In this document: one piece after another, positions 1-64,000 of the stretch | How the letters are laid out: every line of letters begins with the position of its first letter | Numbering within the stretch: the stretch's first letter is position 1 | Origin: Ruminococcus sp. | GTDB taxonomy: Bacteria; Bacillota; Clostridia; Oscillospirales; Ruminococcaceae | Assembly (NCBI GenBank): GCA_017543335.1 | Contig: JAFYGE010000049.1 | Span: forward strand, 1-64,000 | DNA: 64,000 bases | Direction: 5' to 3' | Made by a program: the position numbers and the translations under genes | The notes under the pieces: generated by a model | Database searches by the model: none | The model's input: only the letters and a program-made list of their open reading frames with translations | Told to the model about the DNA's origin: nothing

Positions 1-243
1 GAAATCAAAAAACGTGTGATTTTGGTAGAAAAAATGGTAGAAAAAAAGTGGCATTCACGCTTATATTGTCTACCAACGATTAGCTGAAACTACGTTAAAT
101 CGGACAGAAACGGAAAAATTTACAATCGAATCAATATAATAGAGTAGACAAATTCACGCTTTTATGATATAATGAATGCAAAGTAAATAAAGCACTTACT
201 ACATGATGCTGAATTATAAGTAAACTTAAACAGGTGTAGAAAT
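1..243. other. left-edge intergenic region
   Basis: No gene is visible before position 244. The stretch is A-rich, with a short tandem-like piece (ggtagaaaaaa twice, about 24-47). A 10-base direct repeat, attcacgctt, lies at 53-62 and 152-161; the second copy sits inside the spacer of the promoter at 145-173. The words gtctac (69-74) and gtagac (144-149) are inverted relative to each other. Their meaning is unknown. Confidence 0.4.
145..173 (+). promoter_or_regulatory. sigma-A promoter of zinc-ribbon gene
   Basis: TAGACA (145-150), a 17-base spacer and TATAAT (168-173), with TG one base before the -10 (extended -10). It lies about 70 bases upstream of the ATG at 244. Confidence 0.7.
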
Positions 244-1461
244 ATGTCAGATGTAAAAGAATATAAATGTCCTTCATGCGGTGCACCAATGGATTTTGAT
301 ATAACACATCAAAAAATGGTTTGCCGCTATTGTTCAAACAAATATGATTTTGATTATATACGTTCAAATTTCAATGAGGTGACCGACGAAAAACTCTCAG
401 ATTTTGACTGGGTCGAAAGAACAAAATACGTGTGGGAACCTGATATGGCTGAGCATATTAAAGAGTATGTATGCCCTTCATGCGGAGGAAATATAATTAC
501 AGGCAGCACCTTTTCCTCACTGAAATGTCCGTTTTGCAGTCACAACGTTATAATAGCCGTTAATTTTAAAGGTGACTTTCGCCCTGATAAGGTGATCCCA
601 TTCAAGGTAAAAGCAGACGAATTTGCCAAAAAATACAAGGAAAATATAGCTGATTCAAAATATGCTCCCAAAGAATTTAAAAATCCGGAGGTTTTAGATA
701 ATATTTTTGGCTGTTATATACCGATGTGGCTTTACAGCTGCAATTGTGAAACAGTTATTGAAAATGACATTAATGTTAGTCTGAAGATAAAGGATTATCC
801 TATACTGGCAACAGATATAAACAAGAATTTATTTTATACGATCGAACCATTTATGTATGATGAAGCAGAGGATTTTACAGAATCATGTCTTACCGGTTTT
901 GCTGCCAAAAGATATTCTATCGGAGCTGAAAATGCCATGGAATTAGCTGATTCAAAGATTAAAAAAACCAGTCGATTAAGAGGGTACTCACAACTTAATG
1001 ACGGCGGTTATATTATTGGGAATGCAAATCATAGTGATATTACTGATAAGCAGCTTCTATACTACCTTGTTCCGGTATGGTTTATGAATGTCAAATATAA
1101 AGGAAAAATTTATAATTTTGCTATGAATGGTCAGACTGGCGAATTTGCACACCCTAATATACCTTTCAATCGGAAATGGATTATAGATTATCTTAAAATA
1201 ATTTTATATTTTTTCTTAGCATTTGTGATATTAGTGCTTTTGGAGGGCTATAGTTCAAATCAGAAAATTATTGATATAATAGATAAATTGCTTTTTCCTT
1301 TATCCTATTTAATGACTTTTAGTCCTTTTATCGCTTTAATAATTTTTAGTTTTGTTTCTAAAAAACATATTGAAAGAGTAAGAATAAAGGAAGGCAGTGA
1401 AGCTGAGATCGATGATTTTATTGTCGGAGATGTAAAAATAAAACTCAGAAGTGATCGTTAA
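244..1461 (+). CDS. zinc-ribbon membrane protein of unknown function
   Basis: The 405-residue protein begins with two zinc-ribbon modules. The first has CPSC at 9-12 and CRYC at 27-30; the second is a CPSC/CPFC pair at about 75-100. The middle is soluble, and two hydrophobic segments at about 318-338 and 352-372 lie near the C-terminus, so it is probably membrane-anchored with the ribbons in the cytoplasm. Such proteins are usually annotated only as TFIIB-type zinc ribbon proteins. It has its own promoter and ends in a hairpin shared with the convergent DUF445 gene. The exact role is unknown. Confidence 0.8.
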   Translation: MSDVKEYKCPSCGAPMDFDITHQKMVCRYCSNKYDFDYIRSNFNEVTDEKLSDFDWVERTKYVWEPDMAEHIKEYVCPSCGGNIITGSTFSSLKCPFCSHNVIIAVNFKGDFRPDKVIPFKVKADEFAKKYKENIADSKYAPKEFKNPEVLDNIFGCYIPMWLYSCNCETVIENDINVSLKIKDYPILATDINKNLFYTIEPFMYDEAEDFTESCLTGFAAKRYSIGAENAMELADSKIKKTSRLRGYSQLNDGGYIIGNANHSDITDKQLLYYLVPVWFMNVKYKGKIYNFAMNGQTGEFAHPNIPFNRKWIIDYLKIILYFFLAFVILVLLEGYSSNQKIIDIIDKLLFPLSYLMTFSPFIALIIFSFVSKKHIERVRIKEGSEAEIDDFIVGDVKIKLRSDR

Positions 1462-1482
1462 AGATCGCTTCTGAGCTTTTTT
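1444..1482. terminator. bidirectional terminator
   Basis: A 13-bp stem with one G-U pair (1444-1456 with 1463-1475) overlaps the stop codon of the plus-strand gene and is followed by CTTTTTT. On the minus strand it is followed by a T-rich run, so it can also stop the DUF445 transcript. Confidence 0.8.
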
Positions 1483-1483
1483 A

Positions 1484-2374
1484 TTATCTGAAAATAATAT
1501 TTATAAGTCCGAGTATAAATCCGATAAGAGCACCAAGATTAACAATGGTGTTAAGCTCTTTTTTCATTACCTGAAGGACTAATTTTTCGAGCTCTTCAAC
1601 GGACATATTATTCATTTTTTCTTCTACGAGAGCTGAAATATTAAGATTATCCATGACTTTAGCACTGTTATTGCTTACAAGTTTTTTATATGCAGAAACA
1701 ACTATATTGCGTATCTCATCTTCGTTCACATTATAATCCGCAAGCAGCTCGATACCGGTAGATAAGCCAATATCTTCAAGCTTGCTATCTACAGCAGGCT
1801 TGATAAAATCATAACCGTCCTCGCTGATTATAGCTGAAAGCTGTTCGCCGATAGGTTCAGTGAACGCATTTATCATACTGTCATTGACGAACATACCAAA
1901 CATAGAATTCTGGAGCTTGTCCTTGATTCTGTCTTTGCCTTTTGATATTATAACGGAACTGAGATCAGACTCCACCATAGCCTTTACAATGTCTTTGGTT
2001 ATGACCTCAGAGACTTTATTTTGGTATTCATTATATTTTTCCTCATCAATATCAGCGATGTCGATTATATTTCCTTTGATGTCTCTTGAAAACCTTGGCA
2101 TTACCGAGTCTGCAACAGTTTCAGTCATATGGTCTGAGAGCAAAGCAGTTTCGATGTCGTCTTTAGTTACAAGCGTAGTTCCGACAATATTGCCTATAGC
2201 TTTAGCCAGACGGGATTTGCCTTTTGGGATAGCACCGGGAGTGAATGGGAGTTTTTTACCTAAGAAGTAGATTTCTTTTCTTGGATAAAAAAGCATTTTA
2301 ACTGCGATATAGTTGGTAAAATAACCGATCACAGCACCTATGAGCGGTCCTGCCAGAATTTTAATAATATCCAT
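1484..2374 (-). CDS. DUF445 family membrane protein
   Basis: 296 residues. The N-terminus (residues 1-65) carries the family pattern: a hydrophobic segment with GYFTNYIAVKM, then a basic region with LPFTPGAIPKGKSRLA. The C-terminus ends in a second hydrophobic segment (about 276-295), with a helical middle between. DUF445 (YheB-like) proteins are membrane proteins of unknown biochemical function. It is the last gene of a minus-strand group galK - unknown gene - DUF445, 12 bases after the previous stop, and ends at the hairpin 1444-1475. Confidence 0.85.
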   Translation of the reverse strand: MDIIKILAGPLIGAVIGYFTNYIAVKMLFYPRKEIYFLGKKLPFTPGAIPKGKSRLAKAIGNIVGTTLVTKDDIETALLSDHMTETVADSVMPRFSRDIKGNIIDIADIDEEKYNEYQNKVSEVITKDIVKAMVESDLSSVIISKGKDRIKDKLQNSMFGMFVNDSMINAFTEPIGEQLSAIISEDGYDFIKPAVDSKLEDIGLSTGIELLADYNVNEDEIRNIVVSAYKKLVSNNSAKVMDNLNISALVEEKMNNMSVEELEKLVLQVMKKELNTIVNLGALIGFILGLINIIFR

Positions 2375-2386
2375 TTTATCATGTCC

Positions 2387-2940
2387 TTACTTCGGAGTAT
2401 TCAGCTCCGTTTTTATTGTCTGATATTTAGAAATAAATTGCTGCTTGAAATCGTTTTTATCCGAAAACCAAAGTGAAGAAGCGAACAGCATAGCTGTGAA
2501 GTCAGTAAGCTCCATGCAGTATCTTTCAGCTCTGCGGAAAAGCTTTTTTTCAAGTCTCTGACACGAAGGATTTACAGCAATTGAATTGAAATATGTAACG
2601 TAACATAGGAGCAGACATATATAATCCGGATCGTGCTTCAGTGAGTGATCTTTGCTAAGGCAGAGCAGATATTTCAGCTCGTCCACAAGCATATCCGGCA
2701 CCTGAGTTCTTGAACTGTTTCCTATGCGGAAAATATCAGGCAGCTGACCGAGGTCGGGGTGTCTGTAAGCAATAGCATCGGCAGCCGAACATCTCATAAC
2801 ACCTATGGTATACAAAAAGAAAATATCAGGATTTTTTTCAATATTGACGATTCCTTTTTATCGATCTGATATGCACAGTCGCAGGCTGCTGTTATAAAAA
2901 TATCGATATCAAATTTATTATTTTTGCCTTTAAACAGCAT
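2387..2940 (-). CDS. unknown protein, gene interrupted by a frameshift at a poly-A run
   Basis: An ATG at 2940 follows a good ribosome site (AAGGATG) and starts a frame that stops after 45 codons. A second open frame (from TTG at 2815 to 2387, 142 residues) has no ribosome site of its own. The two join perfectly if the coding-strand A7 run (plus-strand T7 at about 2832-2838) had one more A: the joined protein reads ...SILKKNPDIFFLYTIGVMRC... and is about 184 residues. I do not recognise the family; it is Cys-containing, soluble and helical in look. It lies 26 bases after galK, so it is probably cotranscribed. It may be a real frameshift, transcriptional slippage or a base-calling error. Confidence 0.6.
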
Positions 2941-2965
2941 ATCATCACATCCTTTGTCAATATTT

Positions 2966-4252
2966 TCAGAGAGTCAGTTCAAAACCTCCGACTGATCGGA
3001 TTTTCAGAACATAGCAGCAGTTTTCTCCGAATATCCGTTCCATTTCGTTTTTGAAATCACTTATTTTGTATGACGGAACGAAAGCCTGTATAGTACCTGC
3101 AAAACCGCCTCCGTGAACTCTTACAGCACCACATCCGGCTAATAAGCGTTTACTCAGCATTATTGCAAGCGGAATTTCCTGTTTTAGCGGAGTTTTGGCA
3201 GAAAAAAGATTTTGCAGGAGCTCCGCAGATGAAGTACCGGAAGCATTTACGAGTGAGAAAAATTCCTCGGTATCACCATTTTTCAGAGCTTCTGTTTCGA
3301 TTATAGCTCTGTTGTTTTCATCAAAGAAATGAGCAGCTCTGAGTAATTCACGGTCAGAACAGTCTTTTCTGAGATCAGGCAGAGAGCTATAAAAATCATC
3401 TTCAGTTATTTCACGCAGGTATTCAGCTCCGAGTTTTTGAGCAACATGGCACATTTCCTCGGGAATAGCGGAGTAATCATCGGTCAGGTCACCGTGACTG
3501 CCTTTAGTGTCGACGATACACAAAGAATATCCGGAATTCTGAAAATCGAAGTCAACAGTATCGATAGCAGGGGAGTCAATATCATGGAAATCGATAAAAA
3601 CAAATCCGCCGACTGAAGCGACCATTTGGTCCATAAGTCCGCTTGATTTGCCAAAGTACTCATTTTCAGCAAACTGACCTATCTTTGCTATTTTTTCCGC
3701 ACCTACAGACGTTTCATTAAAACATCTGTCGATTATATTTCCTATAAGAACTTCAAAAGCCGCAGAAGACGAGAGACCGCTTCCGCTAAGAACATCAGAA
3801 GTGATGTATGCATTAAATCCTTTAATGTCAGTTCCGTGCTCACGAAATTTGCGTAGTATCCCACGTACCAAAGCAGTCGTTGTACCTTTTTCATCGCCGT
3901 GAACTTCAATGTCCGACAGATTTATCAGTGTATCAGAATAGCCTTCCGAGCTTATTCTGACAGTATTTTCGCTATTCAAAGAAACAAAAGCGACCGCATC
4001 GAGGTCAACAGCGGCAGCGAGTACACATCCATGCTGATGATCGGTGTGATTTCCGCCTATTTCAGTTCTTCCGGGAGCTGAAAAAATACGTATTTCACTA
4101 CATTCAGGATATAATTTCGAGAAATTTTCAGCTGCGGAAATATACCTTGTTTTTTGTCGCATTAAGTTTTTTGCGGAGCTGCCATAAAGCAGACGGAATT
4201 TATCGTCAAAAGCTCCGGAAGAAATTCCGTTTATAAAGTCAGTTAAATTCAT
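2966..4252 (-). CDS. galK: galactokinase
   Basis: ATP-dependent phosphorylation of galactose to galactose-1-phosphate, first step of the Leloir pathway, cytoplasmic. The 428-residue protein has the three GHMP-kinase motifs: the galactokinase signature GRTEIGGNHTDH (61-72), the ATP loop GSGLSSSAA (157-165) and a C-terminal GCGAVRVHGGGFAG. The start follows AAAGGAG. The upstream minus-strand sequence holds TTGACA and TATAAT words, but not at the normal spacing. It is divergent from the GH130 phosphorylase, which suggests a galactomannan or mannan sugar context. No galT or galE is in the window. Confidence 0.93.
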   Translation of the reverse strand: MNLTDFINGISSGAFDDKFRLLYGSSAKNLMRQKTRYISAAENFSKLYPECSEIRIFSAPGRTEIGGNHTDHQHGCVLAAAVDLDAVAFVSLNSENTVRISSEGYSDTLINLSDIEVHGDEKGTTTALVRGILRKFREHGTDIKGFNAYITSDVLSGSGLSSSAAFEVLIGNIIDRCFNETSVGAEKIAKIGQFAENEYFGKSSGLMDQMVASVGGFVFIDFHDIDSPAIDTVDFDFQNSGYSLCIVDTKGSHGDLTDDYSAIPEEMCHVAQKLGAEYLREITEDDFYSSLPDLRKDCSDRELLRAAHFFDENNRAIIETEALKNGDTEEFFSLVNASGTSSAELLQNLFSAKTPLKQEIPLAIMLSKRLLAGCGAVRVHGGGFAGTIQAFVPSYKISDFKNEMERIFGENCCYVLKIRSVGGFELTL

Positions 4253-4405
4253 AAAACGCTCCTTTATAAGAACTCTACATTATATTATAAATGAAAATGT
4301 CAAAAAAATCTACACTTTTTTGAAATTTGTCTGAAATTTATATGCCAAAAGAAAAGAATGAAATTCAGCAGATTTTACAAAAATAAATTTAACTTAAATA
4401 ATATG

Positions 4406-4434
4406 TTGACTTTGTAACAGATATAGTGTATACT
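4406..4434 (+). promoter_or_regulatory. sigma-A promoter of GH130 gene
   Basis: TTGACT (4406-4411), 17 bases, TATACT (4429-4434). It lies in the 252-base gap between the divergent galK and GH130 genes. Ribosome site GGAGGG at 4492-4497. Confidence 0.75.
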
Positions 4435-4504
4435 TTAATTAAAATTTGAGATTAACTCAATAACAAGTAAATTAACGGATTAATTTAATCTGGAGGGATT
4501 ATTT

Positions 4505-5524
4505 ATGAGTAATATTAAAATAATAGGCGATTCGCTTCCAAATATACCGTGGCAGGATAAGCCAGAAAACTGCTGCACTCCTGTTTGGAGATACAGCGAG
4601 AATCCTATTATCGACCGCAATCCGCTTCCAAATGTTGCAAGGATATTCAATAGTGCAGTTCTTCCTTATGGCGACGGTTTTATCGGAGTTTTCAGAGGCG
4701 AACAGCGTGACGGCATCCCTCATATTTATCTTGGCAGAAGCAATGATGCAGTTCACTGGGAGTTCGAGTCTGAGCGTATTCAGTTTACAGATAAAAACGG
4801 CGAGTTGTTTATGCCAAAATACGCATATGATCCGAGATTAATTAAAGTTGAGGATACTTATTATATAATGTGGTGTCAGGACGGCTACGGAGCAACTATA
4901 GGAATTGCTCAAACTAAGGATTTCAAAACCTTCGTGAGACTTGAAAATCCGTTTTTGCCATATAACAGAAATGCAGTGCTCTTTCCGAGAAAGATAAACG
5001 GCAATTATGTTATGCTGTCAAGACCTTGCGACAACGGACATACTGCTTTTGGAGATATTTTTCTTTCAGAAAGTCCGGATATGGAATTCTGGGGACGTCA
5101 TCGTCACGTTATGGGACGCAGTGAGAACTGGTGGGAGAATCTGAAAATAGGCGGCGGAGCTGCTCCGATCGAAACCGATAAAGGCTGGCTGCTCTTTTAT
5201 CACGGAGTTGTAAACACCTGCAATGGCTATGTGTACAGTATCGGAGCTGCGATACTCGATATCAACGAGCCGTCCAGAGTACTTCATCGTTGTAAGAATT
5301 ATATACTTGCTCCGGAAGAGTGGTACGAGGAGCGTGGATTTGTGCCGAATGTGTGCTTCCCGTGTGCGACTCTGACCGATGCCGATACAGGCAGGATAGC
5401 TATTTACTATGGCTGTGCCGACAGCTATGTTGGCGTAGCTTTTACCACTGTTCAGGATATCTGGGACTACATAATTAAGTTTGATTCAGTTAATGAATCA
5501 GATACTGAGATAGGAATAAGATAA
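4505..5524 (+). CDS. GH130 beta-1,4-mannooligosaccharide/mannosylglucose phosphorylase
   Basis: GH130 enzymes split beta-mannosides with phosphate, releasing alpha-mannose-1-phosphate, in the cytoplasm. This 339-residue protein has the five-bladed propeller motifs: NPII near 33, AVLPYGDGFIGVFRGE (51-66), YDPRL (108-112, whose Asp109 is the probable acid catalyst by family analogy) and a C-terminal FPCA...YYGCADSYVG stretch. The short length fits the R. albus RaMP2-like mannooligosaccharide phosphorylases better than the longer mannosylglucose type; that choice is inference. It is monocistronic and divergent from galK. Confidence 0.85.
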   Translation: MSNIKIIGDSLPNIPWQDKPENCCTPVWRYSENPIIDRNPLPNVARIFNSAVLPYGDGFIGVFRGEQRDGIPHIYLGRSNDAVHWEFESERIQFTDKNGELFMPKYAYDPRLIKVEDTYYIMWCQDGYGATIGIAQTKDFKTFVRLENPFLPYNRNAVLFPRKINGNYVMLSRPCDNGHTAFGDIFLSESPDMEFWGRHRHVMGRSENWWENLKIGGGAAPIETDKGWLLFYHGVVNTCNGYVYSIGAAILDINEPSRVLHRCKNYILAPEEWYEERGFVPNVCFPCATLTDADTGRIAIYYGCADSYVGVAFTTVQDIWDYIIKFDSVNESDTEIGIR

Positions 5525-5525
5525 A

Positions 5526-5566
5526 AATATCCCCTCATCATTGATAATCTGTGATGAGGGGATATT
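5526..5566. terminator. terminator between convergent genes
   Basis: A 15-bp stem (5526-5540 with 5552-5566) with an 11-base loop. On the minus strand it is followed by ATTTTTAT-like sequence, so it best serves the minus-strand gene ending at 5581. On the plus strand the T tract is weak. Confidence 0.75.
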
Positions 5567-5580
5567 CAAATTTGGAGTGA

Positions 5581-6303
5581 TTAGGATAATTGTCCGGCTT
5601 TAGTTTTTATTTTGATCTTTTTGCTATTATCACGATCATCTTTTTTACGTGCAAGAAGCTTATCCACACCAACAAATATTGCTCCTACCGCCATAAACGC
5701 AACAAGGAGTATCAATATCCAGCGTATAACTCCGCCAACGCCTTCTTTTATCGGATTAAGGAAGAAATACGGATAAATAAGCGGGTCATCGCCATTATGA
5801 TCGAGAATAGAAGTATTGAATCTAAGGCAAGCTGCATGGAGATAAACATATGCGACGTAAAGAAGAGGAAAAACTGCTGAAATAAATACATATTTGATAT
5901 TGGTCTTACCTCTTTCGTAGAATAAGAACCAGTCTGCTATATACATTACAGGCAGTACCACATGGAACATATAGTTGCCAACACGGTAATTCAGTGCAGT
6001 GTCTCTGCCGGGTTCATGTGCCAGCATGAGATTGAACACAAGAAATGTCAGTAATATGCCAAGCATTCCGATGAATTTAAGTTTTGGACAAGCTGAAACA
6101 AAGCTGTCATCTTTTTTGCGTGCAGTTTGCACAAGACCTGCGAGCATCACTCCGAAACACAGGAAATTACTGATATTCGTGAAGTAAATATAGAAGTCCC
6201 AGAAGAATTGATAATTGAAAAAGCCAATGCATCCGAAAGTACCAACAAGTGCAAATGCACAGTAAATCGACTCATAAATAAGTTGTGCAGTTCTGTTTTT
6301 CAT
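5581..6303 (-). CDS. Pr6Pr-like (FAR-17a/AIG1-like) membrane protein
   Basis: A 240-residue protein with about six hydrophobic segments. An FTNISN motif follows the second segment (about 41-46), an HVVLPVMYIADW region sits in the middle (about 114-125) and YPYFFLN in a later loop. These features fit the Pr6Pr family of uncharacterised membrane proteins. The C-terminal tail is highly charged (Lys/Asp). The ribosome site is AAAGAGG. It starts 55 bases after nudC and is probably cotranscribed with it. Function unknown. Confidence 0.65.
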   Translation of the reverse strand: MKNRTAQLIYESIYCAFALVGTFGCIGFFNYQFFWDFYIYFTNISNFLCFGVMLAGLVQTARKKDDSFVSACPKLKFIGMLGILLTFLVFNLMLAHEPGRDTALNYRVGNYMFHVVLPVMYIADWFLFYERGKTNIKYVFISAVFPLLYVAYVYLHAACLRFNTSILDHNGDDPLIYPYFFLNPIKEGVGGVIRWILILLVAFMAVGAIFVGVDKLLARKKDDRDNSKKIKIKTKAGQLS

Positions 6304-6358
6304 GATATAACCTCTTTGGTTTTAATAATATTTGATTGCTAATGGAACGTCAGTACTT

Positions 6359-7189
6359 CTAAATCATTCCGTCCATAAACATTTTCATCATCTCGTTAGT
6401 AAGACTGAGATCAGACGGCTGAAGTACAACATCCTCTCTTTTGACCCATTCAGCATATTTAAGCTCGGCGCTGTCCATATGTATTGTATCATCACCGTCC
6501 ACATCGCAATAGAAGCCAACAAGCAGGTCCGAAGCCATACCCCACGGCTGAGATTTATAATAACGGATATTTTTCACTTTAACGCCTGTTTCTTCCATTA
6601 CTTCACGCATAACAGTCTGTTCAAGAGTTTCACCTATTTCAGTAAAACCGGCTACAAGAGCGTTATGTGCATAACCTGAACGATACTTTGTTATAAGTAT
6701 CTTGTCGTCATTTATTACACCTACTATAACCGCAGGATTTATCCTCGGATAGATCACATTACCGCATTTAGTACATCTCATTGCTCGCTCTTTAGTATCG
6801 TGTACAGTTCCGGAGCCGCATACTCCGCAAAAACGGCTTGAAGAGTACCATTTCCAAAGGTGAAACGAGGTGTAAGCAGCAAGTATTTCAATATTAGAGT
6901 GCACCCTAAGAGCTCTGAGTTCACGCATAGAGTAGGCTTCAAAACCTGATAGTTCTGTTTCATCACAGTTCAGATTGAGAAAGAAGCTGTTGTTATCGAT
7001 TGAAAACAAATAAACATATTCAGTTTGTTTAGTCATGTCACTAAAAGTCGGAAAAATGATTTTTTCATTTTTAACGTCATAATGTGCGTAGATTCTGTCA
7101 TTGCAGAAAGATATCATAAAACTATCTTGTGCAGGTGACTTATTTGAAAACGCATTATATAGCTTGCTTGGAAAAATATCTTGGATCAT
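6359..7189 (-). CDS. nudC: NAD(+) diphosphatase (Nudix)
   Basis: Hydrolyses NADH/NAD to NMNH/NMN plus AMP; related enzymes remove NAD caps from RNA. The start chosen is the ATG at 7189 (protein MIQDIF..., 276 residues), because GGGAG lies 8 bases before it; an upstream in-frame start gives 290 residues but lacks such a site. The protein has a zinc ribbon (CGVCGSG...CTKCG), then a Nudix box GFTEIGETLEQ...REVMEETG, then SQPWGMASDLLVGF, close to the NudC-specific SQPWPFPxS. A consensus promoter lies at 7267-7295. Confidence 0.9.
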   Translation of the reverse strand: MIQDIFPSKLYNAFSNKSPAQDSFMISFCNDRIYAHYDVKNEKIIFPTFSDMTKQTEYVYLFSIDNNSFFLNLNCDETELSGFEAYSMRELRALRVHSNIEILAAYTSFHLWKWYSSSRFCGVCGSGTVHDTKERAMRCTKCGNVIYPRINPAVIVGVINDDKILITKYRSGYAHNALVAGFTEIGETLEQTVMREVMEETGVKVKNIRYYKSQPWGMASDLLVGFYCDVDGDDTIHMDSAELKYAEWVKREDVVLQPSDLSLTNEMMKMFMDGMI

Positions 7190-7266
7190 AATTAACTCCC
7201 GAAAAATATTTCTTAGAACACATCGGCACATATCCGTAATTGGAACAATAGTGCAGTGCAGGTTTA

Positions 7267-7295
7267 ATTATATCATGTATATAATATAATGTCAA
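7267..7295 (-). promoter_or_regulatory. sigma-A promoter of nudC
   Basis: On the minus strand: TTGACA (7295-7290), 17 bases, TATAAT (7272-7267), with TG one base before the -10. Confidence 0.75.
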
Positions 7296-7299
7296 ATAA

Positions 7300-7330
7300 A
7301 AAGGACCGATGGTGCTAACATCAGTCCTTT
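7300..7330 (-). terminator. terminator of the secreted Pro/Glu-rich protein gene
   Basis: The stem AAAGGAC-x-GATG pairs with CATC-x-GTCCTTT with one mismatch. On the minus strand it is followed by TTTATTTGAC. It separates the gene ending at 7388 from the nudC promoter. Confidence 0.75.
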
Positions 7331-7387
7331 ATGTATATAAACTATAGTCCTTTATTTTTATGAGAGAATTATAAAGAGAGGGTTAAA

Positions 7388-8185
7388 TTAGTTTTCTTCA
7401 ACAGCTTCTTCGGAGGTTTCTGTTGCTTCTTCAGTCTGAGTGTTTTCGATGTCCTTGTGTGGACCGTGGTGAGGAGCTTTGTGCTCGTGTGGCTTTATCT
7501 CTGGCTTTGCAGGAGCAGCTGGTGCTTCAGGAGCCTTTGGTGCCTCTGGAGCTGGAGCGTTTTCGTCTTTTACTGGAGGAGCTGGTGGCTCTGGCTTTTC
7601 AGCATTCTCGTCAATAACCGGAGCTTCTGGCTTTACAGGAGGCTCAACTTCAGGCTTTGCAGGAGCTTCAGCATCCTCAGGCTTTACGAGCTCAGCAGGC
7701 TTCTTATCGTCAAATTTGATTCCGTTTGCACAGAAATCGAACCATTCTTTTTTAGCATCATCATCTTTGAAGTCGGAATTATCGAAATCAAATGATTTAA
7801 CGATCATATCCTTGATCTCTTTTACACCGATATGCTTAGCCGGCTTAGCGATCTCCTCAGCAGGAGCTTCTGCCTCATCTTCGTCCTTTACCTCAGGAGC
7901 CGGAGCTTCTTCGGAATCTTCGTCCTTAACTTCTGGTGCAGGGAGCTCTTCCTCTGTCGGAGCCGGAAGGTCTGGCTTTTCAGTTTCAGCAGCAGTTGTT
8001 TCCTCAACTATCTCAGCAGCCTCGGTAGATTCTTCAACAACAGTTTCTTCTACAGCTGTTGTTTTCTCAGCCTGCTTCTTTTCGTTTTTAGCAGCCTGAT
8101 TGCTTGCAAATGCACTAACACTTGTAGCGACTGAAAGTACGGATGCAGCAGCGATCGCAGAGATCAAAGTTTTTTTGTTTTTCAT
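7388..8185 (-). CDS. secreted Pro/Glu/Ala-rich protein, probable SigI target
   Basis: 265 residues with an N-terminal signal peptide (basic start, hydrophobic 7-22, cleavage near 25-28). The mature chain is mostly low-complexity Ala/Pro/Glu with acidic repeats; PAPEVKDED occurs at about 82-90 and again at 95-103. One more ordered island sits at about 118-160 (HIGVKEIKDMIVKSF...WFDFCANGIKF), and a His/Pro-rich stretch and an acidic tail close it. I recognise no family and no anchor motif. The composition resembles the extracellular tail of the RsgI-like protein next door. The ribosome site is AAAGGAG. The promoter matches the one upstream of sigI, so the gene is probably SigI-controlled (inference). 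Confidence 0.8.
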   Translation of the reverse strand: MKNKKTLISAIAAASVLSVATSVSAFASNQAAKNEKKQAEKTTAVEETVVEESTEAAEIVEETTAAETEKPDLPAPTEEELPAPEVKDEDSEEAPAPEVKDEDEAEAPAEEIAKPAKHIGVKEIKDMIVKSFDFDNSDFKDDDAKKEWFDFCANGIKFDDKKPAELVKPEDAEAPAKPEVEPPVKPEAPVIDENAEKPEPPAPPVKDENAPAPEAPKAPEAPAAPAKPEIKPHEHKAPHHGPHKDIENTQTEEATETSEEAVEEN

Positions 8186-8212
8186 GATTAAAGACTCCTT
8201 TTTAATTATATT

Positions 8213-8226
8213 CTCCGTTGCCGGAG
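8213..8226 (-). other. short leader hairpin with GCAA loop
   Basis: On the minus strand, CTCCG-GCAA-CGGAG: a 5-bp stem closed by a GNRA-type tetraloop, about 25 bases before the ribosome site of the secreted protein. It could stabilise the mRNA 5' end (inference). On the plus strand the same hairpin is followed by TTTTTT, but no plus-strand gene precedes it. Confidence 0.4.
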
Positions 8227-8251
8227 TTTTTTCACGCTTTCTGCGTTCTGT

Positions 8252-8288
8252 TTATAGATTACGGCAGCAGATATAAAAAAGTGGGGTA
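8252..8288 (-). promoter_or_regulatory. SigI-type promoter of the secreted protein gene
   Basis: On the minus strand: an AAAATTTTTT block, TACCCC (8288-8283), 18 bases, CCGTAATCTATAA (8264-8252). The same elements in the same order, with a 19-base spacer, lie upstream of sigI (10234-10271). No sigma-A -35 box is seen. A CCCC-type -35 and a CGWA-type -10 are what is reported for SigI factors. Confidence 0.65.
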
Positions 8289-8312
8289 GTACAAAAAATT
8301 TTTTGAAAAAAA

Positions 8313-8341
8313 GCAAAGTCCGCATTTTTTGCGGACTCTGC
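8313..8341 (-). terminator. terminator of sigI-rsgI operon
   Basis: Stem AGTCCGC/GCGGACT (8317-8323 with 8331-8337), extended by GCA/TGC. On the minus strand it is followed by TTTTTTT. Confidence 0.85.
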
Positions 8342-8361
8342 TCTTGAAGGTGATATAAAAA

Positions 8362-9489
8362 TTATTGTAAGATATCTGTATTATCATCTATTACAGTCAG
8401 TTCTTCATCAGGTGAGGGGAGTTCATGAATCTCCGGAGCCGGAGCTTCGGCATCAGGATGTACCGGAGATTCAAACAACTCCTCATGTGGTGGGTGATGA
8501 ACTGGCAGAGGAATTTCTGGTTCTACAGTTTTTTCTTTATTTGGAACATGGCGTTCCGGTTTTATGGTATCATCAGGTCTTACCGGTAAATCAGCATCTT
8601 TTTCTTTTGGTGTATCATCGACTGTTTCTTCATGCTGATTCTTCTTTTCGTGCGGAGGTATTTCCGGTTTCTCTGCTTCACGAGGAATACTGATACTATT
8701 ATGTTCAGTTTTTATGTTAGCTTTTGGCGGAACAGCTTCTTCATGTTGCACAGGCGGCTGCTCCGGAGTAATTTTAGTTACGATAGGGGCTTTATCTTCA
8801 TGTACCTCAGCCTTAGGCGGCTGTATCTGCGGAGCAGTATCCGGAGTATGCTCGTGAACATCAGGTGCTTTAGCCGGTTCTGTAACGAAAGGTGTAGGAA
8901 TTGTAGTAGAAGCAAAAGTCTCACTTACTTTACTGCTGAATTCATTCATATCACGAACATTGAGCTTGTAATCGGAGAAATCATTTTCAAAGTCAGATCT
9001 ATTATTTGAGTAACCTTCTGATGAGATAAAGATATCTACCGGTTCATTTTCAGATATATAGCCTTTTGAGACTCCTATTTCTATCAGTTCATGAGCCGCA
9101 GTCAATTTATCCTTGCCTTTGGCTTTATAGTCTTTTATAATCTCATTTCCCTTGGTGCTGTCGCTTTTCAGATAAAGCACCTTACCTTTTTTATTAAGGT
9201 ACATTTTTATCTCAGCATCGGATGATATCAAGACGGTAGAGTAAACTTTGTAGTTCTGAACATAGTGATAATATCCTGCACCTGCAGCGATAGCCAAACA
9301 AGCTGCTGCGGAAGCAACAGTCATAACTATCCGGCGTTTGCTTTTAGCATTTTCTGTATTTTGCATCAATACCGGGTCAGTAACAGTCTGACCGACTGTA
9401 TAATGCAGATTAGCGGCATTGACGAATCTTGAATCTTCGTCCATAAGCACTGCATATCCCTTATGACATTCCATTACCATATATTTCAT
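8362..9489 (-). CDS. rsgI: RsgI-like membrane anti-sigma factor
   Basis: A predicted SigI inhibitor and surface sensor. The 375-residue protein has a cytoplasmic N-terminal domain (about 1-50; KGYAVLMDEDSRFV, the RsgI_N look), one membrane helix (about 53-75), an extracellular alpha/beta domain (about 80-165; DAEIKMYLNKKGKVLYL...LTAAHELIEIGVSKGYI, the RsgI middle domain) and a long disordered Pro/Glu/His tail to the end. No carbohydrate-binding module is visible. I find no Asn-Pro at the place where RsgI proteins are reported to cut themselves; the equivalent stretch reads SSDAEIK. The ATG shares one base with the sigI stop (TAATG), so translation is coupled. Confidence 0.78.
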   Translation of the reverse strand: MKYMVMECHKGYAVLMDEDSRFVNAANLHYTVGQTVTDPVLMQNTENAKSKRRIVMTVASAAACLAIAAGAGYYHYVQNYKVYSTVLISSDAEIKMYLNKKGKVLYLKSDSTKGNEIIKDYKAKGKDKLTAAHELIEIGVSKGYISENEPVDIFISSEGYSNNRSDFENDFSDYKLNVRDMNEFSSKVSETFASTTIPTPFVTEPAKAPDVHEHTPDTAPQIQPPKAEVHEDKAPIVTKITPEQPPVQHEEAVPPKANIKTEHNSISIPREAEKPEIPPHEKKNQHEETVDDTPKEKDADLPVRPDDTIKPERHVPNKEKTVEPEIPLPVHHPPHEELFESPVHPDAEAPAPEIHELPSPDEELTVIDDNTDILQ

Positions 9490-10214
9490 TATCTTTCACC
9501 GCCTTTCAGTACCTGCATGATATGTCCACGCATGATCTCGTATCCGTTTGTACAGATAAGAAGAACAGCCACAAGATAGCGTCGATGTCTTTCAAGGGAT
9601 TTCCTTTCGACCTCAGCACCCTCAGCGAGTCTGGCGATAGGAACTTTCTTAGTCCTCAAAAAATCGTTAAGTATCTCAGGATTATTTCTTGCATATCTGA
9701 CAGCCTTCTGGCAAATTTCAAGAGTTCTGTGCTGTTTGGGGGAGTTTTCAGCAACATCGCTCATTGAAACGCCAAAATCATTCATCTGAGCAGAAAGCTC
9801 TTCGATCTCATTACGGGTAGCTTCACGAAGTTCATGTTCCTCATAATCATCGTGTTCATCGCTGATAGTATCGATAAGTTCGTTTTTATCGTCGTCATCA
9901 GCTGATGAATCAAGTGAAATAAGACCTGAATTTCTTTTTTCTTTCCGGAAATTATCAATAAGTCTGCTTCTGATCTGCAGGGAGGCAAATTTTAAAAAAG
10001 CACCTTTCAGTCTTGAATAGTTCCGGATAGCTTCATAAAAGGCGAACATGGCTATACTTAGCTCATCGTCGCTGTTATCAGGCGAGCGTTTAAGGAATTT
10101 TGCAGTCTCTGACTTTATAAAAGGCATATATGTCTCAATAAGTTCATCAGCAGCCTGACTGTCCTTTTTAGCTCTGTATACTTTAGAAACGAGTTCTTTT
10201 GCACTTACATCCAC
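9489..10214 (-). CDS. sigI: RNA polymerase sigma factor SigI-like
   Basis: 241 residues. The region-2 core reads LSIAMFAFYEAIRNYSRLKG then FLKFASLQIRSRLIDNFRKE (about 55-95), the SigI pattern, and the C-terminal half has a region-4-like helix-turn-helix (LRTKKVPIARLAEGAEVERKSLERHR). SigI factors control cellulosome and wall genes in Clostridia. It starts at GTG behind GGGGGTGG. It is the first gene of a two-gene operon with rsgI. Its promoter carries the motif shared with the secreted protein gene, so autoregulation is likely. Confidence 0.82.
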   Translation of the reverse strand: MDVSAKELVSKVYRAKKDSQAADELIETYMPFIKSETAKFLKRSPDNSDDELSIAMFAFYEAIRNYSRLKGAFLKFASLQIRSRLIDNFRKEKRNSGLISLDSSADDDDKNELIDTISDEHDDYEEHELREATRNEIEELSAQMNDFGVSMSDVAENSPKQHRTLEICQKAVRYARNNPEILNDFLRTKKVPIARLAEGAEVERKSLERHRRYLVAVLLICTNGYEIMRGHIMQVLKGGER

Positions 10215-10232
10215 TTGACCACCCCCAGATCA

Positions 10233-10271
10233 ATTATAGAATACGGATGACACCCCCTCAAAAACGGGGTA
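10233..10271 (-). promoter_or_regulatory. sigI promoter: SigI-type motif overlapping a sigma-A-like one
   Basis: On the minus strand: AAAATTTTTT, TACCCC (10271-10266), 19 bases, CCGTATTCTATAA (10246-10234). The same DNA also reads TTGAGG (10261-10256), 17 bases, TATAAT (10238-10233), so basal sigma-A and autoregulated SigI transcription could share it. ACCCC and GGGGT form a small dyad here. Confidence 0.65.
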
Positions 10272-10361
10272 TCAGAAAAAATTTTCTATATAAATAATAG
10301 CAGAAACAGAAAAATATTTCAAGTACCGGAGATGATCGGAATAAAACAAGGTGTCTGCTAC

Positions 10362-10390
10362 TTGAAATTGCAAATGATACGTGATATAAT
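10362..10390 (+). promoter_or_regulatory. sigma-A promoter of lipid kinase gene
   Basis: TTGAAA (10362-10367), 17 bases, TATAAT (10385-10390) with TG one base before it. It is divergent from sigI. Confidence 0.75.
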
Positions 10391-10456
10391 AAATACAGCA
10401 CCGTACTAAATTGTGCGATGCATTGACTGAAAAAAGTGAAATGGGGTGTGCTGCTC

Positions 10457-11383
10457 ATGCATTTTGATATTGTTGTAAATCCTGCCGGAGCTTCCGGAAA
10501 GGCATGGACTTTGTGGGAAGAATTAAAACCTTTATTTGACGATGCAGACTGTGAATATACTCTGTATAAATCTACTCTCACAGAGGGAATAGAGAGCATA
10601 TGCAATAAAATTACAAAGGACAAAAAAGGTGTCCGGCTTGTAGTTATCGGCGGCGACGGAACTCTCAACGAAGCGGTGAACGGTATTGCTGATTTTTCAG
10701 AGACTATGTTCGGATTCATACAGTGCGGTACAGGAAATGATATGTCGAGGGATATGGAGCTTCCGGACGATAAAAAGGAACTCGCTAAACGTATTCTTGA
10801 CGGAACCGTGAATCGTTGTTCGGATGTCGGAGAGCTTGTATTTGAGGACAACGGCAAAAGACGCTCACGTTTGTTCAATATCAGCAGTGACATCGGTTTC
10901 GGAGCTGCTTCGTGCGAATATGTAAATAATTCTAAATTGAAGCCATTTCTCAACAAGATAGGCTTGGGAAAAGCAGCATATCTCTTTGGTGCATTAAAGG
11001 TGTGCTTTACCTCAAAACCGGGAACTGTTCTGGTCAACTACGAGGGCAAGACGTATAAATACAAGAAATGTCTTGCTGCAATAGCTATGAACCATTGCTA
11101 TGAAGGCGGAGGATTCAAATTCTGTCCGGACGCTGATTTCAATGACGGAAAACTCGACCTTTGCATAGGAAGCGGTGTGTCCTATCCGGCTTTTGTACGA
11201 CTGCTTGGTCTCTCGAAAAAAGGCAAGCACAAAGGCAAAAAGGGTATAACTTTACATAGGTCAGAGAGCTTTTCGATGATCTCCGACAGACCGCTCTATG
11301 TGCATACAGACGGAGAAGTTCAGTGTAAGACTAAAAAAGTTCAGGTCAGACTGCTTCCGGATAAATTACAGCTTATGTTATAA
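10457..11383 (+). CDS. diacylglycerol/lipid kinase family protein (DgkB/YegS type)
   Basis: Phosphorylates a membrane lipid, probably diacylglycerol, with ATP at the inner face of the membrane, which returns lipid to phospholipid or lipoteichoic acid turnover. The motifs are VVNPAGASGKA at the N-terminus, VVIGGDGTLNEAVNG (nucleotide-binding GGDGT) and CGTGNDMSRD. The start chosen is ATG 10457 (308 residues), with GGGGTG 8-9 bases before it; a GTG at 10436 would add seven residues without a better site. It is a single gene with its own promoter and terminator. Confidence 0.85.
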   Translation: MHFDIVVNPAGASGKAWTLWEELKPLFDDADCEYTLYKSTLTEGIESICNKITKDKKGVRLVVIGGDGTLNEAVNGIADFSETMFGFIQCGTGNDMSRDMELPDDKKELAKRILDGTVNRCSDVGELVFEDNGKRRSRLFNISSDIGFGAASCEYVNNSKLKPFLNKIGLGKAAYLFGALKVCFTSKPGTVLVNYEGKTYKYKKCLAAIAMNHCYEGGGFKFCPDADFNDGKLDLCIGSGVSYPAFVRLLGLSKKGKHKGKKGITLHRSESFSMISDRPLYVHTDGEVQCKTKKVQVRLLPDKLQLML

Positions 11384-11392
11384 TAAAAAAAC

Positions 11393-11426
11393 ATGACCCA
11401 AGGTGATTTGCAACACTTTGGGTCAT
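11393..11426. terminator. terminator between convergent genes
   Basis: Stem ATGACCCAA-x-GTG pairs with CAC-x-TTGGGTCAT. The plus side is followed by ATTATTTCT; the minus side runs into TTTTTTT, so it also fits the dockerin-serpin transcript. Confidence 0.8.
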
Positions 11427-11499
11427 ATTATTTCTGATCTGTCCCCCGAAAGATCATATTATTAATGCTGTAAGTGCAGGTACAGCATAACAAGCGTGA

Positions 11500-12972
11500 T
11501 TATTCGCTCTGAAGCGTCATAACAGTACCAATAAAGACCGGAATAGAGGTTTCGGTATCTATGATGCAGTACATAAACGGACGATCAAATTTTATCTCCT
11601 TTGACGGCGGTAAAGCTTTAACATCACAGGTCACAGATGTAGCAGCTGCTGCTCTTGTACCTTTTTCATCGACCTCAATGTGAGTTTTCTGTAAAACATC
11701 ACTTATATAAATGTCATCTCCGCCGTTTGAAACCATTTTAGAGAAATCTGAAAGTGTGTCGTCAAAAGCAGCATTCATACCCATGTCTTTAAGAAGATCG
11801 TTCATATGTATTTCAAAGTCATATTTAAACTTTGGAAGAGTTATGTGTACTCCGCCCTCTGTTTCAGGATTTGAAAGCGTCTTGTTCAGTGACTCGGCTG
11901 TAAGACCTGAGATATAGTCATTCAAATCTACTCCTTCATCCGGAAGCAGAGCTGCAAACGCATATTTTCTGCCTTCATACATCTTCATGAATCCCTGAGC
12001 TTTTCCGTCTGTGATGTAGTATGATTCATCTGATGTCATCATCTTAGCTTTTTCATTTTCTCCATTAGCATTTACAAAAGTACCGTCCCATGCAGGATCG
12101 AAAGGAGATATCCAGTCTGCATCAAAAGTAACTGCGTTCACGAGACACATTACAGTAGATTCAGATAATTCATCTATGAGCTTAGGTATCATCTTGTCTG
12201 TATTCTTGTTTACCCAGCTATTTATATCGTCTACTGTGGACTTATCCATATTTGCTTCATAGAAATCAGCACCGTAGTAATTTACATTATTCTTTAGGAA
12301 TTCCGGAGCAACAGGTAGTCCTTTCTTTGACCAGATAGCGTTTGCAGTTTTGAGTTTGCAAGAGTATGTGCTGCCGTCCGGCTGATTGATACGCTGAGTA
12401 TAGAGATATTTGTTGAGCTTATCAATGCTCATGCCTCCGCCAAGAACCTTTTCCATTTCAGCTCTCGTTTCAGTACCGGTACCGTTTGCGGTCATAGCAA
12501 GAGCCTGTATTGCTGAATATGGTGATACCATAGTGTTTGAGGATGCGGTTATTGATCTCTGCAAGAAACCAAGTGCAAATTCTGTCTGAGACTTAATGAA
12601 TTCATCGTCAGCTTCAAGACCTTCAACGTCGTCAGGAGTATAGGTGCTGCATAGATTTCTTGATTTGAATATCGGACTTGGAATCACCATTCTTTTGATG
12701 AGGTCTTTCTGCATGAGGCAAAGGTCGAAAGAATCGATGCAATCGTCACGGTCAAAGTCAGCGTTATAGTAGTTTGCAAGAGTGCCTCTTCTTAATAAGT
12801 ATCTGTGCATGAGCACAAGGTCTGAAAGATTGAATCTGCCATCGTTATTTACATCACCGAGTATGTCGGTTGGTTCGATCGGAGTGTCAACTGCTGATGC
12901 AATGTAACCTGCCGCTGAGCTGCACATAAGCGATAATGCTGAAAGAGATGCTATCATTTTTTTGGATTTCAT
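11500..12972 (-). CDS. secreted dockerin-serpin (cellulosomal-type protease inhibitor)
   Basis: 490 residues: signal peptide (1 to about 27), type I dockerin (about 38-94) with two calcium loops (DVNNDGRFNLSD 40-51 and DFDRDDCIDSFD 72-83), then a full serpin domain (about 128-488). The hinge of the reactive loop, EKGTRAAAAT (436-445), has the small-residue pattern of inhibitory serpins. Alignment to the KALPP/MSIPP region puts P1 at Lys452 and P1' at Ala453, which suggests a trypsin-like target (inference). The dockerin should dock it on a cohesin scaffold, where it may protect surface enzymes from proteases. The ribosome site is GGGAGGT, preceded by a small GGAGTT/AACTCC hairpin. Confidence 0.9.
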   Translation of the reverse strand: MKSKKMIASLSALSLMCSSAAGYIASAVDTPIEPTDILGDVNNDGRFNLSDLVLMHRYLLRRGTLANYYNADFDRDDCIDSFDLCLMQKDLIKRMVIPSPIFKSRNLCSTYTPDDVEGLEADDEFIKSQTEFALGFLQRSITASSNTMVSPYSAIQALAMTANGTGTETRAEMEKVLGGGMSIDKLNKYLYTQRINQPDGSTYSCKLKTANAIWSKKGLPVAPEFLKNNVNYYGADFYEANMDKSTVDDINSWVNKNTDKMIPKLIDELSESTVMCLVNAVTFDADWISPFDPAWDGTFVNANGENEKAKMMTSDESYYITDGKAQGFMKMYEGRKYAFAALLPDEGVDLNDYISGLTAESLNKTLSNPETEGGVHITLPKFKYDFEIHMNDLLKDMGMNAAFDDTLSDFSKMVSNGGDDIYISDVLQKTHIEVDEKGTRAAAATSVTCDVKALPPSKEIKFDRPFMYCIIDTETSIPVFIGTVMTLQSE

Positions 12973-13129
12973 AAAAATACCTCCCGTCTTTTTCGGAGTT
13001 TAACTCCTTCTATTAACTATAACGAGATTTTTAAGAAAATGTGCGGATAAAATTGTAAACATTTTGTGAATAAATCAGAGACTTACATTATGGTATTTCA
13101 TATTAGGTAATCATTACGCAAAAAAAAGG

Positions 13130-13146
13130 CTCTCCGAAATGGAGAG
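13130..13146 (-). terminator. second terminator behind the tRNA pair
   Basis: CTCTCC-gaaat-GGAGAG. On the minus strand it is followed by TTTTTTT. It probably backs up the terminator at 13221-13255. The 74 bases between hold nothing else that I can see. Confidence 0.7.
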
Positions 13147-13220
13147 TTATAACTGTAACCGGTACTGTAATAGGATTGAGTTTTCCAATACTTGGATAAT
13201 TAACAGTGATAAAATAAAAA

Positions 13221-13255
13221 TCTCATAAAATAAGCTTTAAACCTATTCTATGAGA
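13221..13255 (-). terminator. tRNA operon terminator
   Basis: TCTCATA (13221-13227) pairs with TATGAGA (13249-13255), with partial pairing inside. On the minus strand it is followed by TTTTTATTTTATC. Confidence 0.75.
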
Positions 13256-13271
13256 CTTACTTAATATTTGG

Positions 13272-13358
13272 CGCGGATTGAGAGATTTGAACTCTCGCGC
13301 CGGTTTCCCGACCTACTCCCTTAGCAGGGGAGCCCCTTCACCACTTGGGTAAATCCGC
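13272..13358 (-). tRNA. tRNA-Ser (anticodon GCT)
   Basis: The minus strand folds as a class II tRNA: acceptor GCGGATT/AATCCGC, anticodon arm CTCCC-CTGCTAA-GGGAG with anticodon GCT, a long variable arm (GGTCGGGAAACCGGC) and a T arm GAGAG-TTCAAAT-CTCTC. The discriminator is G. CCA is not encoded. Confidence 0.95.
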
Positions 13359-13397
13359 AAACCGATGAGCGTAGAGCTCAATCGACAAAAAAATTGG

Positions 13398-13483
13398 CGG
13401 AGAGGGTGGGATTCGAACCCACGTGACCGTTAAGTCAAACGGTTTTCAAGACCGCCTCGTTATGACCGCTTCGATACCTCTCC
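13398..13483 (-). tRNA. tRNA-Ser (anticodon TGA)
   Basis: The minus strand: acceptor GGAGAGG/CCTCTCC, anticodon arm CGGT-CTTGAAA-ACCG with anticodon TGA, a long variable arm, and a T arm GTGGG-TTCGAAT-CCCAC. CCA is not encoded. It lies 39 bases upstream of tRNA-Ser(GCT) in the same transcript. Confidence 0.95.
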
Positions 13484-13521
13484 ATTTTTGTTTTTCTGTG
13501 TTCTCTTGAACCAGCTTTTAT

Positions 13522-13550
13522 ATTATAGCATGGAAGTACGAGATTGTCAA
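13522..13550 (-). promoter_or_regulatory. consensus promoter of the tRNA-Ser pair
   Basis: On the minus strand: TTGACA (13550-13545), 17 bases, TATAAT (13527-13522), a perfect consensus as is usual for stable RNA genes. Confidence 0.88.
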
Positions 13551-13708
13551 GCATATTTTTAAAAAAGTTGTGTAGATAAACTTTCAACAATTTTATGCAT
13601 AATTCACAAGTAGGCGAATGAGGTATAATTTGGAATGAAATACCAACATTATTTATAAGTAAAATTTAGAAAATATTATAAAATAAAAGATTTTTTGAAT
13701 AAATGTAC

Positions 13709-13737
13709 TTTACATAAAGCATTTTTTAGTGTAAAAT
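13709..13737 (+). promoter_or_regulatory. promoter of the pyrH-polC operon
   Basis: TTTACA (13709-13714), 17 bases, TAAAAT (13732-13737), about 30 bases before the pyrH ATG. Confidence 0.65.
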
Positions 13738-13767
13738 AAACATAGATAATTTTTGAGAGGTGCTAAC

Positions 13768-14478
13768 ATGGAACCAAAGTATAAAAGAATATTATTAAAA
13801 GTCAGCGGTGAGGCTCTTGCCGGTGATAAAAAAACAGGTCTTGACTATACAGTAATAACTGATATATGTAAGAGTATAAAAAAATGTGTCGATGCGGGAG
13901 TTGAGGTCGCAATAGTTGTAGGCGGCGGAAACTACTGGAGAGGCCGTTCCAGCGGAGCAATGGACAGAACTCGTGCAGATCACATCGGAATGCTTGCAAC
14001 AGCAATGAATGCACTTGCACTCGCAGATGTACTCGAATCCCTTGGATGCATAGTAAGAGTCCAGACAGCAATAATCATGCAGCAGCTTGCAGAGCCTTAT
14101 ATCCGCAACAGAGCAGTACGTCACCTTGAAAAGGGCAGAGTTGTTATCTTTGGATGCGGAACAGGAAATCCGTTCTTCTCCACAGACACAGCTGCTTCAC
14201 TCAGAGCAGTAGAGATCGAGGCTGACATATTCCTCAAAGCAACACTTGTGGACGGTGTATATGATAAAGATCCGCATAAGTATGATGATGCCAAGAAGTA
14301 TGACTCACTTTCATTCAGTCAGGTAATAGGTGAGGGACTTGCTGTTATGGACAGTACAGCAGCAGCAATGTGCCGTGATAATAAGATGAAGATGCTTGTA
14401 TTTGATCTCAGCCGTCCGGATAATATCTATGATGCAGTAATGGGAGAAAATATCGGTACAATAGTAACTGAAGAGTGA
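13768..14478 (+). CDS. pyrH: UMP kinase
   Basis: Hexameric amino-acid-kinase-fold enzyme making UDP from UMP. The start is ATG 13768 (236 residues), because GAGAGG lies just before it; the longer frame from TTG 13753 covers that ribosome site. The motifs are [36 protein letters not shown], the acceptor/GTP site [15 protein letters not shown] and VDGVYDKDP. It is the first gene of an eight-gene run to polC. The rpsB-tsf pair that often precedes pyrH is absent; tRNA genes lie there instead. Confidence 0.95.
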
Positions 14479-14527
14479 TAGCTTTTCGGAACAACAATAT
14501 TATATAATTGAAAGGAAATGAATTAAA

Positions 14528-15082
14528 ATGAAAGAAACTATTAATGCAGCAAAAGAAAAAATGAATAAGAGCCTTAACGCTCTTGGAAACGAGTTCGTAT
14601 CGATCCGTGCAGGCAGAGCAAATCCTGCTGTTCTTGACAAGGTAATGGTAGATTACTACGGAGCTCCGACACCGGTAAACCAGATGGCAGCTGTTTCTGT
14701 ATCAGAAGCACGTATATTGGTTATCCAGCCATGGGATAAGTCAACACTCAAACTTATTGAGAAGGCTATTCTTGCATCTGATATCGGAATCACTCCTACA
14801 AACGACGGAAGCGTAGTTCGTCTTGCATTCCCGCAGCTTACTGAGGACAGACGTAAGGAACTCTGTAAGACTATAAGAAAATACGGAGAGGAATGTAAAG
14901 TAACAGTACGTTCGATCCGCCGTGATACTATGGATAAGCTCAAGAAGATGCAGAAGAACTCTGAAATAACTGAGGATGACCTCAAGGACTGCGAGAAGAA
15001 GGTTCAGGATCTCACAGATAAGTTCTGCGGAGATGTTGACAAGGCAGTTGCTGATAAAGAAAAAGAGATAATGACAGTTTAA
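14528..15082 (+). CDS. frr: ribosome recycling factor
   Basis: Splits post-termination ribosomes together with EF-G. 184 residues, the usual length; the three-helix bundle ends carry the family words SIRAGRANPAVLDKV and RRDTMDKLKKM. The ribosome site is AAAGGAAATG. It follows pyrH by 49 bases, the standard arrangement. Confidence 0.96.
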   Translation: MKETINAAKEKMNKSLNALGNEFVSIRAGRANPAVLDKVMVDYYGAPTPVNQMAAVSVSEARILVIQPWDKSTLKLIEKAILASDIGITPTNDGSVVRLAFPQLTEDRRKELCKTIRKYGEECKVTVRSIRRDTMDKLKKMQKNSEITEDDLKDCEKKVQDLTDKFCGDVDKAVADKEKEIMTV

Positions 15083-15091
15083 TGGTGCAAT

Positions 15092-15832
15092 ATGGCTCTG
15101 TTTGGAAAAAAAGAAAAAGAAGAACTTGTTTTGCCTGAGGTATTGCCTCAGCACGTTGGATTTATTATGGACGGAAACGGCAGATGGGCTAAGAAGCGTG
15201 GTCTGCCACGTTCATTTGGTCATCGTGAGGGAGCTAAAAATTTCAAGAAGATAGTAAGGTACTGTAAAGATATAGGATTAAAGAATATATCTTTCTATGC
15301 TTTTTCGACTGAAAACTGGCAGCGTCCCAAAGATGAAGTTAATACTATAATGGAGCTCTTCCGTGATTATATCGATGATGTAAGAAAACTCCTCAGCGAG
15401 AATACAAGAATGGTATTTCTTGGAGACAAATCCGCTTTTGATGAGGACTTGCAGGAAAAAATGAGAAAACTGGAAGAGGATACAGCAAAATATGACGAAA
15501 TGACCCTTATGATGGCTGTAAATTACGGCGGTCGTGACGAGCTTGCTCATGCGGCAAGGATACTTGCTCAGAAAGCTGTAAACGGCGAAATAAAGCCTGA
15601 GGACATCACTGAGCAGTCCATTGCCGGAGAATTATACACCAAAGGTATACCCGATGTTGACCTTGTTATCCGTCCAAGCGGCGAATTGAGGTTATCCAAC
15701 TATCTGATATGGCAGTGTGCCTATGCAGAGTACTATTTTACAGATATACTGTGGCCAGATTTTACTCCGGCTGAGCTTGACAAGGCACTTATAGAATTTG
15801 GTCGTCGTCAGCGACGTTTCGGAGGTGTCTGA
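15092..15832 (+). CDS. uppS: isoprenyl transferase (undecaprenyl diphosphate synthase)
   Basis: Makes the C55 cis-prenyl diphosphate carrier for peptidoglycan and wall polymers. 246 residues. The catalytic Asp27 is in the motif HVGFIMDGNGRWA (21-33); FYAFSTENW and the C-terminal DLVIRPSGELRLSNYL are diagnostic. It starts 9 bases after frr with only a weak ribosome site (GGTG), so coupling to upstream translation is likely. Its stop overlaps the cdsA start by one base. Confidence 0.95.
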   Translation: MALFGKKEKEELVLPEVLPQHVGFIMDGNGRWAKKRGLPRSFGHREGAKNFKKIVRYCKDIGLKNISFYAFSTENWQRPKDEVNTIMELFRDYIDDVRKLLSENTRMVFLGDKSAFDEDLQEKMRKLEEDTAKYDEMTLMMAVNYGGRDELAHAARILAQKAVNGEIKPEDITEQSIAGELYTKGIPDVDLVIRPSGELRLSNYLIWQCAYAEYYFTDILWPDFTPAELDKALIEFGRRQRRFGGV

Positions 15833-16728
15833 TGCTTACACGTATAATTTCTGGTGCAGTCGGCGTTGTAATAATGGCGGGAGTACTATATTGCCATGAT
15901 ACTCTTGTGCTGCCTATTGCAGTTGCAGCTATGGTAGCTATCATGCTCTATGAGCTTCTTCGTGCTGTCAAAATGGAGAAATGCCTCCCGATCCTTGCTG
16001 CGGTTGAAGCTTGCGGAATTGCGATGCCTCTTATCTACAGTAAATACTATTATATAAAAAAGAATTTCAAAGATGGCGAAGGCTGCTATGTTGGTAAATC
16101 TCTTGAAATAGCAGGTGAATACACTGTTATAGCCTTTGGGATAACTCTTGCAGCAGCTTTTGTTGTTTTTGTAACATGGCTTAGAAAGCACAAAGAGATA
16201 CGCTATGAACAGGTGTTCTTTTCACTTGCAAGTATGGTACTCGTACCACAGGCTATGTCCACAATGGTACGTATTGACCGCATGGATGAGGAACATGGAC
16301 TTTTCCTTCTCATACTCGGACTTTGCGGTGCATGGATAGCTGATACAGGAGCGTACTTCAGCGGTGTAGCTTTAGGAAAGCATAAGCTTTGTCCGGAGAT
16401 AAGCCCTAAGAAGACTATTGAGGGATTTATCGGCGGTATACTGTCCACAGGCATAGTATTTGCCATAGCATTTGGTGTCCACTATGACGACTTAGGCATT
16501 GGTGCAGCAGCATTTGTTATAGGCATGGTATGTGCTGTAATCGGCACAGTTGGCGACCTTTCTGCATCAATGGTAAAGAGACAGATAGGTTTCAAGGACT
16601 ACGGAAAGATAATGCCGGGTCACGGCGGACTTATGGACCGCTTTGACAGCGTACTTTTTGTACTCCCGACATTTTATATGCTTATCGTATTATTTAATTT
16701 TATGGATTTTCATATACTAAGTGTTTAA
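15832..16728 (+). CDS. cdsA: phosphatidate cytidylyltransferase
   Basis: Makes CDP-diacylglycerol from phosphatidic acid and CTP for phospholipid synthesis. 298 residues with about eight membrane helices. The C-terminal CdsA signature contains SASMVKRQIGFKDYGK...PGHGGLMDRFDS, with the metal-binding Asp pair. TGATG overlaps the uppS stop, so translation is coupled. Confidence 0.93.
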   Translation: MLTRIISGAVGVVIMAGVLYCHDTLVLPIAVAAMVAIMLYELLRAVKMEKCLPILAAVEACGIAMPLIYSKYYYIKKNFKDGEGCYVGKSLEIAGEYTVIAFGITLAAAFVVFVTWLRKHKEIRYEQVFFSLASMVLVPQAMSTMVRIDRMDEEHGLFLLILGLCGAWIADTGAYFSGVALGKHKLCPEISPKKTIEGFIGGILSTGIVFAIAFGVHYDDLGIGAAAFVIGMVCAVIGTVGDLSASMVKRQIGFKDYGKIMPGHGGLMDRFDSVLFVLPTFYMLIVLFNFMDFHILSV

Positions 16729-16740
16729 ATTCATAGTTTT

Positions 16741-16779
16741 GAAAGGAGACTAACGCTTTAAAGCGTATAGTCCCTTTCG
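16741..16779 (+). terminator. intra-operon hairpin between cdsA and dxr
   Basis: A long imperfect stem (GAAAGGxGACTA-ACGC with GCGT-ATAGTC-CCTTTC) around a TTTAAA loop, followed by GCATTTTATC. The weak T tract suggests partial termination or an RNA-processing/stability element inside the operon. Confidence 0.55.
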
Positions 16780-16846
16780 CATTTTATCAGGTATATGTAC
16801 ATAGACTAAAAAGAGGACGATTTCCTCAAAAAAAGGAGAGCTAATA

Positions 16847-18001
16847 ATGAATAAGACAGTCTCGGTACTCGGCTCTACCGGCTCAATAGGAACGCAGGCA
16901 TTGGAGGTCTGCGAGAAACACGGACTCGGCGTAACAGCTCTTGCAGCTCACAGCAGTGTTGAACTGCTTGAACAGCAGGCAAGAAAGTTCAAACCAGAGT
17001 ACGTTGGTATATTTAACGAAGAAAAATACACTGAGCTGAAAGAAAAACTCAGTGATACAAATATAAAGATAGTCTGCGGAATGGAGGGATTGTGCGAGAT
17101 AGCTGCCCTGCCGCAGACAGATATAGTACTTAATTCTGTTGTGGGCATGGTCGGACTTTTGCCGACTCTGACTGCTATTGATGCCGGAAAAGACATCGCC
17201 CTTGCAAATAAGGAAACTCTTGTTGCAGGCGGCGAACTCGTAATGTCAGAAATAGCTAAAAAGGGAGTTAAGCTTTATCCGGTCGACAGCGAGCATTCTG
17301 CGATATTCCAGTGCTTGCAGGGCAATAAGCGTTCTCAGCTGAGTAAAGTTATACTCACGGCATCAGGCGGACCATTCTTTGGAAAGTCCTATGAAGAACT
17401 CAGGAATGTAACAAAAGAACAGGCACTTAATCACCCTAACTGGGATATGGGCAATAAAATAACGATCGATTCAGCTTCACTTATGAACAAGGGACTCGAA
17501 TTTATCGAGGCAAAGTGGCTCTTTGACCTTGAACCTGACCAGATAGAAATAGTAGTCCACCGTCAGAGCGTAGTACATTCCGCTGTTGAATATGATGATT
17601 ATTCAGTCATAGCTCAGCTTGGTGTACCGGATATGAAGATACCGATACAGTACGCACTGCTTTATCCGGACAGAGTTAGCTGTCCGACAGGCAGACTTTC
17701 ACTGACTGAATACGGTAAACTCACATTTGAAAAGCCTGATATAGAGACTTTCAAGTGTCTCGGAGCTGCCATAAAAGCAATAAAACTTGGCGGAGCTTAC
17801 CCTTGTCTTGTAAACTCTGCAAACGAAGAAGCAGTCAGATACTTCCTCAACGATAAGATAAAATTTATCGAAATAGGCGAAATAGTAAGTTCAGTGCTTG
17901 ACAAATTTCCTCGTTCATCAGTCAATAGCTATGAGGACGTAATGAAAGCGGACAGCGAAGCAAGGAAGTATGTAAGAGACTATATTGCTGACTTAAAGTA
18001 A
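16847..18001 (+). CDS. dxr: 1-deoxy-D-xylulose 5-phosphate reductoisomerase
   Basis: Second step of the MEP isoprenoid pathway: DXP to MEP with NADPH. 384 residues. NADPH-binding VLGSTGSIGTQAL (6-18), the NKETLVAGG loop, the metal site VDSEHSAIFQ and the substrate loop ASGGPF are all present. The ribosome site is AAAGGAGAG. Together with ispG downstream it places two MEP enzymes in this operon. Confidence 0.96.
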   Translation: MNKTVSVLGSTGSIGTQALEVCEKHGLGVTALAAHSSVELLEQQARKFKPEYVGIFNEEKYTELKEKLSDTNIKIVCGMEGLCEIAALPQTDIVLNSVVGMVGLLPTLTAIDAGKDIALANKETLVAGGELVMSEIAKKGVKLYPVDSEHSAIFQCLQGNKRSQLSKVILTASGGPFFGKSYEELRNVTKEQALNHPNWDMGNKITIDSASLMNKGLEFIEAKWLFDLEPDQIEIVVHRQSVVHSAVEYDDYSVIAQLGVPDMKIPIQYALLYPDRVSCPTGRLSLTEYGKLTFEKPDIETFKCLGAAIKAIKLGGAYPCLVNSANEEAVRYFLNDKIKFIEIGEIVSSVLDKFPRSSVNSYEDVMKADSEARKYVRDYIADLK

Positions 18002-18025
18002 GCAGCATTGAAAGGATAAATATAC

Positions 18026-19099
18026 ATGGGTATCATAATTGCACTTATCATTTTCGGACTTATAGTTACAGTCCACGAATTCGGTCATTTTATCTGTGCT
18101 AAGCTTAGCGGTATAAAAGTACTCGAATTTTCCATAGGTATGGGACCAAAGATAATCCAGAAGAAAAAAGGCGAGACAATGTATTCTCTGCGAGCACTGC
18201 CGGTCGGCGGTTATTGTGCTATGGAAGGTGAGGATGCTCAGATAGATGACGAAAGAGGATTTCGCAATGCAAAATTGTGGAAACGAATGCTCGTGCTTGC
18301 TGCGGGACCTTTCATGAACTTTGTACTTGGTTTTCTTCTTATCATGGGAATGTTCACCATGATGAAAGATGTACCTACAACAAAAATATCAGGTTTCAGC
18401 GGAGTAAGAAACGAAGATGAGTCTGTAACTTATTATGCCGACAGCTACAAAGAAGGTCTGAAACACGGCGATATAATCAAGAAGATAGACAATACAAGAA
18501 TATTCAGCGTTCTCGATCTCAACTATGTTTTTGAAATGAAGGCAAGTCATGATGACGGCAGAAGAAGCGTTGAGGTAGTGCGTGACGGCGAGACAGTTAA
18601 ATTTGATGCTATTAAATTTCACGACAACAATCCGGAAAGAAGCGGAGAGGAATGGGATTTTGGTCTTGAATACAAGAAAAAAACACCTGTAACAGTCTTA
18701 AAAGGTTCAGGAGATATATTCTTGTCCATGACGCACATTGTAGGTCTTTCAGTTAAACAGCTCGCAACAGGCAAGGTAGAGAAAGAAGAAGTATCAGGAC
18801 CTGTCGGAGTAGTTTCAGAGATCGATAAAGCAGCAACAGAAAGTGAAGATAAGGAAAGTGCTGCATTAAATCTTTTCTTTGTATCCGCACTTATATCCAT
18901 AAATGTCGGACTTTTCAATCTTCTTCCGATACCCGGACTTGACGGCGGAAGACTGCTCTTCTGTTTCATCGAACTTGTAAGACGTAAGCCGATAAAGCCT
19001 GAGCACGAAGGATATGTACATCTTGCAGGTATGTTCCTGCTGTTTTCGATAATGATATTTGCAACTTATAACGATATTGTTAAGCTCATATTCAAATAA
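18026..19099 (+). CDS. rseP: RIP-type site-2 zinc metalloprotease
   Basis: Intramembrane protease that cuts anti-sigma factors and signal-peptide remnants. 357 residues. The zinc site HEFGH (17-21) lies in the first membrane helix, a PDZ-like domain in the middle (about 120-200), and a C-terminal helix holds NLLPIPGLDGG with the third ligand Asp (about 306). The ribosome site is AAAGG. It could be the second protease acting on RsgI in this genome (inference from known RsgI signalling). Confidence 0.94.
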   Translation: MGIIIALIIFGLIVTVHEFGHFICAKLSGIKVLEFSIGMGPKIIQKKKGETMYSLRALPVGGYCAMEGEDAQIDDERGFRNAKLWKRMLVLAAGPFMNFVLGFLLIMGMFTMMKDVPTTKISGFSGVRNEDESVTYYADSYKEGLKHGDIIKKIDNTRIFSVLDLNYVFEMKASHDDGRRSVEVVRDGETVKFDAIKFHDNNPERSGEEWDFGLEYKKKTPVTVLKGSGDIFLSMTHIVGLSVKQLATGKVEKEEVSGPVGVVSEIDKAATESEDKESAALNLFFVSALISINVGLFNLLPIPGLDGGRLLFCFIELVRRKPIKPEHEGYVHLAGMFLLFSIMIFATYNDIVKLIFK

Positions 19100-19124
19100 A
19101 AACGATATTTAGGGAGTGAAAAAA

Positions 19125-20162
19125 ATGAGGAACGTCAGACCTGTAAAAGTTGGAAATTGCGTCCTTGACGGTAAACATATATACATACAGTCGATGCTGA
19201 ATATCAGATCGGATGATATCGAGGGAAGCGTTAAACAGGCTGTAGAGCTTGAAAAAGCCGGCTGCGAGATAGTAAGAGCTGCGATACCGAATATGGACGC
19301 AGTGAAGCTTATACCTGCAATAAAAGAGAAAATTAATATACCTCTTGTAGCCGATATCCACTTTGACTACAAGCTTGCTCTTGAAGCAGCAGCTGCCGGA
19401 GTTGATAAAATAAGGATAAATCCAGGAAATATAGGCGGAATGGACAGGGTAAAGCAGGTCGTAGATGCCTGCCGTTCAAGAAATATTCCTATCAGGATCG
19501 GAGTAAACTCCGGTTCACTTGAAAAGTCCATACTCGAAAAATACGGTTCGCCAACACCCGAGGCACTCGTAGAGAGTGCAATGACTCATGCAGCTATGCT
19601 CGAACACTTTGATTTTAATGATATAGTAATATCAATAAAGTCATCAGATGTAAATAAGATGATAGCTTCTTACCGACTTGCTGCTGAGAAATGTCCGTAT
19701 CCGCTCCATCTCGGAGTTACAGAGGCAGGCACAGAGCGTATGGGACTTATCAAATCCGCTGTCGGAATAGGTTCTCTGCTCTGCGACGGCATTGGCGAGA
19801 CCATAAGAGTTTCACTTACAGATGATCCGGTCAAGGAGATATACGCTGCAAAGGATATCCTGAAATGTATCGGTAAGCGTGGCGGAGTACGTCTTGTTTC
19901 ATGTCCGACCTGCGGCAGAACAAGAATAGACCTCATCGGTACAGCTAAAAAGGTCGAGGAAGCTGTAAAGGACCTCGATAAGGATATCACAGTCGCAGTA
20001 ATGGGATGTGTAGTTAACGGACCGGGAGAAGCAAGAGTGGCTGACGTTGGAATTGCCGGCGGTGACGGATGTGCAATAATATTCAAAAAAGACGGCACAC
20101 AGCGAAAAATCAAAGAGGAGGATATCGTGACCGAGCTTCTTGCGGAGATCGATAAACTTTGA
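19125..20162 (+). CDS. ispG: 4-hydroxy-3-methylbut-2-enyl diphosphate synthase
   Basis: Iron-sulfur enzyme making HMBPP from MEcPP in the MEP pathway. The start is ATG 19125 (345 residues), with AGGGAG at 19111-19116; the GTG at 19116 overlaps that site. It has the N-terminal IQSMLN, LVADIHFDYKLA and RINPGNIG words and the cluster cysteines in SCPTCGR (about 260 and 263) and GCVVNGPGEA (about 295). The stop is one base before the polC ATG. Confidence 0.95.
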   Translation: MRNVRPVKVGNCVLDGKHIYIQSMLNIRSDDIEGSVKQAVELEKAGCEIVRAAIPNMDAVKLIPAIKEKINIPLVADIHFDYKLALEAAAAGVDKIRINPGNIGGMDRVKQVVDACRSRNIPIRIGVNSGSLEKSILEKYGSPTPEALVESAMTHAAMLEHFDFNDIVISIKSSDVNKMIASYRLAAEKCPYPLHLGVTEAGTERMGLIKSAVGIGSLLCDGIGETIRVSLTDDPVKEIYAAKDILKCIGKRGGVRLVSCPTCGRTRIDLIGTAKKVEEAVKDLDKDITVAVMGCVVNGPGEARVADVGIAGGDGCAIIFKKDGTQRKIKEEDIVTELLAEIDKL

Positions 20163-20163
20163 T

Positions 20164-23100
20164 ATGAATATAAAATTAGCAGAGTTTCTGAAAGAATACA
20201 GTCCGGAGATACCGGAAAGTGTTCGGGAAGGTGAAATATTCAAGCTTACATACTCGGACAAGCTTGACAATATAACTTTTTTTGCTCATTTTGAAAAAAT
20301 AGTTCCTTCCGCAGACATTTTTGCTTTTGAGAAGATCGTTGAGGAAGCTATCAGAGTTGAACGAGTGCGGTTGAGCTGCCGGTATCCTGAGTCTCTTTTC
20401 ACTAAAGACTGTTATCCGGAAATGATACTGCTCCTGAAAAGGGACGTGTCAGTAGTAAATGGATTCCTTGATGATGCTGAGATCAACCTCACCGAGGATA
20501 AGCTCAATATAAAGCTTTCACACGGCGGAATGGACATACTCAGGAAGTTCGATTTCTGCGGAAAATTTTCAAAGCTCATTTATAATCAGTTCGGCTTAAG
20601 GATACAGGTCGTACTTGACGGCGAAGAACAGGTTTCCGTTCAGGAGTTTGACCAGATGGTAGAGCGGATAACTGCCGACCTGCCTGATTATAGCAGTCAG
20701 CTCGTACCTGAAAAGTCAAAAGAAGAGCTTCGTGAAGAGGAGATACGCTCGGCAGTACCGAATATCACGCTTGATATGGGCTCACTCAACACTGATTTTG
20801 ACGCTGAATCTGCTGAAATAATCAAGGGTAAAGCAATACGTCAGAAGCCGATCTCCATAAACGAAGCAGTTCAGCAGCTTGGTGAGAAATGTGCTATTGT
20901 CGGTGATGTTTTTGCGAGTGAGATCAAGGAACTCCGCAACGAAAAAACTGTAGCGACCTTTGATATAACAGATTACAGCGGTTCGATAAAAGTAAAAGTG
21001 TTCGGCACTAATAAAGAGATAGAGGATATGAAATTATCCTCCATAAAGAACGGTACAGCACTTCTTGTACTTGGAAAAGTGGACTATGATTCTTATGCGA
21101 GAGATATAACAATATCGCCAAATTCTCTTATCAAGGTAAAAAGAATACCTAAAATGGACAACTATCCGGAGAAACGTGTGGAGCTTCACTGCCATACAAA
21201 TATGTCTGCAATGGATGCAGTAACCGACCCTGTTACACTCATCAACAGAGCAGCTATGTGGGGACATCAGGCAATGGCAATAACCGACCACGGCTGTGTA
21301 CAGGCTTTTCCGGACTGTATGTACAATATGCCGAAGAATTTCAAAGTTATTTACGGCATGGAAGCATACGTTGTAAATGACCTGGACAGACAGCTTGTCC
21401 TGAAACATCCTGACAGCAGAAGCGTCAATGACGAGATAATTATTTTTGACGTTGAAACTACAGGTCTTAGCTTCAATTCAGACCGACTTACTGAGATAGG
21501 TGCAGTCAAGCTGAAGAACTTGCAGGTTGTCGACAGCTTTAATACAAAAGTGAATCCCGGCAGGCACATTCCTGAGAAGATAACTGAGCTCACAGGAATA
21601 AGTGACGAGGATGTAAAGAACGCTCCGAATGAAAAAGAAGCTATTGAAAAGTTCATGGAGTTTTGCGGAGCTGACCCTGTACTTGCAGCTCACAATGCTA
21701 CATTTGATACTAATTTTATAAATGAAGCCTGCAAACGTCAGGGTATAAAATTTGATTACAACTGGATAGATACGCTCATTTTGTGTCAGGCTATGCTGCC
21801 GGAAATGGGACGACACAAACTGAATCTTGTAGCAAAACAGCTCAAACTCGGCAAATTCGACCACCACCGTGCATCAGATGATGCTTTGATGCTGGCTAAA
21901 ATATATATCGAGCTTGTTGGCAGACTTGTCAGCGAAAAACAGCTTAAAACTCTTGACGAGCTGAATTATAAATCCGGCGAGATTGACGTAAAGAAGCTGA
22001 AATCATATCATCACATTATTCTTGTACGCAATCAGGCCGGACTAAAAAACCTCTATAAGCTTGTATCATACAGTAACCTTGACTATTTTTACAAAAAGCC
22101 GCTCATACCAAAATCCGTTTTACAGGCTCACAGAGAGGGGCTTATTTTCGGAAGTGCCTGTGAAGCCGGAGAGCTCTTTCAGGCTATGCTGAACAACGCT
22201 CCGGAAAAAGAGCTTGAACGTCTTGCATCATTCTATGATTACCTCGAAATACAGCCTATTGCGAACAATGAGTTCATGGTTCGTGAGGGTACTGCGGAAA
22301 ACGATGAGGAACTAAGGAACTACAACAGACGAATAGTTGCTCTTGGCGACAGACTCGGCATACCAACTTGTGCGACCTGTGATGTTCATTTCATCGACCC
22401 TAAAGACGGAATATATCGAAAGATAATTCTCGCAAGTATGGGATTCAAGGATGCCGAAAATCAGGCACCGCTTTATTTCAGAACCACAGAAGAAATGCTT
22501 GCTGAGTTTGAGTATCTTGGTGAGGACAAGGCGAAAGAAGTAGTTATCACTAATACCAACATGATAGCTGACATGATAGAAGTTGTGCGACCTATACCTA
22601 AGGGGACTTTCACTCCAACTATTGACGGTGCAGAAGAAGAACTCGTGAAAATAACGCACGATAAGGCTCATGAGATATACGGCGACCCACTGCCGGAGCT
22701 CGTTGACAAACGCCTTGACCGTGAACTTTCATCTATCATAAAACACGGATTTTCAGTGCTCTACATCATCGCACAAAAACTTGTATGGAACTCAGTTGAG
22801 AACGGTTATCTTGTAGGTTCACGAGGCTCAGTCGGCTCCTCTTTTGTGGCGAATATGGCTGGTATATCGGAGGTCAATCCGCTGCCGCCGCATTATGTTT
22901 GTCCTAAGTGTAAGCACAGCGAATTTTTGCTGGACGGCGTATACGGCTCAGGTTTCGACCTGCCTCAGAAGAACTGTCCGGACTGCGGTACTGATATGCA
23001 CCGTGAAGGACACGACATCCCATTCGAGACATTCCTCGGTTTTGACGGCGACAAAGCTCCTGATATAGACCTTAATTTCTCGGATGAATATCAATTCTGG

Positions 23101-24489
23101 GCACACAGATATACAGAGAAGCTTTTCGGTAAGGCAAACGTTTTCAAAGCAGGAACGATCTCGGTAGTTGCTGAAAAGACAGCTTACGGCTATGTAAAGA
23201 AATACTGCGAGGAAAACGGAATAACGCTGAATAACTGCGAGATGAACCGCCTCTCGATCGGATGCACAGGCATCAAACGTACAACAGGACAGCATCCGGG
23301 AGGAATGGTCGTTGTTCCGTCAGATTATGACGTTTACGATTTTACTCCGGTACAGCATCCTGCCGACACAGCCGATTCTGAGATAATAACTACTCATTTT
23401 ACGTTCAACTCGCTCCATGACACAATATTGAAGCTTGATGAGCTCGGACACGTTGTGCCTACTCTTTACAAGCACCTTGAAGACCTCACAGGCATAAAGA
23501 TAAAAGATGTACCTACATCTGATCCGGATGTTATAAGAATGTGTACAAATTGCGATGTACTTGGAGTAACTCCGGAAGAAATATACTGTCAGACGGGAAG
23601 TCTCGGAATCCCTGAAATGGGTACCGGATTCACAATACAGATGCTCCTTGACGCTAAACCGACCAAATTCAGTGACTTCCTGCAAATCTCAGGTCTTTCA
23701 CACGGTACTGATGTTTGGCTCGGAAACGCTAAAGACCTCATAGATCAGGGTGTATGTACAATTTCAGACGTTATCGGTACGAGAGATAGTATCATGACCT
23801 ATCTTCTTTATAAGGGTGTTGAGCCTAAAATGGCGTTCCAGATAATGGAGTGGACGAGAAAGGGTAAAGCTCCTAAGCAGTTTACTCCTGAGATAATAGA
23901 GATGCTCCGCTCACACAACGTACCTGATTGGTACATTGAAAGCTGTCTGAAGATTAAGTATATGTTCCCGAAAGCTCATGCTGCCGCATATGTTATCGCA
24001 GCAATTAAGCTTGGCTGGTTCAAACTTCACAGACCTTTGGAATACTATGCGACCTACTTCTCGATAAGAGGTGAGGACTTTGATGCGGAGCTTGCTGTTA
24101 AAGGCAAAGCAGCGGTCCGAGCAAGAATTGAAGAGCTGAAAGCTATGGGTAACGAGCGTTCCAAAAAGGAAAGTGACCTCTACGACATATTACTCATTAC
24201 AAACGAGATGATGTCAAGAGGTTATGAGTTCCTGCCTATCGACCTTTTCAAGTCTCATGCGACTGATTATCTTGTAGAGGACGGTAAACTCAGGATACCG
24301 TTTTCAGCCATGAGTGGAGTTGGAGACAACGCTGCAAAGGGAATATACGAAGCAGCTCAAAAGGGCGGATTCATCTCAATAGAAGAATTTCAGGAGATGA
24401 GTGGTGCATCAAAAACAACAATAGATATGTTGAAAAGCATAGGTGCATTTGGTGAATTACCCGATTCTGCACAATTATCATTATTTTAA
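20164..24489 (+). CDS. polC: DNA polymerase III PolC-type, alpha subunit
   Basis: Main replicative polymerase of low-GC Gram-positives, with a built-in 3'-5' exonuclease. About 1441 residues from ATG 20164 (the TTG at 20140 lies inside ispG and is less likely). Order: N-terminal domains, OB fold (about 240-300), PHP part one (ELHCHTNMSAMDAV, about 339), exonuclease (FDVETTG, about 427; an HRASDDA motif later), PHP part two, zinc knuckle (CPKC...CPDC, about 912-941), palm with PDIDLNFSDE (about 963) and a C-terminal LGAFG-like end. No ribosome site lies close; GGAG is 16 bases away, so translation is probably coupled to ispG. Confidence 0.97.
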   Translation: MNIKLAEFLKEYSPEIPESVREGEIFKLTYSDKLDNITFFAHFEKIVPSADIFAFEKIVEEAIRVERVRLSCRYPESLFTKDCYPEMILLLKRDVSVVNGFLDDAEINLTEDKLNIKLSHGGMDILRKFDFCGKFSKLIYNQFGLRIQVVLDGEEQVSVQEFDQMVERITADLPDYSSQLVPEKSKEELREEEIRSAVPNITLDMGSLNTDFDAESAEIIKGKAIRQKPISINEAVQQLGEKCAIVGDVFASEIKELRNEKTVATFDITDYSGSIKVKVFGTNKEIEDMKLSSIKNGTALLVLGKVDYDSYARDITISPNSLIKVKRIPKMDNYPEKRVELHCHTNMSAMDAVTDPVTLINRAAMWGHQAMAITDHGCVQAFPDCMYNMPKNFKVIYGMEAYVVNDLDRQLVLKHPDSRSVNDEIIIFDVETTGLSFNSDRLTEIGAVKLKNLQVVDSFNTKVNPGRHIPEKITELTGISDEDVKNAPNEKEAIEKFMEFCGADPVLAAHNATFDTNFINEACKRQGIKFDYNWIDTLILCQAMLPEMGRHKLNLVAKQLKLGKFDHHRASDDALMLAKIYIELVGRLVSEKQLKTLDELNYKSGEIDVKKLKSYHHIILVRNQAGLKNLYKLVSYSNLDYFYKKPLIPKSVLQAHREGLIFGSACEAGELFQAMLNNAPEKELERLASFYDYLEIQPIANNEFMVREGTAENDEELRNYNRRIVALGDRLGIPTCATCDVHFIDPKDGIYRKIILASMGFKDAENQAPLYFRTTEEMLAEFEYLGEDKAKEVVITNTNMIADMIEVVRPIPKGTFTPTIDGAEEELVKITHDKAHEIYGDPLPELVDKRLDRELSSIIKHGFSVLYIIAQKLVWNSVENGYLVGSRGSVGSSFVANMAGISEVNPLPPHYVCPKCKHSEFLLDGVYGSGFDLPQKNCPDCGTDMHREGHDIPFETFLGFDGDKAPDIDLNFSDEYQFWAHRYTEKLFGKANVFKAGTISVVAEKTAYGYVKKYCEENGITLNNCEMNRLSIGCTGIKRTTGQHPGGMVVVPSDYDVYDFTPVQHPADTADSEIITTHFTFNSLHDTILKLDELGHVVPTLYKHLEDLTGIKIKDVPTSDPDVIRMCTNCDVLGVTPEEIYCQTGSLGIPEMGTGFTIQMLLDAKPTKFSDFLQISGLSHGTDVWLGNAKDLIDQGVCTISDVIGTRDSIMTYLLYKGVEPKMAFQIMEWTRKGKAPKQFTPEIIEMLRSHNVPDWYIESCLKIKYMFPKAHAAAYVIAAIKLGWFKLHRPLEYYATYFSIRGEDFDAELAVKGKAAVRARIEELKAMGNERSKKESDLYDILLITNEMMSRGYEFLPIDLFKSHATDYLVEDGKLRIPFSAMSGVGDNAAKGIYEAAQKGGFISIEEFQEMSGASKTTIDMLKSIGAFGELPDSAQLSLF

Positions 24490-24490
24490 C

Positions 24491-24519
24491 TTGACTTTCT
24501 AATGGTAGTATGTTATCAT
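24491..24519 (+). promoter_or_regulatory. promoter of the his operon
   Basis: TTGACT (24491-24496), 17 bases, TATCAT (24514-24519). It is overlapped by the direct repeats at 24504-24543. Confidence 0.65.
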
Positions 24520-24543
24520 ATTATCATGGTAATACATTAGCAT
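24504..24543 (+). repeat. two direct repeats over the his promoter (putative operator)
   Basis: GGTAGTATGTTATCAT (24504-24519) and GGTAATACATTAGCAT (24528-24543) match at 12 of 16 positions with a 24-base period. Flanking words add dyads: CTAATG (24499-24504) with CATTAG (24535-24540), and TAGTATG (24506-24512) with CATACTA (24541-24547). The first copy covers the -10 and the second the likely start point, as expected for a repressor site. Confidence 0.5.
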
Positions 24544-24563
24544 ACTAAAGTGAACGAGATAAT

Positions 24564-24597
24564 GCAAAGCCGTCAGGCGGACTCTGTGCGGTTTTGC
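24564..24597 (+). promoter_or_regulatory. leader hairpin before hisZ
   Basis: GCAAAGCCG (24564-24572) pairs with CGGTTTTGC (24589-24597) with one G-U, in the 5' leader of the his operon. There is no T-box consensus and no T tract, so it is probably a stability or translation element. Confidence 0.4.
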
Positions 24598-24621
24598 TAC
24601 AAATTTTACAGGAGGTATATA

Positions 24622-25818
24622 ATGCGAAATTATGACCTTATTACTCCAGAGGGTACAAAAGACCTTCTCTTTGGTGAGTGTATAGTTAGAAGAAATATAG
24701 AAAAGACTCTCTTTAAGCTTTTTAAGAGCAGAGGATACTGCGAGATGATAACTCCGGGACTTGAATTCTTCGATGTTTTCAATCTTAACTCTCAGTATTT
24801 TCCACAGGAGAATCTCTACAAACTTACAGACAGCAAGGGCAGACTCCTTGTAATGCGTCCGGATTCAACAATGCCGATCGCAAGAGTAGTAGCTACAAGA
24901 CTCCGTGATGCTATGCTCCCATTGAAATTTTGCTATAATCAGACCGTTTATCGCACTGAACCTGCATTAAAGGGAAGAAGTGACGAAATAGTACAGGCTG
25001 GTATAGAACTTATAGGTTCAGAACTTAAAATGGCTGACCTCGAAGTGATCTCAACAGCTGTAGAAGCTTTAAGATCATTCGGAATGGAGTTTTCGCTCGA
25101 GATCGGACATATCGGTATTTTCAAAGAGCTTGTAAGTCATCTTGAAGTATCCGATAACGTGAAAGAGAATATCCGTAAACATATAGAGGCAAAGAATTTC
25201 CCTGCACTCAATGATCTCCTTGACACATTGGGCAGCAGTCCTATAACAAATGCACTTAAAAAACTGCCGGCACTCTTTGGCGGTGAAGAGGTATTTGAAA
25301 AAGCTGAAGAACTCATGCCTGATGAGAATATCAAGAGGATTCTGGACGAGCTGAAAGAAATATATCATGATGCTTGTGAGATATGCGATACTGAGGGAGC
25401 TATCACTGTTGATCTTGGTCTCGTAAATAAGACAGACTATTATACCGGACTTATCATAAAGGGCTATTTACAGGGGCATGGAGAAGAAGTAGTCTCCGGC
25501 GGACGCTATGATAAGCTTATATCAGAATTCGGATATGACGTACCGGCTGTAGGTTTCGCACTCAATGTAAACGGCGTAGCTAAGGTCATCGAAAAGAACG
25601 GAGTATTCCCATCTATGCCGAAGGCTGATATCCTCGTTTATGCAGTTCCGGGATGTGAAGTAGCAGCACTTAAAGCTGCACAGGAATACAGGGATCAGGG
25701 ACTTATCGTTGAAAATGCACTCTTTGACGATCTCGACTCCGCAAGAGCTTACGCTATGGAAATGAGAATAGCAAAAGTTGTTGTTATAGATGAAACAGGG
25801 GAGGATGAACAGGAATGA
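24622..25818 (+). CDS. hisZ: ATP phosphoribosyltransferase regulatory subunit
   Basis: A histidyl-tRNA-synthetase-like protein that activates short HisG and carries histidine feedback. The start is ATG 24622 (398 residues), right after AGGAGG; the longer frame from GTG 24550 crosses the leader hairpin. The class II fold is seen in TPEGTKDLLFGE, RPDSTMPIARV and the SGGRYDKL stretch. It overlaps hisG by four bases (ATGA). Its presence matches the short form of hisG next to it. Confidence 0.92.
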   Translation: MRNYDLITPEGTKDLLFGECIVRRNIEKTLFKLFKSRGYCEMITPGLEFFDVFNLNSQYFPQENLYKLTDSKGRLLVMRPDSTMPIARVVATRLRDAMLPLKFCYNQTVYRTEPALKGRSDEIVQAGIELIGSELKMADLEVISTAVEALRSFGMEFSLEIGHIGIFKELVSHLEVSDNVKENIRKHIEAKNFPALNDLLDTLGSSPITNALKKLPALFGGEEVFEKAEELMPDENIKRILDELKEIYHDACEICDTEGAITVDLGLVNKTDYYTGLIIKGYLQGHGEEVVSGGRYDKLISEFGYDVPAVGFALNVNGVAKVIEKNGVFPSMPKADILVYAVPGCEVAALKAAQEYRDQGLIVENALFDDLDSARAYAMEMRIAKVVVIDETGEDEQE

Positions 25819-26444
25819 ATAAGCCGATAAGAATAGCTCTTACTAAGGGAAGACTTGAAAAAGATACAGTCGGACTCTTTGAAAAGCTTGGCTTTGACTG
25901 TACAGCAGTACGTGAAAAAGGCAGAAAGCTCATACTTCCGATACCTGACGGAAATCTTGAAGTAGTACTTGCAAAGGCAAACGACGTTATCACCTATGTC
26001 GAGCACGGTGTGTGTGATATGGGAGTTGTCGGAAAAGATACTATAATGGAAATGGAAGGCAAATTCTACGAGCTTGTTGACCTTGGATTCGGCAGATGCA
26101 AATTTGCTCTTGCAACCAAAAAAGGCTACGATTTCTACAGCGGATACGGCATAAAGACAATAGCAACAAAGTATCCTAATGTTTCAAGACGCTTTTTTGA
26201 GAAAAAAGGCATGGATACTGAAATAATCAAGATAGAAGGTTCTGTTGAACTTGCACCGCTGCTCGAATTAGCTGACGGTATTGTGGACATAGTTGAGACC
26301 GGAACTACTCTTAAAGAAAACGGACTTGAAGTTATAGAAGACGTAGCACCTATCTCTGCAAGACTTATTGCAAATACAGTAAGCCTGAAACTCAGACACG
26401 CAGAGATCGACAGACTTATTAAACTGATAGAGGAGAATCTGTAA
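25815..26444 (+). CDS. hisG: ATP phosphoribosyltransferase, short form catalytic subunit
   Basis: First step of histidine synthesis: PRPP plus ATP to phosphoribosyl-ATP. 209 residues, the short form that lacks the regulatory domain and needs HisZ. Motifs: IRIALTKGRLEKD, DMGVVGKDT and the PRPP loop GIVDIVETGTTLKENGL. The TAATG junction overlaps hisD. Confidence 0.95.
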   Translation: MNKPIRIALTKGRLEKDTVGLFEKLGFDCTAVREKGRKLILPIPDGNLEVVLAKANDVITYVEHGVCDMGVVGKDTIMEMEGKFYELVDLGFGRCKFALATKKGYDFYSGYGIKTIATKYPNVSRRFFEKKGMDTEIIKIEGSVELAPLLELADGIVDIVETGTTLKENGLEVIEDVAPISARLIANTVSLKLRHAEIDRLIKLIEENL

Positions 26445-27730
26445 TGAAAAAGATATTTGCAAACGGAACAGACGAAGCTGCTTTTCTCGCTGATCTCAAA
26501 AAAAGAAGCGGCGAGACCAATAAAAAAGTTACAGAAGTAGTTTCCGAGATCATTGAAAACGTAAAAGAAAACGGCGACGATGCTGTTAAGAATTATACAT
26601 TAAAGTTTGACGGAAATCTCCCGCAGTACTATGAAGTACCAAGAGAGGTAATAAACGACGCTCTTACAGAGGCAGATCAGGATTTTGTAAATGCGTTGCT
26701 GAATGCACAGGCAAATATCGCAGATTTCCACCAGAAGCAAGTCGAGCAGAGCTTTATATCTCCAAAGGAGAACGGAGTTATACTCGGACAGAGAATAAGA
26801 GGTCTTGAACGTGTTGGACTTTACGTTCCGGGCGGTACAGCTGCATATCCTTCAAGCGTACTCATGAACGCTATTCCTGCTAAAATAGCCGGAGTAAAAG
26901 AGATAATCATGGTAACACCACCGCTCAAAGACGGTACACCTAACAAGGATATACTCGTTGCTGCTGCTATTTGCGGAGTTGACCGTATATTCCTTTCAGG
27001 CGGAGCACAGGCTATCGCAGCACTTGCTTATGGTACAGAAGAAATACCAAAGTGTGACAAGATAGTAGGTCCCGGAAATATTTACGTTGCAACAGCAAAG
27101 AAGCTTCTTTACGGAGTTGTGGACATTGACATGATAGCAGGTCCAAGTGAGATACTTGTAATTGCTGATGAAACTGCTGATCCAAAGTTTGCAGCAGCAG
27201 ACCTCATGTCACAGGCTGAGCACGATGTACTTGCATCAGCAATAATGGTAACTACAAGTGAGAAGCTCGCTGATGAGACTATCAAGGAGATAGACCGTCA
27301 GAAGGAATATCTTTCAAGAAAGGCAATAATCGAGAAGTCTTTAGAAGACTACGGTGCAATTATAATTGCAGACAGCCGTGAGAGATGTGTTGAGCTTGCT
27401 AACGAGATAGCTCCGGAGCACCTTGAAGTACTTATGAAAGACCCATTTGAGCTTCTTGGCAGTCTTGATAATGCAGGTTCGATCTTCCTTGGAAATTATG
27501 CTTCTGAACCACTTGGAGACTATTTTGCAGGTCCGAACCACGTTCTTCCGACAAGCGGTACAGCAAGATTCTTCTCACCTCTTGGAGTAGCAAGCTTTAC
27601 AAAGCGTACAAGCTACACTTACTACACTGAGGAAGCTCTCAGAGAAGCAAAGGATGATATAGTCCTCATAGCTGAAAGAGAAGGACTTACAGCACACGCA
27701 AATGCTATAAAGGTAAGATTTGAAGACTAA
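26444..27730 (+). CDS. hisD: histidinol dehydrogenase
   Basis: The last two oxidations, histidinol to histidine, NAD- and zinc-dependent. 428 residues. GLYVPGGTAAYPSSVLM, GPGNIYVA and DMIAGPSEILVI are family words; LMSQAEHD contains zinc-site residues and GPNHVLPTSG the catalytic His region. The ATG is shared with the hisG stop (TAATG). Confidence 0.96.
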   Translation: MKKIFANGTDEAAFLADLKKRSGETNKKVTEVVSEIIENVKENGDDAVKNYTLKFDGNLPQYYEVPREVINDALTEADQDFVNALLNAQANIADFHQKQVEQSFISPKENGVILGQRIRGLERVGLYVPGGTAAYPSSVLMNAIPAKIAGVKEIIMVTPPLKDGTPNKDILVAAAICGVDRIFLSGGAQAIAALAYGTEEIPKCDKIVGPGNIYVATAKKLLYGVVDIDMIAGPSEILVIADETADPKFAAADLMSQAEHDVLASAIMVTTSEKLADETIKEIDRQKEYLSRKAIIEKSLEDYGAIIIADSRERCVELANEIAPEHLEVLMKDPFELLGSLDNAGSIFLGNYASEPLGDYFAGPNHVLPTSGTARFFSPLGVASFTKRTSYTYYTEEALREAKDDIVLIAEREGLTAHANAIKVRFED

Positions 27731-27731
27731 G

Positions 27732-27779
27732 ATAAAACGCAATGGGGCGGCTTAAAATGTCGCCCTATAGGTGTTTTAT
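27732..27779 (+). other. strong hairpin between hisD and hisC
   Basis: Outer stem ATAAAAC/GTTTTAT and inner stem GGGGCG/CGCCCT around a TTAAAAT-type loop. It has no T tract after it. It may be an RNA-processing or differential-stability site inside the operon. Confidence 0.5.
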
Positions 27780-27803
27780 AAGAATAGAAACGGAAGGAAA
27801 AAT

Positions 27804-28862
27804 ATGAGTTATAAATTAAATAAAAAACTGGCTGACCTTGTTCCGTACGATCCGATAACAGGAACTTACAAGATAAGACTTGACGCTAATGAAAGCTGTT
27901 TTGACCTGAATGAAAAGCTCAGAGAAAAGGTACTGAAAAGCATAGCCGAGGTAAATTTCAATCGCTATCCTGATCCTCTTTCAGCAAGACCGGTAAAAGC
28001 GTTTTCTGATCTATACGGTATATCGCCTGAGTATGTAACAGCCGGAAATGGTTCGGATGAGCTTATAAGCGTGATAACCGGATGTTTTTTTGAAGCTGGA
28101 GATACTCTTGTTACTGTTTCAAACGATTTTTCAATGTACGGATTTTACGCTCAGCTTTCCGAACTTAAAGTTGAGACATATCAGAAAGAATCAGACCTTA
28201 CTATCTCAGCAGATAAGCTTATTGACTTCTGTAAATCTAAGAATGCTAAGGGACTTATTTTTTCAAATCCATGCAACCCAACTTCACTTGGACTTAAAAA
28301 AGAAGATGTAAGAAAGATAATAACTTCTTTGGAGGATTGTCTCGTTATTCTGGACGCAGCATATATGGACTTCTGGGATCAGTCACTTCTTGATGAAGTA
28401 AGTGAGTATGACAATCTTATAATACTCAAAACCTGCTCAAAGGCTATCGGACTTGCAGCAGTCAGATTTGGATTTGCAGTTGCAAATAAAGTGATAACCA
28501 GAGCAATGAGAGCAGCAAAATCACCATATAACAACGACTCAGTGGCACAAACTATAGTATCCGTGATGCTTGAAGAAAAGGACTATCTTGCGGAGTGCAG
28601 AGATATTATAGTTAATGAGACAAAAAATCTCTATAACGAGATAAAATCCTTGAATTCACAGTATAATTGTTTTGATGAAATATATGAACCGTGCACTAAC
28701 TTTGTATTTATAAAGACTGACAAGTATCAGGAAATATATGATTTTATGCTTGAAAACTCCATAGCAATAAGAAAATTCAACGGCTATTTAAGAATAACAG
28801 CAGGCTCACCTGAAGAAAATGCGGAGGTTATTGCTGTATTAAAGAAGTATCTGAATAAATAA
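27804..28862 (+). CDS. hisC: histidinol-phosphate aminotransferase
   Basis: PLP enzyme converting imidazole-acetol phosphate to histidinol phosphate. The start is ATG 27804 (352 residues), with GGAAGGA just before; the frame from GTG 27771 runs through the hairpin stem. Motifs: RLDANES, YPDP, TAGNGSDELI, FSNPCNPTS and the Schiff-base lysine in LKTCSKAIGLAAVRFGF. Confidence 0.94.
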   Translation: MSYKLNKKLADLVPYDPITGTYKIRLDANESCFDLNEKLREKVLKSIAEVNFNRYPDPLSARPVKAFSDLYGISPEYVTAGNGSDELISVITGCFFEAGDTLVTVSNDFSMYGFYAQLSELKVETYQKESDLTISADKLIDFCKSKNAKGLIFSNPCNPTSLGLKKEDVRKIITSLEDCLVILDAAYMDFWDQSLLDEVSEYDNLIILKTCSKAIGLAAVRFGFAVANKVITRAMRAAKSPYNNDSVAQTIVSVMLEEKDYLAECRDIIVNETKNLYNEIKSLNSQYNCFDEIYEPCTNFVFIKTDKYQEIYDFMLENSIAIRKFNGYLRITAGSPEENAEVIAVLKKYLNK

Positions 28863-28877
28863 CAGGGGAGGTCTATC

Positions 28878-29459
28878 ATGCGTAAAGCAACAATAAAACG
28901 TGATACCAAAGAAACACAGATAGCTATCACAGTCGAACTTGACGAAAAAGGCAGAGCTGATATCGATACCGGCATCGGATTTTTCGATCATATGTTGACT
29001 GCACTTTCTGTTCACAGCGGTATAAGCATGAACATAAAGGTAAAAGGTGACCTTCATGTTGATTGTCACCATACGATCGAAGATACAGGCATCGCACTTG
29101 GACAGGCACTCGGAGAAGCTCTTGGAACAAAATCCGGCATTGTAAGATATGGTACGAGCTATATCCCTATGGACGAGTCACTTGCAATGGCGAGTCTTGA
29201 CCTCAGCAACAGACCGTTTTTAGTATTTAATTGCCCTTTTACAAATCAGAGCTGCGGACAGTATGACCTTTGTATGACTGAGGAATTTTTCAGAGCATTC
29301 GCCTTCAATTCCGGAATGACACTTCATATCAATCTTCTTTACGGCAGCAACGATCATCATAAAGCAGAAGCCGTATATAAAGCAGTAGCACACGCATTAA
29401 AAACAGCGATCACATTTAATGCAGACGGTTCTACATTGTCTACGAAAGGAGTGTTATAA
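28878..29459 (+). CDS. hisB: imidazoleglycerol-phosphate dehydratase
   Basis: 193 residues, the monofunctional Gram-positive form without the phosphatase domain. The manganese-binding motifs DHMLTALSVH, DCHHTIED and NDHHKAEAVYKA are present. The ribosome site is GGGGAGG. The stop overlaps the hisH start (TAATG). The separate histidinol-phosphate phosphatase (PHP or HAD type) is not in the window. Confidence 0.95.
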   Translation: MRKATIKRDTKETQIAITVELDEKGRADIDTGIGFFDHMLTALSVHSGISMNIKVKGDLHVDCHHTIEDTGIALGQALGEALGTKSGIVRYGTSYIPMDESLAMASLDLSNRPFLVFNCPFTNQSCGQYDLCMTEEFFRAFAFNSGMTLHINLLYGSNDHHKAEAVYKAVAHALKTAITFNADGSTLSTKGVL

Positions 29460-30061
29460 TGATAGCAATAATTGATTACGGTGCAGGAAATATATTCAGC
29501 GTAAAGAACGCACTTGACTATCTTGGCTTTGAGAACAGGCTTGTTTCAGACAAAGAGAGCATAATAGCAGCTGATTCAGTTATATTGCCGGGTGTCGGAG
29601 CATTTCCGGCTGCAATGAAAAAGCTCGAAGGAACAGGTCTTATCGATACAATTAAGTCCGAGGCACAGAAGAAGCCTTTCCTCGGAATATGCCTTGGTAT
29701 GCAGCTTATATTTGATAAGGGATATGAGTTTGAAGAATGTGACGGACTCGGACTTATAAATGGATCTGTAAGAAAAATGGAAGAAACTGATCTGATAATC
29801 CCGCATATGGGCTGGAATAAGCTTGAAAAGCTTAATGACTGTCCGCTCATGAACGGTGTAGGCGATAACGAGTACGTATATTTTGTGCACTCATATAAAG
29901 CTCACTGCGAGGATAAGAACATATCTGCTTACTGCGAATACGGCGGCAGAGTACCTGCTCTCGTATATGACGGTAAATACGTTTTCGGAGCTCAGTTCCA
30001 TCCGGAAAAGAGTGGAGAAACAGGACTTAAAATACTCAAAAATTTTGGAGGTCTGAAATGA
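29459..30061 (+). CDS. hisH: imidazole glycerol phosphate synthase, glutaminase subunit
   Basis: Class I glutamine amidotransferase that feeds ammonia to HisF. 200 residues. The oxyanion strand is near GAFPAAM, the nucleophile Cys in FLGICLGMQL, and the His/Glu pair in QFHPEKSGETG. It overlaps hisA by four bases (ATGA). Confidence 0.95.
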   Translation: MIAIIDYGAGNIFSVKNALDYLGFENRLVSDKESIIAADSVILPGVGAFPAAMKKLEGTGLIDTIKSEAQKKPFLGICLGMQLIFDKGYEFEECDGLGLINGSVRKMEETDLIIPHMGWNKLEKLNDCPLMNGVGDNEYVYFVHSYKAHCEDKNISAYCEYGGRVPALVYDGKYVFGAQFHPEKSGETGLKILKNFGGLK

Positions 30062-30783
30062 TTATATTTCCAGCTATAGATATAAAAGACGGAAACTGCG
30101 TTCGTCTGTTCAAGGGCGATTTTTCTACAGTTGAAAAGGTGGCAGCTGATTATCTTGAAACTGCAAAAAGCTTTGAAGATGCAGGAGCTGAGTGGATACA
30201 CATGGTCGACCTTGACGGTGCTAAAGAGGGAAGACCTGTAAATACTAAGATATACACTGATGTAGCTGAAAAGACTAACCTTAAAGTAGAACTTGGCGGA
30301 GGAATCAGAAGTCTTGAAACAATAAAAGAGTACCTTGAAATGGGTATAACAAGAGTAATTCTTGGTTCAGTAGCATTAAAGAATCCTAAGCTCGTGTGTG
30401 ACGCTGTAGAGAAATTCGGAAGCGAAAAGATAGTTGTTGGGATAGATGCAATGAACGAAATGGTCGCAACCGAAGGCTGGCTCGAAAGCTCAGACGTTAA
30501 TTATATAGACCTTGCTAACAAGATGATAGATTCCGGAGTTAAGTATTTTATCTTCACCGACATATCTAAGGACGGTACTCTCTCCGGAGTAAACTGCGAG
30601 CAGCTCAAAAAGCTTGCTGACGCTACAGAGGGCAGAGCAAATATTGTAGCAAGCGGCGGAGTTCACACAATGAAGGATATAATAGCCTGCAAGGAAATGG
30701 GACTTTACGGAACTATCTGCGGCAAGTCCATATACAAAGGAACTCTTGACCTGCGTGAAGCTATAGAATATGCAGTAAAGTAA
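30058..30783 (+). CDS. hisA: ProFAR isomerase
   Basis: TIM-barrel isomerase converting 5'ProFAR to PRFAR. 241 residues. Signature words: FPAIDIKDGNCVRL at the start, the phosphate sites LGGGIRSLETI and ASGGVHTMKDI, and the catalytic Asp in TDISKDGTLSG. Confidence 0.95.
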   Translation: MIIFPAIDIKDGNCVRLFKGDFSTVEKVAADYLETAKSFEDAGAEWIHMVDLDGAKEGRPVNTKIYTDVAEKTNLKVELGGGIRSLETIKEYLEMGITRVILGSVALKNPKLVCDAVEKFGSEKIVVGIDAMNEMVATEGWLESSDVNYIDLANKMIDSGVKYFIFTDISKDGTLSGVNCEQLKKLADATEGRANIVASGGVHTMKDIIACKEMGLYGTICGKSIYKGTLDLREAIEYAVK

Positions 30784-30795
30784 GCGAGGGAAAAT

Positions 30796-30993
30796 ATGGA
30801 TTCTGTTATGCTCGCAGCAATGAGTATATTGCTGTTGATAGGGATATTGATGATAGTTGCTCCTGACCAATGTCTGAGAGCAGACAAGCGTGGAGACAAA
30901 GAGCTTGCTGCTAAGGTAAGAAAATGCGGTTACGGTATTGTTGGACTAATGGCAGCTGTCGCCCTTCTTTCATTTAAATATACGATGTTTTAA
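30796..30993 (+). CDS. small two-helix membrane protein in the his operon
   Basis: 65 residues with two hydrophobic segments (about 5-22 and 47-60) around a charged loop containing CLRADKRGDKELAAKVRKCGYG. It starts 12 bases after hisA, with a GAGGG site. I do not recognise a family. The loop has two cysteines and many Lys/Arg/Asp. Its position between hisA and hisF in one strand run suggests co-expression, not necessarily a role in histidine synthesis. Confidence 0.7.
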   Translation: MDSVMLAAMSILLLIGILMIVAPDQCLRADKRGDKELAAKVRKCGYGIVGLMAAVALLSFKYTMF

Positions 30994-31048
30994 AATTCTG
31001 TATTTATATATGGAAGCACCATGCAGTCATAAAGAACGGAGGTAAATA

Positions 31049-31804
31049 ATGCTTGCAAAGAGAATAATCCCATGCCTTGACGTAAGAAACGGAAAGGTAG
31101 TAAAGGGAGTAAATTTTGAAGGAATAAGAGATGTAGGCGACCCTGTTGTGTGTGCTGAGGAGTACAACAAACAGGGAGCTGATGAGATAGTTTTTTACGA
31201 TATTACAGCTTCTTTTGAAGGACGAGGAGTATTCCTTGATGTCGTAAGAGAAACAGCAAAAAAGGTGTTTGTACCGCTCACAGTCGGCGGAGGAATCAAG
31301 GACGTAGATGATATACGTGAGGCTCTGAGAGCCGGAGCTGACAAGGTATCAGTCAACTCTCAGGCAGTAAAAAATCCTCAGCTTATAAAGGACGGAGCCG
31401 ATATTTTCGGCAGTCAGTGCATTTGTGTCGGAATCGACGCAAAGAAAATCGCTGACCACAAATGGACAGTATTTATAAACGGCGGACGTGTTGATATGGG
31501 TATCGACCTTATAGATTGGGTACACCAGATAGAAAAGCTCGGAGCAGGGGAGATATGCCTGAACTCCATAGACGCTGACGGTACTAAAGAGGGCTTTGAT
31601 ATTGAAATGCTCAAAGCGGTCTGTGACAATTGTACCATACCTGTAATTGCTAGCGGCGGTGCAGGAAAAATAAATGACTTCTACGAAGTTTTTGAAAAGA
31701 CCGGAGCTACTGCTGCTCTTGCAGCTTCACTGTTCCATTTCAAGGAGCTCACAGTTGGACAGGTAAAGGATTATTGCCGTAACAAAGGTGTAATTGTGAG
31801 GTAA
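31049..31804 (+). CDS. hisF: imidazole glycerol phosphate synthase, cyclase subunit
   Basis: TIM-barrel synthase/cyclase partner of HisH giving IGP and AICAR. 251 residues. [19 protein letters not shown] (catalytic Asp), [22 protein letters not shown] (second catalytic Asp) and [11 protein letters not shown] are all intact. The ribosome site is CGGAGG. It is separated from hisA by the small membrane-protein gene. Confidence 0.96.
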
Positions 31805-31810
31805 ATAATT

Positions 31811-32206
31811 ATGGATAAGATCTGGAATGAAATGTACGAAGCAGCAAAAGCTGTACTTGCACCGAGGCAGATCTCAGACTATGTTTTAGCAGGGGAAGTC
31901 TCAGCTGCAATACTCAGCAAGTCCGGAAAAATCTACACCGGAGTATGCATAGACACCTGCTCCACACTTGGCATTTGTGCGGAGAGAAATGCGATATTCA
32001 ATATGATTACAAATGGCGAGCAGGAAATAGAGCGAGTGCTCTGTATTGCACCTAACGAAAAGAAATGTGGTCCCTGTGGAGCCTGCCGTGAACTCATGGT
32101 ACAGCTCATGCCTGATACATATAAGGACATCCAGATAATGCTAAATTATACCACTGGTGAAACAGCAACACTCGGAGAATTGACTCCATACTGGTGGATA
32201 GGATAA
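31811..32206 (+). CDS. cytidine/blasticidin deaminase-like protein
   Basis: 131 residues of the zinc-dependent cytidine deaminase fold: CAERNA (zinc Cys and catalytic Glu) at about 57-62 and PCGACRE (two zinc Cys) at about 84-90. This is the tetrameric CDA-type Cys/Cys/Cys site. It starts 6 bases after hisF. The substrate may be cytidine, deoxycytidine or another small amine; the end TPYWWIG differs from housekeeping Cdd as I know it. Its place between hisF and hisI is unusual. Confidence 0.75.
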   Translation: MDKIWNEMYEAAKAVLAPRQISDYVLAGEVSAAILSKSGKIYTGVCIDTCSTLGICAERNAIFNMITNGEQEIERVLCIAPNEKKCGPCGACRELMVQLMPDTYKDIQIMLNYTTGETATLGELTPYWWIG

Positions 32207-32215
32207 GGAGTAATT

Positions 32216-32563
32216 ATGGTTAAAATCGACATAAATGACCTCGATAAATTCTTTGTAAAGGGAGAACTTATCCCTGCGATATGCTATGAGGTCAATACAA
32301 AAACAGTGCTAATGCTCGCATATATGAATAAGGAGAGCCTGAAAAAGACTCTTGAGACCGGATATACATGGTTCTGGAGCCGTTCCCGTCAGGAATACTG
32401 GAACAAGGGAGCTACATCCGGTCATTTACAGAAAGTAGTTTCCATATATGTAGACTGCGACAATGATACATTACTGGTTAATGTGGAGCAGACTGGTGTA
32501 GCTTGTCATACCGGAAGCTACAGCTGTTTCTTCAATGAAATTTATAATAATGAGGAGAATTAA
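32216..32563 (+). CDS. hisI: phosphoribosyl-AMP cyclohydrolase
   Basis: Opens the adenine ring of PR-AMP; zinc and magnesium dependent. 115 residues, single domain, not fused to HisE. Motifs: [43 protein letters not shown] and the zinc Cys in [13 protein letters not shown] ribosome site AAGGAG precedes it. Only one base separates its stop from the hisE ATG. Confidence 0.95.
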
Positions 32564-32564
32564 A

Positions 32565-32903
32565 ATGACAGTTTACGAAGAAATATTTGAGGTAATCAAA
32601 GAGAGAAAAAAGCAGTTTGAGAACGGAACAGCTGCTGAGAATTCATACACCTGCTATCTTTTTGACAAGGGCGTAGACAAAATCTGCAAAAAGGTCGGAG
32701 AAGAAGCTACAGAGACTGTTATCGCAGCTAAAAACGGTGATAATAATGAACTTATGAACGAGATAAACGACCTTCTTTATCATGTAATGGTACTTTGTGC
32801 TAATCAGGGACTTGAATGGTCTGATGTTGAGAAAGTACTTGATGAGAGAAACGAAAAGATCGGAAATCTCAAAAAGTTCCATGAAGTTGACAAAAACACC
32901 TGA
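32565..32903 (+). CDS. hisE: phosphoribosyl-ATP diphosphatase
   Basis: Removes pyrophosphate from PR-ATP. The start is ATG 32565 (112 residues), behind GAGGAG; the longer frame from 32535 lies inside hisI. Family words: NSYTCYLFDKGVDKICKKVGEEATE and NEINDLLYHVMVL, which hold the MazG-like Glu/Asp metal ligands. It is the last gene of the his operon, followed by a strong shared terminator. Confidence 0.95.
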   Translation: MTVYEEIFEVIKERKKQFENGTAAENSYTCYLFDKGVDKICKKVGEEATETVIAAKNGDNNELMNEINDLLYHVMVLCANQGLEWSDVEKVLDERNEKIGNLKKFHEVDKNT

Positions 32904-32921
32904 TTAAGATTTGACATAAAG

Positions 32922-32958
32922 AAACTGCTTCACTACGTTAAAAGGAGTGAAGCAGTTT
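32922..32958. terminator. bidirectional terminator
   Basis: A 13-bp perfect stem (32922-32934 with 32946-32958). Plus side: TTTTTATTATTT. The minus side is also T-containing. It serves the his operon and the convergent CmpB-like gene. Confidence 0.9.
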
Positions 32959-32961
32959 TTA

Positions 32962-33783
32962 TTATTTATCGTATTTGTCTGATAACGACCTTTTCAGTTC
33001 ATTAAACTGTTCTTTAAAAGAAAGCTCTCTTTCAAAATCAAGTTTAGGGAAAGCTTTTTTAATTCTGTCGATATTAAAGCTATGTCTTGAGATGTAGACT
33101 TTGTATTTCTCACGGAGCTCGTCATATTTCTGTCGTAATTCAGCACTTTTTTCATCGAATTCCTCTTTTTTGTCCATAACATCTTCAACTTTATTAAAGA
33201 TCTTTTCACCGGTTTTATCTGAAATACGTCTCATTTCAGCAGAAATATCTTCCAGCAGGAGAATACGCTTTTTGTAGTGGATAATAGCCAAAACAGTGAT
33301 AATCATATCGCTTGCAAATCCTGTCATAAAGAAGGCAATGAATATCAAGCCTACTGTATGCGGTAATTTATCTACAAATACAGTTATTGTAGGATGAACA
33401 AGTCTTACGACTATCAGGCAGGCGACTCCCCATAACAATGAGAATTTCAAACAGATATACCCGTGAAGGTTTAGTCGCTCGCCGGAATAATCCCACCAAT
33501 GCATATGGAATATTTTTTCCAAGAGGAAGCCGGTAACAAGCTCCAGACATGATGTAAGAATTACCGAACCGATATATAGGATTATAATATCGTTCTTAAT
33601 AGGTTCGAGAACAGATGCAACTATAATGACTCCGAAACCGTATATCGGGCAATATGGACCGTTCAAAAAACCACGGTTAATGAATTTACCATGTTCAACA
33701 GCCTGATACACAACTTCGAGGCACCATCCGAAAAAGGAATAAATGATAAAGAAAGAGAAAAGGTCATAAACACTAAAGCTTAT
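32962..33783 (-). CDS. CmpB-like putative ABC transporter permease, apparent ATA start
   Basis: The PF06541-type family shows as FFGWCLEVVY at the N-terminus, then NRGFLNGPYCPIYGFG, LELVTGFLLEKIF, WWDYSGERLNLHGYICLKFSLLWG, several membrane helices and a charged coiled-coil tail (about residues 185-270). The first usable ATG/GTG/TTG is GTG 33711, which would cut off the conserved GWxxE helix and has no ribosome site. In frame and upstream, ATA at 33783-33781 follows GGAGGT by 7 bases and gives a 273-residue protein starting with SFSVYDLF. A TGA lies just before it. An ATA start or a base error must be considered. It follows the LUD gene by 15 bases. Confidence 0.75.
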   Translation of the reverse strand: MSFSVYDLFSFFIIYSFFGWCLEVVYQAVEHGKFINRGFLNGPYCPIYGFGVIIVASVLEPIKNDIIILYIGSVILTSCLELVTGFLLEKIFHMHWWDYSGERLNLHGYICLKFSLLWGVACLIVVRLVHPTITVFVDKLPHTVGLIFIAFFMTGFASDMIITVLAIIHYKKRILLLEDISAEMRRISDKTGEKIFNKVEDVMDKKEEFDEKSAELRQKYDELREKYKVYISRHSFNIDRIKKAFPKLDFERELSFKEQFNELKRSLSDKYDK

Positions 33784-33798
33784 TCAGAACACCTCCGA

Positions 33799-34470
33799 TC
33801 AATAGCCAAGTTCTTCACCAACAATTATTACTTTAATACGTCCCTTATGACGCTGCTGAGCTGAAATGAGGTAATTGCAGCATATTCTCTTATCGCTGCG
33901 GCAGCCGTCCGACATTTGATGATCTGCTTTAGATAAAGATACGCACTGACCTGTTTCACCGCAATAAGTATTGCAGTCAAGACGCACACAGTTAGGCGGA
34001 GCTGCTACAGTTTTTACTCTTACCTCAGCTTCGTCAAGGTCACGCACTATTTTATTGTATCCGGCAATGATTATAACTGATTCCGGACCAAAAGCAATAG
34101 CGGCTATACGATTGCTGTTGCCGTCGACATTGTAGAGTACACCGTCCTCAGTGATAGCATTAGTACTTGAAATATAAACATCAGCAGAGAATGCCTGTCT
34201 GTATATTTTTTCGATTTCTTCGGGAGTTTCTGCTTTTGATCTGTCGAGGTAATTATATTTTCCGGAATTCAGCAGATCAGAAAGTCCACACTCTTTGATC
34301 GTAACTGATCCTCCGTGAGTAACGGTATCGCCGTCCTTCATGAGAGATTCAACGATCTGACAGACATCATTTTTAGTTTCTGCGTAATAGAATTCCATAT
34401 TATTCTTTTTTAAAGCAGCTCCGACTCTCTCGATTTTCTTTTGAAGAACAATTTTTTTGTTATCGTCCAT
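33799..34470 (-). CDS. LUD-domain (LutC/YkgG-like) protein, Cys-rich C-terminus
   Basis: A 223-residue stand-alone LUD (DUF162) protein. VTHGGSVTIKECGL and YISSTNAITEDGVLYNVDG and NRIAAIAFGPE are the family words. The last 60 residues add NCVRLDCNTYCGETGQC and KRICCNY: many cysteines that could bind metal or an iron-sulfur cluster. No lutA or lutB partner is next to it, so lactate oxidation cannot be claimed. The ribosome site is AAAGGAG. It is probably cotranscribed with the CmpB-like gene downstream. Confidence 0.8.
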   Translation of the reverse strand: MDDNKKIVLQKKIERVGAALKKNNMEFYYAETKNDVCQIVESLMKDGDTVTHGGSVTIKECGLSDLLNSGKYNYLDRSKAETPEEIEKIYRQAFSADVYISSTNAITEDGVLYNVDGNSNRIAAIAFGPESVIIIAGYNKIVRDLDEAEVRVKTVAAPPNCVRLDCNTYCGETGQCVSLSKADHQMSDGCRSDKRICCNYLISAQQRHKGRIKVIIVGEELGY

Positions 34471-34511
34471 AAAAATACTCCTTTAAAATATATTAAGCGT
34501 TATTAAATAAT

Positions 34512-34534
34512 ATGCGGGACAAGAAGTCCCGCAT
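34512..34534 (-). terminator. hpf terminator
   Basis: ATGCGGGAC-aagaa-GTCCCGCAT, a perfect 9-bp stem 10 bases after the hpf stop. On the minus strand it is followed by ATTATTTAAT. Confidence 0.7.
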
Positions 34535-34542
34535 TAGTTTTA

Positions 34543-35070
34543 TTAGTTATTATCAGGTTCAAGAACTGAGTAGTTACCGTCAGCACGTTTATAAACAACG
34601 TTTATCTCGCCTGATTCAGCGTTAGTGAACATAAAGAACTCGTGATCGAGCATATTCATCTGAAGTATAGCCTCTTCGATGTCCATAGGACGCATCTTGA
34701 ATTTCTTATGTTTGATGATCTCATAGTCAACTGTTTCAGGAACAGGATAAGCGAAAGCCTCCTTGAAAGCAGTATCCTTGAGTTTCTTTTCGATCTTTGT
34801 CTTATTCTTACGAATCTGTCTTATGATCTTATCAATAGCATCATCAAGAGCAACATATTTATCTTCAGCAGAACGCTCAGAGCGGAAAATAATACTGTTA
34901 TATTTTACAGTAAGCTCAAGAACGATCTGTGTCTTTATTTCTGATAAAACTATCTTAGCGTCAGCATCATCTCCAAAAAACTTTCCAAGTCGATTATCGA
35001 TCCTTTTCTCAGCATATTCAGTGAAGTTCTGAGGTATCTGCATTTTCTTAGCTGTTATAGTAGTTTTCAT
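34543..35070 (-). CDS. hpf: ribosome hibernation promoting factor, long form
   Basis: Dimerises 70S ribosomes into inactive 100S particles in slow growth. The start is ATG 35070 (175 residues), with AAAGGAGG before it; an upstream TTG frame covers that site. The N-terminal S30AE domain (1 to about 100) and the C-terminal dimerisation domain (KHKKFKMRPMDIEEAILQM to the end) are both present, so this is the long form. It is monocistronic with its own promoter and terminator. Confidence 0.93.
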   Translation of the reverse strand: MKTTITAKKMQIPQNFTEYAEKRIDNRLGKFFGDDADAKIVLSEIKTQIVLELTVKYNSIIFRSERSAEDKYVALDDAIDKIIRQIRKNKTKIEKKLKDTAFKEAFAYPVPETVDYEIIKHKKFKMRPMDIEEAILQMNMLDHEFFMFTNAESGEINVVYKRADGNYSVLEPDNN

Positions 35071-35087
35071 AGTAGGTCCTCCTTTAA

Positions 35088-35104
35088 GCTTTGTTAAACA
35101 AAGC
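35088..35104 (-). other. palindrome in the hpf leader
   Basis: GCTTTGTT and AACAAAGC form a near-perfect inverted repeat directly upstream of the hpf ribosome site. A hairpin here could affect translation; inference only. Confidence 0.35.
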
Positions 35105-35121
35105 ATAAATATTATGTTTAT

Positions 35122-35150
35122 ATTATACCATAACTATATGCAGATGGCAA
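35122..35150 (-). promoter_or_regulatory. sigma-A promoter of hpf
   Basis: On the minus strand: TTGCCA (35150-35145), 17 bases, TATAAT (35127-35122), with TG one base before the -10. Confidence 0.75.
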
Positions 35151-35222
35151 TAGTTTTTTGTAATTTTTGTTTAAAACACACAAAGAATTTTTACTGCTTT
35201 GTTTAATATGCTATTTGAGAGA

Positions 35223-36581
35223 TCACTGATTCTCATTAATAGAATCAAGCATAACTTTTACTATATTTTCCGCAGTTACGTAAGTTCCGTACTTATTTTC
35301 AAGTACTACACAGAAGGCGATAGGCAGCGACTCATCTTCGACGAAACCTACGAGAAGTGCATTTTCCTGAGCACCTTCTTTTACCTGAGCTGTACCGCTT
35401 TTTACTCCGATAGTATATCCGCCGATAGAGTAAGAATAATTATTTGCACCATTTGTGAGCAGCATCTCTTTGACTGTCGAAGCGGTATCTGGCAGGAAAA
35501 GTCTGTCACTGTGTTCAGTTTTAGCAGTTCCCTTGACCTTTCCGCTTACATCGGTATAGTGATCGATAAGATAAGGCATAGTCATTTTACCGGTCTCATT
35601 AGCGATAGCACTCTGCCACATCATAAGCTGTATAGGACTTACGAGGGTATCTCCCTGACCTATGCATCCCCATTGAGTGCGGAATTCGTTAGGATCAACG
35701 AGAGTAGTAGAAGCCCTCTCACATTTTATACCGTCAATATCAATATATCTTTCGTCATCGCCGTTGAGTGCATATCCGAGATCGTCGTAGACCTTCTTGA
35801 CCTTTTCAAGCGGCATATCCGGATCTTCAACAAGCTGGGCAAAGAAAGGATTACAGCTTTTTTCAATAGCCTGCTGAATATCAAGCTCACCATGACCGTA
35901 ACTGTTATGGCAGTCTATGTTTTTGCCTTCTTTATTTTCGTAAGAGCCGGTACAAGTGAAGCGTTTTGAGAAAAGCTTGTCCTGACCCATAATTTCGATA
36001 GCCGCAATAAGCGTTGATACTTTCTGAGTTGAGCCCGGAACTGTACCGTACATATTTTTTGACATAAGAGTAGCAGGAGGGAAATTTTCTATGTTTTCAT
36101 ATCCTTTAGTTACATCGAGAGAGGGGAGACTTGTGCAGACAAGGATCTCACCTGTTTTGTAATTATAAGCGACTGCACATCCGTCATTTCCGGCAAAAGC
36201 GTCGTATACAGCACGATTAGCCTTATGGTCGATCGTGGTATAAATAGCGGCTTTACCGTTGCTCTTGATACCTGTTGAGAAGCTGTAATTATTAAGTTTG
36301 AGTATATTCTGAGCAACGAGCGTATTGTCCATCTGACCTGAATCATCACCGATAAGGTTACCAACGTCTATAAAATAATTGTCAGGATACTCGCCATCGC
36401 CTGAGCCGTCAAAGAGTACATCACCAGTGCGGTCATAGACTTTTCCGAGTTCATGTTCATCAGTATGCATCATATAGAAGTTTGATTCACGCTGTATCTT
36501 GACGACAAGCACGATCATACCTATGATAAAAAAGGCAAGGAAAGCACTTATCAGCCTCTGACATCTTTTTATACTTTTCAA
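35223..36581 (-). CDS. class B penicillin-binding protein (transpeptidase)
   Basis: 452 residues. One N-terminal membrane helix (about 11-28), a short dimerisation/linker region, then a transpeptidase domain with the three active-site motifs STQK (184-187), SCN (242-244) and KSGT (394-397). It is smaller than FtsI/PBP2 and close in shape to the PbpA type coded with rodA and FHA genes in Actinobacteria. It makes peptidoglycan cross-links with the SEDS protein next door. It overlaps rodA by four bases (ATGA). I see no terminator in the 72 bases after its stop. Confidence 0.9.
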   Translation of the reverse strand: MKSIKRCQRLISAFLAFFIIGMIVLVVKIQRESNFYMMHTDEHELGKVYDRTGDVLFDGSGDGEYPDNYFIDVGNLIGDDSGQMDNTLVAQNILKLNNYSFSTGIKSNGKAAIYTTIDHKANRAVYDAFAGNDGCAVAYNYKTGEILVCTSLPSLDVTKGYENIENFPPATLMSKNMYGTVPGSTQKVSTLIAAIEIMGQDKLFSKRFTCTGSYENKEGKNIDCHNSYGHGELDIQQAIEKSCNPFFAQLVEDPDMPLEKVKKVYDDLGYALNGDDERYIDIDGIKCERASTTLVDPNEFRTQWGCIGQGDTLVSPIQLMMWQSAIANETGKMTMPYLIDHYTDVSGKVKGTAKTEHSDRLFLPDTASTVKEMLLTNGANNYSYSIGGYTIGVKSGTAQVKEGAQENALLVGFVEDESLPIAFCVVLENKYGTYVTAENIVKVMLDSINENQ

Positions 36582-37876
36582 GCTGTTTGCCTCCTTTTAT
36601 GGATTGGAGAATGAGTATGTTGTGCAGGCATCTTCATAGTTGGAGACTGACAAGCAACAAGCATACCGGCCATAAATCCGCTTATCATCATCGAGCTTCC
36701 TCCGGAAGAGATAAATGGTATTGTAACACCTGTAAATGGTATGAGATTGCAGGAGCCGAAGATATTAAGAGCCATTTGAACCGTAAATGCAGCTCCGACA
36801 CCTGCCGCCATAGTAGCATGATAGTAAGAGCGAGGCGGAGTGATAAGTGGGATGCTGATGAGAATGAGAATAGCAAATATAGTCATCAAAGCAAACATAA
36901 GTCCCCATTCTTCGGATATTGTAGCGAATACTATGTCGTTTTCATGAGCAAAAACGTTGCAGAGGTCGCCGTGACCGGGACCTTTACCAAACCAACCTCC
37001 GTTAGCGATACCTATAAGAGCCTGAGACTGCTGATAACCGTTACCATTTATGTCGTTCCAGATGTCAGCGTGAAGTCTGTCCTGAACGTATGCCGGAGCA
37101 AATTTGAATCCTACAAAAGCAACAGCCAGCAGTGCTGATGCAGCGGCAATAAGTTTCTTTTTAGAAAATTTCGCCTTAGGATAGCAGATTCTGAGTAGAA
37201 ATCCGCAAACAAAAATCCCCATGAAAGTTGGCAGACTTCCAAGGTCACGGCACCACCACTGCAAGAGACAGATAGCAGCTGTGAGACCCAAAAGAGCAAG
37301 GTTTTCATAGACTACATAGAAACCAAGCACCTTGTGGCGATTCTGCTGTTCAGTTATCGAAGTAGCACAAGCAAGTATAAATAAAGGCTTGATAAACTCA
37401 GAAGGCTGGAGTGAGAATGAACCTATGGATATCCACATAGCACGGCTTCCTGTCAACGTCAGAATAAGAATCATAAGGATTCCGATACCAATGTAAAAGT
37501 ACTTTCTTTGCTGCTGTAACCACTTATGATTTCGACAGAGCAGATAACCGCATCGACAGGCTACGAGAGCGACTATACAAGTCACAAAGTGCTTAATAGT
37601 ATCCTTATCGAATTCAACTTTGCCGAAACAAGCCTGAAAGATAGTACTCATATTCAGAATAAGTATGAGCAAGAAATCTATAGTATAGGAGCTTTGCTTG
37701 AAGAAAAGCATAGCAACGAAATATCCGATATCGAGTGCAACAACACATCCTGCAAGTAGAAAGACCTGTGAAGCGGAGTTATAGTCGCCATTGATAAAGA
37801 CATTTATCAGCATACCAACGTGAGCGAGAAGCACAAAAAGGCAAGAAGCAATATATGAACCGGTATTACCTGACAT
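36578..37876 (-). CDS. FtsW/RodA/SpoVE family (SEDS) protein
   Basis: Peptidoglycan glycosyltransferase, polytopic. 432 residues with about ten helices. GSFSLQPSEFIKP is the SEDS signature, GKGPGHGD and AHENDIVFATISEEWG are the later loops with the conserved Asp/Glu, and PFTGVTIPFISSGGSSM is the C-terminal motif. The ribosome site GGAGGG lies in the end of the FHA gene, which overlaps by 11 bases. Coupled to the class B PBP downstream, as usual for SEDS-bPBP pairs. Division, elongation and sporulation roles cannot be separated from sequence alone. Confidence 0.93.
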   Translation of the reverse strand: MSGNTGSYIASCLFVLLAHVGMLINVFINGDYNSASQVFLLAGCVVALDIGYFVAMLFFKQSSYTIDFLLILILNMSTIFQACFGKVEFDKDTIKHFVTCIVALVACRCGYLLCRNHKWLQQQRKYFYIGIGILMILILTLTGSRAMWISIGSFSLQPSEFIKPLFILACATSITEQQNRHKVLGFYVVYENLALLGLTAAICLLQWWCRDLGSLPTFMGIFVCGFLLRICYPKAKFSKKKLIAAASALLAVAFVGFKFAPAYVQDRLHADIWNDINGNGYQQSQALIGIANGGWFGKGPGHGDLCNVFAHENDIVFATISEEWGLMFALMTIFAILILISIPLITPPRSYYHATMAAGVGAAFTVQMALNIFGSCNLIPFTGVTIPFISSGGSSMMISGFMAGMLVACQSPTMKMPAQHTHSPIHKRRQTA

Positions 37877-38285
37877 TGATGTCCCTCCTTTGTCTGAAAA
37901 TTAGTCGTCTGTTGCCAAGTGAGATAATGTCATTCGGTATTAATTGAGCCTGTCTGACAGGGGTACCGTTTATAAGGATACCCGATGTAGAGCCCATGTC
38001 AGTTATAGTCCATATTCCGTTTGAGACACTGAGAATAGCGTGATAACGAGATACCGACATATCCGGCAGACGTATATCAGCAGAAGCGTGTCTGCCGATC
38101 AGAATTTCATCGCATCCAAGCGGATAGACATTAACATTATCTGCAAGTTCCATAAAACTTGTTATTCTATTCCATCTTTTATTGCTTGTAGAGCGTTCAT
38201 GGTAGGCAGAATAAAGAAGTACAAGAATACAAATATCCAAAGCCGCAGCAGCTACGGCACATAATATAAGATTGAGCGAGCTCAA
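37866..38285 (-). CDS. FHA-domain membrane protein
   Basis: 139 residues from TTG 38285, which follows GGAGGTG by 6 bases. A longer frame from GTG 38333 would cross the promoter -10 box and is rejected. One N-terminal membrane helix (about 5-24), then an FHA domain: IGRHASADIRL, VSRYHA, GSTSGILING, the phosphothreonine-binding set (GR, S, H, N). It is the first gene of FHA-rodA-pbp. No Ser/Thr kinase or phosphatase gene is near, unlike the actinobacterial operon of similar content. Confidence 0.88.
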   Translation of the reverse strand: MSSLNLILCAVAAAALDICILVLLYSAYHERSTSNKRWNRITSFMELADNVNVYPLGCDEILIGRHASADIRLPDMSVSRYHAILSVSNGIWTITDMGSTSGILINGTPVRQAQLIPNDIISLGNRRLIFRQRRDINVR

Positions 38286-38318
38286 AGAAAACACCTCCAA
38301 TGAATAATACCATGGATT

Positions 38319-38347
38319 ATTATACCACACCACATAAATGAATGCAA
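38319..38347 (-). promoter_or_regulatory. promoter of FHA-rodA-pbp operon
   Basis: On the minus strand: TTGCAT (38347-38342), 17 bases, TATAAT (38324-38319), with TG one base before the -10. The transcript would start near 38311, about 26 bases before the TTG start. Confidence 0.7.
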
Positions 38348-38398
38348 TATGAATTAATCAAATTTAACCAATTGTTACGAAAGCGTAATAAAAGCAAA

Positions 38399-38422
38399 AC
38401 CGGAGAGCAATAACTCTCCGGT
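38399..38422 (-). terminator. terminator of the rnj-ftsH operon
   Basis: ACCGGAGAG-caataa-CTCTCCGGT. On the minus strand it is followed by TTTGCTTTTATT. It ends the 9-kb operon 5 bases after the ftsH stop. Confidence 0.88.
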
Positions 38423-38427
38423 AAAAA

Positions 38428-40353
38428 TTAATCAATATCAGTTACAGGTTCTTCGTCAATTGAACTTGAAGAGCTTGAATCGGACTCTTCTGTTGAATCG
38501 ATGACAGTCAGTTCACCTTTCATAAGTTTTTCAAAGTCAGGACCGTCGATCTTTTCATGAATGAGGAGATATTTTGCGAGAAGATGCATCTTATCGCTGT
38601 TATTTTTGATGAGCTCAGTACAATCGCTGTGAGCCTTATCGATAATCATTTTAACTTCTTCATCGATCTGAGCTGCAATAGCTTCACTGTAATTTCTTGT
38701 ATGACCGTAATCCTTACCGAGGAATACCTCATCATTTTCAGAGCCATAAACAACAGTACCTATCTTTCCGGAGAAACCATACTTAGTAACCATGCTTCTT
38801 GCAATAGAAGTAGCTCTTTCGATATCGTTAGAAGCTCCGGTAGATATATCGTCAATGAATATTTCCTCTGCGACACGTCCGCCGAGGAGCATAATGATCT
38901 TTTCACGCATCTGGTTTCTTGAAACGTGCTGATCATCGGAATCAGGTCTTGTAACGGTAAGTCCGGCAGCCATACCACGCTGAATGATAGTTACCTGATG
39001 AACCTTATCCTGAGTTTTAAGGTTGTATGCAGCTACAGCGTGACCAGCTTCGTGATAAGCAGTAACTTTTTTATCGTGCTCTGAAACGATCCTTGATTTC
39101 TTTTCAGGACCAGCTATTACCTTCATAGTAGCTTCTTCAATATCAGATTCTGTGATAGCCATTCGGTCATTTCTTGCAGCGAGAAGAGCAGCTTCGTTGA
39201 GAAGATTTTCAAGGTCAGCACCGGTAAATCCCTGAGTAGTCTGAGCGATGACTTTAAGGTCAACATCCGGACCAAGAGGTTTATTCTTAGCATGAACTTT
39301 GAGAATGTCCTCACGTCCCTTTACATCCGGATAACCAACAACGATCTGTCTGTCGAAACGTCCCGGACGGAGAAGAGCAGGGTCGAGAATATCACGGCGG
39401 TTAGTAGCGGCAATTACAATAACGCTTTCATTGCCGGTAAAGCCGTCCATTTCAACGAGAAGCTGGTTAAGAGTCTGTTCTCTTTCATCGTGACCGCCGC
39501 CAAGACCGGCACCTCTGTGACGACCTACAGCATCGATCTCATCGATGAATATGATAGCAGGAGCGTGCTTTTTAGCCTGTTCAAAGAGATCTCTTACTCT
39601 TGAAGCACCGACTCCGACGAACATTTCAACGAAGTCTGAACCGGAGATAGGGAAGAACGGGCATCCAGCCTCGCCGGCTACAGCTCTTGCGAGGAGGGTC
39701 TTACCTGTACCCGGAGGGCCGAGAAGAAGCACACCCTTTGGAACTTTAGCACCGATCTCCTTATATTTATTTGGATGTTTAAGGAAGTCAACGATCTCTT
39801 CGAGCTCCTGTTTTTCCTCATCAGCACCGGCAACATCCTTGAATGTAGCCTTACGTGCATTTGCCTGATTTTTCAGATTAGCCTTACCGAAAGAAGTGTA
39901 CTTACCGCCGCCGCCGCTTTGTTTCATCATGAAATAGAGAATAGCACAGCCGAGGAGGACTGTAAGGATAACAGGTATCAAAGAATACAGCCATGTTCTG
40001 TCAGTTATCTTAATATAGTTCTGATCGAGTTTTATCTCGTCAGCCTTATGTTTTTCGTTGAACTTCTTACGGTAGTCCTTAGTCTCATCGAGGAAAATGC
40101 TGACATTAGGAACTTCGTACTTATGCTCTTTGTCATCGTCAATAGTCTTATAGGTGAGTTCACCGGAGCCAAGATCAAGTTCATACTCAGATATCTGGTA
40201 GTTATCGAAGAGCTCCATGACCTCGTTGTAATCAGATTTATCCGAATTTTTGGAAAGCTTTGAACTTACAAAATAGATACATCCGATAGCAAGGAGAATA
40301 ATCAGAAGATAAGTAAAAATACCTCTGTTCTTTTTTGGTGTCAAGATATCCAC
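38428..40353 (-). CDS. ftsH: ATP-dependent zinc metalloprotease FtsH
   Basis: Membrane-bound AAA protease for quality control. 641 residues. Two membrane helices (about 12-30 and 122-142), Walker A GPPGTGKT (212-219), Walker [10 protein letters not shown] (267-275), SRH region and zinc site HEAGH (434-438), with a Ser/Asp-rich tail. It is the last gene of its operon, 18 bases after tilS. The hpt gene often found between tilS and ftsH is missing here. Confidence 0.96.
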
Positions 40354-40371
40354 TCCAATCGTAATATAGAA

Positions 40372-41703
40372 TTATCTTATGCTTATCATAAGGATTCTTG
40401 CAGTATTTTCGGAGATCTTGACTCTGTCAGCGATACCGATACGTTCCGCAAAGATTGTACCTTTTTCGTCCTCGATAAAATGAAGTTCAGGACGCAGTTT
40501 TTCAGGTACTTTTTCATTAATAAGCTTTTTGACTGAGGAACTGAAATTCCTTCCTTTGAGCTGTATACGGTCGCCGAAGCGTCTGTTGCGTACGACAGCT
40601 CTTCCTATTATTTTATCATAATCTAACATATAAAATGTTAACATTTTATGAACATTTTCAATTTTCTTCAAATTATCACAATCGACTATCTCACAGTGAA
40701 GAATTTTATCCTTGAAAATCGAATTATCTCCAATATTGAGATCAGCCGACAGCAATTGATGTTCATTTGAGACATAGAGCTTTATTAACTCAATACTTCC
40801 GTTTTTAGCTTTTAAGAAAAGGTCACCGGAGACATTCAGCTGTCCGCTTGACATGAGCAGCTCATCAGCTTTATCGAGTCTGTCGTGAGAATAGGGGATA
40901 TGATTTTCAGTAAGGAGTTTTGCGATACATCTTTTCCGAATAACTCCGTTATATTTTGATAATCCGACCAGTGAAGTGCCTTTTTTGCATTCTGAATAAG
41001 CCTCACTGCACAAGTCTGAGATAAAGGAATTCTCTTCTCTGAGCGTACTAAATGAATTGACGGAAGTAGTGATAACGGAAGAATTTATTTTCTCCAACAC
41101 AGGTACGATCTGATGCCTTATCATATTTCTTGTATAATCATCGGACAAATTTGTGCTGTCTGTAACATGATCCTGTCCGTGATTTCTGAGATATTCTTCA
41201 ATTTCGCATCGAGTTACGGTAAGAAGAGGTCTTATTATGTTATCACGCTTGACCGGGATTCCGGAAAGACCTTTTATTCCCGTACCACGAGTTAGATTAA
41301 GAACAGCAGTTTCAAGATTGTCATTTGCATTATGAGCAGTAGCCATAAGTTTACCTTCTGAAACCTCTGCAAAGGCTCTATAACGCAATTTTCGAGCTGC
41401 TTCTTCAAGAGAGAGAGAGTACTCCTTAGCGTACTCCGGAACATTATATATTATTGCAGTAAATGGGATCTGAAGTTTCTCGCAAAGCTTACTGCAAAAT
41501 TGTTCATCTCTGTCGCTTTCTTCACCACGAATGCAGTGATTAACGTGAAGTGCTTCAACTTTAAAGTCCAATATAGGAGATAGTTCGTTAAGCACCATAA
41601 GGAGCGAAACGCTGTCAGCTCCGCCGGATAGTCCGCATACAACCGTGTCACCGCTATTGATAAGGGAGTTTTCTTTAATAAAATTCAGAACTTTATCGGT
41701 CAT
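40372..41703 (-). CDS. tilS: tRNA(Ile)-lysidine synthase
   Basis: Modifies C34 of the AUA-reading tRNA-Ile to lysidine. The start is ATG 41703 (443 residues), with GAGGAAC in the end of dnaB; a longer frame runs back into dnaB and is not used. PP-loop SGGADS (26-31), the MATAHNANDNLET region, RGTGIKGLSGIP, and a C-terminal tRNA-binding domain (RNRRFGDRIQLKGRNFSSSVKKLINE). Confidence 0.92.
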   Translation of the reverse strand: MTDKVLNFIKENSLINSGDTVVCGLSGGADSVSLLMVLNELSPILDFKVEALHVNHCIRGEESDRDEQFCSKLCEKLQIPFTAIIYNVPEYAKEYSLSLEEAARKLRYRAFAEVSEGKLMATAHNANDNLETAVLNLTRGTGIKGLSGIPVKRDNIIRPLLTVTRCEIEEYLRNHGQDHVTDSTNLSDDYTRNMIRHQIVPVLEKINSSVITTSVNSFSTLREENSFISDLCSEAYSECKKGTSLVGLSKYNGVIRKRCIAKLLTENHIPYSHDRLDKADELLMSSGQLNVSGDLFLKAKNGSIELIKLYVSNEHQLLSADLNIGDNSIFKDKILHCEIVDCDNLKKIENVHKMLTFYMLDYDKIIGRAVVRNRRFGDRIQLKGRNFSSSVKKLINEKVPEKLRPELHFIEDEKGTIFAERIGIADRVKISENTARILMISIR

Positions 41704-41704
41704 A

Positions 41705-43060
41705 TCATTGTTCCTCAGGCGGTGTAGTATAGTCAGGGTTAGAGAATCTTGTGAACTGACCGTCCCAGATGAGCTCAACTGTACCGGTCTCGCCGTGTCT
41801 GTTTTTAGCGACTATACACTCAGAAATATTCTGTTTTGGACTTTCTTTATTGTAATAAGCCTCACGGTAGAGGAAAAGAACTATATCAGCATCCTGCTCG
41901 ATAGAACCTGATTCACGCAGGTCTGAAAGCATCGGACGTTTATCTGTACGGCTCTCGACTGCACGAGAAAGCTGTGAAAGAAGAATAACCGGAACATTCA
42001 GCTCTTTAGCCATAACTTTAAGCTGACGTGTTATCTCGGAAATTACAACAACTCTGTTATCTGACTTTGAAGTAGATTCCATGAGCTGAAGGTAGTCGAT
42101 GATGACAAGACCGAGATTTTTTGTTCGTCTGAGCTTTGCCTTCATTTGCTGAACAGTCATACTTGCGGTATCATCGATATAGAGTGGGAGAGTGCTCAGA
42201 TAGCCGGCACTTACAGCCAATTTCACCCAATCGTCGCCGGATATTCTGCCGTTTCTGAGATTATGTGATTCAACCAGAGCTTCTGTAGAAAGAATACGTG
42301 TAGCAAGCTGCTCCTTTGACATTTCGAGGTTGAAGGTCACGACTTCCTTTTCTGAACGTCTTGCGACATTAGTGGCGATATTCATAGCAAAAGAGGTCTT
42401 ACCCATACCAGGACGGGCAGCTATTATTATCAGGTCCGACTTATTAAGACCTGAAGTAATGCTGTCAAGGAGCGTAAATCCGGTACGAGCTCCGACGTAC
42501 TTATCCTTATCCGGACCTGAAATTTTACCCAGACGGTCATAAGCTTCGGTAATAGCATCGGCAAGAGGAACAAGTCCACGCACATCACGTCCCTGACGGA
42601 TGTCATAAATTTTCTGTTCAGCAGCATCGAGCAGAAGCTGTGCATCGTGCTCACCGGCTTGAATTTCCTCCAGAATAGTTCTTGCAGTATAGCTAAGACT
42701 TCTTATGAAGTATTTATCAGCAACTATCTTGCAGTAGCTTGCAATATTTGAAGTTGAGGGGAGCATATTTCCTATTTCAGCGAGATATTTTCTTCCCTCT
42801 GCCGGACTGTCAAATATATGAGCTTTTTCAGCTTCATTGAGGAGCGTTACAACGTCGACAGCCTGACCTGATGAATCCATGCGTAATATTATCGAGTAAA
42901 TAGCTTTATGCTGTTCACTGTAAAAATACTCAGGTTTTATGAGCTCGATGACCTCAGCTAAAACAGAAGGCTGGGAAATTATAGCACCTAAAACGGACTG
43001 CTCCGCCTCGATGCTGTGTGGCAGCTCTCGGGCGGAGAGTAAGAGTTCATTATTGTCCAT
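41705..43060 (-). CDS. dnaB: replicative DNA helicase
   Basis: Hexameric fork helicase. From ATG 43060 it is 451 residues; TTG 43072 in the same frame overlaps the rplI stop and would add four residues. The N-terminal DnaB domain (PHSIEAEQSVLGAI) and RecA-like C-domain with Walker A ARPGMGKTS (about 212-220), IIDYLQLM and the LSQLSRAVE region are intact. No intein is visible. It sits between rplI and tilS. Confidence 0.95.
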   Translation of the reverse strand: MDNNELLLSARELPHSIEAEQSVLGAIISQPSVLAEVIELIKPEYFYSEQHKAIYSIILRMDSSGQAVDVVTLLNEAEKAHIFDSPAEGRKYLAEIGNMLPSTSNIASYCKIVADKYFIRSLSYTARTILEEIQAGEHDAQLLLDAAEQKIYDIRQGRDVRGLVPLADAITEAYDRLGKISGPDKDKYVGARTGFTLLDSITSGLNKSDLIIIAARPGMGKTSFAMNIATNVARRSEKEVVTFNLEMSKEQLATRILSTEALVESHNLRNGRISGDDWVKLAVSAGYLSTLPLYIDDTASMTVQQMKAKLRRTKNLGLVIIDYLQLMESTSKSDNRVVVISEITRQLKVMAKELNVPVILLSQLSRAVESRTDKRPMLSDLRESGSIEQDADIVLFLYREAYYNKESPKQNISECIVAKNRHGETGTVELIWDGQFTRFSNPDYTTPPEEQ

Positions 43061-43068
43061 AGTACCGA

Positions 43069-43515
43069 TCAACCTTCGCTGACTTCAACGTCAACTGTTT
43101 CGGATACACCATTATAGAATTTAAGGGTCGCAGTATAAGAGCCGAAGTTCTTTATATCAGTGCTGAGAGTGATCTTCTTTTTGTCGAGCTTAACGCCGAA
43201 CTGCTTATCAAGAGCTTCTGCGACGTTTGCAGCTGTAACGGAACCGAAAAGCTTTCCGTTTGAACCGGCTTTAGCTGTGATATTGACCTTCTTGCCCTTA
43301 ACTTTAGCAGCGGATTCTTTAGCAGACTGTATTTCAAGGTCAATTTTATGCTGAGCAGAGGACTGCTGTCCCTGAAGTTTTGTCATATTCTCAGGAGTAG
43401 CTTCTACAGCCAATCCCTTAGGAAGGAGCATATTTCTTGCATATCCGTCAGCAACATTCTTTACTTCTCCTTTTTTTCCGGAGCCTTTAACGTCCTGTAA
43501 GAAAATAATTTTCAT
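43069..43515 (-). CDS. rplI: 50S ribosomal protein bL9
   Basis: 148 residues with the usual two-domain shape. The N-domain begins [21 protein letters not shown] and contains [11 protein letters not shown]; a long connecting helix and the C-domain follow. The gdpP-rplI-dnaB order is classic for Firmicutes. The stop overlaps the first codons of the dnaB frame. Confidence 0.96.
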
Positions 43516-43533
43516 ATTAAAACAACCTTTCTA

Positions 43534-45504
43534 TTATGTAATATCATTATAATAATTATCAATTATAGAGATCAAAGATTCGATAGTATCGTTAATTGAA
43601 GTGTTTTCGAGCTGAGTAGCAGCCATAGTCTGATGACCACCGCCTCCGAGCTGTTCCATAATGACCTGAACATTCATTGCACCGAGAGAACGTGCCGAGA
43701 TATTTATAATATCTCCTGTACGATATATAACAAACGAAGCGTCCACATCGGTTATATTCAGGAGCTCATCGGCAGCCTGAGGAGCAACAATTCTTATATC
43801 ATCCGACTGTTCCTCCGTAAAAGCTATCGCACATCGAGAGTGGACATTTGCCGAACTTACAATGTTAGTCTTTCTCTTGTACGACTCAAACGAATTAGAG
43901 AACAACAGCTTTACAGCGACAGTATCAGCACCGAGTTTTTTCAGATATGCCGCAGCCTCAAATGTACGCACACCTGTCCTCATGATAAAGTTTTTAGTAT
44001 CAAGCATTATACCTGAAAGCAGAGCTTCAGCGTATATACTTTGCAGTCTTTCTTCTGAATCATAACGGAAGTACTGTATGACCTCCGTGACCATTTCAGA
44101 AGCAGATGATGCATACGGTTCATGATGGAAGATAACGGCATTGTCGATGAAATTGACCGTCTTTCTGTGGTGATCGATAACAACAACTGATTTTGCCGAT
44201 TCATAGAGCTTTTTGCTTTCAATAAAGTCTTTGTTATGAGTATCGACTATTATCAGCAGATCGTTTTCACCGATACTTTCCTCAGCATCAGCCGGAGAGA
44301 TGAACAATTCGTTTTCAGTTTGTTCTTCAACAATATCGATCAGATTAGAAGCAAGATTTTTTGTTCTGTCAACGACGATATAAGCTTCTTTGCCGAGAAG
44401 ATTTATTGCACCGGCAATACCGCATGAAGCACCGACAGAATCAAGGTCACCGAATCTGTGACCCATTACGAATACTCTGTCAGAATTAATTATAAGATCC
44501 TGAAGAGCATTGGAAATGACTCTTGTTTTAGCGTGGGAACGTTTTTCGACGCCCTTAGATACACCGCCGAAGAAGCGGTAGCCGTTATCAGTTTTAACGA
44601 CAGCCTGATCTCCGCCACGTCCGAGAGCCATATCTATACACTGACGTGCGATTTTTTCACTTTCAGCAAGATCATCCGCCCCCAGACCGACACCGATCGA
44701 AAAGGTGAGAGGATACTTACCTGATATTTTAATACTTCTTGCAGAATCAAGTATCCTGAACTTCTCATCAATAACTTTCTGCAAATATTTATTTTCAATT
44801 ATAGCATAGAAAGTATTTGAAGAAGTTTTCTTTACGAAGCAGTTTGTAGTTTTAGTAAAGTTTTCGATGATCTTTTCGGTTTCAAGGGAAGTCTGGGACT
44901 TTTCACTTTCCTTGGCATTCTGCATGATCTCATCGTAGTTATCGATCGTAATGATGACTACATTCTGATGAGAGTCGTCGGAATGTCTTTTTAAGGTATA
45001 GTAATCAGTCTGATCGTGAAAAAACAACACAGTAAAAGAGATATCATGTTTATCAAATTTTTCAGCCTTGACTTTATATATGCTCCCGTTTATAGGGCAA
45101 ATTGCACATCCGTTAGCACGCAGAGAAGAAACGTCGATCTTGACGAATCCCTCCAGATCCATACCAAAGACGTCCTGTCCAAGGCTTATTTTTTCAGAGA
45201 ATATCTGATTATACCAGACAAACTGTCGGTTTTCATCAATAACGGCGATAGGAGCCGGCAGTGAGTTCATATATTCAGCAGCAGTATTTTCAAGATGTGA
45301 ATTCATTTTCGAGATATGTCTGAATGAATTCCTGGTATAGATAAGGTAAAGACAAATACAGGCAGCCATAAGCATAAATGCTGAGATCAGGCAGAACAGA
45401 CCTATCCTGCCATTATAGCTGTGAAGTATCAAAGCAGACACTGTTACATCGGTCAGCAGCAAAAGCTGGAGAACAAGGAGTGCTGCCGGGAATTTATTTT
45501 TCAC
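43534..45504 (-). CDS. gdpP: cyclic-di-AMP phosphodiesterase GdpP-like
   Basis: Hydrolyses c-di-AMP and so affects wall and potassium balance. 656 residues. Two membrane helices (about 7-26 and 36-56), a PAS-like domain (about 75-170), a degenerate GGDEF domain (about 175-310, without an intact GGDEF motif), then DHH/DHHA1 with GHRFGDLDS (348-356), VDTHN (420-424), DHH (444-446) and GGGGHQTMAA at the end. Length and order match B. subtilis GdpP (YybT). Confidence 0.93.
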   Translation of the reverse strand: MKNKFPAALLVLQLLLLTDVTVSALILHSYNGRIGLFCLISAFMLMAACICLYLIYTRNSFRHISKMNSHLENTAAEYMNSLPAPIAVIDENRQFVWYNQIFSEKISLGQDVFGMDLEGFVKIDVSSLRANGCAICPINGSIYKVKAEKFDKHDISFTVLFFHDQTDYYTLKRHSDDSHQNVVIITIDNYDEIMQNAKESEKSQTSLETEKIIENFTKTTNCFVKKTSSNTFYAIIENKYLQKVIDEKFRILDSARSIKISGKYPLTFSIGVGLGADDLAESEKIARQCIDMALGRGGDQAVVKTDNGYRFFGGVSKGVEKRSHAKTRVISNALQDLIINSDRVFVMGHRFGDLDSVGASCGIAGAINLLGKEAYIVVDRTKNLASNLIDIVEEQTENELFISPADAEESIGENDLLIIVDTHNKDFIESKKLYESAKSVVVIDHHRKTVNFIDNAVIFHHEPYASSASEMVTEVIQYFRYDSEERLQSIYAEALLSGIMLDTKNFIMRTGVRTFEAAAYLKKLGADTVAVKLLFSNSFESYKRKTNIVSSANVHSRCAIAFTEEQSDDIRIVAPQAADELLNITDVDASFVIYRTGDIINISARSLGAMNVQVIMEQLGGGGHQTMAATQLENTSINDTIESLISIIDNYYNDIT

Positions 45505-45526
45505 TTTCCTGACTCCTTTCGGACAA

Positions 45527-47353
45527 TCAAGTCTCCATTATTATAGGAAGTATCATAGGACTTCTCTTTGTTTTCTGGTAAATGTAATCAGAAAGAGCAT
45601 CACGCATTTTGCCTTTAAGGGTGTTCCACTCTCTGAGTTCAGCGGCTGAGCAAGCGTTCAGGGTGCTTGCAAGGATGAGCTTAGCTTCAACTATGAGTTC
45701 TTCCGATTCTCTGACATATACAAATCCTCTTGAGATGATATCCGGACCTGCAACTATCTCATTGGAGCTTTTTTCTATGCCTATGACGATTATAATAAGA
45801 CCGTCCTGAGCAAGATGCTTTCTGTCCCTGAGAACTATAGAGCCAACATCGCCGACACCGAGACCGTCAACGAGTATTCTGCCTGCCGGTACCTGAGAAA
45901 CAATGCTCATCTTAGAACCGTCAGTTTCGATGACATTTCCTATCTCTGCGATAATGACGTTGCTTTCCGGAATACCCATTTGCAGAGCAAGTCCGGCGTG
46001 TTTCTTCAGGTGCTTATACTCACCGTGAACAGGGATGAAGAACTTAGGCTTTGTGAGTGCGAGCATGAGTTTCAGTTCTTCCTGGCAGGCATGACCCGAA
46101 ACGTGTACTTCGTACATAGCCTCGTATACGACTTCTGCACCGGATTTCATAAGTTCATTTACAACACGGGTAACGAATTTTTCATTGCCCGGAATTGGAG
46201 TAGCTGAGATGATTATGAAGTCCATAGGAGTTATGTTGACTTTTTTATGGTCATTCATAGCCATTCTTGTAAGAGCGGACATCGGCTCGCCCTGACTGCC
46301 GGTAGTGATAAGAACTATTCTTTCGCTGTCGTAGCGGTTCATAGTTTCAATATCAATAATAAGGCCGTCCGGAGCTTTCAGATAGCCGAGCTCAATAGCA
46401 GTATTTATAACGTTGACCATGCTTCGACCGAACACAGCAACTTTACGGTCATAGCGTACAGCACAGTTTATTATCTGCTGAACACGATGAATGTTGGACG
46501 AGAAAGTAGCGATTATGATACGTTTTCCCTCGCCCTTCTTGAAGAGCTTATCAAAGGACTCACCAACTGTGCGTTCAGAGTGAGTATAACCCGGACGCTC
46601 AGCATTAGTAGAGTCAGCCATGAGAGCGAGTACGCCTCTGCTGCCAAGCTCACCAAATCTTGCAAGGTCGATTATTTCGCCGTCAATAGGGGAGTAGTCG
46701 ACTTTGAAGTCGCCGGTGTGTACGATAATACCGGCAGGAGTGTGTATAGCCATACCAACTGAATCTGGTATAGAGTGGTTGACCTTAATAAATTCGACAG
46801 CCATGCAGCCCATCTTAACGGTTTTTTTAGGCTCAACGACATTGAGAGTTACTTTGCCGTACAATCCCTGTTCACGGAGTTTTCCTTCAATAAGACCTAT
46901 AGTAAGTCTTGTAGCATATACAGGGACATTTATCTTTTTAAGGAAATAAGCAAGTCCGCCTATATGATCCTCATGACCGTGAGTGATAACAACGCCTCTG
47001 ATCTTATCACGATTTCGTTCAACGTAAGTAAAATCAGGTATAACGATGTTGACGCCCGGCATATCAGCATCAGGGAATGCGAGACCGCAGTCAAGAATGA
47101 ACATATCATTAGCACATTCAAAAACTGTCATATTTTTTCCGATCTCGTTCAGACCTCCGAGAGGTATGATACGTACCGGAGTACGCTTGATCTCTCTTGG
47201 CTTTCTTGTTCTTGTTTTTGCAGCCGGAGCAGCAGCATTCTGAGAAGCTGTTTCCTGAGCAGCTGAAGAAGTTTTTTTCTTGTAATAACGTTTTGCAGCC
47301 GGAGCAGATGAAGATGATCTGCGTGGTGTTTTAGTTTTTTCTTTTTCGTTCAC
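45527..47353 (-). CDS. rnj: ribonuclease J
   Basis: Metallo-beta-lactamase RNase with 5'-3' exo and endo activity. 608 residues from GTG 47353 (site GAGG). The first about 57 residues are a Lys/Ala/Ser/Arg-rich extension, longer than in B. subtilis RNase J1. Catalytic HGHEDH (125-130), HTGDF, the beta-CASP part and HVSGHACQEEL are present. It is the first gene of rnj-gdpP-rplI-dnaB-tilS-ftsH, and a leader of about 340 bases precedes it. Confidence 0.94.
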   Translation of the reverse strand: MNEKEKTKTPRRSSSSAPAAKRYYKKKTSSAAQETASQNAAAPAAKTRTRKPREIKRTPVRIIPLGGLNEIGKNMTVFECANDMFILDCGLAFPDADMPGVNIVIPDFTYVERNRDKIRGVVITHGHEDHIGGLAYFLKKINVPVYATRLTIGLIEGKLREQGLYGKVTLNVVEPKKTVKMGCMAVEFIKVNHSIPDSVGMAIHTPAGIIVHTGDFKVDYSPIDGEIIDLARFGELGSRGVLALMADSTNAERPGYTHSERTVGESFDKLFKKGEGKRIIIATFSSNIHRVQQIINCAVRYDRKVAVFGRSMVNVINTAIELGYLKAPDGLIIDIETMNRYDSERIVLITTGSQGEPMSALTRMAMNDHKKVNITPMDFIIISATPIPGNEKFVTRVVNELMKSGAEVVYEAMYEVHVSGHACQEELKLMLALTKPKFFIPVHGEYKHLKKHAGLALQMGIPESNVIIAEIGNVIETDGSKMSIVSQVPAGRILVDGLGVGDVGSIVLRDRKHLAQDGLIIIVIGIEKSSNEIVAGPDIISRGFVYVRESEELIVEAKLILASTLNACSAAELREWNTLKGKMRDALSDYIYQKTKRSPMILPIIMET

Positions 47354-47701
47354 TATGTGACCTCACTTTCAATTGCAAGGAATAGAGCATAAAATACGGA
47401 TGCAATATTCCGGATGAATAGACTTATGAGACCGGTCAGTAAAGTAAATAAATTACAGAAGTAAAAGAAATATACATCTCAGAACACAACAAAGCAGACG
47501 GCAAACGTACCTGATATCGAAAGTATCAGTGCCGTCGTGTTTTTATAAAATACGATATGAAGATGTAAAACATACTTAACCGGTAATGTATGGGGAAGTC
47601 CCCGAATATATCTTAAAGGCACATTCTATGCCAATAAAGTCAGAAAATAAAGACAGCAAACGGTTTGAGAGGACCGTCTGCACATAATTATATACAATAA
47701 T
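47354..47701 (-). promoter_or_regulatory. long structured leader of the RNase J operon
   Basis: About 340 bases between the promoter and the rnj GTG, with no convincing ORF. Hairpins on the minus strand: GCAGACGGT/ACCGTTTGC (47681-47673 with 47664-47656; the G-U pair forms only on this strand), GGCA/TGCC (47632-47618), GGGG/CCCC (47603-47592) and the compound stem at 47497-47536. CCGTCTGC near 47494-47501 can also pair perfectly with GCAGACGG at 47674-47681, competing with the two local hairpins. I match it to no known riboswitch, 6S, RNase P or tmRNA pattern. Confidence 0.45.
47497..47536 (+). terminator. compound hairpin with T tract (plus-strand terminator-like)
   Basis: GACGGCA (47497-47503) pairs with TGCCGTC (47530-47536), enclosing CTGATA/TATCAG. 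On the plus strand it is followed by GTGTTTTTAT; on the minus strand by TGCTTTGTTGTG. No plus-strand gene lies upstream, so it may end an antisense RNA or be part of the rnj leader. Confidence 0.45.
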
Positions 47702-47730
47702 ATTATAGCGAAATTTCAGTACAATGTCAA
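47702..47730 (-). promoter_or_regulatory. consensus promoter of the rnj operon
   Basis: On the minus strand: TTGACA (47730-47725), 17 bases, TATAAT (47707-47702), a full consensus match about 350 bases before the rnj start. Confidence 0.85.
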
Positions 47731-47844
47731 TAGAAAAAACGTGTTATATTCAACATTATGCATAATCAATAAAAATAATACGAAAGTTGAAGTAACTACT
47801 AAAAAATTGTTTTTATTTAATATTTATTGACATATAATACGGAA

Positions 47845-49089
47845 TTATACCTTCTTTACATCTTTCGACAATAAAATCAAAGCAAATACGTTCGGAATTA
47901 TCATAAGACCGTTAAAAATATCCGAAATTACCCATACCGTGTCAAAGCTAAGGACTGCACCAAACGAAACTATTGCTGCGTATATGATAAAAAAGTATCT
48001 GCACTTTTGTTTATTTGATATAAATTTAAAAGCAGTCTCTCCGCAGTAATACCACCCTATAACTGTACAAACAGCGAATACAGACATTTCAAAAGCGAGG
48101 AAAAGAGAGGTACTGCTGCCGAGTAAAGAATGCAGTGCAGTATCTATTGCATAATCAGGTGCGGCACAGAGAATAGTCACCGCCGTCAGAGTACAGCATA
48201 TGATAGTGTCGATAAAAACTTCCGTCATCGCACACGCTCCCTGTAATTCAGGAGATTTGCTTTCTGCTGTACTATGAAGGATAGGTGAGCTTCCAAGACC
48301 GGCTTCGTTTGAAAAAATACCACGCCTTATACCGATAGACAGTGCAGTACCGGCAGCACCTCCGGATACCGATTTAAAGTCTAAAGCTTCGAGAAATATA
48401 CTCTGAAAGACTGCTGGTAATTTTTCTCTTGAACAAAAAATGACTACAAAACATGATAGAATGTAAAGAACAGAAGCTATAGGTAGAAGTACCTGTGCTG
48501 CGTTTCCTATGCGTTTAGCACCGCCTTTAGTGATAAAGCATATCACACAGAATATGACAAATGCAGAATAATACCTATTTACCGGACATATTTTTTCTAT
48601 GGAGTCAAAACATGATTTCACATGCACCATACCGCCCATACCTATTGAAGCTCCCAAACACATTGCAGCAAATAGTACTGCGGTAATATTCGATTTAACA
48701 CCGTATTTAAGATAAGCCATAGGACCTTTTGCATCATCTGTACTGTAAACGACTGAAAGTACATTTTCAGCGTAGATAAGAGCCATTCCAAGCAAAGCAG
48801 ATACCCACATCCAGAAAACTGCACCTGCTCCGCCGATAGAGATAGCTGATGCTACACCAACAATATTTCCTGTACCCATAGCTGCACCAAGAGATAAACA
48901 GGCAGTTTTTAACTGAGAAATTCCATTTGACTGATGTTCACGTTTTTTGGAGCTTTTTATCAATACCGAAATAAAGCGGAACTGTATACCCTTTAGTTTG
49001 AATGTAAATATTAAACCTGTGCAAAGCAGAATAAATATCAAACCGTTTCCCCACACAAACGAATTGATAGATTGAAGAAATTTGTACAT
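47845..49089 (-). CDS. sodium:alanine/glycine symporter family (AgcS)
   Basis: Sodium-coupled amino acid uptake in the cytoplasmic membrane. The start is ATG 49089 (414 residues), with GGAGG 5 bases before it; the longer frame to 49422 overlaps the divergent gene and lacks family sequence. About ten helices. ACLSLGAAMGTGNIVGVASAI is the AgcS signature region, followed by GAVFWMWVSALLGM and a FSNEAGLGSSPI motif. Single gene; I see no clear terminator hairpin behind it. Confidence 0.9.
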   Translation of the reverse strand: MYKFLQSINSFVWGNGLIFILLCTGLIFTFKLKGIQFRFISVLIKSSKKREHQSNGISQLKTACLSLGAAMGTGNIVGVASAISIGGAGAVFWMWVSALLGMALIYAENVLSVVYSTDDAKGPMAYLKYGVKSNITAVLFAAMCLGASIGMGGMVHVKSCFDSIEKICPVNRYYSAFVIFCVICFITKGGAKRIGNAAQVLLPIASVLYILSCFVVIFCSREKLPAVFQSIFLEALDFKSVSGGAAGTALSIGIRRGIFSNEAGLGSSPILHSTAESKSPELQGACAMTEVFIDTIICCTLTAVTILCAAPDYAIDTALHSLLGSSTSLFLAFEMSVFAVCTVIGWYYCGETAFKFISNKQKCRYFFIIYAAIVSFGAVLSFDTVWVISDIFNGLMIIPNVFALILLSKDVKKV

Positions 49090-49121
49090 AAAAACCTCCG
49101 TAAATTTAAGTATAATGATGG

Positions 49122-49150
49122 TGTACAGTACAGGATATTTGTGGTATAAT
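49122..49150 (+). promoter_or_regulatory. promoter of the PH-domain pair with an 11-bp palindrome
   Basis: TGTACA (49122-49127), 17 bases, TATAAT (49145-49150) with TG one base before it. The -35 lies inside the perfect palindrome TGTACAGTACA (49122-49132), placed between the divergent agcS-like and PH-domain genes. Confidence 0.6.
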
Positions 49151-49179
49151 AGAAATATACCGGAATTGTGAGGTGTAAT

Positions 49180-49618
49180 ATGAGACATTTTTATCCAGAT
49201 AAAAAATGCCTGCATATTGCAGATCGTAATAACAGTAATAACAGCAGTATTGGTACTGGCTTTAAATATATATATTCCAGTGAACAAAGTAGTTTTAATA
49301 GCAAGTATTGCTCTTGTTTCTTTAGCTTTTATAGCAATGTTCATATATCTGCCGTTGTTTATATCTTCCATAGAGTACACGGTAACGGATACTGAGATCG
49401 CAAGGTCAAGCGGAGTTTTCATAAGATTCGATCATTCGGTTAAATTCACATCCATACAGTACCACACATTCATAAGAACGCCTTTTTCAGATAAGACCGG
49501 ATTGAACTTTATCTCACTATTTGTATTCGGAGGACACCTCAGTCTGTTATTTCTTGATCTGAAAGACGCAGAGGAGATCCTTGTTCTTACAGGCAGTATC
49601 AGCGGAGGTGAGTTATGA
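49180..49618 (+). CDS. bacterial PH-domain membrane protein (YdbS-like), frameshifted at poly-A
   Basis: ATG 49180 follows GAGGTG and reads MRHFYPDK, then leaves frame at an A6 run (49201-49206 region). Removing one A continues as NACILQIVITVITAV... into the long open frame (TTG 49217 to 49618). That frame has two membrane helices, then a bPH fold (SSIEYTVTDTEIARSSGVFIR...VKFTSIQY...LNFISLFVFGGHLSLLFL). The restored protein is 145 residues. The TTG itself has no ribosome site. It may be a true frameshift, slippage or a base-calling error. It overlaps the next gene by four bases. Confidence 0.65.
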
Positions 49619-51105
49619 CCAATTATCGTGAACACCCGTTAAAGGTATTGCGATATTCAGCTAAAAATATATGGCTTCTGCTGTTTCCGCTGCTGAGAGG
49701 TATCGGAGCTGTGTGGACGGATAAGAATTGGTTTTACAACTGGCTTCGTGGAGCTTGGATGGACATTCTTGTAATAGGGATAATCATAGTATTCGGCTAT
49801 ATACGCTGGTATTGCTCTTATATAACGGTGACTGATTCTTATATAAGACATAACGAGGGGATATTCATAAAAGTATCAAAGCAGATACCTTTTTCGAGTA
49901 TAAGCTCGGTCACAGTCGAGAGAGCTTTTTATCTGATGCCATTTAAGGCAGTAAGGGTAAGATGTGATACGAGTGCCGGAATTTTTGATTCAGCTGACAT
50001 GAAAATGATGATAAGCGATCAGACCTGTGGAGAAATAATAAAACGTCTGCCGCACGTCAGATCAAAGACTGAAAACAGTGAAGTACCTAAACCAACAGCT
50101 TTATCGATAATACTTTTCTCAATATTTTTCTCAAGCGGTTTTTCGGGTACGATATACATTGCAGCTCTCTTTTTTCAGGGAGGAAACATTGCAAGGGACA
50201 TCATCAGTCGGTCACTGACAACAATAACCGAAGAAACTGAAAAACATACAGAAAAATTCATATATAAAATACCTGATGCCGCAGTTGTGATCGCAGTATT
50301 CTTTTTAAGTGCGTGGCTTCTGTCGTTCATTATTAATCTTCTGAGATACTCTCGCTTTGAGCTGAAAAGTGACGATAAATATTTGTATACATCATATGGA
50401 GTTTTCACTAAAAGAGCTTATACAGTTTTTCCGTCACAGATAAATTATATAGACATCAGACAGAATCTCATCATGAAGATCTTCGGAGCTGTAGCTGTCC
50501 ACATAAGCTGTTCCGGCTATGGAGCAGGCAAACATAGTCTGCCTGTGCTTCATCCTGTACAGAATCAGAAAAAAATGAGCAGTATTTACGGAACGATAGG
50601 CATAGCTGAGATAGCTCCAAATGAATACAGACCAAAATGGAACGGATTATGGCAGCATATATGGCAGCCAACATTGATAGGTGCCGGACTTATACCTATG
50701 TACTATATTACAATGCATTTCTTTCCCGATTTTTACGGACTTACAAAATTCAGCGTATTTATGCTTGAAATACCGGCTGTATGGTTCGTTATCGTCAAGA
50801 TCGCAGCCTTTTTTACGAGCGGAATAGCAATATATGATGATAAAATATTGGTAAGATGCTGCAAATGGAGCAAGTTTCACACCCTTATAGTCGACCGCAG
50901 TAAGATAATCAAAGTAGAGCTTGAACAGACTATCTTTCAGAAAATAGGTAAAAGGTGCAGCGTCAGCCTCTGGTTTGAAGGTGAAAAGCATATAAAGTAT
51001 AAAGTAAAAGCGTTTGACGAGCAGAAAGCACTGGATATCGCTGAACTGCTTGGCTACGAAGTATGCAAAGAACAGAAGCTGCGTTACAGAAGAAAAAGCG
51101 GATGA
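49615..51105 (+). CDS. bacterial PH-domain membrane protein (YdbT-like)
   Basis: 496 residues with repeated units of membrane helices plus bPH domains: ITVTDSYIRHNEGIFIKVSKQIPFSSISSVTVER in the first unit, LYTSYGVFTKRAYTVFPSQINYIDIRQNLIMKIFG in the second, and a third weaker one near 395-480. This is the YdbS-YdbT pair arrangement; in B. subtilis these proteins affect resistance to amylocyclicin-type compounds, but the general role is unknown. ATGA overlap with the upstream gene. Confidence 0.82.
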   Translation: MTNYREHPLKVLRYSAKNIWLLLFPLLRGIGAVWTDKNWFYNWLRGAWMDILVIGIIIVFGYIRWYCSYITVTDSYIRHNEGIFIKVSKQIPFSSISSVTVERAFYLMPFKAVRVRCDTSAGIFDSADMKMMISDQTCGEIIKRLPHVRSKTENSEVPKPTALSIILFSIFFSSGFSGTIYIAALFFQGGNIARDIISRSLTTITEETEKHTEKFIYKIPDAAVVIAVFFLSAWLLSFIINLLRYSRFELKSDDKYLYTSYGVFTKRAYTVFPSQINYIDIRQNLIMKIFGAVAVHISCSGYGAGKHSLPVLHPVQNQKKMSSIYGTIGIAEIAPNEYRPKWNGLWQHIWQPTLIGAGLIPMYYITMHFFPDFYGLTKFSVFMLEIPAVWFVIVKIAAFFTSGIAIYDDKILVRCCKWSKFHTLIVDRSKIIKVELEQTIFQKIGKRCSVSLWFEGEKHIKYKVKAFDEQKALDIAELLGYEVCKEQKLRYRRKSG

Positions 51106-51121
51106 TTTTCAGAAAAAATGC

Positions 51122-51150
51122 TTGACAAGCTCGATTGACCGTGATATAAT
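51122..51150 (+). promoter_or_regulatory. consensus promoter of tRNA-Pro
   Basis: TTGACA (51122-51127), 17 bases, TATAAT (51145-51150), with TG one base before the -10. Confidence 0.85.
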
Positions 51151-51180
51151 ATTTACTGTTGATTGCGTAAAGTCATTAGT

Positions 51181-51256
51181 CTGGGTGTGGCGCAGTTGGT
51201 AGCGCGCTACCTTGGGGTGGTAGAGGCCGTGGGTTCAAGTCCCGTCACTCAGACCA
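51181..51256 (+). tRNA. tRNA-Pro (anticodon GGG)
   Basis: 76 bases: acceptor CTGGGTG/CACTCAG, D arm GCGC-AGTTGGTA-GCGC, anticodon arm CTACC-TTGGGGT-GGTAG with anticodon GGG, T arm GTGGG-TTCAAGT-CCCGT, discriminator A and an encoded CCA. The two tRNA-Ser genes in the window lack encoded CCA. Confidence 0.95.
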
Positions 51257-51281
51257 GATGCAGTCAGCATTCACCCCAAAG

Positions 51282-51309
51282 CTCCGGTGTAAATGCATCG
51301 GAGTTTTTT
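51282..51309 (+). terminator. tRNA-Pro terminator
   Basis: CTCCG (51282-51286) pairs with CGGAG (51299-51303), followed by TTTTTT. Further pairing is possible between GATGCA (51258-51263) and TGCATC (51294-51299). Confidence 0.75.
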
Positions 51310-51349
51310 ATTTATAAAAAAATACAGTTTATTTTAGTTTAAATGCTGA

Positions 51350-51378
51350 TTGACTAAAAATAATATATATGATATAAT
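51350..51378 (+). promoter_or_regulatory. promoter of the UDP-sugar pyrophosphorylase gene
   Basis: TTGACT (51350-51355), 17 bases, TATAAT (51373-51378). Confidence 0.75.
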
Positions 51379-51421
51379 AATTTTATATGAGCCAGTATTT
51401 TTACTGAACAGGAGGAATGTA

Positions 51422-52654
51422 ATGATTACTTTAAATGATGCTAAAAAAGTACTGTCTGAATACGGACAGGAACACATACTAAAATATTATACTGAACTTG
51501 ACCAGAGTGAAAAAGAAGAACTCCTTTCACAAATCGAATTGATAGATTTTTCAGTTCTGGATAATTTAAAAGCAGAAAACAGTTTTACGGCTGCACGAGG
51601 AACTTTCGCACCTCTTGGAGCTGTTACTATTGATGATATTGCCAAAAACAAGGAAATTTACCTCAATAAAGGCATTGATGCTATAAAGAACTGTAAAGTA
51701 GCTGCTGTACTTCTTGCTGGCGGTCAGGGCACAAGACTTGGTTTCGACAAGCCAAAAGGAATGTTCAACATAGGAGTTAACAAGGAACTGTATATATTTC
51801 AGTGCCTTATAAACAACCTCATGGACGTTGTAAAGCAGGCTGGTGCATGGGTCCCTCTCTATATCATGACCAGCGAAAAAAATCACGATGATACGGTTAA
51901 TTTCTTCAAGGAAATGAATTATTTCGGATACGACAGCTCATTTATCAGCTTCTTTGTACAGGATATGGCTCCGTCAGTTTCATTTGACGGTAAAATATAT
52001 ATGGAGGGAAAATCACGTATATCCATATCACCTAACGGTAACGGAGGCTGGTTCTCATCTCTTGTCAGAGCAGGTCTGCTTGACGAGATCAGAGACAAGG
52101 GCATAGAGTGGATCAACGTTTTTGCTGTTGACAACGTACTGCAAAGAATAGCTGACCCGTGTTTTGTCGGAGCTGTAATAGATTCCGGACTTCAATCCGG
52201 AGGAAAAGTAGTAAGCAAGGCAGATCCTGATGAAAGAGTTGGAGTCCTTTGCCTTGAGGACGGAATGCCTTCAATAGTTGAGTACTATGAAATGACGGAG
52301 GAAATGCGTACACTTCGTGATGAAAACGGTGAGTTAGCTTATAAATTCGGTGTTATTCTGAACTATCTATTTAACGTGGACAAGCTTGAAGCTATCCTCA
52401 ACAACAAGCTCCCTATCCACGTTGTTGATAAAAAAATACCGTATATGGACGAAAATGGTGATCTGATAAAGCCTGATAAGCCTAATGGTCATAAATTTGA
52501 GACACTCGTTCTTGATATGGTCCATATGCAGGACAGTTGCCTTGCATATGAAGTTGAACGAAATAAGGAGTTTGCCCCTGTAAAAAATGCAACTGGAGTT
52601 GATTCGGTTGAGTCAGCAAGAGAGCTCCTCAAAGAAAATGGCATAGAAATATAG
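51422..52654 (+). CDS. UTP--sugar-1-phosphate uridylyltransferase (UDPGP family)
   Basis: Makes a UDP-sugar from UTP and a sugar-1-phosphate; the eukaryotic-like UDPGP/UAP family, not GalU. The start is ATG 51422 (410 residues), behind AGGAGG. VAAVLLAGGQGTRLGFDKPKG (about 98-118) is the nucleotide-binding signature. A substrate loop GNGGWFSSL and VDNVLQRIADP follow. It could use GlcNAc-1-P, GalNAc-1-P or glucose-1-P; sequence alone does not decide. It is a single gene with its own promoter. Confidence 0.87.
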   Translation: MITLNDAKKVLSEYGQEHILKYYTELDQSEKEELLSQIELIDFSVLDNLKAENSFTAARGTFAPLGAVTIDDIAKNKEIYLNKGIDAIKNCKVAAVLLAGGQGTRLGFDKPKGMFNIGVNKELYIFQCLINNLMDVVKQAGAWVPLYIMTSEKNHDDTVNFFKEMNYFGYDSSFISFFVQDMAPSVSFDGKIYMEGKSRISISPNGNGGWFSSLVRAGLLDEIRDKGIEWINVFAVDNVLQRIADPCFVGAVIDSGLQSGGKVVSKADPDERVGVLCLEDGMPSIVEYYEMTEEMRTLRDENGELAYKFGVILNYLFNVDKLEAILNNKLPIHVVDKKIPYMDENGDLIKPDKPNGHKFETLVLDMVHMQDSCLAYEVERNKEFAPVKNATGVDSVESARELLKENGIEI

Positions 52655-52659
52655 AAGTT

Positions 52660-52680
52660 ACGGACGCTTATAGCGTCCGT
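52660..52680 (+). terminator. hairpin after the UDPGP gene
   Basis: ACGGACGC-ttata-GCGTCCGT, a perfect 8-bp stem 6 bases after the stop. It is followed by TGCTTATT, a weak T tract, so readthrough to the ABC genes 20 bases on is possible. Confidence 0.6.
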
Positions 52681-52699
52681 TGCTTATTAAGAGGTTATC

Positions 52700-54433
52700 A
52701 TGAAAAAACTTTTAAAGTATCTGAAAAATTACAAAAAAGAGCTGATATTCGGTCCGTTTTTTAAATTGCTCGAAGCAATTTTTGAATTGATAGTACCTGT
52801 GGTAATGGCAAAGATAATAGATAACGGTATCGGAAACAACGACAGCGGTTATATATTCAGAATGTGCGGACTTATCGTACTTCTTGGAATATGCGGACTT
52901 GCATTTGCATTGACCTGTCAGTATCTTGCTGCAAAATGTGCTTACGGATTCGGAACTGAACTCCGGTCCGCACTTTACGAGCACATCAACAAGCTTTCGT
53001 ACAGCGGAATAGATAAAGTAGGAACGTCATCACTTGTGAATCGCCTTACAAACGACTCTAATACAGTCCAAAACGGGGTCAATATGTTTATCCGACTTGC
53101 TGTAAGAGCACCTTTTCTCGTTATCGGAGCGGCTGTCATGGCAGTTATGATAGATGTTAAGCTCTCGCTCATATTTTTTGTAGTAGCTCCGCTGATATCG
53201 TTAGTTATATTCTTCATCATGAGGAAAACGGTCCCAATGTACAAGCGTACACAACAGAAACTCGATAGAGCGGCAATGCTCACGAGAGAAAATCTCGAAG
53301 GTACAAGGGTCATACGAGCTTTTTCAAGACAAGAAGAAGAAATGAAAGAGTTCAGGGAAGCTGTTGACGAGATAGCTGATTGTTCTATAGCAGTAGGAAA
53401 AATATCAGCAATACTTAACCCTGTAGCTTTCATGGTCATGAATCTTGGAATAGTTGCAGTTATATGGGGAGGCGGACTGCGAATAGATAGCGGAAGTCTT
53501 ACGCAAGGTGAGCTTACCGCATTCACCAATTATATGACTCAGATTTTGCTTGCATTGGTAGTACTTGCTAATCTTATAGTTATATTTACTAAAGCTTTCG
53601 CATCTGCTAATAGAATAAGCGAGATATTTGATATTTTACCTGAGGAATCCGGTGAAATCACAGAAATAAATAAAAATTCTGAAAACATACTCGAATTCAG
53701 AAATGTTTCATTTGCATATGAAAATTCCGGAGATGAATCTCTTTCAGATATATCGTTCACATTAAAGAGGGGACAGATGCTCGGTATCATCGGTGGTACG
53801 GGAAGTGGTAAGTCAACTCTTGCTTCACTGATACCGTGCTTTTACAAGGTCACATCAGGAACTGTACTCTTTGCAGGTGAAGACGTTAACAATTATGCTC
53901 CGGATGTACTTCGCAGAAATATAGGCTATGTTCCGCAAAAAGCCGTACTCTTTTCAGGTTCAGTCAGAGAAAACATGAAATGGAGAACTGAAAATGCTTC
54001 TGACGAGGAAATAACAGCGGCATTGAAAACGGCTCAGGCATGGGGATTTATTTCGCAGAAAACTGATGTGCTCGACACAAGAGTAGTTCAGGGAGGCAAA
54101 AATTTTTCCGGCGGACAGAGACAGCGTTTATCCATAGCAAGAGCTTTAGTCGGTAAGCCGGATCTTATAATACTTGATGATTCAACAAGTGCTCTTGACT
54201 ACGCTACTGATCTCGCACTGAGAAAAGCTCTGAAAGAAGATATGTCCGGTACTTCTGTAATAATGATCTCACAGAGGACTACGTCACTGAAAGACGCTGA
54301 TAAAATAATAGTAATGGACGACGGAAAAGCTGTCGGGATAGGTACTCATGAGGAACTTTTATCATCCTGTGAAGTGTATCAGGAGATATACAGGTCGCAG
54401 ATGAATGAAAAGGAGGGTGACGCCAATGCTTAA
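52700..54433 (+). CDS. ABC exporter half-transporter, degenerate ATP site subunit
   Basis: 577 residues: six membrane helices (about 15-310), then a nucleotide-binding domain with Walker A GGTGSGKS (about 367-374), canonical signature FSGGQ (about 470-474) and Walker B LIILDDSTSALD, where the catalytic Glu is Asp. It pairs with the next gene, whose own site is complete. This asymmetry is typical of heterodimeric multidrug or lipid exporters (BmrCD/TmrAB type). The substrate is unknown. It overlaps the partner by 8 bases. Confidence 0.9.
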   Translation: MKKLLKYLKNYKKELIFGPFFKLLEAIFELIVPVVMAKIIDNGIGNNDSGYIFRMCGLIVLLGICGLAFALTCQYLAAKCAYGFGTELRSALYEHINKLSYSGIDKVGTSSLVNRLTNDSNTVQNGVNMFIRLAVRAPFLVIGAAVMAVMIDVKLSLIFFVVAPLISLVIFFIMRKTVPMYKRTQQKLDRAAMLTRENLEGTRVIRAFSRQEEEMKEFREAVDEIADCSIAVGKISAILNPVAFMVMNLGIVAVIWGGGLRIDSGSLTQGELTAFTNYMTQILLALVVLANLIVIFTKAFASANRISEIFDILPEESGEITEINKNSENILEFRNVSFAYENSGDESLSDISFTLKRGQMLGIIGGTGSGKSTLASLIPCFYKVTSGTVLFAGEDVNNYAPDVLRRNIGYVPQKAVLFSGSVRENMKWRTENASDEEITAALKTAQAWGFISQKTDVLDTRVVQGGKNFSGGQRQRLSIARALVGKPDLIILDDSTSALDYATDLALRKALKEDMSGTSVIMISQRTTSLKDADKIIVMDDGKAVGIGTHEELLSSCEVYQEIYRSQMNEKEGDANA

Positions 54434-56165
54434 AACACTGAAACGAGTTTTTTCATATGCACGTCCCTATATCTTGTACTTCGTTATGACAGTCTTATTT
54501 GCGATAATCGGAGTTTCTCTTTCGTTAGCAGTTCCGGTATTCATTGGTGAAGCGGTCGACTGCTGTATCGGAAAAAATGACGTTGATTTTGATAGATTAA
54601 AGAAAATTGTAACAACTCTTGCCGGAATGGTCATATGCAGTACTCTTTTCCAATGGCTGATGAGTCTTTGTACCAATAAACTGTCTTTTCTTACAGTAAG
54701 GGACCTTCGTGCTGATATATTCAATAAACTGGAAAGAGTCCCACTCAAATATATTGACGGTCATACAAAAGGTGAACTCACCAGCAGGGTCATAAATGAC
54801 ATTGAAATAATCTCGGACGGTCTTTTGCAGGGATTTACGCAGTTTTTCAGTGGTATCATAACTATTCTTGGTACTCTGATTTTTATGATGACTATAAATG
54901 TAAGAATAGCATTCGTAGTAGTTCTGCTGACTCCTTTGTCATTTATTGCGGCATCAAAGATAACAAAAGCTTCACATGACTCCTACATGAAACAGTCTAA
55001 GCTAAGAGGTGACATGGTCGCACTTGCTGAAGAAATGGCTGGTAATCAGAAGCTTGTAAAAGCATTTGTATACGACGAACGTGCGGAAAAAAGATTTGCA
55101 GAAATAAATAAAGAGTACGGAAAAATAGGCACTCAAGCTACATTTTTCAGCTCTATGACAAACCCGACTACACGATTTGTAAACGGACTTATCTATGCTG
55201 CTGTAGGACTGCTTGGTTCGCTTGGAGCTATAGGTTATTCGTCGATCATAGGTGTTATGTCAGTCGGAAAGCTGTCCAGTTTCTTAGCGTATGCGAACCA
55301 GTACACCAAACCATTCAACGAAATTTCCGGAGTTTTTGCCGAATTGCAGAACGCTATCGCATCAGCTCAGAGAGTATTTGATGTACTCGATGAAGAAGAA
55401 GTCAGTGATGATTCAGAAAAAGCTGTAATTTCTGACAGAAGAGGAGATGTAAGCTTCCGTGATGTATTCTTCTCTTATACTCCTGAAGTTAAACTTATTC
55501 AGAATTTCAGTCTTGATGTTAAGTCCGGACAAAGAATAGCTATTGTAGGTCCTACAGGATGCGGAAAGTCGACTATTATCAATCTTTTGCTCAGATTTTA
55601 TGATATTGACAGCGGCAGCATAGAGGTGTCCGGCAAAAATATCAGCGACATCACCCGTGACAGTCTGAGGAGCAGCTTTGGTATGGTGCTGCAAGATACA
55701 TGGATATTTACTGGTACTGTCGCTGAAAATATAGCATACGGACTTCCGGATGCATCCAAGGAACAAATAATAGAAGCTGCAAAAGCTGTTTATGCACACG
55801 GATTCATTAAGAGACTGCCACAAGGCTATGATACGGTCATAAGTGAAGACAGTGGACTTTCTCAGGGACAAAAACAGCTTATATGTATCGCACGTATAAT
55901 GCTAATGGATCCGCCAATGCTTATTCTTGATGAAGCTACAAGCTCGATAGACCTGCGAACTGAACACAAGATACAAAAAGCGTTTATCAAACTTATGGAA
56001 GGCAGAACAAGCTTTGTGATAGCTCACAGACTGTCAACGATAAAAAATTCAGATACTATACTTGTTATGGATAACGGAAATATTATCGAGCAGGGAAGTC
56101 ACGAAAAGCTGATGAAAGAAAATGGATTCTATTCAAAGCTTTATAACAGTCAGTTTGCTTCATAA
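54426..56165 (+). CDS. ABC exporter half-transporter, canonical ATP site subunit
   Basis: The start is ATG 54426 (579 residues), behind GGAGGGTG in the end of the previous gene. Six membrane helices, then Walker A GPTGCGKS (about 375-382), a non-standard signature LSQGQ (about 478-482) and Walker B MLILDEATSSID with the catalytic Glu present. With the previous protein this gives one full composite ATP site (its Walker A/B plus partner FSGGQ) and one degenerate site. A strong bidirectional terminator follows. Confidence 0.91.
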   Translation: MLKTLKRVFSYARPYILYFVMTVLFAIIGVSLSLAVPVFIGEAVDCCIGKNDVDFDRLKKIVTTLAGMVICSTLFQWLMSLCTNKLSFLTVRDLRADIFNKLERVPLKYIDGHTKGELTSRVINDIEIISDGLLQGFTQFFSGIITILGTLIFMMTINVRIAFVVVLLTPLSFIAASKITKASHDSYMKQSKLRGDMVALAEEMAGNQKLVKAFVYDERAEKRFAEINKEYGKIGTQATFFSSMTNPTTRFVNGLIYAAVGLLGSLGAIGYSSIIGVMSVGKLSSFLAYANQYTKPFNEISGVFAELQNAIASAQRVFDVLDEEEVSDDSEKAVISDRRGDVSFRDVFFSYTPEVKLIQNFSLDVKSGQRIAIVGPTGCGKSTIINLLLRFYDIDSGSIEVSGKNISDITRDSLRSSFGMVLQDTWIFTGTVAENIAYGLPDASKEQIIEAAKAVYAHGFIKRLPQGYDTVISEDSGLSQGQKQLICIARIMLMDPPMLILDEATSSIDLRTEHKIQKAFIKLMEGRTSFVIAHRLSTIKNSDTILVMDNGNIIEQGSHEKLMKENGFYSKLYNSQFAS

Positions 56166-56167
56166 AC

Positions 56168-56207
56168 AAAAAGTCAGAAAGCAGTATCAGCTGCTCTCTG
56201 ACTTTTT
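56168..56207. terminator. bidirectional terminator
   Basis: AAAAAGTCAGA-AAGCAG pairs with CTGCT-TCTGACTTTTTT-type sequence around a TATCAG loop. Plus side TTTTTT; the minus side also ends in TTTTT. It serves the ABC pair and the convergent GNAT gene. Confidence 0.85.
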
Positions 56208-56216
56208 TCGTATCAG

Positions 56217-56957
56217 TTATATTTTCTCAGCTCCGACTTCTATCCATGCCGGTCTGAAACCGCATTTAAACGCTATGTTCCACGAATGAAGATTTGCTAT
56301 CTGAGTTCCATAGAACGGAATATCTCCCTGTTCAATAATTTTATTTTTCAATAAAGATACAAGATAAGTACCGATACCTTTCGACCTGTATTTAGGCATT
56401 ACGTCTATGCCTATCTGCATCCAGCCTTTTGTATCCTCCGAACATCCTGCCATACCGAGTATTTCACGTCCTTTGCAGGCACATACGACTATTCTGTCCG
56501 GACGTCCGGCTAAGAATTCTGTAGATATAGCATTAGGGAATCGGCTGTCACCGTAGAATTTATGTATCTCTTCGTCATAGTACCAGCGAGTATCGAACTT
56601 TCCTTCAATAGTCACATCTTTTTCAGCAAGGAACATATGAGAAGTTTCTGACAATTTGTAGCCGAATTTATTAAGCTCAGGAGATAATTCTGAGAGGATC
56701 GGCAGTTTAAAAAGATCTTTTCCGCTGCCTTTTTTCATAAAATCAATCAATACGTCATCAAGACAGCTATCAGCTGAAATGACCGCATTTGTTCCGGTAG
56801 TCACCATTCTGAAAAAGAACTTTTCAAGACTATAGATCCTTCTTCCTTCATTTAATGCTGATTCAGTCAGTACGTTTTCTTCAATATCAAAATCTCTTGG
56901 CTGACAGTTAAAGTCAACTGACAGCATTTTCAGTAACTCGTTGTAATAATTCATCAT
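56217..56957 (-). CDS. GNAT family acetyltransferase
   Basis: 246 residues (ATG 56957, or the next ATG 3 bases later). The C-terminal half has the acetyl-CoA motif QIGIDVMPKYRSKGIGTYLVSLL (V-x-x-x-x-R-x-x-G-x-G/A), then an Asn/Trp acceptor end TQIANLHSWNIAFKCGF; the N-terminal half is a second GNAT-like or linker domain without the motif. The substrate is unknown. It is the second gene behind the radical SAM gene, 27 bases away. Confidence 0.75.
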   Translation of the reverse strand: MMNYYNELLKMLSVDFNCQPRDFDIEENVLTESALNEGRRIYSLEKFFFRMVTTGTNAVISADSCLDDVLIDFMKKGSGKDLFKLPILSELSPELNKFGYKLSETSHMFLAEKDVTIEGKFDTRWYYDEEIHKFYGDSRFPNAISTEFLAGRPDRIVVCACKGREILGMAGCSEDTKGWMQIGIDVMPKYRSKGIGTYLVSLLKNKIIEQGDIPFYGTQIANLHSWNIAFKCGFRPAWIEVGAEKI

Positions 56958-56984
56958 TTACTTCCTTTCGTTGGTTGGCAATGT

Positions 56985-57932
56985 TTAGTTTGGGGAGCAA
57001 TATAAACGTCCCTGATAGGTATCAAGCTCAACAAGCCGCTTATCAATACCGTTTATGACTGCTTTTTTATTACTGCTCCAAAGCGGAGCTATAAGTTTAG
57101 ATTTGTCACCGTCACCGGTTATTCTTTCAATAACAATTTCAGCAGGCAGAAGCTCCAGCTGTTTTACTATAATGTCGATATATTCTTCACGAGACAGTAG
57201 CTTTATATCTGTATTCTGATAAATTTCATGCAGCTTAGTCCCTTTAATGATGTGCAGCATTTGCAGTTTTACAGCATCCGGACTCATCCTTGCGACCTCG
57301 TTTGCACTTTGCAGCATCATTTCAGTCGATTCATTTGGGAGTCCGTTTATAAGGTGCAGACAAGTGCGGATACCGGCGTTTTTCAGTTTATAAAAACCTT
57401 CAAGAAACTCTGCGTGACTGCAACAGCGATTTATTACAGATAGCGTACTATCGTGCATAGTCTGCATACCAAGCTCTACGGTGAGCGAGGTATGTTTATT
57501 TACTTGCTTCAGAAGTTCGATAATATCATCAGGCAGACAGTCTCCACGAGTACCAATAGATATTCCAATGGTGTTCGGAAAGGAGATCGCCTCGTCAAGC
57601 AGCTTTTCTAATCTGTCAGCACTTGTATATGTATTTGTATTTGCCTGAAAATAGGCAATAAACTTAATGTCATTTCCAAATTTTTTAGATAGACGTTCGT
57701 ACTCTTTTTTCAGTTGTTCCGTTACTGTAAGGTTCGGAACGGTAAAATATCCGCTTCCGCCGTCACAGAATATGCATCCGCCAACACCTTTCGATCCATC
57801 TATATTCGGACAGGTGAATCCACATTCAAGAACAGCTTTATGCACTTTTATTCCGAATTTGTTTTTATTGTAATAATTTAGTGTATGGTACCGTTTATTA
57901 TCCAAAGAAAACGGAAAAGGATTTAATTTCAT
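56985..57932 (-). CDS. TIGR01212-type radical SAM protein (YhcC-like)
   Basis: 315 residues from ATG 57932, which has GGAG 8 bases before it; the in-frame GTG and ATG a few codons upstream are too close to that site. The iron-sulfur cluster cysteines are in CGFTCPNIDG...GGCIFCDGGSGYF, the spacing of this family rather than plain CxxxCxxC. It continues with IAYFQANTNTY, GTRGDCLPD and ELGMQTMHDSTL. The family is related to Elp3-like enzymes, without a proven reaction. A consensus promoter lies at 57951-57979. Confidence 0.88.
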   Translation of the reverse strand: MKLNPFPFSLDNKRYHTLNYYNKNKFGIKVHKAVLECGFTCPNIDGSKGVGGCIFCDGGSGYFTVPNLTVTEQLKKEYERLSKKFGNDIKFIAYFQANTNTYTSADRLEKLLDEAISFPNTIGISIGTRGDCLPDDIIELLKQVNKHTSLTVELGMQTMHDSTLSVINRCCSHAEFLEGFYKLKNAGIRTCLHLINGLPNESTEMMLQSANEVARMSPDAVKLQMLHIIKGTKLHEIYQNTDIKLLSREEYIDIIVKQLELLPAEIVIERITGDGDKSKLIAPLWSSNKKAVINGIDKRLVELDTYQGRLYCSPN

Positions 57933-57950
57933 ACTCATCACTCCAAATAA

Positions 57951-57979
57951 ATGTTATCACACATATCAATATTTGTCAA
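57951..57979 (-). promoter_or_regulatory. promoter of the radical SAM-GNAT operon
   Basis: On the minus strand: TTGACA (57979-57974), 17 bases, TAACAT (57956-57951). Confidence 0.7.
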
Positions 57980-58026
57980 CAGATATAAAAAACGTACTTA
58001 AACAGCAATATATGGTCTTTAAATAC

Positions 58027-58055
58027 TTGACATATCTTTGTAAATGAGTTAAAAT
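58027..58055 (+). promoter_or_regulatory. promoter of aroK
   Basis: TTGACA (58027-58032), 17 bases, TAAAAT (58050-58055). Divergent from the radical SAM gene. Confidence 0.72.
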
Positions 58056-58089
58056 ATATACAACATACATTATTAAGGAATAAGATGAA

Positions 58090-58587
58090 ATGAAAAATAA
58101 TATAATACTTATTGGAATGCCCGGAGTAGGTAAAAGTACTGTTGGTGTTATACTCGCCAAAATTCTGGGATATAAGTTCATAGATACTGATATCGTTATT
58201 CAGGAAAAAGAAAAACGTCTTCTTAAAGATATCATAGAATCCGAAGGTATCGACGGTTTTATTGAAGTCGAAAATCGTATAAACAGCTGCTTGGAAGCTG
58301 AAAATTCGGTCATAGCTACCGGCGGCAGTGTAGTTTACGGTAAAGAGGCGATGAAACATCTTTCTGAAATAGGCAAAATAGTGTATCTTAAACTTGATTA
58401 CCGTAAACTGAAATACAGACTCGGTAATATAAAAAACAGGGGAGTAGTAATCAGAAAAGGTCAGCGATTATCTGACCTTTACAACGAAAGAACTGCTCTT
58501 TACGAAAAATATGCAGATGTAGTTATAGATGAGAATGGATGTAATATCGAGAAAACCGTTAATAAAGTACTTGACAGCATTAAATGA
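58090..58587 (+). CDS. aroK: shikimate kinase
   Basis: ATP-dependent phosphorylation of shikimate for chorismate. 165 residues. P-loop GMPGVGKST (8-16), IDTD (shikimate-binding Asp), ATGGSVVYG (GGG-like loop) and the adenine lid RGVVIRKGQRLSDLYNERTALYEKYAD, where the LID Arg is near RxG. The start is ATG 58090 with AAGGA upstream; an ATG 6 bases before meets a stop at once. Other aro genes are not nearby. Confidence 0.88.
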   Translation: MKNNIILIGMPGVGKSTVGVILAKILGYKFIDTDIVIQEKEKRLLKDIIESEGIDGFIEVENRINSCLEAENSVIATGGSVVYGKEAMKHLSEIGKIVYLKLDYRKLKYRLGNIKNRGVVIRKGQRLSDLYNERTALYEKYADVVIDENGCNIEKTVNKVLDSIK

Positions 58588-58666
58588 TTCTTTGTTGGAT
58601 GTGTACAAAAGTAAACTGAAAAAAGCACCAATCTGCACAATTTTGTTTTTTGCACAAAAAACTTCT

Positions 58667-58695
58667 TTGACAAGTCGGGCTTTTTGTGGTATAAT
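58667..58695 (+). promoter_or_regulatory. consensus promoter of the minD-like gene
   Basis: TTGACA (58667-58672), 17 bases, TATAAT (58690-58695) with TG one base before it. A leader of about 80 bases with an AGCAG/CTGCT hairpin follows. The T-rich stretch before it (58640-58665) may help end aroK, but I see no clean stem. Confidence 0.82.
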
Positions 58696-58785
58696 ATAGC
58701 GTAGGTAAATATTATGATTATATAGAGTCCGGTGCCGTTCAGCAGCTATACTGCTCTGGCTTGCGGATATCGGAAAGGAAAAGAA

Positions 58786-59523
58786 ATGTCTAAAATTATT
58801 GCAGTTACATCTGGAAAAGGCGGCACCGGTAAATCTACTGTTTGTGCCGGACTTGGATATACTCTTGCTAAACAAGGCCACAGAACTCTTATCATCGAAC
58901 TTGATTTTGGACTTAGATGTCTTGACATTATGTTCGGAATGGAAAATAGCATAAAGTATGATCTGGGAGATGTTCTTAGCGGAAAGAAACAGGCTCTTGA
59001 AGCTGTTTCACAGGTTCCTATGGCATCAAATCTGAGCCTTTTATGTGCTCCTAAAACATTGACAACAGTAAATGCAGAAAAGATATATGATATCTGTCGT
59101 TCAGTAAAGAAGTATTTTGAATATATCATAATCGATACTGGTGCCGGAATAAATTCTCATGTATTCGAGATCGTTGAGCAGGCTAATCTTATTCTCGTAA
59201 TATCTACTCCGGATCAGGTATGCATCAGAGACGCAAGCCTTATGTCCGATGAGTTCTACAATAGAGGAAATAAAAGTCAGAGACTTATCATTAATAAAAT
59301 AAGCAAAAAGGTTATCGGAAATGCACTTGTAGCTAACCTTGACGAGATCATCGACAAGGTCGGCGTTCAGCTTATTGGTGTCATTCCGGATGATTTTAAA
59401 ATGACTGTAGCAACAGGTAAAGGTAATCCGATACCTACTGATTCTGAGGCTCTCAGAGCTTTTGATGCTATTTCAAAGAGACTTGACGGAGATTTTGTTC
59501 CGCTGACTGTAAAAATATCTTAA
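58786..59523 (+). CDS. minD: MinD/ParA-like ATPase
   Basis: The start is ATG 58786 (245 residues), behind AAAGGAAA. Deviant Walker A GKGGTGKST (10-18) with the signature Lys, ELDFGLRCLDIMFG (switch/Walker A'), IIIDTGAGI (Walker B) and STPDQVCIRDA. This is the MinD group of ParA ATPases. The C-terminus ends DGDFVPLTVKIS and lacks the Lys/Phe-rich amphipathic helix that anchors MinD in the membrane. No minC or minE is adjacent. Next to mgsA, which often sits near min/rodA genes in Clostridia. Confidence 0.8.
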   Translation: MSKIIAVTSGKGGTGKSTVCAGLGYTLAKQGHRTLIIELDFGLRCLDIMFGMENSIKYDLGDVLSGKKQALEAVSQVPMASNLSLLCAPKTLTTVNAEKIYDICRSVKKYFEYIIIDTGAGINSHVFEIVEQANLILVISTPDQVCIRDASLMSDEFYNRGNKSQRLIINKISKKVIGNALVANLDEIIDKVGVQLIGVIPDDFKMTVATGKGNPIPTDSEALRAFDAISKRLDGDFVPLTVKIS

Positions 59524-59565
59524 CTCGGAAAATATATACCGCAATGCGGAGAAAGGAACGAAAAA

Positions 59566-59967
59566 ATGAAAATAGCTATAATAGCACACGATGCCAAGAA
59601 GGAACTTATGGTTCAGTTCTGTAGTGCTTACTGCGGAATACTGTCAAAGCATACTCTTATAGCAACAAATACGACAGGAAAGCAGGTAAGTGAAGCAACT
59701 GGCTTGCCAATAAAAAGGTATCTTAGCGGTCAAGGCGGTGCAGAGCAGATACTCGCACTTCTCTCATGCAATGAAGTAGATGTGCTTCTTTTCTTCAGAG
59801 ATCCTATCAATCCAAAAACGACCGATGTTCATGGAATGAATCTGCTCAGACTTTGCGATGTACATAATGTACCTGTCGCAACAAATATTGCCACTGCTGA
59901 AGCACTTATCCTCGCCCTTGAAAGAGGAGACCTCGATTGGCGAGAGGTCGGTACTCCAAGTATTTAA
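59566..59967 (+). CDS. mgsA: methylglyoxal synthase
   Basis: Converts dihydroxyacetone phosphate to methylglyoxal and phosphate, a bypass used under phosphate shortage or sugar excess. 133 residues, full length: IAHDAKKELM (phosphate-binding His/Lys), TTGKQVSEATGLPI, SGQGGAEQI, FFRDPINPKTTDVHG (catalytic Asp) and NIATAEAL are all conserved. The ribosome site is AAAGGA. It follows minD by 42 bases and is closed by a terminator. Confidence 0.95.
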   Translation: MKIAIIAHDAKKELMVQFCSAYCGILSKHTLIATNTTGKQVSEATGLPIKRYLSGQGGAEQILALLSCNEVDVLLFFRDPINPKTTDVHGMNLLRLCDVHNVPVATNIATAEALILALERGDLDWREVGTPSI

Positions 59968-59972
59968 AAGTT

Positions 59973-59996
59973 AATTGTCCCTTATAAGGGACAATT
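59973..59996 (+). terminator. mgsA terminator
   Basis: A 24-base near-palindrome (AATTGTCCCTT/AAGGGACAATT) right after mgsA, followed by TTCATG. Overlapping T's sit in the 3' arm. Confidence 0.7.
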
Positions 59997-60117
59997 TTCA
60001 TGTATAAGAACTTTGGCATATTATCGTATAAAGTATATCGATGTATATAACTTATATGCACTTTGATAAACGATAGATAATATTTCCAATACAAAATAAA
60101 TTGAAAGGCTGAAAAAT

Positions 60118-61458
60118 ATGGCTGTAAATATCAAACGCCCAAATGGTACAGAGGATGTTCTTCCAAAGGATATCCACAAATGGCACACCGTTGAAAAGAT
60201 AGCAAGGGAAACTGCTGAAAGTTTCGGATTCTCTGAAATAAGAGTACCGACTTTTGAAAACACAGATCTTTTCCTCAGATCAGTAGGTGAAACTACAGAT
60301 GTTGTGCAGAAGGAAATGTACACTGTTATGGCAAAGGAGACTAAATTTACTCTTCGTCCGGAAGGTACTGCCGGAACTATCCGTGCAATGCTCCAGAACG
60401 GACTTCTTAATGAAGCTCTGCCACAGAGAGTTTTCTATATACTTTCTTGTTTCCGTCACGAGCGTCCTCAGGCTGGAAGACTTCGTGAATTCCACCAGTT
60501 CGGTCTTGAAATGGCTGGAAGTGCGTCACCGGCAGCTGATGCTGAGGTAATCTCGCTTGCAAAAACTATCCTTGACAGACTTGAAGTAAAGAATATAGAG
60601 CTTTATATCAATTCTATCGGTTGTCCGACTTGCCGTGCTAAATACCATGAAGCATTACGCAGCTATTTTGAAGCAAGAAAAGATGAGCTCTGCGAGACTT
60701 GTCAGGACAGACTTGTCAAGAATCCTATGAGAATTCTTGACTGCAAGAGCCCAATTTGTCAGGAGATAGGTAAAAATGCTCCAGTTATCCTCGATTATCT
60801 TTGTGAGGAGTGCGGAGATCATTTTGAAAAACTCAAAAAATATCTTACAAATCTCGGTATTGATTTCAAGGTAAATCCTAAGATAGTACGTGGACTTGAC
60901 TATTATACAAAGACTGTTTTTGAATTCGTAACAACAGAAATAGGTGCTCAGGGAACTGTCTGCGGCGGCGGACGCTATGACGGACTTATTGAGCAGCTCG
61001 GCGGTCAGCATACTCCAGCTCTTGGCTTCGGTATGGGAATAGAGAGACTTCTCCTTGTTATGGACAAGCAGAATTGTCCTTATCTATTGCCTAAGAAATG
61101 CGACATCTATTTTGCAACTATGGGAGATGCCGCTCTTGAAAAGGCTATGGAGCTTTCACGTAAACTCCGTGAATTCGGATATTATGCTGAATATGACCTC
61201 ATGGGCAGGGGAATTAAAGCTCAGATGAAGTATGCTAATAAGATCGGTGCTGCTTTCACTGTAGTTCTCGGCGACAATGAGCTTGAAGAAGGCAAAGCAA
61301 AGCTCAAAGAAATGGAAAAAGGTGAAGAGAAGGAGATACTTCTCAATGATAAATTTGTAAACAACTTTGATTCTGTTTATTTTGATAAAATGATGGATAC
61401 TCTTGAGGATGATGAAGTTCTCGGTGCATTCAATAAATCTGTTGAGGTGAATGAATAA
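60118..61458 (+). CDS. hisS: histidyl-tRNA synthetase
   Basis: 446 residues, class II. RPNGTEDVLP at the start, motif 2 FRHERPQAGRLREFHQFGLEM, HisA box RGLDYYTKTVFEF, motif 3 GFGMGIERLLLVM and a C-terminal anticodon domain. It is the true synthetase; hisZ in the his operon is the catalytically different paralogue. The ribosome site is AAAGG. No T-box leader is seen in the 120-base gap, which holds only A/T-rich sequence after the mgsA hairpin. The TAATG stop overlaps aspS. Confidence 0.96.
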   Translation: MAVNIKRPNGTEDVLPKDIHKWHTVEKIARETAESFGFSEIRVPTFENTDLFLRSVGETTDVVQKEMYTVMAKETKFTLRPEGTAGTIRAMLQNGLLNEALPQRVFYILSCFRHERPQAGRLREFHQFGLEMAGSASPAADAEVISLAKTILDRLEVKNIELYINSIGCPTCRAKYHEALRSYFEARKDELCETCQDRLVKNPMRILDCKSPICQEIGKNAPVILDYLCEECGDHFEKLKKYLTNLGIDFKVNPKIVRGLDYYTKTVFEFVTTEIGAQGTVCGGGRYDGLIEQLGGQHTPALGFGMGIERLLLVMDKQNCPYLLPKKCDIYFATMGDAALEKAMELSRKLREFGYYAEYDLMGRGIKAQMKYANKIGAAFTVVLGDNELEEGKAKLKEMEKGEEKEILLNDKFVNNFDSVYFDKMMDTLEDDEVLGAFNKSVEVNE

Positions 61459-63236
61459 TGGCAGACACAATGAAAGGACTTAAAAGAACTCACTATTGCG
61501 GTGATGTTACAGAAGCCGGCAGAGAAGTCGTAGTTGGCGGATTCGTTGACAGAATAAGAAATAAAGGCGGAGTTATTTTTATCGTTCTCCGAGACAGAAC
61601 AGGCGTCGTTCAGCTTCTTTTTAATGAAACAACTGCACCTGAGATATTTGAAAAAGCTTCTTCATGCAGAAGTGAGTTTGTTCTTATGGCAAAGGGCGAA
61701 GTACGTGAGCGTGAGAGCAAGAACGATAAGCTAAAAACCGGTAATGTAGAGATTTTTGTTACAGACCTCAGAATACTCGCTAAAGCTCAGACAACTCCGT
61801 TTGAAATCACAAATGAGACTAAAGTTAATGACGAACTTCGTCTTAAATACCGCTATCTGGACCTCAGAAGAGCTCCGCTTCAGGAGAATATAATCAAGCG
61901 TCACCAGATCGCTAAAGTTACCCGTGAGTACTTCTATGAGAATGGTTTCCTTGAAATAGAAACTCCGATGATGATGAAATCAACCCCTGAGGGAGCAAGA
62001 GACTATCTTATTCCTTCAAGAGTTCATCCTGGTAAATTCTATGCACTTCCGCAGTCTCCTCAGATATACAAGCAGCTCCTCATGATCGCTGGCTACGACA
62101 GATATATCCAGCTTGCACGCTGCTTCCGTGATGAGGACCTAAGAGCTGACCGTCAGCCGGAGTTCACTCAGATAGACCTTGAAATGTCATTTGTTGACGC
62201 TGAGGATATTCAGCAGTGCGTAGAAGGCTTTGTACAGCGTGTTTTCAAAGAAGTAATTAATGTGGATATTCCTGTTCCGCTTCCAAGACTTACTTTCGCT
62301 GATGCTATGAACAGATATGGCTCAGACAAGCCTGATACACGTTTTGGTTTTGAGATACAGGATATTACAGAAACTGTTAAGGATATAGATTTTGTAGTAT
62401 TCAAGAATGCAATAGAAGAAGGCGGTTCTGTACGTGCTATCAACGTGAAGAACGGAGCTGCTACATATACACGTAAGGAGATCGACAAGCTTGTCGAACA
62501 CGCAAAGGGCATAGGTGCAAAGGGACTTGCTTACATTCGCTGGGCAGATGAGCCTAACTGCTCATTCAAGAAATTCCTCGGCGAGGGAGACCTCGAAAAG
62601 ATATGCAGTGCAGTTGATGCTCATGAAGGTGACCTTGTACTCATATGTGCTGACAAAACTAAGACAGTTCTTTCAACTCTTGGAGCAATAAGACTTATCT
62701 GTGGTAAGAAACTTGATGTTATACCGGAAGATCAGTATAATTTCCTCTGGATAACTGAAATGCCGTTCTTTGAGTATGACGACGAGAACAATACATGGGT
62801 AGCTGCACATCACCCATTTACAATGCCTATGGAGGAGTGTCTGGAATATCTTGATACCGATCCTGCAAATGTACGTGCAAAGGCTTGGGATCTCGTGCTC
62901 AACGGTACTGAGCTTTCAAGCGGTTCAATGCGTATAACAGACTTCGAGTTACAGCAGAAGATGTTTGAAGCTCTTGGCATGACAGATGAGGAGATTCAGG
63001 CTAAGTTCGGCTTCCTTGTTGACGCTTATCGCTATGCTGCACCGCCTCACGGTGGTATGGGAATCGGTCTTGACAGACTTGCTATGATCATGTGCAAGGC
63101 TGACAGTCTTCGTGATGTAACTGCATTCCCGAAGGTACAAAATGCAAGTGAGCTTATGTCTGAGTGTCCGTCTACTGTTGACGACGAAAGTCTTGAGGTG
63201 CTGGGAATCAGCGTAACAGCAAGCGATGACGAGTAA
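61458..63236 (+). CDS. aspS: aspartyl-tRNA synthetase, bacterial type
   Basis: 592 residues: N-terminal OB anticodon domain (about 1-110), class II catalytic core with motif 2 RCFRDEDLRADRQPEFTQIDLEMSF split around a bacterial GAD insertion (about 290-420), and motif 3 GGMGIGLDRLAMI. The insertion shows it is the bacterial, not archaeal, form. Translation is coupled to hisS through TAATG, and its last codons overlap the next gene by 11 bases. Confidence 0.96.
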   Translation: MADTMKGLKRTHYCGDVTEAGREVVVGGFVDRIRNKGGVIFIVLRDRTGVVQLLFNETTAPEIFEKASSCRSEFVLMAKGEVRERESKNDKLKTGNVEIFVTDLRILAKAQTTPFEITNETKVNDELRLKYRYLDLRRAPLQENIIKRHQIAKVTREYFYENGFLEIETPMMMKSTPEGARDYLIPSRVHPGKFYALPQSPQIYKQLLMIAGYDRYIQLARCFRDEDLRADRQPEFTQIDLEMSFVDAEDIQQCVEGFVQRVFKEVINVDIPVPLPRLTFADAMNRYGSDKPDTRFGFEIQDITETVKDIDFVVFKNAIEEGGSVRAINVKNGAATYTRKEIDKLVEHAKGIGAKGLAYIRWADEPNCSFKKFLGEGDLEKICSAVDAHEGDLVLICADKTKTVLSTLGAIRLICGKKLDVIPEDQYNFLWITEMPFFEYDDENNTWVAAHHPFTMPMEECLEYLDTDPANVRAKAWDLVLNGTELSSGSMRITDFELQQKMFEALGMTDEEIQAKFGFLVDAYRYAAPPHGGMGIGLDRLAMIMCKADSLRDVTAFPKVQNASELMSECPSTVDDESLEVLGISVTASDDE

Positions 63237-63687
63237 TAGATTTTATGCGGTGTGCGGCATATTGGAAATAGACGGAAAGATATTATTTGTCCGTCATACA
63301 TATGGTGCTGCGAAGGATAGAATACTCATTCCGGGCGGATACGTTAAGGAAGGGGAGTTTCCTTCTGAAGCTGTTAAACGTGAGTTTTTTGAGGAAACAA
63401 GCGTAATGGCTGAAGCTCAGTCAGTATTCGCAATTCAGTTCCGTACAGACCAATGGTGTATCGTATTTCGCATGAAGCATCTATCAGGTCTGCCGGTATC
63501 TGATGGTTACGAGAACAGCGAAGTATTGCTTTTAACTCCGGAAGAGGCTATTGAACGTCCGGACATTACAAATATGAGCCGTGCAATATTGAAGTCCTAC
63601 ATAAGAGACAAGGACAAAACTCTTGAAAAAGGAGATTATCAGTCCATATCACTTAAACGAGGCGAATACGAGATATTCGGAATATAA
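63226..63687 (+). CDS. Nudix hydrolase
   Basis: 153 residues starting inside the end of aspS (ATG 63226). The Nudix box is GGYVKEGEFPSEAVKREFFEET (GX5EX7REUXEEXGU pattern). The short N-terminal AVCGILEIDGKILFVRH strand is typical for small nucleotide-sugar or nucleotide pyrophosphatases. Substrate unknown. It is the last gene of hisS-aspS-nudix and ends at a strong terminator. Confidence 0.85.
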   Translation: MTSNRFYAVCGILEIDGKILFVRHTYGAAKDRILIPGGYVKEGEFPSEAVKREFFEETSVMAEAQSVFAIQFRTDQWCIVFRMKHLSGLPVSDGYENSEVLLLTPEEAIERPDITNMSRAILKSYIRDKDKTLEKGDYQSISLKRGEYEIFGI

Positions 63688-63692
63688 AATAG

Positions 63693-63717
63693 GGGAGTTG
63701 CTGATTTAGCAACTCCC
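63693..63717. terminator. terminator between convergent genes
   Basis: GGGAGTTGCT-gattt-AGCAACTCCC, a perfect 10-bp stem followed by GTTTTTTATT on the plus strand; the minus side also has a TATTTTAT stretch. It serves the nudix gene and the HAD gene. Confidence 0.9.
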
Positions 63718-63722
63718 GTTTT

Positions 63723-64000
63723 TTATTGTTCAATTAATTTTTTGACCGCATCCGGTATCTCATAAATAGAATTTACAATTAAATCTGCATCTTTCAGTTC
63801 ATCTTCTGAACCATATCCATATCCACAGCCTATTGACATAAGACTGTTTTTTACAGCAGTTTCAATGTCATGAAACCTATCTCCGATGACAATAAAAGTA
63901 CCTTTGTGCTGTGGTGCTATCTTTCTGAATATCTCGTACTTCGGTATGAAATTGAAAGCTTCGCAGCAGTAAAAATCATCAAAATACTTGTCGAGTTTGA
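63723..64000 (-). CDS. HAD family hydrolase, C-terminal part (cut by window edge)
   Basis: The stop TAA is at 63725-63723 and the frame is open to the right edge, giving about 92 residues. The piece IVIGDRFHDIETAVKNSLMSIGC is HAD motif IV, with GDxxxD binding magnesium, and the rest DADLIVNSIYEIPDAVKKLI fits the end of phosphoglycolate phosphatase-like (Gph/PgmB type) enzymes. The catalytic N-terminal Asp lies outside the window, so the substrate class cannot be told. Confidence 0.8.
   Translation of the reverse strand, partial: KLDKYFDDFYCCEAFNFIPKYEIFRKIAPQHKGTFIVIGDRFHDIETAVKNSLMSIGCGYGYGSEDELKDADLIVNSIYEIPDAVKKLIEQ

Follow-up and report, generated by a model that had tools for sequence, protein, structure and literature searches.

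Two SigI-type promoters were found on the minus strand of the Ruminococcus sp. window (the whole stretch of 64,000 nt that was analysed), one in front of the sigI-rsgI pair and the other in front of a gene for a secreted Pro/Glu-rich protein, termed here the partner. With good confidence, this arrangement can be regarded as the regulatory part of a SigI-RsgI envelope-signalling module that reads its own promoter and the promoter of the partner. SigI systems act in wall stress in Bacillus and in cellulosome control in Clostridium thermocellum. A dedicated sugar-sensing RsgI suite is stated to be limited to Acetivibrio-type cellulosome bacteria (PMC11557425), which makes the role of SigI in Ruminococcus a question.

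The promoter pair and its genes in the source genome

Read on the minus strand, the promoter of the secreted gene has the form AAAATTTTTT-GTAC-TACCCC-N18-CCGTAATCTATAA and the promoter of sigI the form AAAATTTTTT-CTGA-TACCCC-N19-CCGTATTCTATAA, with spacings of CCCC-N19-CGTA and CCCC-N20-CGTA, respectively (Table 1); the TACCCC-N18/19-CCGTAWTCTAT core lies at 8254-8288 (-) and 10236-10271 (-). A shared SigI-type promoter upstream of both transcription units had been proposed in the first-pass annotation of this DNA, and both elements were recovered as described there. The same annotation held that no other intergenic region read in the window carries this set, which agreed with the counts: both the full promoter pattern and its A/T tract plus TACCCC part were observed twice against 0.00 expected. 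A weight matrix derived from the sigI promoters of relatives (73 distinct sequences, with the partner and window sites excluded) scored the two window sites at 40.0 and 27.7 and produced nothing else in the window at a score of 8 or higher, and a simulated control (10 x 64 kb, both strands) yielded one match, at a score of 10-11.

In a genome-wide search, suggested beforehand by the annotation, the pattern TACCCCN{16,21}CGTAWTCTAT retrieved just the two window sites from the source assembly (2,445,437 bases, 95 contigs, 86% complete), with no match of the reversed control pattern and no random scatter inside genes. A fixed-spacing search of the assembly with three mismatches allowed returned the two window sites and one poor extra. 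A looser pattern added one site, on contig C41, which lay in or near unrelated genes and was discarded, as no fitting gene was present. Since the assembly is incomplete, further SigI targets beyond those found are possible, and the strict patterns could overlook weak targets.

Table 1. Features of the sigI-rsgI region and of the adjacent secreted gene (positions in the window)
Feature	Positions	Strand	Details
Terminator-like hairpin downstream of the secreted gene	7300..7330	-	consensus scan
Secreted Pro/Glu-rich partner, 265 aa	7388..8185	-	signal peptide, acidic linker, conserved segment, Pro/Glu repeats
5' leader of the partner mRNA, two small hairpins	8186..8255	-	folding of 49 leaders
SigI-type promoter of the secreted gene	8252..8302	-	A/T tract 8293-8302, TACCCC 8283-8288, CGTA 8260-8263
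Terminator-like hairpin in the gap between rsgI and the secreted gene	8309..8345	-	-24.9 kcal/mol, z -7.1, T-rich 3' side
rsgI, membrane anti-sigma factor, 375 aa	8362..9489	-	RsgI_M PF23750 5.2e-09; RsgI_N PF12791 0.001
sigI, SigI-type sigma factor, 241 aa, GTG start	9489..10214	-	NF006178 1.5e-54, TIGR02895 1.8e-48
SigI-type promoter of sigI-rsgI	10234..10285	-	A/T tract 10276-10285, TACCCC 10266-10271, CGTA 10242-10245

The SigI protein matched both family models nearly over the full length, yet with scores below the curated cut-offs; it contained sigma region 2 and the SigI C-terminal domain, hit SigI6 (3.4e-20) and SigI1 (1.4e-19) among the PDB entries, and was the one strong SigI match in the whole assembly. 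The gene lies directly upstream of rsgI, the end of the former and the start of the latter both falling at 9489. RsgI was recognised by a weak RsgI_N (residues 4-37, below the cut-off and at the expected N-terminus), a membrane helix judged by eye (hydrophobic segment at about 53-78) and RsgI_M (87-170, above the cut-off, lacking an Asn-Pro pair), followed by a Pro/Glu/His-rich tail, while a Pfam scan of this protein found no carbohydrate-binding module. The strong terminator-like hairpin after rsgI, absent from the list of the consensus terminator scan, makes it probable that the secreted gene depends on a promoter of its own. At 11500-12972 (-) the window also encodes a dockerin-bearing serpin, which probably acts as a protease inhibitor associated with the cellulosome.

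Conservation of the promoters and their probable dependence on SigI

The comparison covered the best 80 of 117 relatives, mostly Ruminococcus flavefaciens and its uncultured relatives. In 78 of the 80 loci a SigI-type promoter preceded sigI (slightly relaxed match rule), and in the two misses, L052 and L113, the sequence ended less than 35 bases from the gene. Among these 78 promoters and that of the window CCCC was exact in 72/79, CGTA in 73/79 and CT two bases further on in 77/79, and the distance from CCCC to CGTA was 19 bases in 70/78 and 20 bases in 8/78. A second site with a matrix score of at least 20 was found in 61/80 loci, either downstream of rsgI (52) or divergent from sigI (9); since the relatives are not independent, all these locus counts overstate the number of events. 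The second site led to a signal-peptide-like protein in 57/61 cases by an automatic rule and in one more, L043, by eye; the sites with no called partner were masked (L072) or cut at the contig end (L077, L108). An A run followed by T preceded the element in 57/62 partner promoters and in 30/79 sigI promoters.

The 19 loci with no second site were of several kinds. Four of them (L039, L049, L092, L093) ended less than 200 bases from rsgI; in L041, L079 and L091 the partner, together with its kept promoter, was located on another contig of the same genome (G032, G067 and G062, respectively), and in L080, a 3 kb contig, the partner was found elsewhere in genome G061, also on another contig. In L114 the partner was a lipoprotein, preceded by a site with a matrix score of 17.3, and in ten loci, some of them short contigs, the second site was missing for no apparent reason.

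In 60 genomes of the genus the strict pattern gave 64 sites in 34 genomes, i.e. about two per carrier genome, compared to 6 sites in the reversed controls. Within a set of 36 genus genomes, the site was present in 18/20 with a strong SigI versus 2/16 without one; of these two exceptions, one (G005) represented a partner promoter close to where its contig ends and the other (G021) had no matrix support. Because both promoters are conserved, the partner promoter stays with its gene on other contigs, the sites co-occur with SigI and the geometry fits, they point to SigI autoregulation and to the partner as a member of the regulon, and, judged from these sequence comparisons, both promoters very probably depend on SigI. 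Both claims had been made in the first-pass annotation and are supported by these results.

At the secreted gene the proposed distance from sigma-A sequence held, no sigma-A-like promoter being listed there in a consensus scan of 7200-10450; a qualification applies to sigI, whose SigI-type promoter is overlapped by a sigma-A-like TTGAGG-17-TATAAT (10 of 12 letters). Single sites of this kind mean little here, since the scanned region contained 10 of them versus 6.4 (sd 2.5) in shuffles. At 10233-10322 (-) sigma-A-like sites overlap and precede the sigI promoter (TTGAGG-17-TATAAT and TTGAAA-17-TATTAT), which perhaps provide basal expression. A reading of the shared elements as sigma-A promoters or as a repressor site, with no involvement of SigI, is very unlikely: the overlapping site, the resemblance of CTATAA to a sigma-A -10 element and an exact TATAAT in 11/79 sigI promoters would agree with this, but CCCC and CGTA are the best-conserved letters, the partner promoters are exact for each of them in 61/62 and for TATAAT in 0/62, and the sites are rare, accompany SigI and fit it in geometry. 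An origin of the likeness in a recent local duplication of little regulatory meaning, already disfavoured, is more improbable still: the two promoters are less than 2 kb apart in the source genome, but their likeness was held over 61 loci with different flanks and in both orientations, and persisted where the partner sits on another contig.

The SigI regulon of Ruminococcus probably consists essentially of these two promoters, as suggested by a search of 12 genomes (93-99% complete) with up to three mismatches, in which no third conserved target was visible. It gave 42 sites, 22 of which were assigned to sigI or the partner, while the other 20 were fewer than the 26 reversed controls. The proposed "at least one neighbour" is thereby sharpened, the partner being the sole conserved target visible besides sigI-rsgI. 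Strong extra sites in single genomes were rejected as shared targets, having no common gene, and a site common to G019 and G074 was rejected as it falls within a coding frame. The gene names at the single-genome sites were assigned by eye: the site in L147 is upstream of a presumably CotH-like secreted gene, the site in L151 between a dockerin gene and what we take to be a VTC-like gene, the site in L149 upstream of a gene presumably for a prolyl-tRNA synthetase, and the strong site in L146 (G035) has no close sense gene and reads against the end of a gene taken as uvrC-like. The L147 and L151 sites are possible extra SigI targets in single species.

RsgI, promoter recognition and comparison with known SigI systems

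The Asn-Pro pair of RsgI_M, which we take to be the self-cleavage site, occupied its column in one of 76 aligned RsgI proteins (75 loci plus the window), that of L114, and was likewise missing from five further RsgI read separately; a profile comparison paired SSDAEI of the window protein with SVNPEI of lipoproteins from sister lineages. In other lineages the pair was found in 19 of 20 loci, in the gene taken as rsgI, with the remaining L241 probably read in a wrong frame. In these alignments the loss of Asn-Pro spans the examined Ruminococcus loci, and it is not unprecedented. RsgI is described in the literature as having a self-cleavage domain or motif; according to PMC12203970, C. thermocellum RsgI8, one of nine paralogues, lacks the motif, and a blocked site in B. 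subtilis RsgI reportedly leaves signalling not fully stopped. Because RsgI8 also has no such motif, the absence of Asn-Pro was treated as a variant of RsgI and not as an exclusion. The Ruminococcus RsgI resembles RsgI8 (PMC12203970) in having neither the self-cleavage motif nor a distinct carbohydrate-binding domain, and differs from it in that the loss spans the loci examined, each with one SigI-linked RsgI.

A CCCC-type -35 with a CGWA -10 had been considered in line with SigI factors, and the geometry indeed fits the promoters given in PMC4711584, where in the SigI3 consensus CCC is followed after two bases by a tract and then by 13-14 bases and CGWA, the Bacillales SigI consensus is ACCCCC--AA-15N-CGAA, and the tracts consist of A. 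The window promoters follow this layout as CCCC-NN-TTTT, 13-14 bases and CGTA, with the tract after CCCCNN being T and not A. Gln161 of the window SigI falls at the position of the SigI6 minor-groove His (H171; PMC10575876), and Gln was found in most relatives as well. The window SigI thus has no minor-groove His, a residue which was not treated as defining because many other SigI matches also have non-His residues. The Gln loci had a T tract in 68 cases, an A tract in 4 and another in 4 (the rule found no site in 17), while the non-Gln loci had an A tract in 8, a T tract in 3 and another in 2 (27 with no site by rule), in a tally that counts three loci twice (L230-L232 = L241-L243) and ignores kinship.

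In common with C. thermocellum, the system is an autoregulated sigma/anti-sigma pair with the same promoter layout (PMC4711584 and PMC10575876), and the window SigI matches the SigI6 and SigI1 of that organism. In contrast to it, there is one strong SigI match instead of several, RsgI has no detected carbohydrate-binding module, the tract after CCCCNN is of T and not of A, Gln occupies the minor-groove His position in most relatives, and the conserved target observed is not a cellulosome gene. The single RsgI with a disordered outer tail is shared with B. subtilis, whose SigI has its role in wall stress and autolysins (PMC12203970, PMC13059805 and PMC7478892); unlike in that system as described there, the conserved target here is a disordered exported protein and Asn-Pro is missing.

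The partner, its sister-lineage counterparts and a possible feedback

The partner is rich in Glu, Pro, Ala, Lys and Asp and had no Pfam or NCBIfam match. Its conserved segment comprises 45 residues (114-158) and was present in 35/58 partners, the remaining 23 having a different segment or none. In comparison with the nearest relative, L036, dN/dS was 0.17 for the partner gene, 0.18 for rsgI and 0.05 for sigI, values which place the partner gene under purifying selection. The L043 partner (R. flavefaciens FD-1, about 5830-6800) carries long EAEKAEREAKH repeats together with a few Pro/Glu repeats. Leaders of 40-90 bases (the window plus 48 loci) folded with a mean z of -3.05, 45/49 being below -1 and 39/49 forming two hairpins, and the partner leader gave no match near the gathering score in Rfam. 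ACTCC in the leader and GGAGT at the ribosome site, able to pair, were seen in 11/49.

Several sister lineages in which RsgI retains Asn-Pro encode downstream of rsgI a lipoprotein with a SigI-type promoter and an acidic repeat tail. RsgI_M was detected in 6/6 of those scanned (best 8.2e-18) and PepSY in 5/6, and a profile comparison (hhalign 5.8e-11) shows homology between the RsgI_M of the lipoproteins and RsgI. A lipoprotein search across 295 genomes from the order produced 67 with a match, many to PepSY alone; six of the seven other genomes of the order with a SigI match in a class-wide search were among the 67, and the seventh, G361, was not listed and perhaps not sampled. Twenty lipoprotein loci (L253-L272) were taken, L273-L282 being left out, and two with no recognisable gene were dropped. 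A strict SigI-type site was located within 250 bases of the gene in 17 of the resulting 18 loci, picked as relatives of the SigI-linked gene and partly overlapping the earlier locus sets, and two or more such sites in 6/18; the reversed, opposite-strand and shuffled controls each gave 0/18, and the lone miss, L254, had a near match. An rsgI-like gene was recognised by rule just upstream in 10/18, while in G325 the lipoprotein and sigI were on separate contigs. Two to four tandem SigI-type promoters preceded the RsgI_M lipoprotein gene in L236, L263-L267 and L271; the four of L236 are spaced in steps of 105-115 bases (5269-5640, reversed strand). In L242, L243 and L248 a secreted Glu/Lys-rich protein with Cu_amine_oxidN1 lies upstream of sigI and has an A-tract SigI-like site. 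Since the target lipoprotein bears RsgI_M behind a SigI-type promoter, the product of SigI in the sister lineages seems to be an exported protein that mimics the make-up of the sensor.

The window partner had neither a Cys after the signal peptide nor the RsgI_M plus lipobox of the sister lipoproteins; the homology of the Ruminococcus partner was none beyond the signal peptide to these lipoproteins and none beyond the signal or membrane segment to RsgI. The tail composition of RsgI and partner correlated within a lineage (mean r 0.80 for 58 Ruminococcus pairs and 0.68 for 7 sister pairs) and not across lineages (0.04 and 0.20). This likeness belongs more to the lineage than to the locus, because matched Ruminococcus pairs barely exceeded mismatched ones (0.795 vs 0.767); six-residue words were shared by 27/58 matched Ruminococcus pairs vs 30% of the mismatched, and by 4/7 vs 45% in the sister lineages. 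The change of tail type, Pro/Glu versus Asp/Asn/Tyr, amounts to a single event or a few.

A sequence of steps may connect these elements. The membrane-bound RsgI would hold SigI until some extracellular signal frees it, and the freed SigI would then make more SigI, RsgI and partner, with the SigI-read partner mRNA beginning just after CCGTAATCTA. The likeness of the partner to the outer RsgI region lies in a common Pro/Glu/Ala/Lys-rich chemistry in Ruminococcus, and in several sister lineages in a true RsgI_M domain carried, with an acidic repeat tail, by a lipoprotein; by occupying the wall space or ligand sensed by the RsgI tail, the partner would reset the switch. For RsgI of B. subtilis, the disordered tail is proposed to reach into the wall and to detect gaps (PMC13059805); if the tail probes the wall here as well, an exported partner of like chemistry could fill or mask the sensed feature. 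That the partner closes a negative feedback loop as a sensor look-alike or wall filler is a tentative proposal from sequence, somewhat short of an even chance. The fuller version, in which the main SigI product is an exported look-alike of the outer half of the sensor, in several sister lineages as a lipoprotein copy of the RsgI cleavage domain with a similar acidic tail, and in which the Ruminococcus sensor lost its self-cleavage site while the partner turned into a free chain rich in Pro and Glu, is a speculative one at the lower end of that range.

Disordered Pro/Glu tails are common among exported proteins. Considering this, the partner, although controlled by SigI, may simply be a plain surface or wall protein (a spacer, adhesin or charge layer), whose tail likeness to RsgI is a convergence on disordered acidic sequence; this comes close to an even chance and is at least as likely as a feedback role. 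It agrees with the Ruminococcus partner showing no homology to RsgI, with the matched tails being barely closer and with the shared words being frequent in mismatched pairs, but accounts less well for the partners of several sister lineages that carry RsgI's own domain, and for the tail repeats that some of them have in common with the RsgI of their locus, such as DTDYGP and DGVTDY in L235. Neither this partner nor the lipoprotein circuit was found described in the openly licensed literature.

With the promoter pair, SigI in Ruminococcus gains a clear, narrow and testable target. The absence of the cleavage pair throughout the Ruminococcus loci raises the question of how RsgI signals with no Asn-Pro, and the lipoprotein copies of the sensor domain, as a parallel case, lead to a specific, testable feedback idea. 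If the partner does act as a mimic of the sensor, the cell would gauge against its own sensor tail whether its wall contains enough of this material.
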